Below, piece after piece: positions 1-42,308 of a stretch of 42,308 nucleotides of DNA; positions within the stretch are counted from its first letter, which is position 1; every line of letters begins with the position of its first letter. The DNA is taken from positions 1-42,308 of the forward strand of contig JADFOP010000015.1 in assembly GCA_022562795.1 (NCBI GenBank). Reading direction: 5' to 3'. The notes under the pieces are model-generated. The model saw only the letters and a list, made by a program, of their open reading frames with translations. It ran no database searches and had not been told where the DNA came from. The translations under genes and the position numbers were made by a program. This stretch comes from Nitrospinota bacterium. GTDB lineage: Bacteria > JADFOP01.

Positions 1-494
1 TGCTCCCCGCTCTTGATGGTCGCGACCTTGAGCCCCACCTTCGCCGCAAGCTCCTGAACGTTTGGAAATTGCGCTATCACGCCGATTGAGCCGGTAATAG
101 TCCCAGGGTTGGCGTAGATCTTTTCGGCCGCGCAGGCGATGTAGTAAGCCCCGCTGGCTGCGATGCTGCCCATGGAGGCGACCACCGGCTTGCCCGCTTT
201 TCGGATGGTTCGAATCTGGCCGTAAATCTCCTGGGACGGGGCCACCTCGCCGCCTGGGCTGTCGAGGCGCACGATGATGGCCTTGATGCGGTCGTCCTTA
301 GCGTATGTTTTTAGGAGCTCGATGGTGTGGTCGGAGTCGAGAATCGGACCTTTAATGTCTACGCGGGCGATCCGGCCGCCACCCGGGAGGAAGCCCTCTC
401 CTCTGGCGAGCCATACGAGAAGACCGAACAGGAGGAGGGCGCAGAAAAGCCCGCCCAATACGGTTACCACCGTGAGGAGAGGCCGCTTGGCCAT
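1..494 (-). CDS. sppA: Signal peptide peptidase SppA, 36K-type (partial, 3' end off the window)
   Basis: Inner-membrane serine protease that degrades cleaved signal peptides. The visible 164 residues start with a short basic tail and one membrane segment (about residues 6-29), followed by the SppA/ClpP-fold core. That core contains the LDSPGG motif (77-82) and the SIAASGAYYIA motif with the presumed nucleophile Ser114. In the short SppA family the catalytic Lys lies about 52 residues after the Ser, which would put it just beyond the left edge, so the active site cannot be confirmed here. The ATG at 494 has an AAAGGAG 12 bases upstream, a long spacing; an in-frame ATG at 539 would add 15 residues but has no clear ribosome site. 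The gene follows rpsA by about 86 bases on the same strand and probably shares its transcript. Family identity is secure; the truncation is due only to the window edge. Confidence 0.93.
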   Translation of the reverse strand, partial: MAKRPLLTVVTVLGGLFCALLLFGLLVWLARGEGFLPGGGRIARVDIKGPILDSDHTIELLKTYAKDDRIKAIIVRLDSPGGEVAPSQEIYGQIRTIRKAGKPVVASMGSIAASGAYYIACAAEKIYANPGTITGSIGVIAQFPNVQELAAKVGLKVATIKSGE

Positions 495-580
495 GCGCTT
501 AGATGACTCCTTTGAGAAGGTGGGGTTGGCGGGATTCATCAGGGAAGAGGTCCGCTGCTGGGCAGGCCAACACCTCAGGC

Positions 581-2404
581 TTAGAGATCGGTCTTGGCGT
601 CCTCGGCGGAGGGCTCTCGGACTTCCTCCTCAACCTCAGTTGCTTCGACGGCGACCTCCGGCTCTTCCACCACGGCCGCGACCTCAACCTCCGGGACGTC
701 GGGCTCCTTAGCGGGCTCGGCCCTGATGATGCCCTCGGAGTCTGTTTCGACGATATATCCCTTGACGCTCAGCCCAATTTTCCGGTTTTCGAGATCGATC
801 TTGATAATCTTCGCGCGGACGGTGTCTCTCTCATCGACGATATCCTTGGGGTTGGCTACTTTGGAGGTGGCCAGCTCCGAGACGTGGACGAGACCCTCGA
901 TACCCTCCTCCAACTCCGCGAAGGCCCCGAAGTTGGTCACCTTGACCACCCGGCCTTCGACGTAGTCCCCGAGATTATAGCGATCGGTGACGGTCTCCCA
1001 GGGGTCTGGGGTAAGCTGTTTCAGGCCGAGAGAGAGTCGCTCTTGATCCTTATCGACGCTGAGCACTTTGACCTCGACCTTCTGGCCCTTCCGGAGCACT
1101 TCGGTGGGGTCCTTGACCTGCGTCCAGGAAAGGTCGGAGACGTGGATCAGCCCGTCGATCCCTTCTTCGATGCTTACGAAGGCCCCGAAATCGGTCAGAT
1201 TGCGCACCCGCCCCTCGACCAATTCGCCGACCGGATACCGCTCTTCGATGGTCTCCCATGGATTGGGCTCGGTCTGCTTGATGCCGAGGGATATGCGCCG
1301 CCCCTCCCTATCGACGTTGAGAACTACGGCTTCGATAATCTCCCCTACCGATACGACCTTGGAGGCGTGGCGGATGCGTTTGTTCCAGCTCATCTCGCTG
1401 ACGTGGACGAGCCCTTCGACCCCCTGCTCCAGCTCCACAAAGGCCCCGTAATCGGTGATGGAGACCACCTTGCCATTGACCCGGTCGCCCACGGGGTACT
1501 TGGTGTCGACGTCATCCCAGGGGTCAGGCTTAAGCTGCTTATAGCCAAGGCTGACACGCTCCCGTTCCGGGTCGAACTTAAGCACCACCACCTCGACCGT
1601 GTCCCCGATTGCGAATAGCTCGGAGGGGTGGCTGATACGGCCCCAGGCCATATCGGTGATATGGAGAAGGCCGTCGATGCCCCCCAGGTCGATGAAGGCG
1701 CCGTAGTCTGTGATGTTCTTGAGGACGCCCTCCATCTGGAGGCCATCCTCCAGGACCTCCATGGTCCGCTTCTTGGCCTCCTCACGCACCTCCTCCAAGA
1801 GCACCCGCCGCGAGAGCACGATGTTGCTCCGCTTGCGGTTGAGCTTGATGATCTTCATCTCGATCTCCTGGCCTATGAGACCCTCGAGATTCCGTACGGG
1901 CCTAAGATCAATCTGGCTGCCCGGCAGGAAGCCCCGCAACCCTCCCACATCGACGGTCAGCCCACCCTTGATGCGCGAGAGGACCCGGCCCTTAACGGGG
2001 TCTCCCCCATCGTATGCCTTGGCCAGGTCATCCCATATCCGAATTCGGTCGGCCTTCTCCTTGGAGAGCACGATCATCCCGTCTATGTCTTCGGTCCTCT
2101 CCAAGAAGACATCGATCTCTTCGCCCACCTTGAGGTCGCGGCCACGGTTGGGGAACTCGTCGAGCCGAATGTACCCTTCGGACTTATAGCCTACATCCAC
2201 CAAGACGGCATCACGCTCAATTTGCATGATGTGGCCGGATAAAATCTCGCCTTGCTGGATGTGCTTAAAGGTCTCCTCGTAGAGCTCTTCCATTGAGCGA
2301 TCTTCAGGCGTAGGCGGCGCCTCAGCGGTCATCGCTTCTACGTCTGAGGAGGCTTCTCGCTCGGAGGCTGTAGCGTCTTTGCTAGCCTCGTCCTCAAGTT
2401 CCAT
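581..2404 (-). CDS. rpsA: 30S ribosomal protein S1, six S1 domains
   Basis: RNA-binding ribosomal protein that helps recruit and unwind mRNA on the 30S subunit. The 607 residues carry six S1/OB repeats at about 52-118, 134-202, 221-290, 306-375, 393-462 and 480-549; repeats 3-6 show the classic DYGAF/DFGAF and GLVHVSE-type motifs. An acidic N-terminal extension (1-50) and an acidic, Val/Glu-rich tail (550-607) flank them. E. coli S1 is 557 residues, so the extra length lies in these tails. The ATG is preceded by AGGTGA with about five bases of spacing, unlike E. coli rpsA, which lacks a good Shine-Dalgarno. It lies downstream of tyrA but has its own near-consensus promoter and a palindromic leader. 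Identity is very secure. Confidence 0.98.
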   Translation of the reverse strand: MELEDEASKDATASEREASSDVEAMTAEAPPTPEDRSMEELYEETFKHIQQGEILSGHIMQIERDAVLVDVGYKSEGYIRLDEFPNRGRDLKVGEEIDVFLERTEDIDGMIVLSKEKADRIRIWDDLAKAYDGGDPVKGRVLSRIKGGLTVDVGGLRGFLPGSQIDLRPVRNLEGLIGQEIEMKIIKLNRKRSNIVLSRRVLLEEVREEAKKRTMEVLEDGLQMEGVLKNITDYGAFIDLGGIDGLLHITDMAWGRISHPSELFAIGDTVEVVVLKFDPERERVSLGYKQLKPDPWDDVDTKYPVGDRVNGKVVSITDYGAFVELEQGVEGLVHVSEMSWNKRIRHASKVVSVGEIIEAVVLNVDREGRRISLGIKQTEPNPWETIEERYPVGELVEGRVRNLTDFGAFVSIEEGIDGLIHVSDLSWTQVKDPTEVLRKGQKVEVKVLSVDKDQERLSLGLKQLTPDPWETVTDRYNLGDYVEGRVVKVTNFGAFAELEEGIEGLVHVSELATSKVANPKDIVDERDTVRAKIIKIDLENRKIGLSVKGYIVETDSEGIIRAEPAKEPDVPEVEVAAVVEEPEVAVEATEVEEEVREPSAEDAKTDL

Positions 2405-2441
2405 ATTTTCACCTATACCTTCTCGTGGTGGTGAAAGTTAT

Positions 2442-2460
2442 GGCGGCCCCTAGGGCCGCC
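2442..2460 (-). promoter_or_regulatory. Perfect 8-bp inverted repeat in the rpsA leader
   Basis: On the minus strand GGCGGCCC and GGGCCGCC form a perfect GC-only 8-bp stem around a 3-base loop. It sits a few bases after the predicted transcription start, so the rpsA mRNA would begin with this hairpin. No T-run follows on either strand, so it is not an intrinsic terminator. It could protect the 5' end, serve as an S1 autoregulatory element, or be a protein-binding dyad; the sequence alone does not decide. Confidence 0.6.
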
Positions 2461-2470
2461 GACAAAACGT

Positions 2471-2498
2471 ATTGTACACCGGGCCGTCGCCCTGTCAA
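2471..2498 (-). promoter_or_regulatory. Near-consensus sigma-70 promoter for rpsA
   Basis: On the minus strand a perfect -35 TTGACA (2493-2498) and a -10 TACAAT (2471-2476) are separated by 16 bases. The expected start is near 2464, giving a leader of about 60 bases before the rpsA ATG. It lies between the tyrA stop and rpsA, so rpsA can be strongly expressed independently of the aromatic amino acid operon. Confidence 0.82.
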
Positions 2499-2510
2499 CG
2501 TCTTTTTCCG

Positions 2511-3371
2511 CTACAACCCCTCTCGAATCCTGCGCGCGGCGGCGAAGAGCTCCTGCATAGCCTCCCCGTCGGCCCCTTCGATGGCCTCTCGGAGCTCGGC
2601 CAGGGAGCCGGAGAACCGGTCGATCATGGCCAAGAGGGGCTCGCGGTTTGTGAGGCAGATGTCGCGCCACATGGTTGGGTCGCTGGCGGCAATCCTGGTG
2701 AAATCGCGAAACCCGCCGGCCGAGTAGGCCACGGCATCATGGTCGTTAGAGGAGAGGCCCGTAACGGTATTAATCAGGGCGTAGGCCACCATGTGGGGCA
2801 GGTGGCTAACTCCGGCCATGAGCGTATCATGCGTGTCCGGGTCCATGCAAACCACCGACATCCCGCAGGCCTCCCAGAGCGACTGGACCCGGGCCAAGGC
2901 TTCGGTGTCGGTCCGATCCGTTGGAGTAAGAATGCAAGGGAAGCCCTCGAACAAGGTCTCGAAGGATGCCTCGACCCCGCTCTTTTCTGTTCCGGCGATG
3001 GGGTGTCCGCCCACGAATGCCGCCGACGGCTGAAGGAGGCGCTCCAGTGGTTCTACAACGGAGGCCTTGGTCGAGCCGACGTCGGTCACTAAGCAGCCAG
3101 CTTCGATATGAGGCGCCATACGTTTGGCCAGGGGGATGATAGTTCCCATGGGGGTGGCCAGCACGACGCCGTCGGCCCCATCCACACCCTCTTCCACCTC
3201 GTGGCTCCATCGGTCGATGACCCCTAGCTCAACGGCCAACTCCAGGTTTTTCCGGCCTCGGCCGACGCCGACCAGCTCATCAGCAAGGCCCTTTTTGCGG
3301 CACACCCGAGCCAGGGAGCCACCGATAAGTCCCACACCGATGATGGTCAGTCGGCGAAAGTGGACCTCCAT
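2511..3371 (-). CDS. tyrA: Prephenate dehydrogenase (TyrA family)
   Basis: NAD(P)-dependent oxidative decarboxylation of prephenate (or arogenate) on the route to tyrosine; cytosolic. The 286 residues begin with a Rossmann GVGLIGGS motif (12-19). The substrate-site motif GGHPIAGTEKSG contains the conserved His123, and an all-helical dimerisation domain fills the C-terminal half. The length matches the short TyrA form without an ACT domain, so tyrosine feedback probably acts on the upstream DAHP synthase. GGAGG precedes the ATG by five bases. It starts 17 bases after the DAHP synthase gene in the pheA-hisC-aroF-tyrA operon. Specificity for prephenate versus arogenate, and NAD versus NADP, cannot be read with confidence. 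Confidence 0.94.
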   Translation of the reverse strand: MEVHFRRLTIIGVGLIGGSLARVCRKKGLADELVGVGRGRKNLELAVELGVIDRWSHEVEEGVDGADGVVLATPMGTIIPLAKRMAPHIEAGCLVTDVGSTKASVVEPLERLLQPSAAFVGGHPIAGTEKSGVEASFETLFEGFPCILTPTDRTDTEALARVQSLWEACGMSVVCMDPDTHDTLMAGVSHLPHMVAYALINTVTGLSSNDHDAVAYSAGGFRDFTRIAASDPTMWRDICLTNREPLLAMIDRFSGSLAELREAIEGADGEAMQELFAAARRIREGL

Positions 3372-3388
3372 TAAATCCTCCAGGTGAC

Positions 3389-4402
3389 CTAAATCGTCCG
3401 GCCAACGGCCTGAGCTATGTCTCGCAGCTCGTTCATCAAGTCCTTGAACCTCGACGGGACGAGTGCCTGAGGCCCGTCGCTCTTGGCTTCCTCCGGACGG
3501 GGGTGGACCTCAATCATCAGGGCGTCCGCCCCGACAGCCACCCCCCCCCTCGCCATCGGGGCCACGTACTTCCACACACCGGTACCGTGGCTCGGGTCCA
3601 CCACCACGGGCAAGTGGGAGAGGGCTTGGAGGACGGGAACGGCCGAGAGATCGAGGGTGTTGCGGGTCTCGGTCTCGAAGGTCCGGATGCCCCGCTCGCA
3701 GAGCAAGACCTGGTGGTTTCCATGAGCCATAACGTATTCGGCGCTCATCAGTAGGTCCTTAATGGTGGCGCTCATTCCCCGCTTGAGCATGACGGGCTTT
3801 TCCTGAGCGCCGACCTCTTTTAGCAGTGTGAAGTTCTGCATGTTGCGCGCGCCGATCTGGAAGATGTCGGTATAGCGGTGGACGAGCTCGGTGTCCCGAG
3901 CGTCCATGCATTCGGTGATAATGAGCATCCCTGTGGCCTCCCGGGCTTCGGCCAGGATTTGGAGGCCCTCTTCGCCCAGGCCCTGGAAGGAATACGGGCT
4001 CGTGCGGGGCTTGAAGGCCCCGCCCCTAAGGATGGTCGCCCCGGCAGCCTTGCACTCCTGGGCCGTCTCGAGCATAATCTCACGCCCCTCTACCGAGCAC
4101 GGGCCGGCCATGACGTGTACCCGCTCACCCCCAATGGTGACCGGCCCCATGTCGATGAGAGTGTCATTTGGGTGAAACTCCCTGCCAGCGAGCTTGAAGG
4201 GCTGCATGATGGGCTGGACCGTGTCCACGCCCGGGTAGACCTCTATAGGCTCCTCCCGCAAGATGGCGGTGTCGCCGATGGCCCCTATGATGATCCGGTC
4301 AACGCCTTTGGAGATATGGACCGCGAGGCCCAATCCCTCAAGCTTCCCTGTGAGTGTTTCGAGGTTCTCCTCCGTGGCGTCGGGCTTCATTATGATAATC
4401 AT
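3389..4402 (-). CDS. aroF: 3-deoxy-7-phosphoheptulonate synthase, type I-beta with N-terminal ferredoxin-like domain
   Basis: First committed step of the shikimate pathway: condenses phosphoenolpyruvate with erythrose 4-phosphate to DAHP. Residues 1-70 form the ferredoxin-like regulatory domain known from the Thermotoga maritima enzyme, where tyrosine binds. The TIM-barrel core follows, with AGPCSVE carrying the metal ligand Cys102, the [11 protein letters not shown] phosphate/PEP-binding stretch, and late VDPSHGTG and [13 protein letters not shown] segments supplying the other metal ligands. The length of 337 matches the family. GGGAG lies seven bases before the ATG. It sits 18 bases after hisC in the aromatic operon, consistent with feedback control at the operon's entry enzyme. 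The symbol aroF is by convention; aroG or aroA are used in other taxa. Confidence 0.95.
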
Positions 4403-4420
4403 GCCGTTACTCCCTTTACG

Positions 4421-5524
4421 TTATTCTGCGCCGCCCCTGTTGGCTCGCCACGCTTCCACGGCCTTCAGGAAGCGGGTGTTCTCATCGGCCGTGCCCACCG
4501 TCACCCTTACGTATGTCGCAAGCCCATAGCCCCCCATGGGGCGCACAACTACCCCCCTCCGAAGGAGAGCCTCGTAAGCGGCCCGTCCGTCACCTACCTC
4601 CACCAGGAGGAAGTTCGCCACGCTCGGCAGGTAGTCCACCCCGAGGGCCTCGAGGCCCCCGGTGAGATAGGCCATGCCGGCCCGATTTGCCTCACGGCTG
4701 GCCCGAACGTGGGCCTCATCGTCAAGGGCCGCCAGTGCCGCTGCCTGGGCCACCCGGCTTACGTTGAACGGGGGCCGGACCTGGTTGATCGCCGCCGCCA
4801 GCGGCTCCGGCGCCACGGCGTAGCCCACCCGCAGACCCGCAAGGCCGTAAATCTTCGAGAAGGTCCGGCAGACGACCACGGGCCTGCCTGCCCTGACGGC
4901 GGCCAGGCAGTCGGGAAAGTCCTCCCCCTCGATATACTCCACGTAAGCCTCGTCCATGACGACCACCACGTGCTCAGGCATCTCGGAGATAAGAGTTTCG
5001 ACCTCCTTGGCTCGAACCATGGTCCCGGTCGGGTTGTTGGGGTTGGCCACAAATAGGAGCCTCGTGCGCTCCGTCACCGCCCGGGCCATCGCGGGGAGGT
5101 CGTGGGTGAAGTTGACCAGAGGAACGGCGACGGCACGGCCGCCCATGGCTTCGACGGCGAGACGGTAGACGACGAAGGCCTGCTCCCCGACGACCGCCTC
5201 ATCGCCAGGGGTGAGCAGGGCCTGGGTGAGAAGCACAAGCAGGTCGTTGGAGCCGTTGCCCACCACCACCTGGTCGGGCGAGACGCCCAGTCTCTCGGCC
5301 AAGGCGTTACGGAGATAGTACGCGCTCCCGTCGGGGTAGCGGTGGACGTCGAGCAGAGCGCTCCGGGCCGCCTCCATTGCCTTGGGCGAGGGGCCGAGGG
5401 GGTTTTCGTTGCTGGCCAGCTTGACCGCCTCGGCGATCCCCAGCTCCCGCTCGACCTCTTCGATGGGCTTGCCCGGCTGGTAGGGCTGGAGCGCGGCAAT
5501 GTGGGCCGGCACCAAGTTCCTCAT
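4421..5524 (-). CDS. hisC: HisC-family PLP aminotransferase, probable aromatic/histidinol-phosphate aminotransferase
   Basis: Class I/II PLP-dependent aminotransferase of 367 residues. It shows SNENPLGPS (39-47), NPNNPTG (161-167), DEAYVEY with the PLP-contacting Asp191, and FSKIYGLAGLRVGY with the Schiff-base Lys224. The chosen ATG at 5524 overlaps the pheA stop as ATGA and has AGGAG nine bases upstream; an in-frame upstream Met at 5572 would lie inside pheA and lacks support. HisC family members often accept phenylpyruvate and 4-hydroxyphenylpyruvate as well as imidazole acetol phosphate. Lying between pheA and the DAHP synthase, with no other histidine gene nearby, it probably makes the final transamination to Phe and Tyr. 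The exact substrate is inferred from context. Confidence 0.9.
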   Translation of the reverse strand: MRNLVPAHIAALQPYQPGKPIEEVERELGIAEAVKLASNENPLGPSPKAMEAARSALLDVHRYPDGSAYYLRNALAERLGVSPDQVVVGNGSNDLLVLLTQALLTPGDEAVVGEQAFVVYRLAVEAMGGRAVAVPLVNFTHDLPAMARAVTERTRLLFVANPNNPTGTMVRAKEVETLISEMPEHVVVVMDEAYVEYIEGEDFPDCLAAVRAGRPVVVCRTFSKIYGLAGLRVGYAVAPEPLAAAINQVRPPFNVSRVAQAAALAALDDEAHVRASREANRAGMAYLTGGLEALGVDYLPSVANFLLVEVGDGRAAYEALLRRGVVVRPMGGYGLATYVRVTVGTADENTRFLKAVEAWRANRGGAE

Positions 5525-6594
5525 TGGGTCACACTCCTGGGATAGGAGCCCAAGACCTTGAGGAACAAACACTTCTCGGCAAGCTGGTCGAGGGCTTCGC
5601 CAACCTCCTTATCGTCGATGTGGCCCTCCAGGTCGACAAAGAAAACGTACTCCCAGACCTTCGTCCGGGAGGGACGGGACTCAATCTTCGTGAGGTTGAT
5701 ACCATGGCTGGCGAATGGCTCGAGCATGGCGTGAAGGGCCCCGACTCGATCCTTGATGGAAAAAAGGACGGAGGTTTTGTCGCCACCCGAGCGCCCGGCA
5801 GACGTCTTGCCGATGACGAGAAATCTGGTGAAGTTGTGGAGGTGGTCCTCAATCCGCTTCTTAAGAATCTTGAGCCCGTAAATGTGGGCCGCCGCCTCGC
5901 TCGCAACGGCCGCCGCCGTGGGCTCTTCTAAGGCCAGCTCGGCCGCCTTGCCCGTTGAGGAGACCTCGTAGATGGGCACTGAGGGGAGATGGTTCTCAAG
6001 CCACCCCCTGCACTGGGCGATTGCATGGGGGTGGGAGTATATCTTTGTCACCGCGCCTATGTCATCGGCCTGGGCCAGGAGATTGTGACTGATTTCCATC
6101 GAGACCTCGCCGCAGATTAACAGGTTCGAGTCGACGAACATATCGAGGGTATGGTTGACTACCCCCTCGATGGTGTTCTCGATGGGAATGACGCCGTACT
6201 GCACGCGGTCGCGCTCTACCTCCTCGAAAACCTCCTGGATGCTATGGAAGGGCAGAAATCGGGCCGAGAGCCCAAACTGCTCTAGGCAGGCCTGGTGCGT
6301 GAAGGTGGCCCGTGGCCCGAGGTAGGCCACCGTGAGGGGCTCCTCCAGCGAAAGGGTTGCCGAGAAAATCTCCCGGAAGACAGCCCTCAGGGACTCGTTG
6401 TTAAATGGACCCTCGTTGAGGCGCTCCAGGCGCTCGTAAATCTCTCGCTCCCGCTCGGGCACATGGTAGGGGACCTGGCGCTTGGATTTCTCCTTCCCTA
6501 TGTCGACGGCAAGCTCGGCCCTTTGGTTAAGGAGCTTGAGAATCTCCGCATCGATTTCGTCTATATTCCGGCGTAGTTTGTCTATCGCATCCAC
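5521..6594 (-). CDS. pheA: Bifunctional chorismate mutase / prephenate dehydratase (P-protein)
   Basis: Converts chorismate to prephenate and then phenylpyruvate for phenylalanine synthesis. The 357 residues contain an AroQ-type chorismate mutase helix bundle (about 1-85, starting DAIDKLRRNIDEIDAEIL), a prephenate dehydratase domain (about 95-275, starting TVAYLGPRATFTHQA) and a C-terminal ACT domain. The ACT domain retains VGAL and ESRPSR, the classic Phe-binding motifs, so feedback inhibition by phenylalanine is expected. I chose the GTG at 6594, with AGGAG six bases upstream. Longer in-frame Met starts at 6657 and 6630 overlap the promoter elements at 6629-6657 and would precede transcription. 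It is the first gene of the pheA-hisC-aroF-tyrA operon. Confidence 0.95.
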   Translation of the reverse strand: MDAIDKLRRNIDEIDAEILKLLNQRAELAVDIGKEKSKRQVPYHVPEREREIYERLERLNEGPFNNESLRAVFREIFSATLSLEEPLTVAYLGPRATFTHQACLEQFGLSARFLPFHSIQEVFEEVERDRVQYGVIPIENTIEGVVNHTLDMFVDSNLLICGEVSMEISHNLLAQADDIGAVTKIYSHPHAIAQCRGWLENHLPSVPIYEVSSTGKAAELALEEPTAAAVASEAAAHIYGLKILKKRIEDHLHNFTRFLVIGKTSAGRSGGDKTSVLFSIKDRVGALHAMLEPFASHGINLTKIESRPSRTKVWEYVFFVDLEGHIDDKEVGEALDQLAEKCLFLKVLGSYPRSVTQ

Positions 6595-6628
6595 TGCTAA
6601 CTCCTGGCCGTGGGGATAAAGAACGCTC

Positions 6629-6657
6629 ATTATACTTAGGAAGACCTCTGAATTCAA
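6629..6657 (-). promoter_or_regulatory. Sigma-70 promoter for the pheA-hisC-aroF-tyrA operon
   Basis: On the minus strand TTGAAT (6652-6657) and a perfect TATAAT (6629-6634) are separated by 17 bases. Transcription should start near 6622, about 28 bases before the pheA GTG. No attenuator hairpin or leader peptide fits in so short a leader, so control is more likely by the ACT and ferredoxin-like domains of the enzymes. Confidence 0.8.
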
Positions 6658-6746
6658 CCTCTTCGTAGCTATCTTCTTGGATTAAGTCTGCGCCTTGACA
6701 TGGAGTATGACCTATCCTACCCTCGATTGACGCATACAGGGCTTGG

Positions 6747-6760
6747 TCGGTCTTGACCGA
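6747..6760. promoter_or_regulatory. 14-bp dyad between divergent pheA and skp
   Basis: TCGGTC-TT-GACCGA is a perfect 6-bp inverted repeat with a two-base centre in the 248-base divergent region. It lies upstream of both promoters (pheA -35 at 6652, skp -35 at 6782), a position suited to a regulator site. A dyad of this size can arise by chance. Confidence 0.3.
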
Positions 6761-6781
6761 AGCTCCGCCTACGGATTTTGC

Positions 6782-6811
6782 TTGAACCAATTGGCGCATT
6801 TCGCATAGAAT
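6782..6811 (+). promoter_or_regulatory. Sigma-70 promoter for the skp-lipoprotein-SPOR operon
   Basis: TTGAAC (6782-6787) and TAGAAT (6806-6811) are separated by 18 bases on the plus strand. Transcription would start near 6818, about 25 bases before the skp ATG, which leaves room for its GAGGAG ribosome site. Confidence 0.65.
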
Positions 6812-6842
6812 ATTCTTGTTATCCACTGCAGAGGAGACCCCC

Positions 6843-7400
6843 ATGAAACGCCACAGAGGGCCGGATCAGATACGAAATTTACTGGTTCCGATCGCCTTGT
6901 CCTGCGCCCTCCTTCTTTTTCTAGCAGGGCCCGTCGCCGCCGAGCCCGTCAAGATCGGTTACGTCGACATTCAACTAGTCATTGATGAGTCTACTCTAGG
7001 CCAGCAGGCCAATGCCAAGCTCCGAAAGGATTTTGAGCGTCGGGCCGCTGAGTTGAAGAATCTGGATAAAGAACTCGAAAAGGTGCGAAAGGAGCTGGAT
7101 TCCAAAGGTTCGGTGATGAGCGTTGAGCGAAGACGGCAGATGGAAGAGGAATTCCGTAGAGACCGACGGGACTTCAAGCGGGCTGACCGGGACAACAGGG
7201 AAGAGTTCAACATCAAGCGCAAGCAGCTCTTAGTCGATATATTGCCTAAGATTGTCAAAGCAGTCCAGGCTATCGGGAAGGAACGGGGCTACACCCTCAT
7301 CCTCCAGAATAAGCCAGATATTCTATTATACCTGGCCGACCGCGTGGATGTGACCAGCGAGGTCATCGCGCGGCTCAACGCCGAAGCCCCCGCCCAGTGA
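6843..7400 (+). CDS. skp: Periplasmic chaperone OmpH/Skp family
   Basis: Skp holds unfolded outer-membrane proteins in the periplasm on their way to the BAM complex. The 185-residue protein has a basic start, a hydrophobic core and a VAA|EP cleavage site near residue 33. The typical KIGYVDIQLVID opening strand follows, then a long charged coiled coil (about 55-135) rich in Lys/Arg/Glu, and a terminal YTLILQN...LYLADRVDVTSEVIARL segment characteristic of OmpH. GAGGAG precedes the ATG at 6843; an in-frame ATG at 6816 lies at the predicted transcription start and is unlikely. It leads a three-gene plus-strand operon. In many bacteria skp sits beside bamA and lpxD; here it is separated from the lpx genes by more than 30 kb. 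Confidence 0.93.
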   Translation: MKRHRGPDQIRNLLVPIALSCALLLFLAGPVAAEPVKIGYVDIQLVIDESTLGQQANAKLRKDFERRAAELKNLDKELEKVRKELDSKGSVMSVERRRQMEEEFRRDRRDFKRADRDNREEFNIKRKQLLVDILPKIVKAVQAIGKERGYTLILQNKPDILLYLADRVDVTSEVIARLNAEAPAQ

Positions 7401-7411
7401 GGAGCCGGAGG

Positions 7412-8083
7412 GTGACCTCCAGCAAGATGACCCCACACGGATGCCCCTCCTCCGAGATGCGCACCATCCCTCCGCCTTCTTCGGCTCCCTTGAACACAGT
7501 ATGCGCTTGTCTTGTGGTCGCCCTCTTGGTGATAACGGGATGCGCTGGCAAGAAGAAGGCCGTTTCAGCCCCGGCCCAGGACCCGGCGCCCCAGGCCGCA
7601 GTCAAAACCTCTCCGCCCGCTTCAGCCAGCGTAGAAGCGGAAGCCAAACCAAGCATGCTGGCCCGGCTGAACCCGTTCGGCAAGCGAAAAGCGAAGGTTG
7701 CCGAGCCCTCTCAACCTACCCAAGAGGAACCAGAGCCCCAGGCCAAGATAAAGCGAAAGCAAGGGATGCTCAGCCGGTGGTTCAGACGTAGGCCCAAAAC
7801 ACTGCCGCGGGCGACTCCCAAGGTCCTTGAGAGGCGGAGCGCAACGACCGCCAAAGGCGAGGTCTCCCCGCCCCCCTTCGAGTACAAAGATCTTGAGCTA
7901 TCCCTTGGGGAGACGACGAAAGCCCACATCATCGCCATCTTCGGCAAACCCGAACACACCTTCTTCAGCGAGGGTGCCGAGGAAATCCTAATCTACCGCC
8001 GCCTCCGCAGAATCGACTCCCTATACATCTTCCTCGACAGCCAGGGGTTGGTTAAAGACTACATTATTACCAAGAGACAGTGA
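7412..8083 (+). CDS. Lipoprotein with BamE/SmpA-like C-terminal domain
   Basis: Unassigned envelope lipoprotein of about 223 residues. A hydrophobic stretch ends in VITGC-AG, a lipobox whose Cys is about residue 44. After it comes a Pro/Ala/Lys-rich, probably disordered linker of about 120 residues with two similar Lys/Arg-rich patches (MLARLNPFGKRK, MLSRWFRRRPK). The C-terminal 70 residues resemble the SmpA/OmlA (BamE) fold: LSLGETTKAHIIAIFGKPEHT, then ILIYR and LYIFLDSQGLVKDYII. The start is uncertain. GTG 7412 has AGGAG seven bases upstream and is preferred; GTG 7397 would overlap the skp stop as GTGA; ATG 7457 gives the neatest signal peptide but lacks a ribosome site. Position between Skp and a SPOR protein suggests a role in outer-membrane assembly, which is an inference. 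Confidence 0.72.
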   Translation: MTSSKMTPHGCPSSEMRTIPPPSSAPLNTVCACLVVALLVITGCAGKKKAVSAPAQDPAPQAAVKTSPPASASVEAEAKPSMLARLNPFGKRKAKVAEPSQPTQEEPEPQAKIKRKQGMLSRWFRRRPKTLPRATPKVLERRSATTAKGEVSPPPFEYKDLELSLGETTKAHIIAIFGKPEHTFFSEGAEEILIYRRLRRIDSLYIFLDSQGLVKDYIITKRQ

Positions 8084-8092
8084 GGGCCTTAC

Positions 8093-8962
8093 GTGAAGAG
8101 AATAAACCTGCTCACCGAAGGCCACGGCCTGCGCTACGCCCCGGCTCAACCAATCTCAGATGAGACAACCCCTCATTCTGCCTGGCGTCGAGGACCAAGG
8201 TCGCCACGCAGAGGGGCTGGTAAGCCTCTCGTGGCTCTCGCCTTGATTGTTCTCTTGGCCGGAGGGGGGTGGTGGGTCTATCAAGAATTCGGCCCGTGGG
8301 GTCTTCGTCTTAAGTCTCTCCGCCAGAGCCTGGTTGGACTGATGCCCTCTAAGCCCCCAGGCGCCCCACCCTCGGCGCCTACGCCTAAGCCACCTGAAGC
8401 GAAAGCGCCACAACCGCCGGCCGCCGCCGCACCCTCCCATCCCCCGCCGGGTGTCAAGGCGGCCCAGGTGGGCCGATGGTATCGTTCAGACCGGGCGTAT
8501 CCCTTCTCCATTCTCGTGGCCTCATTCCGCAAGGAGGCTTCAGCGGCGGCCTTCGCCGGGAGCTTGGCCTCGGCCGGCCACCCGGTCACCGTTGCCCCAA
8601 CGAACCTCGGCGCGCGGGGACGATGGCATCGGGTAGTCCTCGTCCGGTACGGGGCCAGTAGCGATGCTAGGAAAGCCGCCGCCCTTCTCAAGGGCAAGCA
8701 ACCAATTACCGACACGCTCGTCCTCCAGTTGCCCTATTCTGTCGAGGTAGGACGGGAGCGGGAAAAAGCGGCCGCTGAGGCTGCCCGTGCCGCACTCGCC
8801 TCAAAAGGGTTTCTGGCCCATATCTTTCCCGAAGCGGCGGGCCCTGACGAGCCGGTGACCTTCCTCCTACTGGCGGGAGCCTTTTCCTCCAAGGGTCAAG
8901 CAGAGGCCTTCGCCACCACCCTCAAGCAAGCCGGCCTTGAGGCCAAAGTCGTAATCCCGTAG
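8093..8962 (+). CDS. Single-pass membrane protein with two SPOR-like repeats
   Basis: SPOR domains bind denuded peptidoglycan glycans, typically at division sites. The 289-residue protein has a basic cytoplasmic tail, one membrane segment (about 45-63), a Pro/Ala-rich periplasmic linker (about 85-125) and two SPOR-type repeats. The first, about 135-205, begins AYPFSILVASFRKEASAAAFAGSL and ends WHRVVLVRYGASSDARKAA. The second, about 212-288, has VTFLLLAGAFSSKGQAEAFATTL. The start is a GTG with GAGGG six bases upstream, nine bases after the preceding lipoprotein. The domain call rests on pattern, since SPOR sequences are very variable; the membrane topology is clear. The overall architecture is like FtsN or DedD, but no division genes are adjacent. 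Confidence 0.72.
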   Translation: MKRINLLTEGHGLRYAPAQPISDETTPHSAWRRGPRSPRRGAGKPLVALALIVLLAGGGWWVYQEFGPWGLRLKSLRQSLVGLMPSKPPGAPPSAPTPKPPEAKAPQPPAAAAPSHPPPGVKAAQVGRWYRSDRAYPFSILVASFRKEASAAAFAGSLASAGHPVTVAPTNLGARGRWHRVVLVRYGASSDARKAAALLKGKQPITDTLVLQLPYSVEVGREREKAAAEAARAALASKGFLAHIFPEAAGPDEPVTFLLLAGAFSSKGQAEAFATTLKQAGLEAKVVIP

Positions 8963-8970
8963 CCGAGCAG

Positions 8971-9009
8971 AAAAAAAACCCCACCGGGCCCGCACGGAGC
9001 CCGGCGGGG
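8971..9009 (-). terminator. Intrinsic terminator for the gene at 9067-9399
   Basis: CCCC-A-CCGGGC (8979-8989) pairs with GCCCGG-C-GGGG (8999-9009) around a nine-base loop, an 11-position stem with one mismatch. On the minus strand it is followed directly by eight T residues (A8 at 8971-8978 on the plus strand). This is a canonical minus-strand terminator. On the plus strand no T-run follows, so any effect on the convergent SPOR gene would rely on the hairpin alone. Confidence 0.88.
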
Positions 9010-9066
9010 ATAATTGCAGGAATGTGACAGAGCCAGTCTAGCTATCGGGGCTCGGCTGGCTACTGG

Positions 9067-9399
9067 TTACTGTGACTTGCTGAGGTCGACCCCATCTACC
9101 GGGCTGCTCAGCCAGCCAAAGGGGAAGGTCAGAATCTGGAAGATCCCGACGAAGAAGCGTCCTGGCAGCATGAATATGCCCTTAATCAGCCCCTCGACGA
9201 GCGAGTCCATAAAGGGCCTGGGCTGCTCGGCCAGTCGTTCACCAGCGCCTTCCTCCAACGACATGCCGGAAATTGTGAGGTTCTTGATCCCCAACTCCAG
9301 CTTTTTAAGCGAGTGACCTATATCGATCTGTGCTAAGGCGACGGTCGGGACGGCGAGCATTGATAAAACCACGGTCATTGCAATCAGCTTCTTTATCAT
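9067..9399 (-). CDS. Small secreted protein of unknown function
   Basis: A 110-residue protein with a clear Sec signal peptide (MIKKLIAMTVV...VALA|Q, cleavage near residue 24). The mature part is about 86 residues: LKKLELGIKNLTISGMSLEE, a Glu-rich turn, then VEGLIKGIFMLPGRFFVGIFQILTFPFG. This alternation of short amphipathic segments faintly resembles the small secreted exosortase-system-associated family TIGR04073, which has KLGRGL-like and LTFPF-like motifs; that is a memory-based resemblance, not a verified hit. The ATG at 9399 has a very strong AAGGAGGAGGA site. With its own promoter region and a strong terminator it is a single-gene, probably well-expressed unit. No function is assigned. 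Confidence 0.72.
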   Translation of the reverse strand: MIKKLIAMTVVLSMLAVPTVALAQIDIGHSLKKLELGIKNLTISGMSLEEGAGERLAEQPRPFMDSLVEGLIKGIFMLPGRFFVGIFQILTFPFGWLSSPVDGVDLSKSQ

Positions 9400-9424
9400 C
9401 TTTTGTCCTCCTCCTTTCACCCTA

Positions 9425-9455
9425 TTATTACCTAAGGCATACAAGTGCCTTTCAA
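9425..9455 (-). promoter_or_regulatory. Putative promoter with embedded palindrome upstream of the small secreted protein
   Basis: On the minus strand TTGAAA (9450-9455) and TAATAA (9425-9430) are separated by 19 bases, a loose sigma-70 match. Within the spacer lies AAGGCA-N6-TGCCTT (9434-9451), a perfect 6-bp inverted repeat in an ideal operator position. The promoter call is weak; the palindrome is exact. Confidence 0.4.
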
Positions 9456-9873
9456 TCACCCCGCGCCCTTGGCCCACCGGCAACGGGGATCAACAAGATA
9501 ATATGAGGGGGATTGGGTAGCCCCCTCCGACGGTCGTCCCTATTTCAGGCCGCCATCGTCAACTATGGATGTTTGGTGTGTGGCTTTCGTTCGGGAGTAA
9601 TTCTGACCTTGGAGATGTCAACATCGCGGGGTGTAGCGCCCGCGGTGACGCTCCCTGGCCTTTTCTCCCACGTCAACGCCCTGCGATGTCCCCATGGTGT
9701 CCACCACCCACACGAGGGCGTTGCCCCATCCATTCCTCCACCTACTAACAGGTCACCAGTTGGAAGGCGAAGGACTTAAGTGGCCTTATAACACACCCTG
9801 GAAAACCATGCAAGCGTTTTTTCGTAGTATCGAGAGCCAAGCGCAAAAAGGGGAACCGGCGGTCTGTATTCGC
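9456..9873. other. Gene-free stretch, nothing recognised
   Basis: About 420 bases between the small secreted protein's promoter and the end of the TPR gene. An 88-codon plus-strand frame (9513-9779) has no ribosome site and no protein-like composition. I see no tRNA, no terminator with a T-run, and only small inverted repeats such as CGCGGG-N8-CCCGCG near 9625. It may be relic sequence or hold an unseen small RNA. Confidence 0.4.
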
Positions 9874-11301
9874 TCAGGGGTTAGACATCGCCCGATAGAG
9901 CTGCTCCTCTCTTGCGGCCTCTCGAACGAAGCCCAGGCGGTTGTAAATGACCGAGAGGTTGAAATGGGCATCGGGCAGGTTGGCGTCGTGGGCCAAGGAT
10001 TTTTTAAGCGCCGCAACGGCCTCTTCGAGCCTTCCTGCGTGGGCCAGGGCCGCCCCGAGGTTGAGGTGAGCCTCAGCGAGAGACGGGTCGATGGCGACCG
10101 CCTTATTGTAGGCGTCAATTTCCTCGGCCCGGCGCCCCATCTCACCGTATACGATACCCAAGTTGACGTAGGCCCTGGTGTGACGGGGGTTTTGGGCCAA
10201 GGCGGCGCGCAAGTCGGCCACCGCTTCCTTATAACGCTTAAGGCCATGGAGAGCCACCCCTCGGTTGACAAGCGCTTTGATGTGGCCGGGCTGCTGGGCT
10301 AGAACCGCATCGACGGTCTGTCGGGCTTCCTCATACGATTCGCGCCTAAGGAGGTTGACACCCAGGTTGTATCGGGCCTCTAAGTCGTCGGGATCGAGGG
10401 TCAGGGTACGCCGGTAGGTCGCTATGGCCTCATCGATACGGTAGCCAGGCCCGTAACGGACCCCCTCGGCGTTATGCTCGTAGGCCACGGCCAGATTGTA
10501 TGCGGCATCGGAGTATGTGGGGTCAATGGCCAGAGCCTGCTGGTAGGCGGCCACGGCCTCATCAACCTTCCCTTGTCGGCGCAGCGCCAGCCCCAGATTG
10601 TTGGCAGCCGCCGCGTTTCGGGGGTTGAGCTCCAGGGCACGGCGGTTGGATGCGATGGCCTCTTCGTAGCGGCCCAGGTGGGCCAGCGCCCGGCCCCGAT
10701 GAAAGTGGATGAGAGCCTGGCTCGGCTCGATGGCCGCCGCCCTGTCGTATGACTCCAATGCCGTGGACCATTGCGCCTTGGCTGCGTAAGCGGCTCCCAA
10801 GTTGACGTAGGCCTCCACCAGCTCCGGCTTGATCTCAATCGCCCGCTGAAGTCTTGCGATGGCTTCATCCAGCTTGCCCTGATTGGCGGCCACCGCCCCC
10901 AGGTTGAGGTAGGCCTCGGCCATGTAGGGGTTCTGAGAAAGGGCTTGCTGAAAAGCGGCCTCGGCCTCGGTGGAGCGGCCCTGTCGGGCCAAGACCGAGC
11001 CCAGGTTGACGTAGCCCCGGGCGAGGGAAGGGTCGGCCTTAACGGCCCTTCGGTAGGCGGCTTCCGCCTCTGGAAGCCGGCCCTCCCGGTCGTTGATCAC
11101 CCCAAGGCTGAAGAGCGCCTGTACGTGGGACGGGTCGGCGGCGACAGCCGCCTCGAAGGCCTTCCTGGCATCTTTACCCCGGCCTTCTGCGGCCAGCGCT
11201 ACCCCCTGGCGGTAGAGGCTCTCGGCCGACGGCGCCTCGGCTCCCGCGACGGATCCCCAAGCAAGCACCAAGATGAACAGGCATGCGAGAGATCTGCGCA
11301 A
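9874..11301 (-). CDS. Secreted protein of 13 tandem TPR repeats
   Basis: A 475-residue protein made of a signal peptide (about 1-22, RRSLACLFILVLAWGSVAGA) and 13 consecutive 34-residue tetratricopeptide repeats with no other domain. Repeat 8 carries a nine-residue insertion (GVRYGPGYR). TPR superhelices bind proteins or peptides; export suggests a periplasmic scaffold or adaptor, with the partner unknown. The start is TTG at 11301, chosen because a perfect AAAGGAGG lies five bases upstream; a GTG at 11334 opens the frame further but has no ribosome site and would weaken the signal peptide. It has its own extended -10 promoter and follows the PTPS gene on the same strand. Confidence 0.85.
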   Translation of the reverse strand: MRRSLACLFILVLAWGSVAGAEAPSAESLYRQGVALAAEGRGKDARKAFEAAVAADPSHVQALFSLGVINDREGRLPEAEAAYRRAVKADPSLARGYVNLGSVLARQGRSTEAEAAFQQALSQNPYMAEAYLNLGAVAANQGKLDEAIARLQRAIEIKPELVEAYVNLGAAYAAKAQWSTALESYDRAAAIEPSQALIHFHRGRALAHLGRYEEAIASNRRALELNPRNAAAANNLGLALRRQGKVDEAVAAYQQALAIDPTYSDAAYNLAVAYEHNAEGVRYGPGYRIDEAIATYRRTLTLDPDDLEARYNLGVNLLRRESYEEARQTVDAVLAQQPGHIKALVNRGVALHGLKRYKEAVADLRAALAQNPRHTRAYVNLGIVYGEMGRRAEEIDAYNKAVAIDPSLAEAHLNLGAALAHAGRLEEAVAALKKSLAHDANLPDAHFNLSVIYNRLGFVREAAREEQLYRAMSNP

Positions 11302-11371
11302 AGCAGCCTCCTTTGAAGCGGCACGCTCACTCACCCGCAGCGACTGAGAAGTCGGGCTCCCCCGGTCTCAT

Positions 11372-11380
11372 ATTATACCA
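11372..11380 (-). promoter_or_regulatory. Extended -10 promoter of the TPR gene
   Basis: On the minus strand TGGTATAAT gives a perfect -10 hexamer (11372-11377) with the TG extension, which can make a weak -35 sufficient. No good -35 is visible at 16-18 bases. The start would be near 11365, leaving a leader of about 64 bases that contains a small hairpin (CGACT-TCTC-AGTCG, 11341-11354). Confidence 0.6.
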
Positions 11381-11407
11381 GTCCGGTCAAGGGAAGGCTG
11401 AGCGGCC

Positions 11408-11782
11408 CTAAGGGGTGGGAATGTAGCTGGCCACATACCGATCCTGCTCGCCCACATCGACCCGTGCGATGGTCACCCCGTCGCGTTCGATAACCGACGC
11501 CAAGCGGCCATAAATCCACCGGGCCAGGTTTTCGCTGGTGGGATTGAGTCCACCCAGGGCCGGGTTGTCATTGAGATTCGTGTAGGTAAGCTCCTCAAGG
11601 CACGCCTCCAGGGCCCGGTGGGCCTCGACAAAATCGATACCCATCCCGGCCTCATCGAGAGTCTGGCAAGCCATCACCACCTCTACCTGCCAGTTGTGGC
11701 CGTGGAGCGACTCCAACTCACCGTCGGCATAGCGCACCTGGTGGGCGGCGTTAAAGCCGCCGCGGACGCGAACTTCGTACAT
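11408..11782 (-). CDS. 6-pyruvoyltetrahydropterin synthase / QueD family, PTPS-III-like
   Basis: A 124-residue enzyme of the tunnelling-fold pterin family that acts on 7,8-dihydroneopterin triphosphate or related pterins. Zinc-ligand His residues are visible in FNAAHQV and LHGHNW. In QueD and classical PTPS a catalytic Cys lies four residues before HGHN, as in C-E-x-L-HGHN. Here the sequence reads L-E-S-L-HGHN, so the Cys is replaced by Leu while the adjacent Glu is kept. That is the pattern reported for PTPS-III proteins, which replace FolB (dihydroneopterin aldolase) in folate synthesis. The ATG at 11782 has GGAGG six bases upstream; the longer in-frame start at 11905 overlaps the divergent nfeD start and is rejected. 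No queuosine or folate genes are adjacent, so context is silent. Confidence 0.87.
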   Translation of the reverse strand: MYEVRVRGGFNAAHQVRYADGELESLHGHNWQVEVVMACQTLDEAGMGIDFVEAHRALEACLEELTYTNLNDNPALGGLNPTSENLARWIYGRLASVIERDGVTIARVDVGEQDRYVASYIPTP

Positions 11783-11804
11783 GGGGTGCCTCCATCCATC
11801 CATC

Positions 11805-11833
11805 ACGATAGGCTGCCTCAAGGGAGAAGTCAA
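11805..11833 (-). promoter_or_regulatory. Promoter of the PTPS-family gene
   Basis: TTGACT (11828-11833) and TATCGT (11805-11810) with a 17-base spacer on the minus strand. The start near 11798 leaves a very short leader that still contains the GGAGG ribosome site. Confidence 0.62.
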
Positions 11834-11852
11834 TGCAGCCTGCCAGCCACCG

Positions 11853-11881
11853 TTGCATTCACCTAGACCCTCGGATATGAT
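11853..11881 (+). promoter_or_regulatory. Promoter of nfeD, placing transcription start at the ATG
   Basis: TTGCAT (11853-11858) and TATGAT (11876-11881) with an ideal 17-base spacer on the plus strand. Seven bases after the -10 is 11888, the first base of the nfeD ATG, so the message would be leaderless or nearly so. This agrees with the absence of a Shine-Dalgarno there. Confidence 0.65.
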
Positions 11882-11887
11882 GATTTT

Positions 11888-13213
11888 ATGATGTTTTCGC
11901 TCCACACCGGACCGTGGCGAGCTGCGCTGTTAGGCACTTTCGTGGTGGGGCTCGCTCTTTCATCCGCTTCAGCCGCAACCCCCACTCCCAGGCCCGTCGC
12001 CTTGCTGCCTTACAGTGGGGTAATCAACCCCGTCGCAAGTGAATACGTCGACAAGGGTCTAGAAAAAGCCCGCGCCTTGGGCGCCCAAGCCCTCGTACTA
12101 CAACTCGACACTCCCGGCGGCCTCGATAAATCCATGCGTCTGATCATTAAGTCCATGCTGGCAAGCCCCATCCCGGTGGTGGTTTACGTCGCGCCCGCAG
12201 GGAGCAGGGCAGCCAGCGCCGGGGTCTTCATCACCATGGCGGCCCACGTTGCGGCTATGGCGCCGGGCACCAACATCGGCGCGGCCCACCCAGTGGCCCT
12301 GGGCGGGGGTAAGATGGACAAGACCATGATCGAGAAGGTGGAGAACGACGCGGCGGCTTACATTCGCTCCCTGGCCGAACGATGGGGCCGGAACGCCGAC
12401 TGGGCCGAGGAGGCCGTCCGCAAGAGTGTGTCCATCCAGGCCTCCGAAGCCGTCGAGAAAGGGGTGGTCGACCTCCTGGCGCCGAGCCTCGAGGAGCTGC
12501 TGGCTAAGATCGACGGCCGCGCGATCCAGGCGGGCGGCCGGACCGTTACCCTGGCCACAGCCGGGGCGCCGGTCGTGACCGTCTCCATGACGCTCAAGCA
12601 ACGCATCCTCTCGTTCCTGTCCCACCCCAACGTTGCCTACCTCCTCATGCTGCTCGGCTTCTACGGCATTTTCTTCGAACTCTCATCGCCGGGGGCTCTC
12701 TTTCCTGGCATTATCGGGGGGATTGCCATCATTCTGGCGGCCTACGCCCTCCAGCTGCTCCCGGTCAACTGGGCCGGGCTGGCGCTGATGGCCCTAGCCC
12801 TCGTCCTCTTCCTCCTAGAGATTAAGGTTCCCAGCCACGGGGCGCTGACCATAGGCGGAGTAGTCGCCCTTACGCTCGGCAGCCTCATGCTCTTTGACTC
12901 CCCTGACCCCCTCCTTCGGGTCTCGCTCAAAGTTATCATCCCGGCGGTGGTTGTCACCAGCGGGTTCTTTATTTTCCTCGTTGGCAAGACGGCCCAGGCC
13001 CACCGGGCGCGGGTAACCACAGGCCGCGAGGGCCTCGTGGGGGCAGAAGGGATAGTACGGAAGTGGGCCGACGGCCAGGGCACTATCCTGCTTAGGGGTG
13101 AGCTCTGGAAGGCCGAGAGCCAGTCGGCCCTCGTATCAGGCCAGGAGGTGACCGTGACCGAGACAGACGGCCTGACGCTCACCGTCACTCCTCCAGAAGG
13201 AGAACTCAAATGA
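11888..13213 (+). CDS. nfeD: NfeD family long form: ClpP-class serine protease with membrane and OB domains
   Basis: Membrane-bound serine protease of the NfeD1b type that works with slipin/stomatin proteins in membrane quality control. The 441 residues show a signal peptide (1-30) and a periplasmic ClpP/SppA-like domain with LDTPGGL (73-79). Ser110 in [10 protein letters not shown] and Lys150 in [11 protein letters not shown] match the catalytic Ser/Lys pair described for the Pyrococcus homologue. Several membrane segments follow (about 240-340), then a soluble OB-fold domain (about 385-440). Two adjacent ATG codons open the gene without a ribosome site, and the promoter fits a leaderless start. 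Its stop overlaps the slipin ATG as ATGA, the conserved nfeD-slipin arrangement. Confidence 0.94.
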
Positions 13214-14016
13214 TCTCGTTGCTCAGCGCACCGCTCATCATCCTCCTCGTCATCATGTTTTTGTTCTCGGCCATCCGGGTGCTCCGGGAGTACGAGCGTG
13301 GCGTGATCTTCAGGCTCGGACGCCTGCTCAAGGCCAAAGGGCCGGGCCTCATCATCGTGCTTCCTGTCATTGATAAGATGGTGCGCGTGTCTCTTAGGCT
13401 CGTGACCATGGATGTGCCGTCCCAGGACGTAATAACCAAGGACAACGTCTCGCTGAAGGTCAACGCCGTTATCTACTTCCGTGTGATGGACCCAGTGAAG
13501 GCCATCATCGAGGTCGAGGACTTCCTTTACGCCACGACCCAGCTCGCCCAGACGACTCTCCGGAGCGTGTTGGGCCAGAGCGAGCTCGATGAGCTGTTGA
13601 GCGAGCGCGATAAGATCAACACGAGCCTCCAGTCGATCCTAGACGAGCACACCGACTCGTGGGGTATCAAGGTGACCCAAGTGGAGGTCAAACACATCGA
13701 CCTGCCGAGCGATATGCAGCGGGCCATCGCCCGGCAGGCGGAGGCGGAGCGGGAAAGGCGGGCCAAGATCATTCACGCCGAGGGTGAGTTCCAGGCCGCC
13801 GGCAAGCTCGCCGAGGCCTCAAAGATCATCGGCCAGCACCCGGCGGCCATTCAGCTTCGCTTTCTCCAGACCCTCACCGAGGTGGCGGCCGAGAACAACT
13901 CCACTGTGATCTTCCCCGTACCCATCGACCTGCTGGGGGCGATATTTCACTCGACCCAGCGTAGCGATGACCAGGCCGGCGGCCAGCCCGAAGCGCCGGA
14001 GGACGCCCAGGGATAA
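13210..14016 (+). CDS. Slipin / stomatin-like SPFH-domain membrane protein
   Basis: SPFH/band-7 protein that forms large membrane-associated assemblies; slipins are the usual partner of NfeD and a substrate of its protease domain in archaeal studies. The 268 residues contain an N-terminal membrane hairpin (about 3-22), then [14 protein letters not shown], the SPFH signature [18 protein letters not shown], and a long Glu/Arg/Ala-rich coiled coil (about 165-215, ending [19 protein letters not shown]). The C-terminal region contains [21 protein letters not shown] lies within the end of nfeD, and the ATGA overlap indicates translational coupling. The gene ends nine bases before the convergent receiver-GAF gene, with no terminator visible between them. 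Confidence 0.94.
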
Positions 14017-14025
14017 GACGCACAG

Positions 14026-14994
14026 CTATGATGATGTGGGCTCCTGCGGGGGCGGAGCGTCGGCTGAGCGCTGAAGCGCGGCGTCTGGAGACAGGAGCGC
14101 CACCTCAGCCAACATGCGCTCCTCTTCAATCCCGATCGCCGTTGCGAGGATTCCGATCATCTCTATGTCGCCTTCGGCTAATGCGACCTCGTCCTGGTAC
14201 GCAACGACGAGAGCACCCAAGAGATAGCTAAAACAGCTCACCGCCTGCCCCACGTAAGTCTTAAACTCATTTGCAGCCACGTTCGGGTCGGTGCGCGCAT
14301 AGGGTGTGGCCTGCAGATTGCTGATGATGACAATGCCGTCTTTACCTCCCCGTTTGACCACGTCATAGCAAATGTGCCCAGGCCGGGCCTCGGCAGGATT
14401 ATAGTCGCCGAAGGTCTGCCAGCCGCCTGCCGAATAAACCCGTCCGTCCACGAGCCTTCCGTACAGTGCGCCGTCGGCCCCCAGTATTTCCCCACACGCC
14501 TCAACCAGACGTTGAATGTTGCTGTGAAAATCGGGGGTGAGATCGAGGAAGGCCTCATTCAGCGCGCGATATTGCGCCCCCGTCCTTTTTTTTTCATCTT
14601 CGAGCCGATGCTGGAGGAGAGCCCGCTCAATGGCGGCGGGCAACAGTTCTAGATACCTCCCATCCGTGTCTTTGACGATGTATTCGACCGCCCCTAGCTT
14701 CATCGCCTCGACGGCGACTTCCACGTTGCGGTGGCCGGTGACAATGATGGCGGGCGGCAGGGACTTTCGGGCGGCCAGTCGACGAATCACCTCGAGCCCA
14801 TCGGTACCCGGCATATGGAGGCCAAGAGCCACCACATCGTAATCCCCCGCCTCGAACATCTCCAGCCCCTCTTTCCCGTCGCGCGCAAGCGTTACGGCGT
14901 AGCCCTCCCCCTCCAAGACCGTCTGAACCAGCCGGGCCATCCCGGGGTCGTCCTCCATGTAAAGGATGTGGATGGGTCGGCGCAGCGCCATCAT
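14026..14994 (-). CDS. Receiver-GAF protein with the phospho-acceptor Asp replaced by Gly
   Basis: A 322-residue regulator: CheY-like receiver (about 6-125) followed by a GAF-like sensor domain (about 150-300), with no DNA-binding or enzymatic output. The receiver keeps the acidic pair (Asp15, Asp16 in MEDDPG), the Thr86 switch (IIVTGH) and Lys108 (YIVKD). The phosphorylation-site motif, usually DLHMPGxDG, reads GLHMPGTDG; the codon is GGC, so position 58 is Gly. The protein therefore cannot be phosphorylated in the usual way. The GAF part has IQRLVEACGEILGADGALYG and GHICYDVV; its ligand is unknown. The ATG at 14994 has AAGGAG seven bases upstream; the longer start at 15054 is rejected. No kinase is adjacent. 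Confidence 0.85.
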   Translation of the reverse strand: MMALRRPIHILYMEDDPGMARLVQTVLEGEGYAVTLARDGKEGLEMFEAGDYDVVALGLHMPGTDGLEVIRRLAARKSLPPAIIVTGHRNVEVAVEAMKLGAVEYIVKDTDGRYLELLPAAIERALLQHRLEDEKKRTGAQYRALNEAFLDLTPDFHSNIQRLVEACGEILGADGALYGRLVDGRVYSAGGWQTFGDYNPAEARPGHICYDVVKRGGKDGIVIISNLQATPYARTDPNVAANEFKTYVGQAVSCFSYLLGALVVAYQDEVALAEGDIEMIGILATAIGIEEERMLAEVALLSPDAALQRSADAPPPQEPTSS

Positions 14995-15260
14995 GCCCGC
15001 TCTCCTTTCCAGGGCGGTTGTGCCGGAGTATGCTGGGGCAAAACATATGTTCACCCATATATATCGGCTTTCGTGGGGGAGACGTTAAGGGGAGGGACGA
15101 AGCGGCCGGCCTCATCGCATGGGTGTCAAAATCTTGACGGTGAGATGTTCCCCTGCTCGAAGGACGGTGTGGGGGCATAGGGAAGGGCTAAATGGGACGG
15201 AAGTAGGAGTTATGGAGCAACAGCCCTAAAGTCTTTTACTAAAAATAGATACGGCTAGGC

Positions 15261-16087
15261 TCACCCCTCCCCTCGCACTATCCGGTCGATGGCGAGGACG
15301 GGCTCGAGCAGGGCGGGGAGCTCTTCGAGGGGCCACTGGTTGGGCCCGTCGCAGAGGGCTTTCTCCGGGTTGGGGTGGACCTCGAGGAAGAGGGCGTCGC
15401 AGCCGGCGGCCGCGGCGGCCCGGGCGAGATGAGGGATGAAGCGGCGCTCGCCGCCGCTAGAGCTCCCCTGCGCACCGGGAAGCTGCACGGCGTGTGTGAC
15501 ATCGAAGACGACCGGGTAGCCGAGAGAGCGCATGATGGCCAACCCCCGCATGTCGGCCACGAGGTTGGAGTAGCCAAAGGCGGTCCCCCGCTCGGTGAGC
15601 AAGATATCTTCGTTACCCTGAGAGCGGATTTTCTCCACCACGTGTTCGACGTCCCACGGGGCGAGAAACTGGCCCTTTTTGATATTGACCGGTTTGCCCG
15701 TCGCTGCGGCGGATGTAACGAGATCGGTCTGGCGGCAGAGGAAAGCGGGAATCTGAATGCAGTCAAGAACCTGGGCGGCGGGCTCGACCTCTTCGAGCGA
15801 GTGGACGTCAGAGAGGATCGGCAGGCCGGTCTCTTCTTTAACCCGGCGGAGGATTTCCAGGCCCTCGGCAAGCCCCGGGCCTCGGAAGCTCTCGAAGCTC
15901 GTGCGGTTGGCTTTGTCGTAGGACGACTTGTAGATGACCCCGACCCCCAGGCTCTCTCCCACGGCTTTGAGCCTTAGGGCTACCTCGATGGCGAGCTCCG
16001 CGCTTTCGATAACACAGGGCCCGGCGATGAGGGCAAGCGGCTCGTCGCCGCCGACAGCCACCCGGCCTACAGTGACGGTACGTCCCA

Positions 16088-16088
<1 letters not shown>
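15261..16088 (-). CDS. kdsA: 3-deoxy-8-phosphooctulonate synthase, metal-dependent class
   Basis: Condenses phosphoenolpyruvate and arabinose 5-phosphate to Kdo 8-phosphate, the first dedicated step to Kdo. The 275 residues show IAGPCVIES with Cys25, a metal ligand that is Asn in the metal-independent E. coli type, so this belongs to the Aquifex-like metal-dependent class. Other expected ligands are visible in FDVTHAVQLPG (His), FLEVHPNP (Glu) and CDGPNQW (Asp). KSSYDKANRTS and SDVHS are core substrate motifs. The start is GTG, sharing one base with the pyrG stop (TAGTG), with GGGAG five bases upstream. It is the last gene of the epimerase-ycaR-msbA-kdsB-pyrG-kdsA run; kdsC and kdsD are not in the window. 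Confidence 0.96.
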
Positions 16089-18522
<2,434 letters not shown>

Positions 18523-18533
18523 CCCTCCCCCCG

Positions 18534-20315
18534 TCAGCCCACCGGCTCGCGGTCGGCTCCCTCGATATACTGCAGGTCGTAGAGTTTTCGGTAGAGCCCG
18601 CCCTTGGCGTAGAGGGCCTCGTGGGTGCCCTGCTCCAGCACCTCATCTTCGTCAAGGACGATTATGGTGTCGGCGTTAATGATTGTTGAGAATCGGTGGG
18701 CGATGACGCAGACCGTCCGGTTTTCCATGAGGCGGTTCAGGGCCTTCTGGACAAGTTTTTCGCTCTCGGAATCGAGGGCGCTCGTGGCCTCGTCGAGGAT
18801 GAGAATGGGCGGATCCTTGATGAGGGCCCGGGCGATGGCGAGCCGCTGGCGCTCGCCTCCGGAGAGCTTCACCCCTCGGTCGCCGATGACGGATTCGTAG
18901 CCCTCGGGCATCTGGACGATGAAGTCGTGGGCGTAAGCGGCCCGGGCGGCGGCCTCCACCTGGGCGTCCGTCGCGTCCTGGCGGCCGTAGCAGATGTTGT
19001 TGCGAACCGTGTCATTGAAAAGGAAGGTATCTTGGGCCACAATGCCGATTTGATCCCGCAGGCTCTGGAGGCTCGCCTCGGCGATGTCCACCCCGTCGAT
19101 GGTGATCCGCCCCTTCGTGACCTCGAAGAAACGGGGAATGAGGTCCACGAGGGTTGACTTTCCCACCCCGCTCATGCCGGCGATGGCGACGATCTGGCCC
19201 TTGGGCACCCGGAGCGTGATGTCCTTCAAGACCCAGTCGCCCTTGGGGTAGCGGAACCATACGTGCTCGAAGGCGAGCTCCCGCTGGATGGGCGCCAGGG
19301 CCACTTCTCCTGTCACCTCCATGGGCTCGGGCTCAGAATCGAGAATCTCATAGGCCCGCTGGGAAGCGGCCATGGCCTGCTGAATTTTATTGTAGGAGCG
19401 CGACAGCTTGCGGATGGGACCGTAGAGCATGAAGAGGGCCACCATGAACGAGGAGAACTCGCCTGCCGTGAGCGCCCCGGTTATGACCCGCATGCCGCCG
19501 ATCCATACGAGGGAGGCCAAAGCGAAGGCCCCGAAAAACTCCATTGCAGGGCTGGTCATCTCCACGTACTTTAAGGACTTTCGCATCACATCGAAAAACC
19601 GCAGGTTTTCCTCCGCGTAGCGGTCTGCCTCGTAATCTTCCATCCCAAATGCCTTGATAATGCGTGCGCCCGTGATGGTCTCCTGCAGGATGGCGTTCAT
19701 GTCAGCCATCTTTTCCTGGCTGCGTCTCGACAGGTTCTTGAGCTTTTCGCCTACGCCGTATAGGAATACAACACACAGCGGCAGGACCAGAACACTGATG
19801 GCGGCCAGCTGCCAGTCGCGCCAGAAGAGGACCACCAGAAGGGCAACGATGGAGAGGTTCTCCCGGACGAGGTCGGCTAGGAGGTTGCTGACCGCGCCCT
19901 CCATGAGGGAGATGTCGTTGGAGATGCGGCTCATCAGCTCTCCGGTTCGTCGCTCGTGGAAGAAGGTCAAAGGAAGCGTCTGAATGTGGGCGTACATATC
20001 GTTTCTAAGCTGCATGACCACGTGGACGCCTATGATGTTCATAGTGTAGCCGGCGATGAACCGGGAAGCCCCTCGCACACCGTAGAGGATGATGACGATG
20101 AACGGCAATAGCTTAAGCCATACCATGTTCTTTTCTAGAAAGATTTTGTCTAGCACGGGCTGGACAATCCAGGCCGTGGCCCCGGTGGTGACGCTCACCA
20201 CCACCATGCAACCCATAGCGGCGAAGAGCTTGGGGTAGTGGGGCCTGGCGTAGCCCATCAACCGACGGTACAACTTAATGGAGAACTTCGTCCTATCGAT
20301 CACCGGCATAGCCAT
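18534..20315 (-). CDS. msbA: Lipid A export ABC transporter MsbA
   Basis: Homodimeric flippase that moves lipid A-core across the inner membrane using ATP. The 593 residues contain six membrane segments within about 25-310. The nucleotide-binding domain follows, with Walker A GMSGVGKST (380-388), Q-loop near 428, signature LSGGERQ (484-490), Walker B ILILDEA (504-510) and H-loop His540. Length and architecture fit MsbA. The ATG at 20315 (Ala, then a second ATG) has a modest GAGAG site. It follows ycaR by 17 bases and precedes kdsB by 11, echoing the msbA-lpxK-ycaR-kdsB block of Enterobacteria. Confidence 0.94.
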   Translation of the reverse strand: MAMPVIDRTKFSIKLYRRLMGYARPHYPKLFAAMGCMVVVSVTTGATAWIVQPVLDKIFLEKNMVWLKLLPFIVIILYGVRGASRFIAGYTMNIIGVHVVMQLRNDMYAHIQTLPLTFFHERRTGELMSRISNDISLMEGAVSNLLADLVRENLSIVALLVVLFWRDWQLAAISVLVLPLCVVFLYGVGEKLKNLSRRSQEKMADMNAILQETITGARIIKAFGMEDYEADRYAEENLRFFDVMRKSLKYVEMTSPAMEFFGAFALASLVWIGGMRVITGALTAGEFSSFMVALFMLYGPIRKLSRSYNKIQQAMAASQRAYEILDSEPEPMEVTGEVALAPIQRELAFEHVWFRYPKGDWVLKDITLRVPKGQIVAIAGMSGVGKSTLVDLIPRFFEVTKGRITIDGVDIAEASLQSLRDQIGIVAQDTFLFNDTVRNNICYGRQDATDAQVEAAARAAYAHDFIVQMPEGYESVIGDRGVKLSGGERQRLAIARALIKDPPILILDEATSALDSESEKLVQKALNRLMENRTVCVIAHRFSTIINADTIIVLDEDEVLEQGTHEALYAKGGLYRKLYDLQYIEGADREPVG

Positions 20316-20332
20316 AGCGGTCTCTCGTAAGG

Positions 20333-20518
20333 TTAGGAGCTCTCGCCACCCTCCAGCGGCTTGGCCTCGTCAATGAGCATGATGGGAATGCCTTCTTTAA
20401 TCTCATACAGGAGCTTGCAGGCATCGCAGATGAGGCCATCTTCAGTCTCGTTGAGGCGAATCTCCCCCTTGCACTTGGGGCAAGCCAGAATCTCCAGAAG
20501 CTTCTTATCGATGCTCAT
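20333..20518 (-). CDS. ycaR: Trm112/YcaR-like zinc-ribbon protein
   Basis: A 61-residue protein of the Trm112p/UPF0434 family. Four Cys form a zinc ribbon: CPKC at 13-16 and CDAC at 31-34, with the typical LLEILACPKCKG opening and LLYEIKEGIPIML ending. Eukaryotic Trm112 activates methyltransferases; the bacterial role is poorly defined, but it is strikingly conserved next to kdsB/msbA/lpxK. GGAGG lies about ten bases before the ATG, and the gene begins three bases after the epimerase stop. Confidence 0.92.
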   Translation of the reverse strand: MSIDKKLLEILACPKCKGEIRLNETEDGLICDACKLLYEIKEGIPIMLIDEAKPLEGGESS

Positions 20519-20521
20519 GTC

Positions 20522-21466
20522 TTACCATCCTCCCTTCAGCCAGCTAACCTGGCGGGCCAGGCCTTCTTCGAGCTCGAAAGTGGGCTTCCAGCCCAACTCC
20601 TCGCGGGCCCGCGTGGTTTCGGCGACCGTGTGACGCATATCCCCGAGCTGAACCGCTTCGTATTGCAGGGTGGGGGTTACGCCGGACGCTCGGGCCAGGA
20701 TCTCAATGGTGTCGTTGATGGTTACCCGGGCTCCTCCCCCCACGTTATAGACCATCCCGGGCCTGCCCCGCTCGACCGCTGCCAGCGTGGCCTCCACAGC
20801 ATCGGTCACATAGGTGAAATCTCGGGTCTGCTCGCCGTCGCCGAAGATGTGAATCGGCGCGCCGTCGAGCATAGCCCGTATGAAGCGGTGGAAGGCCATA
20901 TCGGGCCGCTGGCGGGGGCCGAAGACCGTGAAGTACCGAAGGGCCACAGTGGGCACCCCGTACGACTTCTCGTACAGGTAACAGAGGGCTTCGCAGGCGA
21001 GCTTCGTCACCCCGTAGGGAGAGATGGGCCGGGTGGGGCCGTCCTCCCGCATGGGGAGAGTCTCCACATCGCCGTAGACCGAGGAGGAGGAGGCAACGAT
21101 AAAGGCCTTCAGGGGATGCGGGCTGAGGGCTGCTGCCTCCAGCAGGCGCTGGGTGGCATCGATGTTGTTCGCCGTGTAGAGGTGAAAATCCTCCCCCCAG
21201 CTTGCGCGCACTCCAGCCTGGGCCGCCAGGTGGAATACCACGTCTACGCCCTCAAGGAGCCGCCCGCCGTCTGCTTCCACTAGGTCCGCCTCGAGGAAGG
21301 TGAAGGCGGGATGGTCGAGGGGCCCCTCGATGTTCTTTTCCTTAACGCTCCGGGGGTAGTAGTCGAGGAAGTTATCGACGCCCCGGACGGTCCAGCCCCG
21401 CTGAAGGAGCCGTTCAGTGAGGTGAGAGCCTATGAAGCCGGCTGCACCGGTCACAAGCGCGTGCAT
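20522..21466 (-). CDS. NAD-dependent nucleotide-sugar epimerase/dehydratase (GalE-like SDR)
   Basis: Extended short-chain dehydrogenase of 314 residues. It has the GAAGFIG NAD motif (7-13), the SSSSVYG stretch (127-132) and the catalytic YxxxK as Tyr151 and Lys155 (SPYGVTKLA). The sequence is closest in feel to UDP-glucuronate or UDP-glucose 4-epimerases (DNFLDYYPRSVKEKN, RYFTVFGPRQRPDMA), so it probably makes a hexose or uronic-acid donor for the LPS core; the sugar is not determined. The ATG at 21466 starts directly on the Rossmann fold and has AAGGAG nine bases upstream; the long in-frame extension to 21583 crosses the predicted promoter and is rejected. First gene of the run ending with kdsA. 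Confidence 0.9.
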   Translation of the reverse strand: MHALVTGAAGFIGSHLTERLLQRGWTVRGVDNFLDYYPRSVKEKNIEGPLDHPAFTFLEADLVEADGGRLLEGVDVVFHLAAQAGVRASWGEDFHLYTANNIDATQRLLEAAALSPHPLKAFIVASSSSVYGDVETLPMREDGPTRPISPYGVTKLACEALCYLYEKSYGVPTVALRYFTVFGPRQRPDMAFHRFIRAMLDGAPIHIFGDGEQTRDFTYVTDAVEATLAAVERGRPGMVYNVGGGARVTINDTIEILARASGVTPTLQYEAVQLGDMRHTVAETTRAREELGWKPTFELEEGLARQVSWLKGGW

Positions 21467-21512
21467 GATCTCCCGCTCCTTAATGTGGGCAGGCCTGGGG
21501 CAAACCGCCGTC

Positions 21513-21541
21513 TTTCTACCACACCAATCAAGTCCTGTAAA
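21513..21541 (-). promoter_or_regulatory. Putative promoter for the epimerase-ycaR-msbA-kdsB-pyrG-kdsA operon
   Basis: TTTACA (21536-21541) and TAGAAA (21513-21518) with a 17-base spacer on the minus strand, in the 181-base gap after gmhB. A start near 21506 would leave a leader of about 40 bases. Both hexamers deviate from consensus, so confidence is moderate. Confidence 0.42.
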
Positions 21542-21647
21542 GGCATGCGACCAAAGGGCCTCAGCCGCCTGGACTCTCGTCAAGTTCCCTAATCACGCCC
21601 GGGCTGCATCTCCGAACTACAATCGGAGGCTCCACGCTCAACACCCC

Positions 21648-22487
21648 CTAGAGCCGCCGAACGTTGAGCACCGTCTGGATCATACCGACCTCGCCCATCA
21701 CCTGCTCCAGCTGCTTCAGGTCTCCGACCTCAATGGCCAAGTGGATATGGGCCCGCTGGTCGCCGCTCGTCAGTACACTGCATTCGGCGATGTTGACCTT
21801 GGAGTCGGCGATGGCGTTTGTGACAGTGGCGAGCACCCCCGGCCGGTTGAGCGTCTCCACGAGGATACGAACAGTTTGAGGGTGCCTCCGCACCACGAAT
21901 CCCTCGACATCGATTTTCCGCTCGGTAAGCCACCAGCTAACGGCATCAGCGAGGTCTAGAGCTACATAGTTGGGCACCGGATTCCACGTCAGGCCCTTTT
22001 GCTCCTGTTCGCCCCGCCCGTAGCCGGTCAGCACGAGGATGCCCTCCATCTGCTCGGCCTTGGCCATGGCGACATCCTGATAGCGGTCGCTCACAAGTAC
22101 CGACCGGGTGAGATCTAGCTCGAGGTCGGCCGCCGCCTTGTGGAGCATCCCAGGCCGAGGTTTCCTCGCGTCGCACTCGACCCGATATTTTTCCACTTTC
22201 GCCTCTGGGTGGTGGGGGCAATAGTAAATTCGGTCGATTCGGGCACCGCTGGTGGCGATGGACTCCCTCAACTTCCTCTGGACGGACCGCAGGGTCTCCT
22301 CAGAAAAAATCCCATGGGCTAGGCCTGCCTGGTTGCTCACCACCACCACGGGGATGCGCGCTTCGTTGAGCCGACGGATGGCCTCCGCCGCGCCGGGAAG
22401 GATCCGGAAGCGGTCCACATGGTTGATGTAGCCCATCTCTTCGTTGATGACCCCATCGCGATCTATGAAAAAGGCCGGTCGGGTCAC
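21648..22487 (-). CDS. gmhB: D-glycero-manno-heptose 1,7-bisphosphate phosphatase fused to a RelA-type ACT domain
   Basis: GmhB removes the C7 phosphate of heptose bisphosphate on the way to ADP-heptose. Residues 1-190 form the HAD phosphatase: nucleophile Asp9 and Asp11 (DRDGVIN), SNQAG (51-55), KPRPGM (109-114) and VSDRYQD (132-138). The zinc loop has Cys90, His92 and Cys105, but the fourth ligand of the usual CxC is Ala107. Residues 205-279 form an added ACT domain (VRILVETLNRPGVLATVTNAI...IHLAIEVGDLKQLEQVM), close in pattern to the C-terminal ACT of RelA/SpoT. Ordinary GmhB is about 190 residues and lacks this. The GTG start overlaps the preceding stop as GTGA, with GGAGG seven bases upstream. 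The domain fusion is visible directly; amino-acid control is inferred. Confidence 0.92.
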   Translation of the reverse strand: MTRPAFFIDRDGVINEEMGYINHVDRFRILPGAAEAIRRLNEARIPVVVVSNQAGLAHGIFSEETLRSVQRKLRESIATSGARIDRIYYCPHHPEAKVEKYRVECDARKPRPGMLHKAAADLELDLTRSVLVSDRYQDVAMAKAEQMEGILVLTGYGRGEQEQKGLTWNPVPNYVALDLADAVSWWLTERKIDVEGFVVRRHPQTVRILVETLNRPGVLATVTNAIADSKVNIAECSVLTSGDQRAHIHLAIEVGDLKQLEQVMGEVGMIQTVLNVRRL

Positions 22488-23554
22488 GATCGCACCTCCC
22501 CTGATGCGGCCCGCCCCACCAGCACCTCTTCGGCGGCCGCGACCACCGCCTCAACCGAGACGCCCACGAGGCAGTCGTGCCCGATGGGACAGGTTTTAAG
22601 AAAACAGGGGGAGCAGTCCACCGGGTGGGTTACCACCTGATGACCCGCCCCGTAAGGGCCGGTCAGCCGAGGGTCGGTCGGGCCGAAGAGGGCCACGACG
22701 GGACAGCCGGCTGCGGCGGCCAGATGCATCGCACCAGAATCATTGGTCACGGCGATGCGGGCGCGGGCAAAGAGGGCGGCCACCGCCCGCAGCGACGGGA
22801 AGAAGGCCGCCGGCGCAGCCTCGTCCATGGCCCGCCGAACCGAATCGACGATCCCCTCCTCCCCTGGCCCGCCGACGATGACCGGCTCGAGGCCTAGGCG
22901 CGTCCTGAGCTCCCCACCGAGGGCGGCGAACCGCTCAGGCGCCCAGCGCTTGGTCGACCAGCGTCCTCCAGGGCTGAGGAGCGCCACGGGCCGGTGGGGA
23001 CCGAGGCCCGCCGCGTCGAGAAACCGGTCGGCCTCCTCGTAGTCGGCGGAAACGAGGCCCAGGGGGAAGGTCACCTCATGGGTCCTACCGGTGATCGCCT
23101 CAGCCACGAGCATGTAGCGGTCCACGGCGTGCATCGGCCCGTCGGGCACGGCAACCCGTCGGGTATAAAACCTGGGGGCTTGCTCCCGCCCGCTGGCGAA
23201 GCCGACCCGCTCAGCAGCGCCTGAGGCGAAGCCCAGCAGAGCGCTTCGCAACAGCCCCTGGAGGTCGACGACGAGCTCGAAGCGCCGACTTCTCAAGGTT
23301 CGAACGAGGCCTGCCACTTCTACGGCCGAGCGGGGCAGGCGTCGCAGGCGGCCCCAGGCGGCGCGGTCGAACAGTAACACCTCATCAAGCTGGGGGTGGC
23401 CGCCCAGAAGCGAGGCGTAAGCTGGAGCTACGACCCAGCTGATGAAGGCATCTGGGTAGGCCCGGCGCAGGGCCGCCAGCACCGGCAGGCTGTGGACGAC
23501 ATCGCCCAAGCTGGACGGCTTAATGATGCAGATGCGCTGGGGTCGTCGGGCCAT
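22484..23554 (-). CDS. waaC: Heptosyltransferase I-like glycosyltransferase (GT9, WaaC-type)
   Basis: GT9 enzyme using ADP-heptose; by its opening ICIIKPSSLGDVVHSLPVLAALR it resembles WaaC, which adds the first heptose to Kdo. The 356 residues form two Rossmann-like halves. The second half has PGGRWSTKRWAPERFAAL and the donor-site motif TNDSGAMHLAAAAGCPVVALFGPTDP. The C-terminus carries a Cys cluster (CSPCFLKTCPIGHDC). It starts ten bases after the next GT9 gene and overlaps gmhB by four bases, so donor synthesis and heptosyl transfer are coupled. The WaaC assignment among the five GT9 paralogues here is the best guess from the N-terminal motif. Confidence 0.82.
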   Translation of the reverse strand: MARRPQRICIIKPSSLGDVVHSLPVLAALRRAYPDAFISWVVAPAYASLLGGHPQLDEVLLFDRAAWGRLRRLPRSAVEVAGLVRTLRSRRFELVVDLQGLLRSALLGFASGAAERVGFASGREQAPRFYTRRVAVPDGPMHAVDRYMLVAEAITGRTHEVTFPLGLVSADYEEADRFLDAAGLGPHRPVALLSPGGRWSTKRWAPERFAALGGELRTRLGLEPVIVGGPGEEGIVDSVRRAMDEAAPAAFFPSLRAVAALFARARIAVTNDSGAMHLAAAAGCPVVALFGPTDPRLTGPYGAGHQVVTHPVDCSPCFLKTCPIGHDCLVGVSVEAVVAAAEEVLVGRAASGEVRS

Positions 23555-23564
23555 GGCGATGAAC

Positions 23565-24710
23565 TCAGGCCTCCTTGGCAGGGACGGGGGGAGTCGCTTG
23601 GGCCGCCCACAATAGGGGCGCCTCCATGCCGTCTACGGCGGCCAAAACATCCTCCACGGTCGTGTTAATGGCCTCTGGTCCACGCCGCAGGGCGACGTTC
23701 CCATCGCCCCAAGGGCGCCACTCCTCGGGCTCGGGCACCCCGAAGATGGCGATGGTCGGCACCCCCACGGCGCTCGCCGTGTGGACGGGGCCCCCCTCGG
23801 TGGTGATGAAGAGGCTACAGGCGGCCTGGACGGCGGCGAAGCGCTTTAGGGTCGAAGTGGGGTAGGCCAGCGACGGGGCGGCCATCGCCTGCCGGACCGC
23901 CTCCAGCCGCCACTCCTCTCCTGGCGGACATGTGAAGAGGACCTGGACTCCGTAGCGCTCCACGAGGCGGTCGGCGAGCTCGGCGAACCGCTCAGGCGGC
24001 CACCGGCTCTCCGGGATGCGTGAAAAGGTGTTGAGGCCCACCAGGGGCTTGTCCGCCTCGGCGTGCTCTACCAAAAAGGCGTCCACTGCGGCGCGGTCGG
24101 CCTCCGGTACGACGAAGGTGAGCCGCTTCTGCTGGCTATCGACGCCGATGGCTCGGACCACATCGAGGGTCCTCTCGACCTCGTGGCGCATGGTCCAGTC
24201 GGTCTTCACCGGAAGATTGTAATAGAAGGCGAGCTTTTGGTGCTTGGCGCCGTGGGGCGCGTTGCCCAGGCGAAAGGGGGCGCCGGAGGAGAAGACGAGC
24301 CAGCCAAGGGAGGGGGAGAAATAGGAGCGCAAGCCTACGGCCAGGTCAAATCCTTGGGCCCGGATGGCCTGAAGCACCCTCCACTGACGCCACCACGAGA
24401 CCGGCTTCGGAGTCTGCGGGTGGTGGCGCGCCTTCTCGTAGCAGTAAATCTCGTCCACGTGGGGGTTGCCCTCGATGGCCTCCCTGCTGTAGCCGGCCAC
24501 GAGGATCGCCACATAGGCTTCCGGGAACGCGAGGCGGACGGCCTCGATTGCGGGGGTCGAGCAGATGACATCGCCGATGTTGTCGTTTCTAACGAGGAGA
24601 ATCTTCTTAACGTCGGTGGGGTCGAAGATCCGTCGGCGCTCCCAGGGGCGGCGATGCACCACCAGTCCGAAAAGAACCGACAGCCAAGTGTTGGTAGGTT
24701 GCGTCTCCAC
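23565..24710 (-). CDS. GT9 heptosyltransferase-family protein
   Basis: A GT9-family glycosyltransferase of about 381 residues. After a 35-residue basic N-terminal extension, the acceptor domain opens KKILLVRNDNIGDVICSTPAIEAVR. The donor domain contains LNTFSRIPESRWPPERFAEL and TTEGGPVHTASAVGVPTIAIFG. The catalytic-type Asp of the usual NDSGPMH motif is Glu here (TEGGPVH), and the C-terminal Cys cluster of its neighbours is absent, so it is divergent. The start is probably GTG 24710 (AGGGAG five bases upstream); GTG 24716 is possible but too close to that site. Acceptor and sugar are unknown; position in the operon implies LPS core assembly. Confidence 0.82.
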   Translation of the reverse strand: METQPTNTWLSVLFGLVVHRRPWERRRIFDPTDVKKILLVRNDNIGDVICSTPAIEAVRLAFPEAYVAILVAGYSREAIEGNPHVDEIYCYEKARHHPQTPKPVSWWRQWRVLQAIRAQGFDLAVGLRSYFSPSLGWLVFSSGAPFRLGNAPHGAKHQKLAFYYNLPVKTDWTMRHEVERTLDVVRAIGVDSQQKRLTFVVPEADRAAVDAFLVEHAEADKPLVGLNTFSRIPESRWPPERFAELADRLVERYGVQVLFTCPPGEEWRLEAVRQAMAAPSLAYPTSTLKRFAAVQAACSLFITTEGGPVHTASAVGVPTIAIFGVPEPEEWRPWGDGNVALRRGPEAINTTVEDVLAAVDGMEAPLLWAAQATPPVPAKEA

Positions 24711-24720
24711 GGTCACTCCC

Positions 24721-25833
24721 TCACCGGTGGCTCTGAAGCGCCTGGAGGCGTTCCTCGACGGTGGCCATCACCATCTCGGGGGTTAGGGACGTCATGCATG
24801 TGTGTGGCACGCGGACCGCGCCCTCGGCGCACTCGGGGCAGGCCACGGAGGCCTTCAAGACGGTATGCCGCTCAAGGTCCTGATGGGGGCCGGTCACGCT
24901 TGGCTGGGTCGGACCCACCAGCATAATGGTGGGGATGCCGAGAGCCACCGCCAGGTGAAATGGGCCGCTATCGGTGGTTATGAATATGTCGCACCGCTCC
25001 ACGAGGGCCGCCGAGTGGGTGATGGAGCCCGCCCCAACGGCCATCGGGATCCGCGCAGGAAGCTTCGCCCGCCAGGCCTCGGCTTGGTCCCGCCTCTCGC
25101 TCCCCCCTACGACAAGCGGCCGTAGGCCCGGCTTCGCATCCAGCCGCGTAAGCAGATCGAGGGCGTGGCTCTCGGGCCACGCCTTCTCGGAACGGCTGGC
25201 GAATGGGTGGACGCCGATGACCATCTCCTGGGCCGGATCGATCTGATAATCGCGGAAGAGGCGCTCGGCGAAGTCCTGCTCCTCCGAGCCGAAGTGTATC
25301 TCCATGGCCACCCCGTCGGGGGGGATGCCCACGGCGGCGAGAATCCCCAACCGGCTCTCGATGGTATGGACGGGCGGGTCGGTGGGCCTCCGGTAGGTGT
25401 GGGTCAGCAAGAAGCCCATCTGGCTCTCGGCCCATCCGGCCCGAATGGGGGCCCCACTTAAGTAGACCAGGGGCACGATATCCGGGTCGTTGGCGTGGAG
25501 AATGATTACGAGGTCGAATCGCTCGGCCCTGAGCCTGCGCAGCAGCCCCCAGACGCCCTTGTACTTTCCAGGGTACTCGATGAGCTCATCCAGGTGGGGA
25601 TTGTGGCGGAGCACTTCAAGGCATCGGCGGTGTACGAGCGATACTAGGCGAGCCCTTGGATATGCGTTTCGGACTGCCCGGATGGCCGGGGTGGACAGCA
25701 TGGTATCGCCCAAAGCCGTCGTATTGACGAGGCAGATGTTGTTAACCTCCACCGTAGCCGCCTCAACGGGTGGACGCCGGTCCAAGGCCGCTATCAGCCT
25801 CATGACGGTACGATGGACCCTATAGCTAGGCAT
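24721..25833 (-). CDS. GT9 heptosyltransferase-family protein
   Basis: A 370-residue GT9 enzyme. A 30-residue lead precedes NNICLVNTTALGDTMLSTPAIRAVR. The donor half has VHPFASRSEKAWPESHALDL and TTDSGPFHLAVALGIPTIMLVGPTQP, and a C-terminal Cys cluster (CPECAEG...HTC). The ATG at 25833 has GAGGA four to five bases upstream and overlaps the preceding membrane-protein gene by eight bases; an in-frame start at 25905 is deeper inside that gene and rejected. It belongs to the GT9 group that modifies the LPS core; whether it transfers heptose or another sugar cannot be told. Confidence 0.86.
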   Translation of the reverse strand: MPSYRVHRTVMRLIAALDRRPPVEAATVEVNNICLVNTTALGDTMLSTPAIRAVRNAYPRARLVSLVHRRCLEVLRHNPHLDELIEYPGKYKGVWGLLRRLRAERFDLVIILHANDPDIVPLVYLSGAPIRAGWAESQMGFLLTHTYRRPTDPPVHTIESRLGILAAVGIPPDGVAMEIHFGSEEQDFAERLFRDYQIDPAQEMVIGVHPFASRSEKAWPESHALDLLTRLDAKPGLRPLVVGGSERRDQAEAWRAKLPARIPMAVGAGSITHSAALVERCDIFITTDSGPFHLAVALGIPTIMLVGPTQPSVTGPHQDLERHTVLKASVACPECAEGAVRVPHTCMTSLTPEMVMATVEERLQALQSHR

Positions 25834-26230
25834 CGTTTCCTCGATCAGGCTGGGGTGTGGGCGGGTCGACCCGTCTAACGGCACTCCGAAGGACCACGAC
25901 TCCAACTAAGGCAATCCAGACCGCCTCGAGCCACACGCCGACCGCCAGCAGGATCAGCGCCGGGAGGGTCCACAGGGGCTTAGTCATGCTCCGCTTAAGG
26001 ACGCTCCAGGCCGGAGGGAAAATACTCCGCTCGCCCGCCCGCCGCTTCTCTTCGAGCAGCCAGGCTGCCGCCGTAAACGCCGCGCCCAACCCGAAGAAGG
26101 GGAAATATCGATATATAAGAGCCCCCAGATAGAAGGGCAGCGCCGTCACGAGACAGACCATCTCGATCGTCCGATCAGGCCAGTCACCTGCCCTTTGCAG
26201 CCACCCCCAAAGTCTCTCCTGCCAGTCCAT
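25826..26230 (-). CDS. Small integral membrane protein of unknown function
   Basis: A 134-residue protein with four predicted membrane segments in two hairpins. The first pair covers about residues 25-62 (IEMVCLVTALPFYLGALIYRYF, then FGLGAAFTAAAWLL); the second pair covers about 87-122 (PLWTLPALILLAVGVWL, then AVWIALVGVVVLRSAV). The ends are charged and presumably cytosolic. I recognise no family. The ATG at 26230 has GGAG five bases upstream. A GTG at 26263, overlapping the previous stop as GTGA, would add 11 residues and is a real alternative in this operon. Its place between glycosyltransferases suggests a role in core sugar or lipid handling, unproven. Confidence 0.72.
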   Translation of the reverse strand: MDWQERLWGWLQRAGDWPDRTIEMVCLVTALPFYLGALIYRYFPFFGLGAAFTAAAWLLEEKRRAGERSIFPPAWSVLKRSMTKPLWTLPALILLAVGVWLEAVWIALVGVVVLRSAVRRVDPPTPQPDRGNDA

Positions 26231-26259
26231 CGCTTCTCCAGCGGCGTATGCTTCAGCGG

Positions 26260-26880
26260 TCACGGTTGACCATCCTCATCGAGGATACGGGTCTCCCCCG
26301 TAAAAGACTGGGCGAACCGCTCGGCGTCCTGACGGGTTCCAACGATATCGCCAAAATGGTAAGGGATCGCCACACGTGGCCGGAAGGTGTTGGCCGCCTC
26401 AGCCGCCTCCTCAGCGTCCATAGTGTAACGGCCGCCGACGGGCAACAACGCCACATCAATGGCCCCCAGCGCGGCCATCTCTTGGGTGAAGTCGGTATCG
26501 CCAGCGTAGTATAGCCTTTGGCCGTCCAGGGTGAGGACGAAGCCGACCATTAGGTCGCTTCGGGGGTGATGGGGGCGGGTTATGTTGTAAGCCGGCAGCA
26601 CTTCGATGGGGACACCCCGGACCGAGACCCGTGAGCCGGGGGCTACAGTCGTGACTTTGCCTGCAAGCTGATCGGCCACGTCGCGAGGGCAGACGACCTC
26701 AGTGGCCTCGCCCTGAATCGCGGCCACATCCTCGGCTGAGAAATGGTCGTAGTGGCTGTGGCTAATCAGGATAATGTCGGCCTCCTCGGTTGTCGTGAGC
26801 TTCCACGGGTCGATGTAGATGCGGGGCTCGCCGGAAATGAGAAAACTCGCGTGGCCGAGCCACCGTATCCGCTCCAGCAT
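26260..26880 (-). CDS. Metallo-beta-lactamase-fold hydrolase (UlaG-like)
   Basis: A 206-residue MBL-fold enzyme. The metal motif reads HSHYDHFS, and later ligands are visible in YYAGDTDF and PYHFGD, the arrangement of the UlaG-like/YtnP-like branch (opening IRWLGHASFLI). UlaG itself is a lactonase; other members are phosphodiesterases or unknown. The ATG at 26880 has a strong GGAGGAG site. It lies 25 bases after the WaaG-like gene and inside an LPS core operon, so a sugar-related or phospholipid-related substrate is possible, but no substrate is visible. Confidence 0.85.
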   Translation of the reverse strand: MLERIRWLGHASFLISGEPRIYIDPWKLTTTEEADIILISHSHYDHFSAEDVAAIQGEATEVVCPRDVADQLAGKVTTVAPGSRVSVRGVPIEVLPAYNITRPHHPRSDLMVGFVLTLDGQRLYYAGDTDFTQEMAALGAIDVALLPVGGRYTMDAEEAAEAANTFRPRVAIPYHFGDIVGTRQDAERFAQSFTGETRILDEDGQP

Positions 26881-26905
26881 TTCTCCTCCTCCGGCTCTGC
26901 CAGGC

Positions 26906-28066
26906 TCAGGCCGCCACCCGCCTGCCGTCTTTCCGTGCGATGACCTCCTCGTAGCAGACCAGCATCGCCCGGCGGTGCTGCTCCCAGTCGTAGGGTCCGA
27001 GCGTCCGGTCGGAGACCTTGAAGACGGACGCAGGCTCTAGGGCCAGGGCGCGCTCAACGGCATTAGCCACCTCAGCCCGGTCCAGGGGGTCGCGGACCAC
27101 CAGGCCGTTACCCCCCTCGACAATCGCCTCGATGGCCCCGTTGGCCGCGCTCGTCACCACCGGCAGCCCGCTTGAGAGCGCCTCTAGACAAGCGTTGCTG
27201 CATGGATCGTATAGTGTCGGCAGGCAGAAGAGATCGGCGGCTCCGTAGAGCGCCTCGACATCAGGCCGCTCGCCGAGAAACGCGACCCGCCCGGCTACGC
27301 CTCTCTCGGAGGCCACCCGTTGGTATGGTCCCGTCTCGCCGCGGCCGGCCACAGCCAGCCAGGCCTCAACGGCGCCGAGGTCGGCCACCGCGTGGATGGC
27401 AGCGGCGAGCCCCTTGCGCTTGAACCCGCCTCCAACGAATAGCACCAGGGGTGAGGAGGCTGGAACCCCAAGCTCCCGCCGGACCCGAGCTCTGAACCGC
27501 TCGCGGTTCGCCGGTTGAAATCGGTGGCGGTCCACACCTGTGTATATGACCCGCACGCGCTCGGGCGACACGCCGTAGTGGCGGAGAATCTCCTGGCGGC
27601 CCAGCTCGGCGTTGGCGATAATCATCGGGGTGGTCTTAAAGAGCTTCCGCTCGATGCTCAGGTAGTAGCGGTGGAGCGGGTTGGCGGCGATGCATAAATT
27701 TTTCAAGGGAGTCTCGGCCTTTGCCCGCTGGGCAAGCCACTCCCGGTGGCACCCATCGCCGGCCCGGTATATGTCCTGGCCGAGGGTGCGCTCGAAGCTG
27801 TGGACGATGTCGAACCTTTCGCGGTGCTTGAGCAAAAACCAGGAGACCGCACGGGCGAACCCCGCGGCGCGGATCAAAGAAAGCCCGCCAGGGCTTCGGA
27901 GCCGATAGGCGACGGCGCCGGGCGGCAGATCGGCCTCCTCGATGGTCCGGCCGATGAGGTGGACCTCGTGGCCCGCCTCCAGCAGTATTCGGGCCCATCC
28001 GAGGACCGTCCCTTCGGCGCCGCCTGCGCCTGCGCGGATGGTCTGGCGGATGAGGGCGACCTTCAT
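26906..28066 (-). CDS. GT4 glycosyltransferase, WaaG-like
   Basis: A 386-residue retaining GT-B enzyme. It opens MKVALIRQTIRAGAGGAEGTVLGWA; DIVHSFERTLGQDIYRAGDGCH resembles the WaaG/RfaG region that binds the acceptor, and the donor half has VLFVGGGFKRKGLAAAI and the EX7E-type segment LYDPCSNACLEALSSGLPVV. WaaG adds a glucose to the LPS core, so a core hexosyltransferase is likely; the sugar is inferred. The ATG at 28066 has GGAG eight bases upstream; the in-frame extension to 28135 overlaps the preceding gene's end and is rejected. Confidence 0.86.
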   Translation of the reverse strand: MKVALIRQTIRAGAGGAEGTVLGWARILLEAGHEVHLIGRTIEEADLPPGAVAYRLRSPGGLSLIRAAGFARAVSWFLLKHRERFDIVHSFERTLGQDIYRAGDGCHREWLAQRAKAETPLKNLCIAANPLHRYYLSIERKLFKTTPMIIANAELGRQEILRHYGVSPERVRVIYTGVDRHRFQPANRERFRARVRRELGVPASSPLVLFVGGGFKRKGLAAAIHAVADLGAVEAWLAVAGRGETGPYQRVASERGVAGRVAFLGERPDVEALYGAADLFCLPTLYDPCSNACLEALSSGLPVVTSAANGAIEAIVEGGNGLVVRDPLDRAEVANAVERALALEPASVFKVSDRTLGPYDWEQHRRAMLVCYEEVIARKDGRRVAA

Positions 28067-28085
28067 GGACGTGTCTCCGGCGGTC

Positions 28086-29186
28086 TTAGGCAAGCGACCG
28101 GTCATGTCGGAGGACCTGGTCCAAGGCCTCGTCAACCTGCGGGATGACCTCCTCGGGGGTCAGGTCCTCGAGACAGTCGCTCCGCTTCGAGCCCCCACAG
28201 CCGTCCTGGCCGCAGGGCTGGCAGGCGTAGCCCTTGGTGATGACCCGGTGGCCCCTGCCCCATGGGGCCGTGTTGAGAGGCCCGGTGGGCCCGAAGATGG
28301 CGACCACGGGTGTACCCACGGCCGCCGCGATGTGCATCGGAGCCGTATCCCCGCTTACGAATAGCGTCGCCCTGGCGCTGATGGCGGCGAGCTGCTTAAG
28401 GGTCGTCCGGCCGACGAAGGATACGGGGCTCGTGTTGGTCCGGGCAAGAATCTGAGCGCAAAGGACCTTCTCGCGGTCGGCCGGCCCGCAGGTTACGGCC
28501 ACGGCGCAGCCCCGCCCGGCCTGGAGGTGGTCGATGAGCCGGGCCATCCCTTCGACCGTCCAGCATTTGAATATCCAGCTACAGGTGGTGTGAACATGGA
28601 CCAGGGGGACCTCACCGTCGACCCCGGCCTTGGCCAAGAAGCTATCTACGGCGGCGACGTCTTCGTGGCCGTAGGGTATCTCGAGAGCCAGATTGGACGT
28701 CTTCATTCCGAGGGCTCGGACGATGGAGAGGTTGTGCTCCACGTAGTGATCCTGCGGGTGGGGCGAAGGGGCCAGGTGGGTGAAAAGGAAGCGCTTGCCG
28801 GGAAACCCGCGGCCCTCGGGGTCTACTCCGGCCCTAAAGCGCGCCCCGCTGAGGAGCGCCGCAATAGCCCCCCGGTCGCCCTTGGTCATCTGAATAACCA
28901 AGTCGAATCGCCTCCTCCGCAGCTCCTTGAGGAAGGCGAGCTGGCGGGCGGCCCGCTGCCACAAACGCCCCCGCTTGGAGCGGCGGTCGAAGACGATAAC
29001 CTCATCAATCCAGTCGAGGCCTTCCAGCACGGCCTCGGTGCCGCTGTTGACGAGCACAGCTAGGTAGGCCTCGGGGTAGGTGTCCCGAATGGCCCGCAGG
29101 GCCGGCACGGTCATCACCACGTCCCCGATTTTTTTTAACTTAACGGCCAGAATGCGCCGGATTCGCTCGGTGGGCAGTGGCTTCAT
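28086..29186 (-). CDS. GT9 heptosyltransferase III-like (WaaQ-type)
   Basis: A 366-residue GT9 enzyme opening RRILAVKLKKIGDVVMTVPALRAIR, the pattern of WaaQ-type heptosyltransferases. The donor half has SGDTAPMHIAAAVGTPVVAIFGPTGP followed by WGRGHRVITKGYACQPCGQDGC and a further Cys (SDC). WaaQ adds a branch heptose to the inner core. Its ATG overlaps the GT2 stop as ATGA, indicating translational coupling. The specific linkage is inferred from family resemblance only. Confidence 0.86.
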   Translation of the reverse strand: MKPLPTERIRRILAVKLKKIGDVVMTVPALRAIRDTYPEAYLAVLVNSGTEAVLEGLDWIDEVIVFDRRSKRGRLWQRAARQLAFLKELRRRRFDLVIQMTKGDRGAIAALLSGARFRAGVDPEGRGFPGKRFLFTHLAPSPHPQDHYVEHNLSIVRALGMKTSNLALEIPYGHEDVAAVDSFLAKAGVDGEVPLVHVHTTCSWIFKCWTVEGMARLIDHLQAGRGCAVAVTCGPADREKVLCAQILARTNTSPVSFVGRTTLKQLAAISARATLFVSGDTAPMHIAAAVGTPVVAIFGPTGPLNTAPWGRGHRVITKGYACQPCGQDGCGGSKRSDCLEDLTPEEVIPQVDEALDQVLRHDRSLA

Positions 29187-29938
29187 CGCTGGTTCATCTC
29201 CCGGAGCTTGGCGTACTTGACGTACGTGTAGATGGCGTAGAGCCCGGAGAGGGTAAGGCCGAAGGAGCCCTCCAGGAAGCCCTTCCTAAGCAGGTACATC
29301 TTGAAGAACGTGAACGGGGGCCGAAAGGCCAGGTCGGCGAGACTGCCCCGCCGGCCGGCCCGGAAGTCCTCCTCTGCGGCCAGGGTGGTGTAGCGGTCGA
29401 GCCGCTCCATGAAGTCGCCGATCGAGGCGTAGGTGTAGTGCTCGATGGGGTGCTGCAGGCGCTCCGACCGGGCGTGGCCTGTGAGCTCCACCGCCTCGTG
29501 GACGGCCCGCTCGTTGAACCAGCCCGCCCCTTTCCGAAATAGACGGAGGGTGTAGTCTGGATACCATCCGCAATGGCGCACCCAGCGGTCGCCAAAGTAA
29601 TTGCGCCTGGCCACGTAGTAGCCGGCCGGTTGAGGCTCATCGGCGGCCGTGATGGCCTCGATCTCGGCCCTTAGAGCCGGCGTGATGCGCTCGTCGGCGT
29701 CGAGGTTGAAGATCCACGGCCCCTTGGCCTGCTCGATGGCGAAATTCTTCTGCCGACCGAACCCCCGCCACGACTCCTGGATAACCCGGCCGGTGTGCTC
29801 CCGACAGATCTCCACCGTCCGGTCGGTGCTGAATGAATCCACGACCACAATCTCGTCGGCGAAGGCGCAGCTCGCAAGACAGTCGTGGATGTTGGCTTCC
29901 TCGTTCCGGGTAATAATTACAACCGAGAGGGACGCCAC
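29183..29938 (-). CDS. GT2 glycosyltransferase, WaaE/LgtF-like
   Basis: A 251-residue inverting GT-A enzyme. It opens LSVVIITRNEEANIHDCLASC, with VVDSFSTDRTVEI and the metal-binding NLDADERI (DxD-type), and the acceptor-side WYPDYTLRLFRKGAGWF and ERAVHEAVEL motifs seen in WaaE/LgtF/KdtX enzymes. Those add a beta-glucose to heptose I. The C-terminal third contains membrane-binding hydrophobic segments (FFKMYLLRKGFLEG...YAIYTYVKYAKL). Lying between a GT4 and a GT9 gene, it fits inner-core decoration. Confidence 0.88.
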   Translation of the reverse strand: MASLSVVIITRNEEANIHDCLASCAFADEIVVVDSFSTDRTVEICREHTGRVIQESWRGFGRQKNFAIEQAKGPWIFNLDADERITPALRAEIEAITAADEPQPAGYYVARRNYFGDRWVRHCGWYPDYTLRLFRKGAGWFNERAVHEAVELTGHARSERLQHPIEHYTYASIGDFMERLDRYTTLAAEEDFRAGRRGSLADLAFRPPFTFFKMYLLRKGFLEGSFGLTLSGLYAIYTYVKYAKLREMNQR

Positions 29939-29949
29939 GGGGGGTCTCC

Positions 29950-31143
29950 TCAGACCTGCGCCGCGACCTTGGTCTTGGCGGTTAGGACCTCTCGGTAGAG
30001 CCGTTCGAGCCGCTCCACCATTATCTCGCAGGTGTATCGCTCCTCGATGAGGCGCCGGCCGGCCCTGCCCATATCCTCAGCCTTGGCGGGGTCGTTTAGG
30101 AGCGCGAGAATCCTGTCGGCCAGGATGTCCGGATCTTCGGGAGGGATGAGGTAGCCCGTCACCCCATCGACGATGAGCTCTGGTATGCCGCCCACGTTGG
30201 TGCCGATCACCGCCTTGCCCATGGCGAGCGATTGGGTCACCGTCTGGGGGACCCCCTCTGCGGAGTCGCTCACCAGGCAGGAGACGTCAGTGATGGAAAG
30301 GATCGCTGGCACATCGGTTCGGTGTCCGGTCATGATGACGGCCCGCTCCAAGCCCAGCTCTTTGACCTTGCGCTCCAAATTCTCGCGCTGAGGCCCGTCG
30401 CCAACGATGAGGAATCGGGCCTCCGGCTCGCGCTCCAACACCCGGCGCGCCGCCAGCAGGAATACGTCGTGGCGCTTCCAGCTTCTAAGGACTGCGACCT
30501 TGGCGATGACCGGGGCATCCTCGGAAAGGCCTAGCTCCCCCTTTAGGTGGGAGGCCCGGTAGCTCGGGTCGAACCGCTCGAGGACAGCGCCCGTTGGGAT
30601 AGAGACGACTGAACCCTCGTCGATCTGATTGCGCTCGATTAGGAAATTGCGGGTGGCCTCGGAGGTGGTGACGATGACATCGGGCAGGCGGTAGACGATG
30701 TTGAGCGGGTGGGTGGAGATTGGCACCGACAGGTGGCGGGTCCGAATGAGGGCCGGCACGCCCGCGAGCTTCGAGGCGAAGGAGGCGACCCAGCTGTCGC
30801 GGGAGCTGTGGGTGTTGACGATCTGAAAGTTGTTCAAGCGCATGAGTTTGCGCAGCTTCCAGATGGCGAGGAGGTCGAAGTGGCTTCGCATCTTGACGTG
30901 GAGAACGGGCACCCCGGCGGCCCGGGCTTCACGCGAGAGGCCGCTCTGCTCTTGACAAGCCAGCACCACATTGTAGCCCCGCTTGCGAAGCTCCTTCGCC
31001 TCCAGGAGGATACGGATCTCCTGCCCACCCCAGCCGTCGGAGCTTTCCGTGTGGAGAACGGAGGGCTTGTCAGGCACCGTCTGCTTGTCCTTGGCCGCTC
31101 GCTCCGGGGGCTTCTCCAAAATCTTGCGGAAGTTGACCTTCAT
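29950..31143 (-). CDS. GT4 glycosyltransferase
   Basis: A 397-residue GT-B enzyme. After a 28-residue lead, SVLHTESSDGWGGQEIRIL marks the acceptor domain; VVSIPTGAVLERFDP, FLIVGDGPQRENLERKV and the donor motif DSAEGVPQTVTQSLAMGKAVIGTNVGGIPELI mark the donor half. This is a common LPS/exopolysaccharide GT4 type; sugar and acceptor are unknown. The ATG at 31143 has GAGG six bases upstream; the frame is open to 31293 but that would overlap waaF and is rejected. Confidence 0.87.
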   Translation of the reverse strand: MKVNFRKILEKPPERAAKDKQTVPDKPSVLHTESSDGWGGQEIRILLEAKELRKRGYNVVLACQEQSGLSREARAAGVPVLHVKMRSHFDLLAIWKLRKLMRLNNFQIVNTHSSRDSWVASFASKLAGVPALIRTRHLSVPISTHPLNIVYRLPDVIVTTSEATRNFLIERNQIDEGSVVSIPTGAVLERFDPSYRASHLKGELGLSEDAPVIAKVAVLRSWKRHDVFLLAARRVLEREPEARFLIVGDGPQRENLERKVKELGLERAVIMTGHRTDVPAILSITDVSCLVSDSAEGVPQTVTQSLAMGKAVIGTNVGGIPELIVDGVTGYLIPPEDPDILADRILALLNDPAKAEDMGRAGRRLIEERYTCEIMVERLERLYREVLTAKTKVAAQV

Positions 31144-31151
31144 GGGCGACC

Positions 31152-32231
31152 TCACAGGGGCTGACCCGACTCTGCGTAGCTCACATCCAGGCGTTCCACC
31201 ACCGCCTCTAGGACCCGCTCCACCCCGATGGGCTCGAAGCAGACATACTTGGAGTCCTGGAGGGGGCAGGTCCGGGCGAAGCAGGGGCTGCACTCAACAT
31301 GCTCCCGCACCACAACGTGGCCTGGTCCCACGGGGCCCGTCCGCGCCGGGTCGGAGGAGCCGAAGAGCGCCACAACGGGTGTGCCCACGGCGGCGGCCAC
31401 GTGCATGGGACCTGAGTCGTTACAGACTACGACGTCGCACCGGGCGAGCAGGGCGGACAGGGAGGCCACGTCGGTTCGGCCCGTCCAATCCAGCAACCGG
31501 CCCGGTCGGGTAGCCGCAGCACCTGCGGCCCAGGGCGCCTCACCCGACCCGCCGCAGACGAGCACGAGGGCCCCTAGCTCATTGGTGACGGCCTCAGCCC
31601 AGGCCGCGAACCGCTCCGGGAACCAACGCTTGGCTGGGCCGTAGGTCGCCCCCGGGTGGATGCCCACAACGGGACAGCGCCCCCCCGCCAGCTTATGGCG
31701 CTCAAGTAGCGCATCGGCCCACCGGAGCCGCTCGGGCTCTACGGTTAAGCGCACCGGCGGCTTTGGACCATCGTAGCCCAAAGCCCTGACAAGTCTAAGG
31801 TATTGGTCCATCTGATGGTCCGCCCGAAGCTCCTCGTTCTTGGAGGGCCGGTCGGTGAGCAGCCACCGCCTGGCGTCGGTAGCAAAGCCGACCCGCCGCG
31901 GCACACCCGCCATGGCCGGCAGGAGGGCGGAGCGAAAACTGTTCGGGAAGGCCACCGCCAGATCCCAACGCTCTTTCCGAATGCGCCCCGCCAGGCGGAG
32001 GTCGTCCCAGAGCCGGGCGAGCCCCCGGGTGGGGCCGAACGCCTCCACCGTATCGACCATCGGTTGCATGGCCCAAAGGGGCGCAAGACCCTCGGGTGAG
32101 AGGACCCCGATGGTCGCCTCGGGATAGAGCCGCCGGATGGCCTCGACGGCCGGCATGCTCAATACAGCATCTCCAAGCCAGTTGGGGCTGCGCACCAGCA
32201 CCGCCCGTAGCTCCTCAGCCCGGCGCGTCAC
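31152..32231 (-). CDS. waaF: Lipopolysaccharide heptosyltransferase II
   Basis: Adds the second heptose of the inner core from ADP-heptose. Of the five GT9 proteins here this is the clearest WaaF: it opens VLVRSPNWLGDAVLSMPAVEAIR, has HPGATYGPAKRWFPERFAAW in the donor half, then CNDSGPMHVAAAVGTPVVALFGSSDP and a C-terminal Cys cluster (CSPCFARTC...VC). The 359 residues match the family. Its GTG start overlaps the lpxL stop as GTGA, with GAGG seven bases upstream. Confidence 0.92.
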   Translation of the reverse strand: MTRRAEELRAVLVRSPNWLGDAVLSMPAVEAIRRLYPEATIGVLSPEGLAPLWAMQPMVDTVEAFGPTRGLARLWDDLRLAGRIRKERWDLAVAFPNSFRSALLPAMAGVPRRVGFATDARRWLLTDRPSKNEELRADHQMDQYLRLVRALGYDGPKPPVRLTVEPERLRWADALLERHKLAGGRCPVVGIHPGATYGPAKRWFPERFAAWAEAVTNELGALVLVCGGSGEAPWAAGAAATRPGRLLDWTGRTDVASLSALLARCDVVVCNDSGPMHVAAAVGTPVVALFGSSDPARTGPVGPGHVVVREHVECSPCFARTCPLQDSKYVCFEPIGVERVLEAVVERLDVSYAESGQPL

Positions 32232-33160
32232 TCTCTGACCTCCACCGCCGCTCGTTCGGGCTGAGGCCTGGTCTTCCAGCGCCGGTGCATCCAGAGCCAG
32301 TGGTCCGGATACCGGCGCACGTAGCGCTCGACGATGTCCGTGAATCGCTGGGTGTTGACAAGGACGTCCCGTTCAAGGTCCCCGGTCCGTTCTAACTGCA
32401 CCGGCGGCTCGACGAACACCCGGTGGGAACCATCGGCCATCCTCACACAGAAGGTAGGTACGACGGCCGCATCGGTCTTCAAGGCCAGCAAGGCCATGGT
32501 GGGTGTGGTACAGGCGGGCCGTCCGAAGAACTCTACGAAGACGCCCTCCCGGTCGGCAACGTTTTGGTCGATGAGGATGGCTACGGCCCCCCCAGCCCTT
32601 AATATCCGTAAGCTCTCGCGCAACGCCTCGGGCTTGGGGATGACCCGATTGCCGAAGCGGCAGCGCATACGGGTTAGCTCTCGCTCGATGGCCGGATTGT
32701 CGGCGGTGCGGGCCACCACCCCGACTGGGTGGCCATTGAACGACGGCACCAGCCCCAGCAACTCCCAGTTGCCGAAGTGGGCCGCCATAATGAGTACCCC
32801 CTTGCCCGCCTCGAGAGCATTCCAGTAATGGTCCTGCCCCTCCACCGATACCCTCTCAAAGAACCACTCTTTGGGAAGGGAGCCGAGCAGGCAGGTCTCG
32901 CTCGCCGTGACGCCGAGCTGCTCGAAGGCCTCCCGGGCTAAGGACTCGACCTCTGACTTCGATTTCTGCCCGTCGAAGGCCATTGTGAGGTTGTCCAGCG
33001 CCACCCGCCTGCGGCGGGCATCGAGCCCGTACCAGAGCCGCCCCATACGCCTCCCTGCAGCTTGGGCGCGCTCGACCGACAGAAGCCGCACCCCAGCCGA
33101 CAGTCCAACCAGGGTGCAATATTCCATCATGTGACGTATGGGCCGCGCCACCATGTTCAT
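32228..33160 (-). CDS. lpxL: Lipid A late acyltransferase (LpxL/HtrB family)
   Basis: Adds a secondary acyl chain to Kdo-lipid A at the inner membrane. The 310 residues have an N-terminal hydrophobic anchor (about 12-30). The HX4E catalytic motif is AAHFGNWE, with His128 and Glu133; RIPKP-like (VIPKPEALRE) and DQNVADREGVFVEFFG segments follow, and the C-terminal YPDHWLWMHRRWKTRP matches this family. The ATG at 33160 has GGAG five bases upstream; the frame extends to 33301 but that would run through the promoter, so it is rejected. It heads the twelve-gene core operon ending with gmhB. Whether it acts as LpxL or LpxM cannot be told from sequence. Confidence 0.92.
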   Translation of the reverse strand: MNMVARPIRHMMEYCTLVGLSAGVRLLSVERAQAAGRRMGRLWYGLDARRRRVALDNLTMAFDGQKSKSEVESLAREAFEQLGVTASETCLLGSLPKEWFFERVSVEGQDHYWNALEAGKGVLIMAAHFGNWELLGLVPSFNGHPVGVVARTADNPAIERELTRMRCRFGNRVIPKPEALRESLRILRAGGAVAILIDQNVADREGVFVEFFGRPACTTPTMALLALKTDAAVVPTFCVRMADGSHRVFVEPPVQLERTGDLERDVLVNTQRFTDIVERYVRRYPDHWLWMHRRWKTRPQPERAAVEVRE

Positions 33161-33196
33161 AATCGCTCCAAGACCGTTAAAGCTATTAAATTTGTT

Positions 33197-33225
33197 AGAG
33201 TAATGAAGTTTTAAAGGGATGTCAA
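33197..33225 (-). promoter_or_regulatory. Sigma-70 promoter for the lpxL-waaF-...-gmhB operon
   Basis: A perfect TTGACA (33220-33225) and TACTCT (33197-33202) with a 17-base spacer on the minus strand. The start near 33190 gives a leader of about 30 bases. All twelve downstream genes are spaced closely or overlap, and I see no further strong promoter before gmhB. Confidence 0.78.
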
Positions 33226-33253
33226 CGTCTTTCGTCTCCTCCCCCTGTCGGAC

Positions 33254-33282
33254 TTGCCTTGAAGCCGGGGCAACGCTATACT
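33254..33282 (+). promoter_or_regulatory. Sigma-70 promoter for lptF-lptG
   Basis: TTGCCT (33254-33259) and TATACT (33277-33282) with a 17-base spacer on the plus strand, about 44 bases before the lptF ATG. It is divergent from the lpxL promoter, with only 28 bases between the two -35 elements, so both could share a regulator. Confidence 0.7.
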
Positions 33283-33325
33283 CGCTTCCGTCAATTCTCA
33301 CGGACGAGCGCTTGGAGGTCTTAAG

Positions 33326-34516
33326 ATGCGGCTGCTCAGCCGATACATCTTCAAGGAGCTGGTGAGTGTCTTCGCTCTGGCCCTTTTCATCTTCACCCTG
33401 GTGCTGTTGCTAAGCCGGATGCTGCGCTTAACCGACCTGGTGCTCAACAAAGGTGTGCCCCTCTTGGTGGTGCTGAAGCTCTTGGTCTACCTCTCGCCCT
33501 CCTTTCTCATTCTCATTATACCAATCTCTCTGCTTGTCAGCGCCATCACGGTGTTCAGCAAGCTTTCAACAGACAGCGAGATCGTCGCCATGAAGGCTAC
33601 GGGCATGAGCTTCCTCCACATGCTGGGGCCGGTTTTAGTGCTGTCGGTGGCAGCATATATAGCGACCAGCTACCTAATCTTCGTTGCGTTCCCGACTGGC
33701 AACCTGGCCTTCCAGCAGGTGATGTTCAACCTCGTTAGGTCCAAAGCCGCTCTGGAGATAAAGCCCCGTGTCTTCAACGACACCTTCTCCGGCTTGGTCC
33801 TCTACGCTCAGGAGGTGCCGGCCAACGACAACGTCGTCAGAGGCGTTTTCATCGCAGACCGGCGCCAGCGAGACCAGTCGCAGACCATCGTGGCTCAGGA
33901 GGGACGCCTGATCCCCGATCCGGCCCGACGCAGGGTAGTCCTGCAGTTGCGCAACGGCACCATCCACAAGCTCCTGCCCGGAAGGGAGCGCTACCAGATT
34001 CTGCACTTCCGCCAACACGAGCTTGCCCTCAACCTGAGAGGACTCCTGGAGGCGGGCCAGCCCAAGAAGGGGGTCAAGCAGATGACGGCGGCCGAGCTTC
34101 GCCTCTTGGTCGCTCAAACCCCCCCAGGGAGCCGGGAGGGCGCCATCGCCCTGGTGGAGTACTATAAGAAGTTCTCCCTGCCGGTAGCCGCCCTATTGCT
34201 CGGATTTGTCGGGGCGCCACTGGGGATGTTCAACCGCCGCAGCGGGCGCCCGGGTGGCTTTGTCATCAGCGCAGCGGTGGTGCTCTTATATTATCTCCTT
34301 TACACAATGGGGGAGGGCCTTGGTGACGAGGGGCGCATCCCGGCGCTCTTGGCCATGTGGATGCCCAACGTCGTCATAGCGCTGCTGGCCGTCTATCTCG
34401 TTTCGAAAACGGCCATGGAGCGGCCCTTCACCTATGCCGAGTCAGCGATGCGGCGTCTCGGCATAGTCGGCCGTGCCGCCAGACGGCTTGTGATGGGCCG
34501 GATCGAAGGCCCGTAA
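33326..34516 (+). CDS. lptF: LPS export permease LptF
   Basis: One of two YjgP/YjgQ permeases that, with the LptB ATPase, pull LPS from the inner membrane to the Lpt bridge. The 396 residues have three N-terminal membrane segments (about 10-120), a periplasmic beta-jellyroll (about 125-270) and three C-terminal membrane segments (about 285-375). Typical motifs are RLLSRYIFKELV at the start, TDSEIVAMKATGMS, and the late VGAPLGMFNRRSGRPGG coupling region. GGAGG lies seven bases before the ATG. It is followed 13 bases later by lptG. lptA, lptB and lptC are not in this window. Confidence 0.93.
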   Translation: MRLLSRYIFKELVSVFALALFIFTLVLLLSRMLRLTDLVLNKGVPLLVVLKLLVYLSPSFLILIIPISLLVSAITVFSKLSTDSEIVAMKATGMSFLHMLGPVLVLSVAAYIATSYLIFVAFPTGNLAFQQVMFNLVRSKAALEIKPRVFNDTFSGLVLYAQEVPANDNVVRGVFIADRRQRDQSQTIVAQEGRLIPDPARRRVVLQLRNGTIHKLLPGRERYQILHFRQHELALNLRGLLEAGQPKKGVKQMTAAELRLLVAQTPPGSREGAIALVEYYKKFSLPVAALLLGFVGAPLGMFNRRSGRPGGFVISAAVVLLYYLLYTMGEGLGDEGRIPALLAMWMPNVVIALLAVYLVSKTAMERPFTYAESAMRRLGIVGRAARRLVMGRIEGP

Positions 34517-34529
34517 GGAGGCCTCCCCG

Positions 34530-35612
34530 ATGCGGATTCTAAGAGCGTATCTGCGCCGCGAGTTCCTCAAGTTTTTCAGCCTCATACTGGTGAGCTTCGT
34601 CGGCCTCTACCTCATTGTGGAGTTCTTCGAGCGGGTGGACGACTTTGTGGAGCACCACGCAACATGGGTGGCCGTCGCTCAATACTTCGCCTACAAGCTC
34701 CCTTTCATCGTCTTCCAGGTCGTCCCCTTCGCCGTGCTCCTGGCGACCATACTAACCTTCTCCATCCTCTCCAAGAACAATGAAATTACCGCCATGAAAG
34801 CGAGCGGCGTTGCCCTTATCGCCATCGCCAGCCCCATCATGGTGGCGTCGCTGCTGATAAGCGGGGTTACGTTCGCCGCCAACGAGTACTTCCTGCCCCA
34901 TACAAACCGAAAACACCGCCAAATCTTCGAGGTCACCGTCCGCAAGCGGCACTTGTCTGGACTCGTCCGGTCTAAGAATATCTGGTACCAGAGCGCCGAC
35001 AACATCATCTGGAACATCCACCACTTGGATAAAGCAAGCGGCAAGCTAAACGGTATCGCCCTCTACCGCCTCAATTCGGCCAACCGCCTCTTCCAGCGGA
35101 TTGACGCAGACAGCGCCCGATGGGACGGGGAGCTGTGGCGCTTCGAGAACGTCTACATCCGGGACTTCCACTCCGATGGCTCCTTCCGCACCGAGTACTT
35201 CCCGACAATAAACCTCCCGTTTTCCGAAAAGCCGGGGGACTTTGGAGAAATACAGAAGGAACCCAATGAAATGAGTTACAAAGAAATCCGCCGGCTCGTC
35301 AAGGAGATTCGCGCCAGCGGCTACGATGATACCCACTACGCCGTGGAGATGAACTCAAAGCTGGCCACCCCCCTTACCGCATTCATTATGGCGCTGTTCG
35401 GCGTGCCCTTCAGCCTGCGGACCGGCCGTCGCGGGGGACTCCTCTTCGGCATCGTGCTGTCGATCGCCGTCGGCTTCTCCTACTGGGTCCTCACAAGCGT
35501 GACGCTGGCCCTGGGCCACGCCGGGCATCTGCCCCCCGCTCTAAGCGCATGGAGCCCAAACCTGCTCTTCAGCTCCTCGGGCCTATACCTATTGCTATCA
35601 GTGCAGCAGTAA
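34530..35612 (+). CDS. lptG: LPS export permease LptG
   Basis: Partner of LptF in the LptB2FG complex. The 360 residues share the same plan: membrane segments at about 15-120, a jellyroll (about 125-255) and three more segments at the C-terminus. RILRAYLRREFLKFF, KNNEITAMKASGVA and the VPFSLRTGRRGGL coupling stretch are typical. AAGGAGG lies eight bases before the ATG. It ends 25 bases before the convergent lpxK stop; no terminator hairpin is visible between them. Confidence 0.93.
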   Translation: MRILRAYLRREFLKFFSLILVSFVGLYLIVEFFERVDDFVEHHATWVAVAQYFAYKLPFIVFQVVPFAVLLATILTFSILSKNNEITAMKASGVALIAIASPIMVASLLISGVTFAANEYFLPHTNRKHRQIFEVTVRKRHLSGLVRSKNIWYQSADNIIWNIHHLDKASGKLNGIALYRLNSANRLFQRIDADSARWDGELWRFENVYIRDFHSDGSFRTEYFPTINLPFSEKPGDFGEIQKEPNEMSYKEIRRLVKEIRASGYDDTHYAVEMNSKLATPLTAFIMALFGVPFSLRTGRRGGLLFGIVLSIAVGFSYWVLTSVTLALGHAGHLPPALSAWSPNLLFSSSGLYLLLSVQQ

Positions 35613-35637
35613 TGAGGGAATGATAGTCGGTGCTCTC

Positions 35638-36687
35638 TTAGCCCCGCTTGCCACGGGCGGCGGCGATGATGGCTTCGTGCCATGTCTCGGCGCCCTCGAC
35701 AATCCTAAATTCGATGGCCAGAGCGTAGGTGGGATAGGGCAGCGCCCCGATCCCTGAGAGGCGTACGGCATCCTTCTCGGTGGTAGCGAACCAGGAGGCC
35801 CCGAGCGCGCGGGCCCAGGTAGCGAGGAACGCCCCGTCGCTCGCTCGATAGAGGTGATGGTCCCGATAGGCGGCGAACCCCGCAACGGGGACGCGTAAGT
35901 CCGCCAGGCTCCGCCGGAAAGACTCCGGAGCGGCCAGCCCGCAGAAGGCGATGGCCGTCCCTTTGGGCCGTTCGCTAAGGGGCATAGGCCTGCCTCCAGG
36001 GAGGGACCTCCAGCCGACCGGCGCATGCTGGGCCCTAACGACCGGCACCCGTCCCCAAGCCCACTGGCCCACCACAATGGCGTCCTCCGGTTTTGCGCTC
36101 TTGGTGGCGACAATCAGATTGGCCCGCCTTAGAGACGAAGGGGGCTCCCGCAGGCGTCCCAGCGGAAGGAGGGCATCGGAAGACGGAGGACGACCGGCGT
36201 CCACAAGGACGATGTCGAGGTCCCGTCCGCAGGCCCGATGCTGGAAGCCGTCGTCTAGGACGATGACGTTGGCCCCGAACCGCTCGACGGCGGCCCGGCC
36301 AACGAGGGGCCTGCGGGCCCCGGTGAGGACCGGGACACCGGGAAGCTGATCGGCGAGCATTGCGGCCTCGTCTGCCACCGCGGGGGGCATTTCCAGCATT
36401 CGGGCGCCGTCGCTCACCACCACGATGCCCTTCCGGCGGCCTTTGTAGCCCCGGCTCACCACCGCGGGCCGGAAGCCCTCGCCAAGAAGGCGCCTGACCA
36501 CATCCGCCACACAGGGAGTCTTGCCCGCGCCCCCCGCGGTCAGGTTGCCCACACTGATGACGGGGACTGGAAGCTCTTCGGCGCGCGCCCAACGTCGGTC
36601 GTAGGCGAGACGACGGGACCTGACGGCCACCCCGTAGATGCCCGCAGCCAACGCCAGAGCCGGTCGGAGCAATTCGCTGGCCTTCAC
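35638..36687 (-). CDS. lpxK: Tetraacyldisaccharide 4'-kinase
   Basis: Phosphorylates the 4' position of the lipid A disaccharide, completing lipid IVA. The 349 residues open with one membrane-associated helix, then VPVISVGNLTAGGAGKTP, whose P-loop lies at about 51-57, with VSRGYKGRRKG, DDGFQHRACGRDLDIVLVDA and FCGLAAPESF, all characteristic of LpxK. The GTG start overlaps the waaA stop as GTGA, with GAGG seven bases upstream. It is the last gene of the acyltransferase-waaA-lpxK transcript. Confidence 0.95.
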   Translation of the reverse strand: MKASELLRPALALAAGIYGVAVRSRRLAYDRRWARAEELPVPVISVGNLTAGGAGKTPCVADVVRRLLGEGFRPAVVSRGYKGRRKGIVVVSDGARMLEMPPAVADEAAMLADQLPGVPVLTGARRPLVGRAAVERFGANVIVLDDGFQHRACGRDLDIVLVDAGRPPSSDALLPLGRLREPPSSLRRANLIVATKSAKPEDAIVVGQWAWGRVPVVRAQHAPVGWRSLPGGRPMPLSERPKGTAIAFCGLAAPESFRRSLADLRVPVAGFAAYRDHHLYRASDGAFLATWARALGASWFATTEKDAVRLSGIGALPYPTYALAIEFRIVEGAETWHEAIIAAARGKRG

Positions 36688-37988
36688 CGCTTGGCCTCGA
36701 TCTCGAGATATGGCTCCAGCAGAGCGAGGTTCTTGTCCGCTGCACCCCGACCCGCCTCCGCGACCTCCAAAGCCGCCCGGCCCATGGCGTCGAGTGCGTC
36801 GGGGTCGGCGAGCAGCGCGCGGCAGGCCACCGCCAGGGAGTTGGCGTCCTCCACTTGGCGGGCGCCTCCAGCGGCCAGAAGGTCTGAGGCCTCCTGCTGG
36901 AAGTTGCTCATGTGGGGGCCGAAGAGGATCGCCTTACCCGCCGCTGCCGCCTCTAAGGCGTTGTGGCCCCCTATGGGCACGAGGCTTCCGCCGATAAAGA
37001 CCAGGGTCGCCAAAGGGTAGGCCGCGGTGAGCTCGCCCATGGTGTCTAGCAGGAGCACCGGCGGTGGGGGCTCTGCGCCGCTCGACGGCGGGGCGCTCCA
37101 TTTACGGTAGGCCATCCCGCATTTGGCGATGATCGATTCGGCCTCGGCGAACCGCTCAGGGTGTCGGGGCACGAGGAGGAGTCGGAGCTTTGGGTAGTGC
37201 TCAAGGAGGTCTGCGAAGGCCTCCAAGACCATATTTTCCTCTCCCTGGTGGGTGGAGGCGGCGACCAGCAACGGTTCGCCTACGGCAATTCCGAGGGCCT
37301 GGCGCAGCCCCTCGGCCCGCGCGCCGTTGCCCTCGGTCACGGCCTGGTCGTACTTGAGGTTGCCCGTCACCACGACCCGCTCGGCCGGGGCCCCTATCGC
37401 ACGGATGCGCTCGGCGTCCCGAGGCGTCCGCATGCCGAACGCCGCCACATTAGCCAGTACTCGGCGGAAAAAAGGGCGTAACCTACGGTAGCGGGGATAG
37501 GAGCGGTCGGAGATGCGGCCGTTTAGCACGAGCACCGGGATGTCCCGCTCACCGCAGGCCCTAAGGAAGTTCGGCCAAAGCTCAGTCTCCACGATGCACA
37601 CGCACCGGGGATTGAGTGTATCGAGGGCCCGGGCGACGGTCCATGGGAAATCAAGAGGGAAGTAGACGACCCCCTCTGCTCGGGGCAGCTCGCGTAGCGC
37701 CGTTCGGTGGCCGGTGAGGGTTACCGCGCTGACGACGATGGGTAGATCGGGCCGGGTGGCCTTAATCAGCTTAATTAGTGGCAGGGAGGCCATGACCTCC
37801 CCCACGCTGACGGCGTGCACCCACAGGGGTCGTTGGCCGGCGAGCCCTTCGACGACCTCAGACGGGACGCGGCCCAGCCGCTGAGACAGTCCGTGGCGGT
37901 ACTTCTCCGTGGTGCAAGCCTTGTATAAGAAGTACGGGCTTGCCAGGAGGGTACCCGCTCCAAGGAGCGTGGTATAGAGCCAGTACAT
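36684..37988 (-). CDS. waaA: Kdo transferase
   Basis: Transfers Kdo from CMP-Kdo to lipid IVA at the inner membrane face. The 434 residues open with a membrane anchor (1-22) and the RLGRVP segment; WVHAVSVGEV holds the presumed general base Glu64, matching the family HSVSVGE motif. ETELWPNFL, NGRISDRSYPRY, VTGNLKYD and GGSLVPIGGHNALEAAAAG follow. GAGG lies six bases before the ATG. How many Kdo residues it adds cannot be predicted. It starts seven bases after the acyltransferase gene and overlaps lpxK. Confidence 0.95.
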   Translation of the reverse strand: MYWLYTTLLGAGTLLASPYFLYKACTTEKYRHGLSQRLGRVPSEVVEGLAGQRPLWVHAVSVGEVMASLPLIKLIKATRPDLPIVVSAVTLTGHRTALRELPRAEGVVYFPLDFPWTVARALDTLNPRCVCIVETELWPNFLRACGERDIPVLVLNGRISDRSYPRYRRLRPFFRRVLANVAAFGMRTPRDAERIRAIGAPAERVVVTGNLKYDQAVTEGNGARAEGLRQALGIAVGEPLLVAASTHQGEENMVLEAFADLLEHYPKLRLLLVPRHPERFAEAESIIAKCGMAYRKWSAPPSSGAEPPPPVLLLDTMGELTAAYPLATLVFIGGSLVPIGGHNALEAAAAGKAILFGPHMSNFQQEASDLLAAGGARQVEDANSLAVACRALLADPDALDAMGRAALEVAEAGRGAADKNLALLEPYLEIEAKR

Positions 37989-37995
37989 GGTCGCC

Positions 37996-38631
37996 TCAGC
38001 GGCTCCAGGTGGCTTCGGCCCGTCGGGTGATGGCGATGAGCTGCTCCTCGAGGGCGAGGCGGGCGGCTTCGCCGTCGTCGTCGGGCCGCACTTCCAAGGG
38101 CTCTCCGTAAATTACCACCACACGGCTGAAGGGAAGGGGCAGGACGAAGCGGTCCCAGCTGTTGAAGACCACCCGGCGGCGGGCGGCGAAGCTGGCCGGA
38201 AGGATGGGCCTCCCCGAGGCGCGGGCCAGCTCAATGATCCCCGGCTGGACCAGGCAGCGCGGCCCCCGGGGTCCGTCGGGGGCAAAGCCCGTGCCCCTGC
38301 CCTCCTTCAACAAGCGCACGACCTCACGGAACGCCGCCATCCCACCACGCGAGGACGAGCCCCTAACGGGAAAAAACCCAAGGGAGTTGACCAGGCGGGC
38401 GAGGATCTCCCCATCGGCGCTGCGGCTCATCATGACCGGGATGGCCTGATCGCGGTAGTAATAGACGAAGAAGAAGAGCTGGCTGTGCCAGATGGCCAGG
38501 ATGGGCTCGCCCGTCCGGCGCAGCCTCTGCTCGGTCTCGTAGTTGATGAAGGCGCACCGCAGACTCCGGCCGAGCAGCCGGGTGAGCACGGCCCCCGCAG
38601 GCAGGAGCGACATCCACCAGGGATGCTCCAC
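37996..38631 (-). CDS. Lysophospholipid acyltransferase family protein (DUF374)
   Basis: A 211-residue acyltransferase-fold protein of the DUF374 branch commonly found next to waaA. Visible motifs are ILAIWHSQLFFF, MMSRSADGEILARLV, GFFPVRGSSSRGG, FAPDGPRGPR and QPGIIELARASGRPILPAS. These match the PlsC-like fold, with the DGPRGP motif typical of this branch; the acyl substrate is unknown. The start is a GTG at 38631 with GGGAGG seven bases upstream; a TTG at 38646 opens the frame slightly further but has no ribosome site. It is first in its transcript. Confidence 0.87.
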   Translation of the reverse strand: MEHPWWMSLLPAGAVLTRLLGRSLRCAFINYETEQRLRRTGEPILAIWHSQLFFFVYYYRDQAIPVMMSRSADGEILARLVNSLGFFPVRGSSSRGGMAAFREVVRLLKEGRGTGFAPDGPRGPRCLVQPGIIELARASGRPILPASFAARRRVVFNSWDRFVLPLPFSRVVVIYGEPLEVRPDDDGEAARLALEEQLIAITRRAEATWSR

Positions 38632-38670
38632 GGCCCATCCTCCCAAACAGTTGCAGAATTGGCGGGGCTG

Positions 38671-38700
38671 ATTATATCACCGGCCCCTGTGAGGTTTCAA
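38671..38700 (-). promoter_or_regulatory. Sigma-70 promoter for the acyltransferase-waaA-lpxK operon
   Basis: TTGAAA (38695-38700) and a perfect TATAAT (38671-38676) with an 18-base spacer on the minus strand. The start near 38664 leaves about 33 bases of leader. It lies just after the lpxB stop, so these three genes can be expressed apart from lpxA-lpxB. Confidence 0.8.
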
Positions 38701-38703
38701 CGG

Positions 38704-39843
38704 CTAGAGGAATTCGAGAATTCTCCGGGCGGCCCGCTCGGTGGCACCACCATCGCCCAGGAGGCTTCGGACCTTATCGAGCTCGGCCACCATGGTCTGG
38801 CGGACGACCGGCTCATCGAGGATGGACAGGGCCTCGCGGGCAATCGCCTCGGGGGAAGCCTCTTTCTGGGATAGCTCCGGCACAATGGTCCGGCCGGCCA
38901 CGATGTTGGGCAGGCCAAAGGTGGGGATCCGGAGCAGCAGCTTCGCAACAAGCCCTGAAGAATAGCTGCCCTGGTAGATGATGACCATTGGGGTCCCGAG
39001 GATGGCGGCCTCCAGGGTCGCCGTGCCGGAGACGACCAGGCAGATGTCGGCCGAAGACATAACGTCGTGGGCTCGACCCTCTACGAGGGCCAGGTCCAGG
39101 CTATGGCCGTCGAGGTAATGCTCCACCTGCCCCCGGCGGACGGTCGGGGCCACTGGCAGGAGGAACTGAAGATTGGGTCGCGCCCGGGAGAGCTTTTCGG
39201 CAGCCTTCCGCAGGGTCGAGAGCATGTAGCGGATCTCAGCCCGCCGGCTGCCGGGCAGCAAGCCGATCACGGGCCGGGAAGGATCGAGGCCCACCTCGCG
39301 TAAGAAGCCGGCCCTGTCGGGGGCGGGTTTCACCAGGTCCAGCAGCGGGTGGCCCACGAACTCGGCCTTGACTTTGCGGGCCCGGTAGAAGTCGGCCTCG
39401 AAGGGCAGGACCACGAGGCAGAGGTCCGCGTACCTCCGTAGGAGCCGCACCCGCCACCTTCTCCAGGCCCAAATCTGCGGGGTCACGTAATAGATGACCC
39501 GGTGGCCGCGCCGCTTGGCCGAGCGGGCAAGGCGGAGGTTGAACTCGGGAAAATCTATACAGACGACGGCGTCGTAGCGGGTCTTGGCGAGGTGGGAGGA
39601 CATGCGGCGGTAGGCCCGGACGATACCCCCAAGCTTGTTGTGGGCTTCGACGATCCCCATCGCCCCGAGGTTCCGGCTGTCGACGACGATCTTGACTCCG
39701 GCCGCCTCCATCCTGGAGCCGCCCATTCCTTCCACGACAGTCTCGGGCGCCAGGGCGCGGAGCGCCACGGCGAGCTCGGCCCCGTATGTGTCGCCAGACT
39801 CCTCTCCGGCGACGATGCAAAGCCGGGGGGGATGGCCGCTCAC
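38704..39843 (-). CDS. lpxB: Lipid A disaccharide synthase
   Basis: GT19 enzyme that condenses UDP-diacylglucosamine and lipid X to the lipid A disaccharide. The 379 residues show VAGEESGDTYGAEL, MGGSRMEAAG, GFPEFN-type DFPEFNLRLA, YYVTPQIWAWRRWR, FVGHPLLD, LLPGSRRAEI and a late SGTATLEAAILGTPMVIIYQ donor motif. Length is usual. The GTG start overlaps the lpxI stop as GTGA, with GGGAG seven bases upstream. Confidence 0.96.
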   Translation of the reverse strand: MSGHPPRLCIVAGEESGDTYGAELAVALRALAPETVVEGMGGSRMEAAGVKIVVDSRNLGAMGIVEAHNKLGGIVRAYRRMSSHLAKTRYDAVVCIDFPEFNLRLARSAKRRGHRVIYYVTPQIWAWRRWRVRLLRRYADLCLVVLPFEADFYRARKVKAEFVGHPLLDLVKPAPDRAGFLREVGLDPSRPVIGLLPGSRRAEIRYMLSTLRKAAEKLSRARPNLQFLLPVAPTVRRGQVEHYLDGHSLDLALVEGRAHDVMSSADICLVVSGTATLEAAILGTPMVIIYQGSYSSGLVAKLLLRIPTFGLPNIVAGRTIVPELSQKEASPEAIAREALSILDEPVVRQTMVAELDKVRSLLGDGGATERAARRILEFL

Positions 39844-40733
39844 CGCTCCTCTCCCTGGGAGGGTGTCGGCGGAGGGACGAATTCCGTTCCGTCGCAGGCC
39901 ACGATGGCGAGGTCTCCTTTTTTCGCGATTTTACGAATTTTCTCTTTTTCGAGGACGTAGATGTGCCCGGCCTCCAGTGCCAGCACTGACGCCCCTCCCT
40001 TAACGAGGAGCTCCACCGTCGAGGGGCCGATGGCGGGAACGTCGAGGCGGAAGTCCTGGCGGCGTCGGGTGACCTTGACCACCACGGCGCCATCCACCTC
40101 TCGGCAGCCCCGCTCGATGCACGCGTTGGTCCCCTCGATAGCCTCCACCGCCACCACGGACCGGTCCTTGACCACCACCGTCTCACCGATATCGAGGGAT
40201 GCGATGTCCCGTGCCTTCTGGAACCCGAAGAGCACGTCTTCCCACTCCTCGGCGGTCGGCTCCCTATCGGTAATGAGCCCGGGGTCTGCCAGGCAGGCCT
40301 CCAGAAAATCCTTTTGGTCTCGTACGACGAAGCCCTCGGCCTCGAAAAGCTCAATGAGACCCTCCATGAGGGTGCGGTCTGCCTTGCTGACGATCCTGCG
40401 GAGGAATCTGAGGGAGACGTCGTCGAACCCCTTCGGGTTGAAGAGGACCCGCTTGTTGAATCGTCCGAGGAAGAGGACGTCCTGTACGCCTTCGGCCTGT
40501 AACGTGGCCCAGGTTTTACGAAGCTGGCCGTAGCCGTAATGGAAGACGGCCTCGACGTGAGGCGCCATTGCCCTGGCGATGCGGCGGCTTAATCCAATGG
40601 CCACAACCCGATAGCCCTGGCTGCGGGCCGACTGAGCCGCTAGTATGGGCAGCTCCCCGTCGCCAGCGATGATACAGATCGTGGAAGGGGTCGTCACAGG
40701 AGGGCCCCCAGGGGCGGGAGGCTCATTGTCCAC
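39840..40733 (-). CDS. lpxI: UDP-2,3-diacylglucosamine pyrophosphatase, LpxI type
   Basis: Hydrolyses UDP-diacylglucosamine to lipid X, the step performed by LpxH in E. coli; LpxI is an unrelated enzyme found in alpha- and deltaproteobacteria-like lineages. The 297 residues open ICIIAGDGELPILAAQSA, with LFLGRFNKRVLF, LTDREPT-like LITDREPTAEEW, DIASLDIGETVVVKDRSVVAVEAIEGTNA and RLDVPAIGPSTVE, all typical. The first candidate start is GTG 40733, overlapping the Gfo/Idh stop by 11 bases; a GTG at 40697 would remove a Pro-rich 12-residue lead and is nearly as likely. Neither has a strong ribosome site. Confidence 0.94.
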   Translation of the reverse strand: MDNEPPAPGGPPVTTPSTICIIAGDGELPILAAQSARSQGYRVVAIGLSRRIARAMAPHVEAVFHYGYGQLRKTWATLQAEGVQDVLFLGRFNKRVLFNPKGFDDVSLRFLRRIVSKADRTLMEGLIELFEAEGFVVRDQKDFLEACLADPGLITDREPTAEEWEDVLFGFQKARDIASLDIGETVVVKDRSVVAVEAIEGTNACIERGCREVDGAVVVKVTRRRQDFRLDVPAIGPSTVELLVKGGASVLALEAGHIYVLEKEKIRKIAKKGDLAIVACDGTEFVPPPTPSQGEER

Positions 40734-41718
40734 TTGATTCTACCACGCTCCGATGGGCCCGGCGGTTGGCGTGGATCAGCTCCAGAACTTCGAGGGCCAC
40801 TGTCAGGCTTTTGAGCTCATCCTCCACGCTGACGGCCCGCTTGGCTCCATCGAGGGCGCATTCGATGAGGTGGAGAATCTCACTCTTCAAGGGGTTGTCC
40901 TTGTAGACGAACACCCGCTCGATGAGCGACTCTTGCTTGTAGCGGAGCTGCTCGCGGGTGAGGAGGTGCTCGGTTGAGGCCTGGCGGTGGATGTGGATAT
41001 CTTGATCGGTGAAGTCGAGAAAAACGTAGGCGTCCTGTTGTGTCACCGCCATGGTGCGGACCTTGTTATGGGTAGCCCGGCTTGCGGTAAGGGTGGCCAC
41101 GCATCCGCCCTCGAAAGTCATCTGCACGTTCGCCACATCCTCGTGGGGCGAGAAGACGCTCACCCCTTGGGCGGCGAGGTGGGCAATGGGCTCGGCCACG
41201 AGGCCCAGGACGATATCGATGTCGTGGATCATGAGGTCGAGCACCACCCCATCGTCCTCGACCCGGGGCTGGAAGGGCCCCAGGCGGCGAGCCTCGATGA
41301 GAATGGGTTTCTCGACGATCTTCTTCAGCTCTTGGACGGCGCCGTTGAAGCGCTCCACATGGCCTATGTGGAGGACGACTTCATGCTCCGCCGCTAAGGC
41401 GAAGAGCTCGTGGGCCTGCTCCAGGTCTTTCGTAATCGGCTTCTCTAAAAGGACGTGAATGCCGTTTCGAAGGAACTCCTTGGCAACGGAGTGGTGGAGA
41501 CTGGTCGGCACCGCGATGGAGACCAGGTCCACCCGACCGAAGATTTCCCGGTAGTCGGTATAGGGGGTGGTGTTGTACTGTGCGGCCAGGCCCCGGACGA
41601 GCTCCTCGTTGGTGTCGACTATGCCAGCAAGCTCCACGTCGGGGAACTCCGAGTAGATGGCCACGTGGTAGCGGCCCATGTGGCCGGTGCCGACAACTCC
41701 CGCACGGACTGCGGTCAT
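40723..41718 (-). CDS. Gfo/Idh/MocA oxidoreductase in the lpxA-lpxI-lpxB cluster, GnnA-like
   Basis: An NAD-dependent sugar oxidoreductase of 331 residues. The Rossmann motif is GVVGTGHMGRYHV, the catalytic-type Lys lies in LLEKPIT, and GHVERFN and HDIDIVLGL are the conserved acceptor-domain motifs. In Acidithiobacillus GnnA, encoded between lpxA and lpxB, is of this family and oxidises UDP-GlcNAc at C3 so that GnnB can aminate it. The same position here suggests a GnnA-like role, but no GnnB aminotransferase is present in the cluster, so the call remains tentative. The ATG overlaps the lpxA stop as ATGA and has a strong GGGGAGGAGG site. Confidence 0.88.
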   Translation of the reverse strand: MTAVRAGVVGTGHMGRYHVAIYSEFPDVELAGIVDTNEELVRGLAAQYNTTPYTDYREIFGRVDLVSIAVPTSLHHSVAKEFLRNGIHVLLEKPITKDLEQAHELFALAAEHEVVLHIGHVERFNGAVQELKKIVEKPILIEARRLGPFQPRVEDDGVVLDLMIHDIDIVLGLVAEPIAHLAAQGVSVFSPHEDVANVQMTFEGGCVATLTASRATHNKVRTMAVTQQDAYVFLDFTDQDIHIHRQASTEHLLTREQLRYKQESLIERVFVYKDNPLKSEILHLIECALDGAKRAVSVEDELKSLTVALEVLELIHANRRAHRSVVESSGQ

Positions 41719-42308
41719 TCCTCCTCCCCCCCTTTGTGCTCAACGCCGGGGACGATACCCCGTTCGCTGGCCTCGACGAATGCCACTAGATGGTCTACGG
41801 CGTCATGGGGCGTGAGCTCGGCCCTGATGGCCTCAAGGGCCTGGGTCGTATTGAGGCCGCTTCGGTACATGAGCCTGAAGGCCCGCTTGAGTTTGTCTCG
41901 AGTCTCTCCGGCCACCCCTGCCCGGCGCAGCCCCACCACGTTGAGGGCTCTGGCGCGGCACGGATTGCCCTCGGCAATGAAGTAAGGCGGCACGTCCTTG
42001 ACGGTCCGTGAGGTGCCCCCTACCATGGCGAGCTGGCCCACCCGGACGAATTGATGGAAGGCCGAGTGGCCGCCCACCACCACCCGGTCGCCCATGATGA
42101 CATGACCGCCTAAGGCCACAAAGCTCGTTAGGATGACCCCGTCGCCGATCTGGCAGTCGTGGGCAACGTGGACGAGCGCCATAAGGAAGCAGCCGCGGCC
42201 GACAAGGGTTTCGCCTCCCTCCTCGATGGAGCGATGGACCGTCACATACTCACGGATGACCGTCCCGTCGCCGATGGACATCCCCGAAGGTTTTTCCATG
42301 TAGTCGAG
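41715..42308 (-). CDS. lpxA: UDP-N-acetylglucosamine acyltransferase (partial, 5' end off the window)
   Basis: First lipid A enzyme, transferring a hydroxyacyl chain from ACP to UDP-GlcNAc. The visible 197 residues begin inside the left-handed beta-helix (GMSIGDGTVIREYVTVHRS) and include the catalytic His of LVHVAHDCQIGDG, further hexapeptide turns, and the helical C-terminus (RAFRLMYRSGLNTTQALEAI). About 60-70 N-terminal residues lie beyond the right edge. Acyl-chain length and sugar selectivity (GlcNAc versus GlcNAc3N) cannot be judged from this part. Confidence 0.95.
   Translation of the reverse strand, partial: LDYMEKPSGMSIGDGTVIREYVTVHRSIEEGGETLVGRGCFLMALVHVAHDCQIGDGVILTSFVALGGHVIMGDRVVVGGHSAFHQFVRVGQLAMVGGTSRTVKDVPPYFIAEGNPCRARALNVVGLRRAGVAGETRDKLKRAFRLMYRSGLNTTQALEAIRAELTPHDAVDHLVAFVEASERGIVPGVEHKGGEEE

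Follow-up and report, generated by a model that had tools for sequence, protein, structure and literature searches.

A GmhB-type phosphatase with a C-terminal Rel-type ACT domain in the lipopolysaccharide gene cluster of a Nitrospinota bacterium

The stretch of DNA analysed here, called the window in the following, is a contig of 42,308 nucleotides from a Nitrospinota bacterium. On its minus strand one uninterrupted frame of 279 codons (21648-22487), read directly from the window sequence, runs from a GmhB-type phosphatase domain through a Rel-like linker into a C-terminal ACT domain (Table 1), exactly at the coordinates and in the single frame which a first-pass annotation had given. As judged from this frame and its two domains, a GmhB-type phosphatase and a Rel-type ACT tail are joined in one protein and the fusion is real. 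The GTG at codon 198 might, speculatively, serve as an internal start for a free ACT domain of about 82 amino acids, and its occurrence could also be due to chance. Scanning of the window with Rfam gave no match, and a promoter and terminator scan around the fusion gene found none.

The gene overlaps the heptosyltransferase gene directly upstream by 4 nucleotides (22484-22487) and is embedded in a cluster of lipopolysaccharide (LPS) genes, with heptosyltransferases upstream and the epimerase, MsbA, KdsB, CTP synthase, and KdsA following downstream. In about 14 other loci, including one in a genome of the same class (G002), the gene immediately ahead of gmhB encodes a heptosyltransferase, and the same epimerase follows gmhB in four other loci with 51-58% identity. 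With its neighbours on both sides conserved in other genomes, the tail thus sits inside a conserved gene order. GmhA and a two-domain HldE are encoded side by side on contig C22 of the same genome, and no second GmhB-like gene was found in this genome, which is 97% complete. The fusion protein is therefore the only visible candidate for the GmhB step.

Table 1. Location of the fusion gene, its parts, its neighbours, and the stand-alone Rel-like ACT genes of the genus
Feature	Location	Strand	Basis
Whole fusion gene, 279 amino acids, GTG start, stop 21648-21650	21648..22487	-	frame reading
GmhB-type HAD-IIIA phosphatase domain, residues 3-186	21930..22481	-	profile, alignment, model
Linker, residues 187-204, with TERKIDVEGFVVRRHP, resembling Rel (the genome's own Rel has LDRRIDVHWDVKKKKP)	21876..21929	-	comparison with Rel
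Rel-type ACT domain, residues 205-278, N-R-P-G loop 214-217, K230/V231/N232	21654..21875	-	profile, alignment, model
In-frame GTG (codon 198), GAGG 5 nt upstream	21894..21905	-	sequence only
LPS heptosyltransferase (GT9), upstream neighbour	22484..23554	-	gene annotation
NAD-dependent nucleotide-sugar epimerase/dehydratase, downstream neighbour	20522..21583	-	gene annotation
KdsA, CTP synthase, KdsB, MsbA, remaining LPS cluster	15261..20315	-	gene annotation
Stand-alone Rel-like ACT, own genome	G000:C6:44080-44565 (L003:1342-1833)	-	ACT match
Stand-alone Rel-like ACT, congener	G001:C760 (L034:4531-5013)	-	ACT match
Stand-alone Rel-like ACT, congener	G001:C751 (L033:586-1074)	-	ACT match

For the phosphatase half the earlier assignment to GmhB is supported by profile searches, in which NF006506 (GmhB) matches residues 3-186 with an E value of 3.7e-49, and GmhB is the best-scoring family by a wide margin (166.7 bits versus 76 for HisB). 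While the cut-offs of TIGR01656 and TIGR01662 are exceeded, the score falls slightly under those of the two curated GmhB families (166.7 bits versus 178 for NF006506, and 131.8 versus 149.6 for TIGR00213), so that by a strict test this half is GmhB-like rather than a certified GmhB. The catalytic residues of HAD-IIIA enzymes (DxD, Ser/Thr, Lys, Asp) are retained as D9, D11, S51, K109, and D134. The zinc site, Cys-x-His followed by Cys-x-Cys, is incomplete, with C90, H92, and C105 retained and an alanine at position 107 (codon at 22167-22169 of the window) replacing the fourth cysteine. The zinc ligands of E. coli GmhB we take to be C92, H94, C107, and C109, the numbering of the fusion being two lower. 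In an alignment of relatives C-x-C is present in 98 of 112 rows; a few relatives likewise have no fourth zinc cysteine, for example the one at locus L049 (C-x-F). The missing ligand together with the scores under the curated cut-offs means that phosphatase activity could be altered. The predicted structure is a confident GmhB fold with a target-normalised TM score of 0.90 to E. coli GmhB (3l8e), and the activity predicted for the fusion protein is that of a heptose 1,7-bisphosphate 7-phosphatase.

The C-terminal ACT domain which had been proposed is borne out by PF13291 (ACT_4), which matches residues 205-278 with an E value of 8.7e-17 and 62 bits against a gathering cut-off of 27, or with 65 bits in a scan of the tail by itself, and an absence of any significant ACT hit, which would have spoken against the proposal, was thus not what the search returned. 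Among the Pfam families named for this check, ACT (PF01842, 44.7 bits versus 27) and ACT_4 score above their cut-offs and ACT_7 stays below its own. The likeness to the ACT domain of RelA/SpoT holds as well. Compared by sequence with solved structures, the tail matches Rel ACT domains best (6lxg, E 3.9e-11; RelA 8fr8, 2e-7), TIGR00691 matches the tail by its last 75 positions, and the identity to the Rel protein of the same genome is 62%. The hydrolase, synthetase, and TGS domains of long RSH (Rel) proteins are absent from the 279 amino acid protein according to profile searches. The modelled domain has the ACT-like order strand-helix-strand-strand-helix; model confidence is low here, with pLDDT values of about 60-70, and below 50 in the linker from residue 196 to 203.

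At the nucleotide level the identity of the tail to the rel gene of its own genome is 70.5%. The identity to the Rel of the congener is about 61-62%, and to the stand-alone ACT proteins of the genus 52-55%, the own-genome copy standing at 52%. Within its genome the tail matches just two other places, the end of Rel and a stand-alone ACT protein of 163 amino acids, and a search with the ACT_4 profile adds one weak match below threshold. The match to Rel begins at residue 188-189, about 15 residues ahead of the ACT domain, with TERKIDVEGF in the fusion and LDRRIDVHWD in Rel, and Rel proteins from an unrelated phylum also start to match at residues 187-189. As the likeness starts before the ACT domain, gmhB probably received a copied rel 3' end, the simplest reading being that about the last 90 codons were copied. 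The direct donor may have been rel, which is favoured by identity, or a stand-alone ACT gene, as the ACT tree, in which the members of the genus cluster with weak support (86/74), places the fusion beside the stand-alone ACTs of the genus (94/90).

These stand-alone proteins, of which the congener G001 encodes two in addition to one Rel, are 160-163 amino acids long and have a conserved C-terminal region. Their genes adjoin pyruvate phosphate dikinase and a gene of the FAH family, or PEP synthase. They belong to the same genus-specific ACT group as the fusion but have no attached enzyme. Outside the genus no clear copies of them were found in 60 genomes, where weaker matches lay mostly in frames of Rel length.

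The architecture was looked for in 80 named loci, in 386 genomes spread over families, and in 95 genomes of one phylum rich in GmhB, the lineage itself being sampled by three genomes of its class only. None of the 80 named relatives spans both domains, none does so among the matches listed for the 386 genomes, that of the window excepted, and none in the 95 genomes. That GmhB is normally made without an ACT domain, as had been stated in the first-pass annotation, agrees with a count of homologues, in which 174 further GmhB-like frames, a few of them the same gene counted more than once, were read through to their stop codons and no ACT fusion was seen. Tails of more than 35 amino acids are present in 8 of the 174 and none is ACT-like in a sensitive profile search. 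Judged by eye, other C-terminal extensions of GmhB resemble a nucleotidyltransferase (L008:1006-2076) or a P-loop kinase (L119, L125), none of them an ACT domain, and L222 carries a further non-ACT extension. GmhB-like matches in frames of 550-890 amino acids (G405, G408, G409, G226, and relatives) have no C-terminal extension, and are therefore probably N-terminally fused or simply long open frames. In the congener G001, which is 85% complete, no gmhB was found. In what could be searched the fusion is a singleton from one genome and seemingly unique, and a literature search found no paper naming GmhB together with an ACT domain.

With GmhB (E. coli 2gmw/3l8e) the fusion shares the HAD-IIIA fold, the catalytic residues, and the LPS gene context, and it differs from the surveyed GmhB proteins by its C-terminal ACT domain, the alanine at the fourth zinc position, and its scores slightly under the curated cut-offs. 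With the ACT (RRM) domain of Rel/RelA the tail shares its sequence, the strand ahead of the ACT domain, and part of the valine cleft, whereas in Rel this domain sits on catalytic, TGS, helical, and zinc-finger domains rather than on a sugar-phosphate phosphatase. Mycobacterial SerB2, like the fusion, combines a HAD phosphatase with ACT domains, and in SerB2 an amino acid controls activity via changes of the oligomer (PMC4270767, PMC10564941). As the substrate of SerB2 belongs to the serine pathway, this control is plain end-product feedback. The ACT domains of SerB2 are N-terminal and paired, and the HAD subfamily and ACT type also differ, so that the fusion, with its C-terminal ACT domain and its HAD of the IIIA/GmhB type, is not SerB-like. 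ACT-bearing HAD phosphatases and a mobile Rel ACT domain were already known; what is new is a GmhB carrying a Rel-type ACT domain.

In a mycobacterial Rel the isolated ACT domain forms dimers, and valine binds in a cleft where the two subunits meet, as mapped by NMR (PMC12561398). Compared with this domain, four cleft residues of the fusion are identical (L219, T223, K230, and V231), two are conservatively exchanged (N214 and V218), and residues 234-236 differ, being A-E-C in the fusion versus L-S-A. By a correspondence drawn in this analysis N232 would align with an asparagine of R. capsulatus Rel, the replacement of which abolished amino acid binding according to the passage of PMC7058999 that cites Fang and Bauer 2018. 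The P-G loop of the fusion is also found in the Rel of the congener; the Rel of the same genome (G000:C26, L002) has DQTGVLA there, and with the proline of the loop lost its amino acid binding may be changed.

The partly kept cleft, the dimers formed by Rel ACT domains, and the precedent of SerB2 lead to an amino-acid-responsive phosphatase, controlled through its dimer, as the leading model, to which we assign a probability of roughly 0.45. A rel gene of the genus would have donated its 3' end, consisting of the short strand ahead of the ACT domain and the ACT domain itself, to the 3' end of gmhB, and the product would be a two-domain D,D-heptose-1,7-bisphosphate 7-phosphatase. Its ACT tails would dimerise side by side like isolated Rel ACT domains, and the cleft between them would take up a small ligand, a branched-chain amino acid being the likeliest. 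Binding might alter the oligomeric state of the phosphatase or access to its active site, as L-serine does in SerB2, an ACT-bearing HAD phosphatase (PMC10564941), and the supply of ADP-heptose would then follow the amino acid status, activation under plentiful amino acids being the simpler guess as to the sign. Control of the phosphatase by amino acids, which the first-pass annotation had put forward, is plausible in the light of these residues. We know of no case in which amino acids exert direct allosteric control over the synthesis of ADP-heptose. In B. subtilis Rel the C-terminal part binds leucine, yet the hydrolase is not activated by it, and a Rel protein that binds an amino acid is not necessarily regulated by it (PMC7058999). 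Since both E. coli and Klebsiella have a partly redundant GmhB (PMC9302095), control at this step might just modulate the ADP-heptose supply.

The main rival, doubtful but still to be taken seriously, is that the ACT domain acts as a structural or docking module which dimerises GmhB, or pairs it with Rel or the stand-alone ACT proteins, with no sensing involved. Rel ACT domains do dimerise (PMC12561398), and with three closely related ACT types coexisting in one genus heterologous pairing is possible. The changes at cleft residues 234-236 also fit a docking role, whereas the N-R-P-G loop and the K-V-N of the cleft have been retained in the fusion while the genome's own Rel has lost the proline of that loop (DQTG). 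In an extended form of the pairing idea, which we regard as a long shot, the Rel-derived modules of the genus, the GmhB fusion as well as the stand-alone proteins encoded beside PEP-forming enzymes, would pair with each other and with Rel, and contacts between ACT domains would tie together the stringent response, amino acid levels, PEP/pyruvate metabolism, and LPS-core synthesis.

It is unlikely that the tail is a tolerated passenger from an accidental fusion. The architecture occurs in one genome only, with no congener carrying it, and along the fusion branch alone dN/dS has a median of 0.31 and lies below 1 in 96.5% of replicates, the bootstrap interval of 0.12-1.25 including 1. However, the tail has diverged from Rel by about 38% at the protein level without a stop codon or frameshift, and the pairwise comparison with the genome's own Rel (synonymous differences at 22 codons and replacements at 33; dN 0.28, dS 0.84) yields a dN/dS of 0.33 with a codon bootstrap interval of 0.11-0.43. 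Over such a distance decay would be likely for a passenger, and the substitutions accumulated after the split are suggestive of purifying selection, if with modest power.

Rather less probable still is a HAD-IIIA phosphatase with another substrate, such as a phosphate of an amino acid pathway, on which an ACT domain would be natural. The HAD-IIIA group includes histidinol-phosphatase, and the scores under the NF006506 and TIGR00213 cut-offs and the alanine in place of the last zinc-site cysteine, with C-x-C in most relatives, would fit such an enzyme. Against it stand the margin by which GmhB surpasses HisB, the heptosyltransferase directly upstream with LPS genes around it, and the lack of any other GmhB-like match in a genome with GmhA and HldE.

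An artefact of assembly or reading frame, by which gmhB would have been joined to a rel-like 3' end of separate origin, is hardly credible, although a draft genome of 84 contigs and a single occurrence could be cited for it. It was rejected because the frame is single, codon-position GC is alike in both halves (GC3 0.76 and 0.80), the LPS neighbours are conserved on both sides, the tail shares just 70.5% of its DNA sequence with rel, and no sign was found of the joint between separate genes that the first-pass annotation had considered. A recent chimera with the genome's own rel gene was rejected on the same DNA identity.

If the leading model of an amino-acid-responsive phosphatase is true, a Rel sensor placed on GmhB would be a compact link between nutrient status and the assembly of the outer membrane. 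The fusion would also place the ACT domain of Rel on a soluble enzyme of small size, whose activity can be followed simply by the release of phosphate, and could so help to resolve the dispute over whether a signal is passed on when an amino acid binds to this domain in Rel. The wider pattern of ACT modules derived from Rel, dispersed within a single genus, may be of greater interest than the fusion itself. While it is not proof, the fusion suggests that the building of the outer membrane in this bacterium may be tuned to nutrient status.
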